From assembly GCA_947305045.1 (NCBI GenBank), contig CAMZCW010000158.1, positions 1 through 5,633 on the forward strand: 5,633 nt of DNA, read 5' to 3'. Shown here one piece after another: positions 1 through 5,633 of this stretch. Every line of letters starts with the position of its first letter. Within the stretch, counting starts at the first letter, position 1. Made by a program: the position numbers and the translations under genes. This DNA is from an uncultured Bacteroidales bacterium (GTDB lineage: Bacteria > Bacteroidota > Bacteroidia > Bacteroidales > UBA932). The notes below the pieces were generated by a model. The model did no database searches. It was not told where the DNA came from and saw only the letters and a list, made by a program, of their open reading frames with translations.

Positions 1-22
1 CTTCTCTACTGACCGGCTTCAT
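1..22 (-). CDS. Possible start of a further minus-strand gene (cut by window edge)
   Basis: An ATG (complement of 20-22) lies six bases beyond the TAG stop of the HU/CCDC81-type gene and opens a frame reading MKPVSRE to the window edge. The tight spacing would fit a co-transcribed downstream gene. There is no clear Shine-Dalgarno sequence, and only seven codons are visible, so product and reality are undetermined. Confidence 0.25.
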
Positions 23-28
23 TTTACA

Positions 29-922
29 CTACTTATATAACACTTCTAACTCTTCGGGCGAGTACAGGAAACTGTCCAGCCACTGAGGGGCCACACGGCC
101 CGCCACGGCAAGACCGATAACCGCCAGAAGGAGTACGATACCCAGGGCGACAAGCACCCACAGCACCCCCTTCCGGCCCTTGTGCTCCGGCGCGGGCGCG
201 GGCATGACAGGCTCGGGGGCAGGCTCGGGGGCGGGGTCCGACGCTGTCATTTCGAGCGGAGCCGCAGGCGAAGTCGAGAAATCTTCCGGTTCTGCCGCAG
301 GAGATTCCTCCACTTCGGTCGGAATGACAATGGGTTCCGGCTCCGGTTCAGGAATGACGGGGTCGGGCTCTGGTTCGGGCTCTGGCGCAGGCTCTGCTAC
401 TGTCATTTCGAGCGCAGCCGAGAAATCTTCCGGCTCCGGCTTTTGTTCCAGGATGGAGGCGAGGGCGGAGACGGCTTCTTCTACTTCCTCTTTGGTTTCT
501 TCGTGGGTTTTGAGGGAGATGGGCTGCAGGCCAAAACCGGTAGGATAGATATCCAGATCTTCGTCGGCCACAAAGAAGAAGTGATTCTCCCGCGTGGCAC
601 GAAGGCGGCCAAGGCCCGGGAAAACAATGGTCTTTTTCACCTTGAGCACTTCCTTCATTTCCGCAAGGAAATCCGTGAGAATGCGGGTGGCATCGGCCGT
701 CGGAATGTGGTTGGCCTGAGCATAGAAATCCACCAGCAGGGTATCCTCCCCCTGCGTGGGAGAAAAATACAGCCTGCGATACGGCGGCAGGATGGTATAG
801 CCGCGGTCTGCAAAGCTTGCAGGAACCAGTTCCGTGACAAAACTGCCCACGCCGGGCAGCGTCACGGTGTCGTGGTCCATCACCACTTCTTTCACCATTC
901 TGGCCAAAAGGTCGATATCCAT
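29..922 (-). CDS. HU/CCDC81-type DNA-binding-like protein with Pro/Glu-rich linker and C-terminal membrane helix
   Basis: A 297-residue protein. The N-terminus (about 1-135) looks like two tandem HU/IHF-type domains of the bacterial CCDC81 family, each with a glycine turn: LPGVGSF near 22-28 and FPGLGRL near 101-107. An acidic stretch (141-165) leads into a linker rich in Pro-Glu dipeptides (about 162-247), then basic KGRK (248-251), one hydrophobic helix (about 252-274) and a short tail with YSPEELEVLYK. Bacteroidota relatives often end in a peptidoglycan-binding SPOR domain. None is present here, so only about 23 residues follow the helix. By topology the HU part should be cytoplasmic, perhaps linking DNA or another partner to the inner membrane. 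That role is inferred. The start at 922 is supported by AAGGAA just upstream and a -7 box at 950-957. Residues 199-226 and 165-174 come from a repeat element, reported separately. The fold assignment is fairly secure; the function is unknown. Confidence 0.85.
   Translation of the reverse strand: MDIDLLARMVKEVVMDHDTVTLPGVGSFVTELVPASFADRGYTILPPYRRLYFSPTQGEDTLLVDFYAQANHIPTADATRILTDFLAEMKEVLKVKKTIVFPGLGRLRATRENHFFFVADEDLDIYPTGFGLQPISLKTHEETKEEVEEAVSALASILEQKPEPEDFSAALEMTVAEPAPEPEPEPDPVIPEPEPEPIVIPTEVEESPAAEPEDFSTSPAAPLEMTASDPAPEPAPEPVMPAPAPEHKGRKGVLWVLVALGIVLLLAVIGLAVAGRVAPQWLDSFLYSPEELEVLYK
245..329. repeat. 85-bp element with inverted ends, inside the coding sequence
   Basis: The element starts TGTCATTTCGAGCG and ends CGGTCGGAATGACA, so its ends are imperfect inverted repeats. 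Inner arms also match: AGAAATCTTCC (277-287) against GGAGATTCCTCC (300-311). It resembles the dispersed palindromic elements starting TGTCATTTCGAGCG that are common between genes in Bacteroidales and other genomes, though here that resemblance is from memory. It lies wholly in the linker of the HU/CCDC81-type gene and is read without a stop on the minus strand as residues 199-226 (beginning VIPTEVEES, ending LEMT). RNA folded from it would form a long hairpin inside the message. Confidence 0.75.
351..434. repeat. Degenerate partial copies of the same element
   Basis: Positions 401-430 repeat one end of the 85-bp element (TGTCATTTCGAGCG, then AGCCGAGAAATCTTC) and encode EDFSAALEMT, which parallels EDFSTSPAAPLEMT in the full copy. 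The opposite end is recalled only by GGAATGAC at 351-358, which encodes the VIP of VIPEPEPEP. The order of these halves suggests a truncated or rearranged unit next to the complete one. Between them lies simple Glu-Pro coding repeat. Confidence 0.55.
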
Positions 923-949
923 TTTCCTTAAGCTCTACAAAAGAACTTA

Positions 950-957
950 CAAAGATA
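950..957 (-). promoter_or_regulatory. -7 promoter box for the HU/CCDC81-type gene
   Basis: On the minus strand this reads TATCTTTG, matching the Bacteroidota -7 consensus TAnnTTTG, 27 bp before the start codon at 922. No good TTTG -33 box is found 19-20 bp upstream, so the -33 contact is weak or non-consensus. It lies back to back with the tRNA promoter. Confidence 0.55.
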
Positions 958-1005
958 CACAAAAATCCGGCACAATAAATCTTTTGAAAAAATTTCTTAA
1001 AAAGC

Positions 1006-1036
1006 TTTGCAGAATCCAAAAAAGGTTGTACCTTTG
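1006..1036 (+). promoter_or_regulatory. Promoter of the tRNA-Asn gene
   Basis: TTTG (1006-1009), exactly 19 bp, then TACCTTTG (1029-1036) match the Bacteroidota consensus TTTG-N19-TAnnTTTG. Initiation would fall near 1040-1045. The short leader contains a perfect six-base-pair hairpin, CCGTTA (1042-1047) with TAACGG (1054-1059), ahead of the tRNA's 5' end. Confidence 0.8.
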
Positions 1037-1067
1037 CAATCCCGTTACGGAAATAACGGCAAAATAT

Positions 1068-1141
1068 TCCTCCTTAGCTCAGTTGGTTAGAGCATCTGAC
1101 TGTTAATCAGAGGGTCGTTGGTTCAAGTCCAACAGGGGGAG
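1068..1141 (+). tRNA. tRNA-Asn (anticodon GTT)
   Basis: All four arms can be drawn. The acceptor stem is TCCTCCT (1068-1074) with AGGGGGA (1134-1140), including one T-G pair. The D-arm contains TAGCTCAGTTGGTTAGAGC. The anticodon stem is TCTGA/TCAGA around loop CTGTTAA, with GTT at 1102-1104. The T-arm is GTTGG-TTCAAGT-CCAAC. The discriminator base is G1141. The 3' CCA is not encoded (CTC follows), so it must be added by the nucleotidyltransferase. The gene has its own promoter and terminator. Its 3' end is probably an integration site; see the adjoining recombinase-tail remnant. Confidence 0.97.
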
Positions 1142-1153
1142 CTCCTCAGAATC

Positions 1154-1186
1154 AAGCACTTACAGAAATGTAGGTGCTTTTCTTTT
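1154..1186 (+). terminator. Intrinsic terminator of tRNA-Asn
   Basis: An 11-bp stem, AAGCACTTACA (1154-1164) with TGTAGGTGCTT (1169-1179), contains one wobble pair and a GAAA loop. It is followed by the T-rich run TTTTCTTTT. It begins 12 bases after the tRNA 3' end. It overlaps the last codons of the possible integrase remnant on the other strand. Confidence 0.85.
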
Positions 1187-1194
1187 GGGCCTTA

Positions 1195-1216
1195 GTCGCA
1201 GTTTTGTCGCAGTTTT
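1195..1216 (+). repeat. Perfect tandem repeat, two 11-bp units
   Basis: GTCGCAGTTTT occurs twice in direct succession (1195-1205 and 1206-1216), about 55 bp beyond the tRNA. It could be a pair of recombinase arm-type binding sites next to an att core. Alternatively it may only reflect the repeated CDKT/ATK codons of the integrase tail read on the minus strand. Confidence 0.6.
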
Positions 1217-1334
1217 CAGCGTGTTTTAAAAGAATATTTTTATTGCTTTACGATATCTAAAAAGGCAAATATAACCCCATAAAAGAAGTATTTGGCGGCG
1301 ACAATCGCTTTCGTGACACGAAAGCACATCTTGC

Positions 1335-1354
1335 AATTTGGGATAAGCCAAATT
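1335..1354. repeat. Short inverted repeat downstream of the RHH-like gene
   Basis: AATTTGG (1335-1341) and CCAAATT (1348-1354) flank a six-base spacer. There is no T-run on either side, so it is a poor terminator. The same heptamer recurs at 1784-1790 (inverted), 1845-1851 and 1869-1875 on the other side of the RHH-like gene. The rest of 1248-1370 shows nothing recognisable. Confidence 0.4.
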
Positions 1355-1370
1355 CTGGCAATATAAAGAC

Positions 1371-1646
1371 TTATTCTTCTTGTTTTTTGACAATCCTAAC
1401 CCCTTCACGGGCTTCGGGATACTTGTTGTCGATGTAATATTCCAGGGCATCGGCAAAGATGAAAGAAAGGCTTCGCCTTTTTCCCCTTTCATCCAGCCAT
1501 AGTGCCAAGACTCGCGCGTCTCTGAGGGTGGCGGCCGGCACCTTTACGGTCGCGTCGCTCCCGTCCTTCTTCTTTTTCATCTCTTTCTTTTGCGTCTCTC
1601 CGGGCTTTCTTCTGAGTTGCTCCCGGAACACTTCTAACTGATCCAT
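1371..1646 (-). CDS. Small ribbon-helix-helix-like protein, probably mobile-element encoded
   Basis: A 91-residue, strongly charged protein not recognised by name. A basic N-terminus (residues 12-29, with KKKK) precedes a short beta-strand-like ATVKVP (32-37), a helix (38-53, AATLRDARVLALWLDE) and a second helix (59-75, ending YYIDNKYP). This strand-helix-helix order fits the MetJ/Arc DNA-binding fold seen in plasmid and conjugative-element regulators and relaxase accessory proteins. Assignment rests on pattern only. It diverges from the HTH gene at 1958 and has a consensus promoter about 110 bp upstream, giving a long leader with a hairpin and phased repeats. Autoregulation is plausible. It could instead be a mobilization accessory protein, but no relaxase is present. 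Confidence 0.7.
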   Translation of the reverse strand: MDQLEVFREQLRRKPGETQKKEMKKKKDGSDATVKVPAATLRDARVLALWLDERGKRRSLSFIFADALEYYIDNKYPEAREGVRIVKKQEE

Positions 1647-1756
1647 ACTTTTCTTCGTTTACACTATTACTAATCGATACTTCTACACTTTTCTACTTCC
1701 CTACAAAGTCATCTTGTGACTTGACGACTCTTCCCCTTCATATTTCAGTGTTGGTG

Positions 1757-1788
1757 CAAACCTATCTACTTTTATCGATGTATCCAAA
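1757..1788 (-). promoter_or_regulatory. Promoter of the RHH-like gene
   Basis: On the minus strand TTTG (1788-1785), a 20-bp spacer and TAGGTTTG (1764-1757) match the Bacteroidota promoter consensus. Transcription would start near 1750, leaving a leader of about 100 nt before the ATG at 1646. That leader carries the AAGTCA/TGACTT hairpin and the 10-bp-phased TTCTAC repeats. Confidence 0.65.
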
Positions 1789-1840
1789 TTCCAGCTATGT
1801 GCTTTGCCCTTTTTCCACTTTTGGACGCCCCTTTTTTTCG

Positions 1841-1899
1841 CCGAAATTTGGTCTGACCAGCCTTCCGAAATTTGGATTAGTCAAAGGTCTTCACTAATC
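1841..1899 (+). repeat. Direct and inverted repeats upstream of the HTH gene
   Basis: CCGAAATTTGG occurs at 1841-1851 and 1865-1875, a 24-bp period. The second copy abuts an inverted repeat, GATTAGT (1875-1881) and ACTAATC (1893-1899), with an 11-base spacer. This clustering 59-117 bp before the HTH start suggests binding sites for the HTH protein, the RHH-like protein or a recombinase. Confidence 0.5.
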
Positions 1900-1957
1900 T
1901 TGCCGCCAGTTCCGTACGGGAGCCGAGATTGAAGTATAATATTAAAGGTTACGAGGC

Positions 1958-2236
1958 ATGAGAGAATTGTTTGAACAACTGATGGTAAAGATGAAAAAGG
2001 AAATGGAGGGCATCGTCCGTGAGACGATGCTTGAGGTACTGCGGGACGAGAAGAAATATGAATACCCGGAAAGAGTATCTGTCTCGCAAGCCTCAGAGAT
2101 TACAGGCTATAGCAAGAACAGCCTGTACCAAATGCATTCCCAGGGTAAGGTCCCGGGCGCTCATAAGATAGGAAGCAAGCTTATGTTTGAGACCGCCGCC
2201 CTGAGGAAATGGGTGGCCGAAGGAGGGAATAGATGA
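1958..2236 (+). CDS. Excisionase-type helix-turn-helix DNA-binding protein
   Basis: A 92-residue protein. Residues 1-35 are a charged amphipathic helix, possibly for dimerization. Residues 40-87 fit the winged helix of the excisionase/MerR-like HTH_17 family: VSVSQASEITGYSKNSLYQ supplies the turn and recognition helix, GKVPGAHKIGSKLMFE the wing, and LRKWV the closing helix. Proteins of this kind are common next to Bacteroidota integrative elements, where they act as recombination directionality factors or transcription regulators. Which applies here is not decidable. AAAGG and GAGG lie just before the ATG. It overlaps the next small gene by ATGA and diverges from the RHH-like gene, so the pair may control a decayed element. 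Confidence 0.85.
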   Translation: MRELFEQLMVKMKKEMEGIVRETMLEVLRDEKKYEYPERVSVSQASEITGYSKNSLYQMHSQGKVPGAHKIGSKLMFETAALRKWVAEGGNR

Positions 2237-2382
2237 TGAAGGATGAATTGGAAAGACTGGCTTTACTGGAAAGCCGGGTGAAAGAACTGTGGCAATTGCT
2301 TCTTTACTTTGCTAAAGAAGCCGATGTCTTGGATCCCGGGTTGGCAGACAGAAGTATGAAGAGTTTGTTGAAGGATGAGTAA
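2233..2382 (+). CDS. 49-aa hypothetical protein translationally coupled to the HTH gene
   Basis: The ATG at 2233 overlaps the HTH gene's TGA in the form ATGA, and a second ATG follows at 2236. GGAGGG at 2222-2227, inside the end of the HTH gene, is a good ribosome binding site. The frame begins MMKDELERLALLESRVKELW, looks mostly helical with a heptad-like Leu pattern (about residues 6-30), then has DPG and a charged end. Leu, Glu and Lys dominate, and no family is recognised. Small helical partners encoded straight after excisionase-type HTH genes are frequent on mobile elements, so it may bind the HTH protein. Confidence 0.65.
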   Translation: MMKDELERLALLESRVKELWQLLLYFAKEADVLDPGLADRSMKSLLKDE

Positions 2383-2455
2383 TCCGGAATAATGTACGAC
2401 AGTCATTATTAATGTCGATATTTAATAGAAATAGTCTAAAAATTATGGAAAATAA

Positions 2456-2485
2456 TTGCTCAGTTAATTTTTTTAGCTATATTTG
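2456..2485 (+). promoter_or_regulatory. Promoter of the BlaI/BlaR1-type operon
   Basis: TTG (2456-2458), a 19-bp spacer and TATATTTG (2478-2485) give a near-consensus Bacteroidota promoter. The start point should fall near 2490-2493, leaving a leader of only 11-14 nt before the ATG at 2504. A weak dyad upstream, CGACA (2397-2401) and TGTCG (2413-2417), could bind a repressor, but it does not match the classical BlaI/MecI TACA/TGTA operator clearly. Confidence 0.75.
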
Positions 2486-2503
2486 CAGAAAAATGCTACG
2501 CTT

Positions 2504-2869
2504 ATGAAACGCCTGACCAAGAAAGAAGAGATTATCATGAACCACTTCTGGGAGAAGGGGCCGCTGTTTGTAAGGGAGTTACGCGAATTGTACCCAGAGC
2601 CCAGACCGCATTTCAGTACGCTAAGCACGCAGGTGCGAACGCTCCAGGAGGAAGGCTTCATTGACCATAAGTCCTATGGTCCCACCTACCAGTACTTCGC
2701 CAAGGTAACCAAGGAGGAGTACAAACAAAGGTCTCTTATCGGCCTCATAGACAAGTATTTCGACAATTCCTACCTGAGTGCCGTATCGGCCCTGGTGAAG
2801 GAGGAGAAGATTACTGTCGAGGAGCTGAAGGAGCTCATCGACCTGGTTGAAAAAGGAGAACAGAAATGA
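2504..2869 (+). CDS. BlaI/MecI/CopY-family transcriptional repressor
   Basis: A 121-residue protein, close to the usual 120-130 for the family. Residues 1-72 form the winged helix: TKKEEIIMNHFWEKGPLFVREL opens it in two helices, PHFSTLSTQVRTLQEEGFI is the recognition helix, and DHKSYGPTYQYFAKVTKEEY is the wing. Residues 73-121 are the helical dimerization part. In the family the dimer sits on its own operon promoter until an M56 sensor peptidase inactivates it by cleavage, and the overlapping M56 gene fits that scheme. The reading frame extends to a TTG at 2483, but that lies inside the -7 box, so ATG 2504 is chosen. It has almost no leader and no Shine-Dalgarno sequence. The ligand or stress sensed is unknown, and no beta-lactamase gene is adjacent. 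Family assignment is firm; calling it blaI would overstate the evidence. Confidence 0.93.
   Translation: MKRLTKKEEIIMNHFWEKGPLFVRELRELYPEPRPHFSTLSTQVRTLQEEGFIDHKSYGPTYQYFAKVTKEEYKQRSLIGLIDKYFDNSYLSAVSALVKEEKITVEELKELIDLVEKGEQK
2853..2858 (+). promoter_or_regulatory. Ribosome binding site of the M56 gene
   Basis: AAGGAG lies seven bases before ATG 2866, inside the end of the repressor gene. It is one of the few clear Shine-Dalgarno sequences in the window. With the ATGA overlap it implies coupled translation. The second ATG (2869) is one codon later and cannot be excluded as the true start. Confidence 0.65.
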
Positions 2870-4860
2870 TGGAATTCCTCATATATGATGCTAAGGTTGC
2901 GCTTGCGCTGCTGGTGTTCTACCTGTTCTACCGTTTCCTTCTGAAGAAGGAGACGTTCCACCGGTTCAACCGGGTGGTGCTGGTGGGAACGGCTGTGCTC
3001 TCGTTTCTGCTGCCGCTGTGCATCATTACCATCCATAAGCCCATAGAGGTGGCGCCCGTGGTTCCGGAACCGGCTATCGTGGCAACGGAGGTCCCGGCCC
3101 AGGAACTGGTACCGCTGGTGGAACCCGCCGTTCCCTGGTGGCCGACAGCCCTCACCCTCCTGTTCTGGGCGGGAGTGGCTTTTGTGCTGGCCAGGGTGAC
3201 CATCTCCGTCCTTTCCATCGTGAGGATTATCCGCCGGGGGCGGCTGGTCCGGGAAGAGGATGGCTGTAAAATCATTGTAACGGAGCGGGATATCGACCCG
3301 TTCAGCTGGATGAAATATATTGTCCTGTCCGTAAAAGATTGGGAGGCACCGCATGCGTCCATCCTCGCTCATGAGAAGGCGCATATCGGCCTTGGGCATT
3401 CCCTTGAAGTGCTTTTGGTGGATGTCCTTTCGGCCCTGCAGTGGTTCAACCCGGCCATCTGGATGCTCCGCGCCGACCTTCAGGAACTCCATGAGTACGA
3501 GGCCGATGACGCCGTTCTCCGCGCCGGAACCGACATCAAAGAGTATCAGTATCTATTAATAAGAAAAGCTGTCAGCAAGAGCGGCTACTCAGTTGCTAAC
3601 AGCTTTAATCACAGTATCCTTAAAAATCGTATTACTATGATGTCAAAATCCAAATCCCCTCTCGTGAGAGGGCTGCGGGTGCTCTGGATGCTCCCGCTCG
3701 TGTGCCTGGCCATCGGCCTTCAGGCAAGGACTGTCTACGTCCCGGTGGACAAAGATAGTGAAAATATGGGCGCCGTGCAAGATACCTTGTCGGAGCGCAT
3801 TAGCAAAAAGACCACCCTCAATGAGGTCACGGTTGTCAAATACGCCAATCCGGAGGAAGAAGATCTTATCGAGTTCTTCCTGGTAGATCCGGACACGATG
3901 CCCTCTTTCCAGGGAGACGATGCCAATCAGTTCGCAGCATGGGTGAACCAGCGGGTTAGCTATCCGAAGGAATGTACCCATTCCGGAACCATGAAGGTCA
4001 GGTTCGCGGTTGGGTCTGACGGATCGGTCAGGGATATCAGGGTCATTGAGAGTGTCTGTCCGGAGCTGGATGCCGCCGTCATTACCGTGATGGCACAGTC
4101 TCCCAAGTGGACGCCGGCCACTAATAAGGGGAAGCCGGTTTCCTATGGCTTTACCATTCCTTTCAACTTTATAAGGAGGGAGGTCGGCAGCGCAAAGAAA
4201 TCTTCAGCCCTCGCGTTGAGAGTGCTGCCGGACGGCAAAGTGGAAAACGACGGAAAGGTATATACCAAGGAACAAATCAAGGAGATTGTCCCCGCCCATA
4301 AGGCCGGCGAGCCCCAGGCTATCATCCAGATTGTCGCCGCTGACAATGTTCCCATGGGCGTCATCGATGACGTGAAAACGGAACTGCGCAAATTAGAATC
4401 CCTGAAGGTCCGCTATGCATCGGCCTCCGGCCAGGAAGGCACCACCCGCTATATGCCTCCGCTTCCTCCCAGCCCGACAGCGAAAAAGGCGAACTATCCC
4501 GACGAACTGTTTCCCGGGGTGAAGCGCGAGAACATCTTCGTGGTGCGCATCAATTCTGCAGACAGGATTTTCTTTGGAGATAAGCCCCGTTCGGATGATG
4601 AAGAGATGCTTCGGGCGGGAAAAGAGTTTCTGAGAAAACGGGGGAATAAGGCTCTCTTCGCCCTCACGGTGGACAGAGGAACCAGTTATGGCGCTTACAC
4701 GCACATACAGTCCCTGCTGTGGCAGATCTATGAAGAGGTCCGGGCCGAGAAAGCCCACGAGGCCTATGGAAAAGCCCTTTCGGAATTGTCCGAAGAGGAA
4801 CTACAGAATATCTATAAAATGGTTCCGATGAATATTGTTGAAGCGAGTCCTAAAGGTTGA
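2866..4860 (+). CDS. BlaR1-like M56 sensor peptidase fused to TonB C-terminal and two ExbD-like periplasmic domains
   Basis: A 664-residue membrane protein. Membrane helices lie near 5-23, 37-57, 93-118 and 271-287. Loops of the first pair are Lys/Arg-rich (22-36, inside) and Pro/Glu/Val-rich (58-90, outside). The cytosolic part between helices 3 and 4 holds the zinc site HEKAH (169-173) and the likely third ligand Glu212 in HEYEADD, as in M56/BlaR1. After helix 4, where BlaR1 carries its penicillin-binding sensor, come three domains. A TonB C-terminal domain (about 346-436) contains YPKE, DGSVRDIRVIES and PKWTPATNKGKPV. A short-type ExbD/TolR periplasmic domain (about 446-521) has LRVLPDGKV, VYTKEQ and ADNVPMGVIDDV. 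A long-type Bacteroidota ExbD domain (about 553-664) has RENIFVVRINSADRIFFGD, DRGTSYGAY and a MNIVEASP end. M56-TonB fusions are known in Bacteroidota. Neither ExbD part keeps its transmembrane Asp helix. It presumably senses an envelope signal and cleaves the overlapping repressor; the signal is unknown. Confidence 0.9.
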   Translation: MMEFLIYDAKVALALLVFYLFYRFLLKKETFHRFNRVVLVGTAVLSFLLPLCIITIHKPIEVAPVVPEPAIVATEVPAQELVPLVEPAVPWWPTALTLLFWAGVAFVLARVTISVLSIVRIIRRGRLVREEDGCKIIVTERDIDPFSWMKYIVLSVKDWEAPHASILAHEKAHIGLGHSLEVLLVDVLSALQWFNPAIWMLRADLQELHEYEADDAVLRAGTDIKEYQYLLIRKAVSKSGYSVANSFNHSILKNRITMMSKSKSPLVRGLRVLWMLPLVCLAIGLQARTVYVPVDKDSENMGAVQDTLSERISKKTTLNEVTVVKYANPEEEDLIEFFLVDPDTMPSFQGDDANQFAAWVNQRVSYPKECTHSGTMKVRFAVGSDGSVRDIRVIESVCPELDAAVITVMAQSPKWTPATNKGKPVSYGFTIPFNFIRREVGSAKKSSALALRVLPDGKVENDGKVYTKEQIKEIVPAHKAGEPQAIIQIVAADNVPMGVIDDVKTELRKLESLKVRYASASGQEGTTRYMPPLPPSPTAKKANYPDELFPGVKRENIFVVRINSADRIFFGDKPRSDDEEMLRAGKEFLRKRGNKALFALTVDRGTSYGAYTHIQSLLWQIYEEVRAEKAHEAYGKALSELSEEELQNIYKMVPMNIVEASPKG

Positions 4861-4888
4861 AATTGCTTAAGAACCTCGCAATTAAATT

Positions 4889-4919
4889 CTGCCACCGCCT
4901 CATAATGAGGTGGCGGCAG
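4889..4919. terminator. Putative bidirectional terminator between convergent operons
   Basis: CTGCCACCGCCTCA (4889-4902) and TGAGGTGGCGGCAG (4906-4919) form a 14-bp stem with one A-C mismatch, one wobble and a TAA loop. It sits 29 bp after the M56 stop and 33 bp beyond the GNAT stop on the other strand. The T-tract is poor on the plus strand (TTCTCTCGG) and AT-rich on the minus strand (AATTTAATT), so efficiency may differ by direction. Confidence 0.7.
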
Positions 4920-4951
4920 TTCTCTCGGTTAAATGACAAGGCGTCGACTTC

Positions 4952-5494
4952 TTATGCGATGCCCATCAAATCAAAAAACATCAGAATGGTTTCATCCTCC
5001 GGCTCCGGAATGACCAGCGGATTGAAATCACACTTGGCGTAGAAATCTTCAGCATCCAGGTAGGCATCAACGGTCAGGTACCTGCAACCCGCCTTCGGGT
5101 CACGATAAAACCAACCCTTGATAAGGTTCAAGATGTCTTTCCCTAATCCAGTATGCTGGGCTTCCTTGCTAACAGCCAGACGGCCAATCTTCAGTGCAGG
5201 ATAGGACGAACGTCTTTTTGCGTTTGGAATCTTCCTGGATAAGCGGTTCCATATCACCGGATCTGCAATAGACCGTTCAATCTTGTCATAGAGAAGACTA
5301 AAGTAGGCCAGAATAATATGGGTATCGGCATCCTCAACAATATATGTCTTGGCAAGATGCTCACGTTCATACATGGCTGCATTGGGTGCAGCCGTACCGG
5401 TTTCACACAAAAAACCGTTCAAATCTGCTTTGCCACAGTCGAACGGCTTCAGTGTATCAGTAGACGGCTGGAAAGGTCTGATAGAGATACTCAT
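4952..5494 (-). CDS. GNAT-family N-acetyltransferase, TacT-like
   Basis: A 180-residue protein, typical in length for this GNAT group. FDCGKADLNGFL (18-29) matches the signature opening of TacT/AtaT-type acetyltransferases. IGRLAVSKEAQHTGLGKDIL (103-122) contains the acetyl-CoA pyrophosphate loop QHTGLG (113-118). Tyr152 in DAEDFYAKCDF is the likely catalytic tyrosine, and LMFFDL closes the last strand. In that group the enzyme acetylates the amino acid on charged tRNA and so blocks translation. Whether this protein does so is inferred from these motifs. The frame continues to an ATG at 5512, but ATG 5494 is preferred because it overlaps the upstream gene's TGA as ATGA and leaves MSISIRPF before the conserved core. 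It is converging with the M56 operon across a hairpin. It could instead be a housekeeping acetyltransferase. Confidence 0.85.
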   Translation of the reverse strand: MSISIRPFQPSTDTLKPFDCGKADLNGFLCETGTAAPNAAMYEREHLAKTYIVEDADTHIILAYFSLLYDKIERSIADPVIWNRLSRKIPNAKRRSSYPALKIGRLAVSKEAQHTGLGKDILNLIKGWFYRDPKAGCRYLTVDAYLDAEDFYAKCDFNPLVIPEPEDETILMFFDLMGIA

Positions 5495-5633
5495 AGGGCG
5501 AAGGTGCAGCACTTCTTGAGTCTCTCATAAGCTTCCCACATCTCCTCTTTCTTCTCCTCGGAAAGGGGAACGACGTTGTGGGCCGCCATTTCGAAGCGGT
5601 AGGCATCCTCGTCATAGAGGACGGGCGTTTCTT
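5491..5633 (-). CDS. C-terminal part of a small gene overlapping the GNAT gene (5' end outside window)
   Basis: The last 46 codons are visible, starting ETPVLYDEDAYRFEM and ending YERLKKCCTFAL, with the TGA at 5491-5493 overlapping the GNAT ATG. The segment is acidic then basic and looks helical from about residue 24 on. I do not recognise the family. TacT-like enzymes are normally preceded by a small DNA-binding antitoxin, usually a ribbon-helix-helix DUF1778 protein. The visible tail does not resemble DUF1778, so an antitoxin role rests only on position and coupling. Confidence 0.65.
   Translation of the reverse strand, partial: ETPVLYDEDAYRFEMAAHNVVPLSEEKKEEMWEAYERLKKCCTFAL

Follow-up and report, generated by a model that had tools for sequence, protein, structure and literature searches.

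An M56 peptidase of an uncultured Bacteroidales bacterium carries TonB- and ExbD-type periplasmic domains and may sense the Ton machinery

The stretch of DNA analysed here (the window, 5,633 nucleotides from an uncultured Bacteroidales bacterium with rumen relatives) carries a BlaR1-like gene pair whose M56 peptidase has a sensor made of parts of the Ton machinery. The gene blaI (2504..2869, forward strand) encodes a BlaI/MecI-type repressor (Penicillinase_R, 1.2e-23). Its 3′ end overlaps by 4 bp the start of a gene for a 664 aa protein (2866..4860, forward strand) with the order M56, TonB box, TonB_C, ExbD_B and ExbD_A. Both M56-BlaI and M56-TonB_C proteins are already known, the latter also by database name.

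The M56 core spans residues 1-290 (2866..3735, forward strand) and was recognised by Pfam (PF05569, 39.4 bits, cut-off 31), hydropathy and motifs. Hydrophobic segments lie at approximately residues 4-26, 38-66, 91-122 and 266-294, and both metal motifs, HEKAH (169-173) and HEYEADD (209-215), fall between the third and the fourth, in agreement with a first-pass annotation of this DNA, which had described an intact core with four membrane helices. No membrane helix follows approximately residue 294 (maximum mean hydropathy 1.26), and the C-terminal sensor presumably lies on the periplasmic side. Pfam places TonB_C at residues 372-435 and ExbD at 443-511, the latter exactly at the gathering score, and assigns nothing to 530-664; a PDB sequence search with the protein returned only two TonB chains (E 0.03-0.04). 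Compared with the PDB, an AlphaFold2 model of residues 285-664 (44 sequences; mean pLDDT 70.6, pTM 0.52) contains, each where expected, a TonB C-terminal domain, one ExbD domain and another of ExbD/TolR type. The first-pass annotation had claimed a TonB domain followed by two different ExbD domains and had proposed structure prediction of residues 340-664 as a check; the model returns those three folds, and the profiles and tree described below concur. Neither Pfam nor our own Plug profile detected a receptor Plug domain in the window protein. The domain architecture of the protein is secure.

The two ExbD-type domains are of different types. The first, at residues 446-522 (4201..4431, forward strand), is a short-type (B) periplasmic domain with no transmembrane helix, and the second, at residues 555-664 (4528..4857, forward strand), is a long-type (A) periplasmic domain. 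The ExbD-B profile matched residues 486-522 with 21.4 bits (best of 1000 shuffles, 9.4), and the ExbD-A profile matched residues 522-575 and 594-663 with 68.1 bits (best of 1000 shuffles, 6.4). Both regions for which an absence of ExbD profile similarity would have spoken against the first-pass annotation (446-521 and 553-664) are thus matched. A quick tree of 78 rows placed all 18 first domains with eight ExbD-B proteins and all 19 second domains with 33 ExbD-A proteins, with an SH-aLRT of 100 for the split between ExbD-A and ExbD-B. On the A side, fused and genuine ExbD rows are not cleanly apart, and several fused rows are long-branched. The ExbD transmembrane helix with its proton-handling (channel) Asp is absent from both fused domains, as the first-pass annotation had stated and hydropathy confirms. 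The segment TTRYMPPLPP (residues 526-535; 4441..4470, forward strand) is, in the ExbD-A profile alignment, the counterpart of the RRLPPMP that follows the transmembrane helix of long ExbD (as in L088). By position it is perhaps the NIBS strand: residues 240-380 of the AlphaFold2 model span ExbD residues 43-137 of 8pek, as judged from the first and last residue only, and the NIBS occupies 44-49. Part of PMC10771500 describes this strand as closing the ExbD dimer and being displaced by TonB.

Separate ExbD genes have the opposite order. Each of five carrier genomes has one adjacent pair, a long type A gene (187-194 aa) followed by a short type B gene (156-161 aa), in the arrangement exbB, small membrane ORF, exbD-A, exbD-B; no tonB was found in the approximately 3 kb read around the pair in these genomes. 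The A-B order held at all 15 loci where both genes were recognised, among 34 surveyed, and the fused order was B-A in all 29 ORFs with both domains from 80 loci of relatives and at ten further loci (counts over loci and ORFs, here and below, are raw and ignore kinship). The first-pass annotation's claim that the modules follow the order of separate tonB, exbD1 and exbD2 genes is therefore wrong. In the 80 loci ExbD-A never occurs without ExbD-B (29/29 ORFs), and ExbD-B is always N-terminal to it. Nine ORFs have ExbD-B alone, one of which (L014) ends at a contig end, and the ExbD-B of L184 was detected by Pfam only, so the pairing is not absolute. Each of the five carriers has genuine ExbD-A and ExbD-B, receptors (14-34 Plug matches per genome) and proteins in which TonB_C occurs without M56; in G004, only one TonB_C frame besides the M56 frames, of 438 aa, exceeds the cut-off. 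In four of the five there is also an ExbD gene that does not belong to the A-B pair (G001:C25, G002:C1, G003:C48 and G005:C2), and in G002 and G005 it has a weak TonB_C match within approximately 1 kb. These further genes (frames of 137-180 aa) were set aside.

The TonB C-terminal domain, identified by Pfam and by AlphaFold2 with the PDB, comprises residues 345-439 (3898..4182, forward strand). Going beyond the first-pass annotation, we recognise from sequence a TonB-box-like motif before this domain, and a putative receptor Plug piece in relatives. The motif, LNEVTVVKYA (residues 318-327; 3817..3846, forward strand), resembles the TonB box of the carriers' receptors, L[DNE]E[VT]VVVGYG. The matrix was trained on 15 distinct boxes: a rule written from the known TonB-box consensus selected 16 boxes in 20 scanned receptors, and one of them, out of register, was dropped. 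On it the window motif scores 14.5 bits, against 25.6-32.1 for the training boxes on their own matrix. None of 355,403 background windows reached that score (best 13.2; the background comprises every ORF of the 80 loci that exceeds 200 aa and lacks M56, spurious ORFs included), and 2 of 20,000 shuffles of residues 286-440 did. Boxes of relatives score up to 24 bits (LSEIVVIGYG, LDEIVVVRYG). For the 70 M56 ORFs with 430 aa or more we set a threshold of 9 bits ourselves; a box was found in 34 of the 57 with TonB_C and in none of the 13 without, the gap between box and TonB_C being 15-27 aa in 33 of the 34; the other 23 TonB_C ORFs have no box at this threshold. The box is not linked to the ExbD pair (13/27 ORFs with the pair, 21/43 without).

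We considered that the motif might be a TonB D-box, the ligand of ExbD (part of PMC12215075 deals with the roles of D-box and TonB box). This reading is disfavoured because the box goes with TonB_C and not with the ExbD pair. AlphaFold2 of box plus TonB_C (34 sequences) left the box disordered (pLDDT <50), and in the model of 285-664 it is a strand with pLDDT of approximately 45. Docking of the box in cis on its own TonB_C is not supported by the AlphaFold2 monomer model; a disordered box would be more in keeping with an exposed bait that TonB binds in trans.

Ton parts, combined in different ways, make up the M56 sensors of these Bacteroidales. Across 88 M56 ORFs from the 80 loci, Plug piece, box, TonB_C, ExbD-B and ExbD-A occur in many mixes. 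TonB_C without the ExbD pair is found in 41 of the 70 longer ORFs, and L017 and L018 have tandem TonB_C. The Plug piece falls below the Pfam cut-off (PF07715, E 2e-4 to 1.5e-3, in three of ten relatives) and reaches 59 bits with our own profile; it precedes the TonB box in 15 of 27 Plug-bearing M56 ORFs of at least 430 aa. Plug-carrying M56 ORFs include those of L025, L040, L049, L067, L072 and L080. An insert between the fourth membrane helix and the Ton parts (SGSTWKG...FEIRSE) was seen in P0009, P0033, L023 and L032 and is perhaps a small beta domain.

The first-pass annotation had also suggested surveying M56 proteins for this architecture. The 149 genomes sampled from G001's family include 11 with the ExbD-B/ExbD-A pair in one long frame (E up to 1e-20); in all ten besides G001 the pair-bearing proteins are M56 proteins, several with divergent M56 cores. 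The order survey gave some match in 225 of 295 sampled genomes, and at least two long pair frames stand among the matches listed, in G001 and G233 (L184), a count that leaves out listed frames of 293 and 305 aa and may miss weak-scoring fusions. A search with region 330-664 collected 173 proteins, and all 99 that exceed 600 aa (the window's included) have the pair, as such a search leads one to expect; 61 of these have the box, 32 have a box below threshold and six have two TonB_C domains.

We infer the ligand and output of the window sensor as follows. The protein would be a BlaR1-type one-component anti-repressor whose periplasmic sensor of Ton parts reads Ton occupancy and frees its own operon, a proposal to which we give an even chance. 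The parts would keep the partners of their originals: TonB_C would bind receptor TonB boxes, the sensor's box would bind TonB, and the ExbD-B/ExbD-A pair, as an intramolecular ExbD heterodimer, would bind the D-box of TonB. By such partner mimicry the sensor would compete with receptors, TonB and ExbD, reading the Ton machine without driving it. A shift in free and engaged Ton components would rearrange the sensor and switch on the cytoplasmic protease, and BlaI would be cleaved. The blaI-M56 operon, and in some relatives a receptor-like gene behind it, would then be derepressed. We counted in favour of Ton sensing that a single machine supplies all recognised sensor modules. The domain identities by profile, tree and fold, the tie of the box to TonB_C, the ExbD-B/ExbD-A pairing, purifying selection on the sensor, the adjacent blaI genes, the receptor-like ORFs behind some M56 genes and the carriers' own Ton components also speak for it. 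Against it stand the poorly modelled box, the sensors that lack a box or ExbD-A, an exact operator confined to blaI-M56 pairs, the opposite-strand gene behind the window's pair, and receptor-like ORFs with weak or no boxes that never directly follow a sensor with the ExbD pair. The first-pass annotation had likewise favoured sensing over energising, and with no ExbD transmembrane helix or Asp and an adjacent blaI, this appears the most plausible reading of the sequence.

A broader proposal, held tentatively and at somewhat under even chances, joins two claims: a family of 'Ton-state' sensors in the Bacteroidales, proteolytic one-component regulators whose periplasmic part rebuilds the Ton contact chain, and a motor built on an ExbD-A:ExbD-B heterodimer. 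The chain would run from receptor Plug and TonB box through the TonB C-terminal domain to the ExbD-B/ExbD-A heterodimer, and free or engaged TonB and receptors would compete with the sensor's own parts, setting BlaI levels. The pairing of ExbD-A and ExbD-B in the sensors suggests that the Bacteroidota motor itself uses the heterodimer.

We regard it as unlikely that the protein is instead a BlaR1-like sensor of envelope or cell-wall stress, its TolR-like ExbD domains binding peptidoglycan, and not a Ton reader. M56-BlaI systems are classically sensors of cell-wall antibiotics, which counts for this explanation. An M23 (LytM-type) peptidase domain precedes the same ExbD-B/ExbD-A pair in L066:6147-8681 and L078:6192-8711 (PF01551, 2.8e-25 and 2.7e-27), sensors that have their own blaI and a second blaI-M56 pair downstream, and the ExbD periplasmic domain is described in part of PMC10771500 as binding peptidoglycan glycan chains transiently. 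However, Ton interactions account for the TonB box, Plug piece and TonB_C, and the wall does not; nor would a wall binder need two different ExbD types in fixed order.

The presence of TonB_C and both ExbD-type domains could also mean that the chain works directly on the Ton machine, whether as a decoy, a brake or a TonB-like transducer, and one relative (P0099) bears the source name 'energy transducer TonB'. We consider this quite improbable: the chain lacks an ExbD transmembrane helix with Asp, its anchor is the four-helix M56 core and not a single TonB helix, its protease motifs are intact and blaI is adjacent.

Core and sensor have partly separate histories. Synonymous divergence of the two is discordant in the pairs L004/L015 (core dS 0.024, sensor 0.331), L001/L002 and L005/L017; the different ages of core and sensor point to sensor swapping between loci by recombination. 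After residue 290, dN/dS (Nei-Gojobori) was 0.17-0.29 in nine pairs that share sequences, which indicates, at the level of sequence, that the sensor is under purifying selection. That the sensor consists of fragments shuffled passively, with no Ton role and only the M56-BlaI core mattering, would fit this discordance (as in L004/L015) and the wide variation of sensor architectures, but is very improbable given the dN/dS values, the B-A pair on divergent M56 cores and a box found only with TonB_C.

If the sensor reads Ton occupancy, its immediate output would be its own operon. Adjacent blaI genes, which the first-pass annotation had noted in the window, adjoin 83 of the 88 M56 ORFs. The five exceptions are the over-long ORF of L003, where an apparent BlaI-M56 fusion was rejected as a wrong-frame extension, an L051 ORF near the start of its contig and, in L037, L057 and L079, the second piece of a gene that reads in two frames. 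Behind the window's M56 gene the next gene, for a GNAT acetyltransferase, lies on the opposite strand, so the operon is probably blaI-M56 alone. Upstream of blaI lie a tRNA-Asn gene (1068-1142), an ORF without a Pfam match (1371-1646, reverse strand) and an HTH_17 (helix-turn-helix) ORF (1958-2236); the region 1068-2236 is possibly the remnant of an integrated element. The protein encoded at 29-922 of the window (reverse strand) has two HU domains of the CCDC81-like type; a membrane segment at its C terminus was judged by eye. Rfam at gathering scores found tRNA and nothing else in the window, and megablast found no plasmid matches to the blaI-M56 gene pair.

A promoter at 2456..2486 (forward strand), which we take to be of Bacteroidota type, has TTG at 2456 and TATATTTG at 2478-2485 and is conserved in 65 regions. 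Overlapping it is a probable BlaI operator, the inverted repeat AGTTAA...TTAGCTA (2461..2480, forward strand). The consensus of 65 aligned blaI upstream regions, the window's included, is AAATAGTTGCATAGYTAAAAATTTTAGYTATATTTGC, an inverted repeat over the promoter; the alignment was anchored on the right half-site and the -7 box, and the left half-site is conserved though it lies outside the anchor. The exact operator occurs at six sites in the five carrier genomes, all before blaI (reversed control, none): five before sensors studied here and one before another blaI-M56 pair (G005), with four of the six contexts read and two assigned from their coordinates relative to L027 and L003. With two mismatches allowed, four more sites appeared, against eight control matches. 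A BlaI regulon beyond blaI-M56 was rejected on the exact sites in the five genomes; the only indicated targets are blaI-M56 operons, and control of any Ton gene is not indicated.

Thirteen of the 80 loci have a receptor-like ORF behind an M56 gene on the same strand, ten of them within 200 bases (the 13 are L019:2489-5371, L036:9525-12407, L039:9730-12612, L060:9341-12214 and nine more loci). These ORFs were defined as relatives of one 961-aa ORF; of five scanned, all have CarboxypepD_reg and two an OMP_b-brl_3 barrel. Their TonB boxes are weak or missing, and none of the 13 lies directly behind an ExbD-pair sensor. Among the genes that PMC10470040 tabulates as changing with hemin supply in Porphyromonas gingivalis is a BlaI gene with an M56 gene nearby, which we take as a lead only.

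Among known systems, BlaR1/MecR1 with BlaI/MecI shares the four-helix HExxH core, the C-terminal sensor and the overlapping or adjacent BlaI-family gene, but its sensor is a penicillin-binding domain, whereas that of the window protein comprises a TonB box, a TonB C-terminal domain and two ExbD periplasmic domains. The M56-TonB_C proteins of Bacteroidota, some of them named 'energy transducer TonB', share the M56 core and TonB_C, to which the window protein adds the ExbD-B and ExbD-A pair. The TonB energy transducer has the same C-terminal domain on a single N-terminal membrane anchor that the window protein lacks. Short and long Bacteroidota ExbD and TolR share the periplasmic fold, the profile and the post-helix segment before the long type; in the window protein, by contrast, two types are fused in B-A order with no transmembrane helix or channel Asp. 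Cell-surface signalling of the FecA-FecR type, which works through an anti-sigma/sigma pair, shares the idea of passing the state of a TonB-dependent receptor to a transcription regulator; the window system would use a metalloprotease and BlaI. In the literature searched, which did not extend to subscription journals or preprints, we found neither an M56-ExbD nor a double-ExbD sensor described. A 2025 study of periplasmic force transducers (PMC12204202) has no word beginning with 'BlaR' and a single occurrence of 'BlaI'.

The fused ExbD-B/ExbD-A chain offers a ready soluble construct, a natural tool for probing a possible ExbD heterodimer of the Bacteroidota motor and its ligand. The carriers have many receptors, and a protease-coupled sensor built in this way could serve as direct feedback on the load of the Ton motor; the sensor described here may report how busy the nutrient-import motor is.
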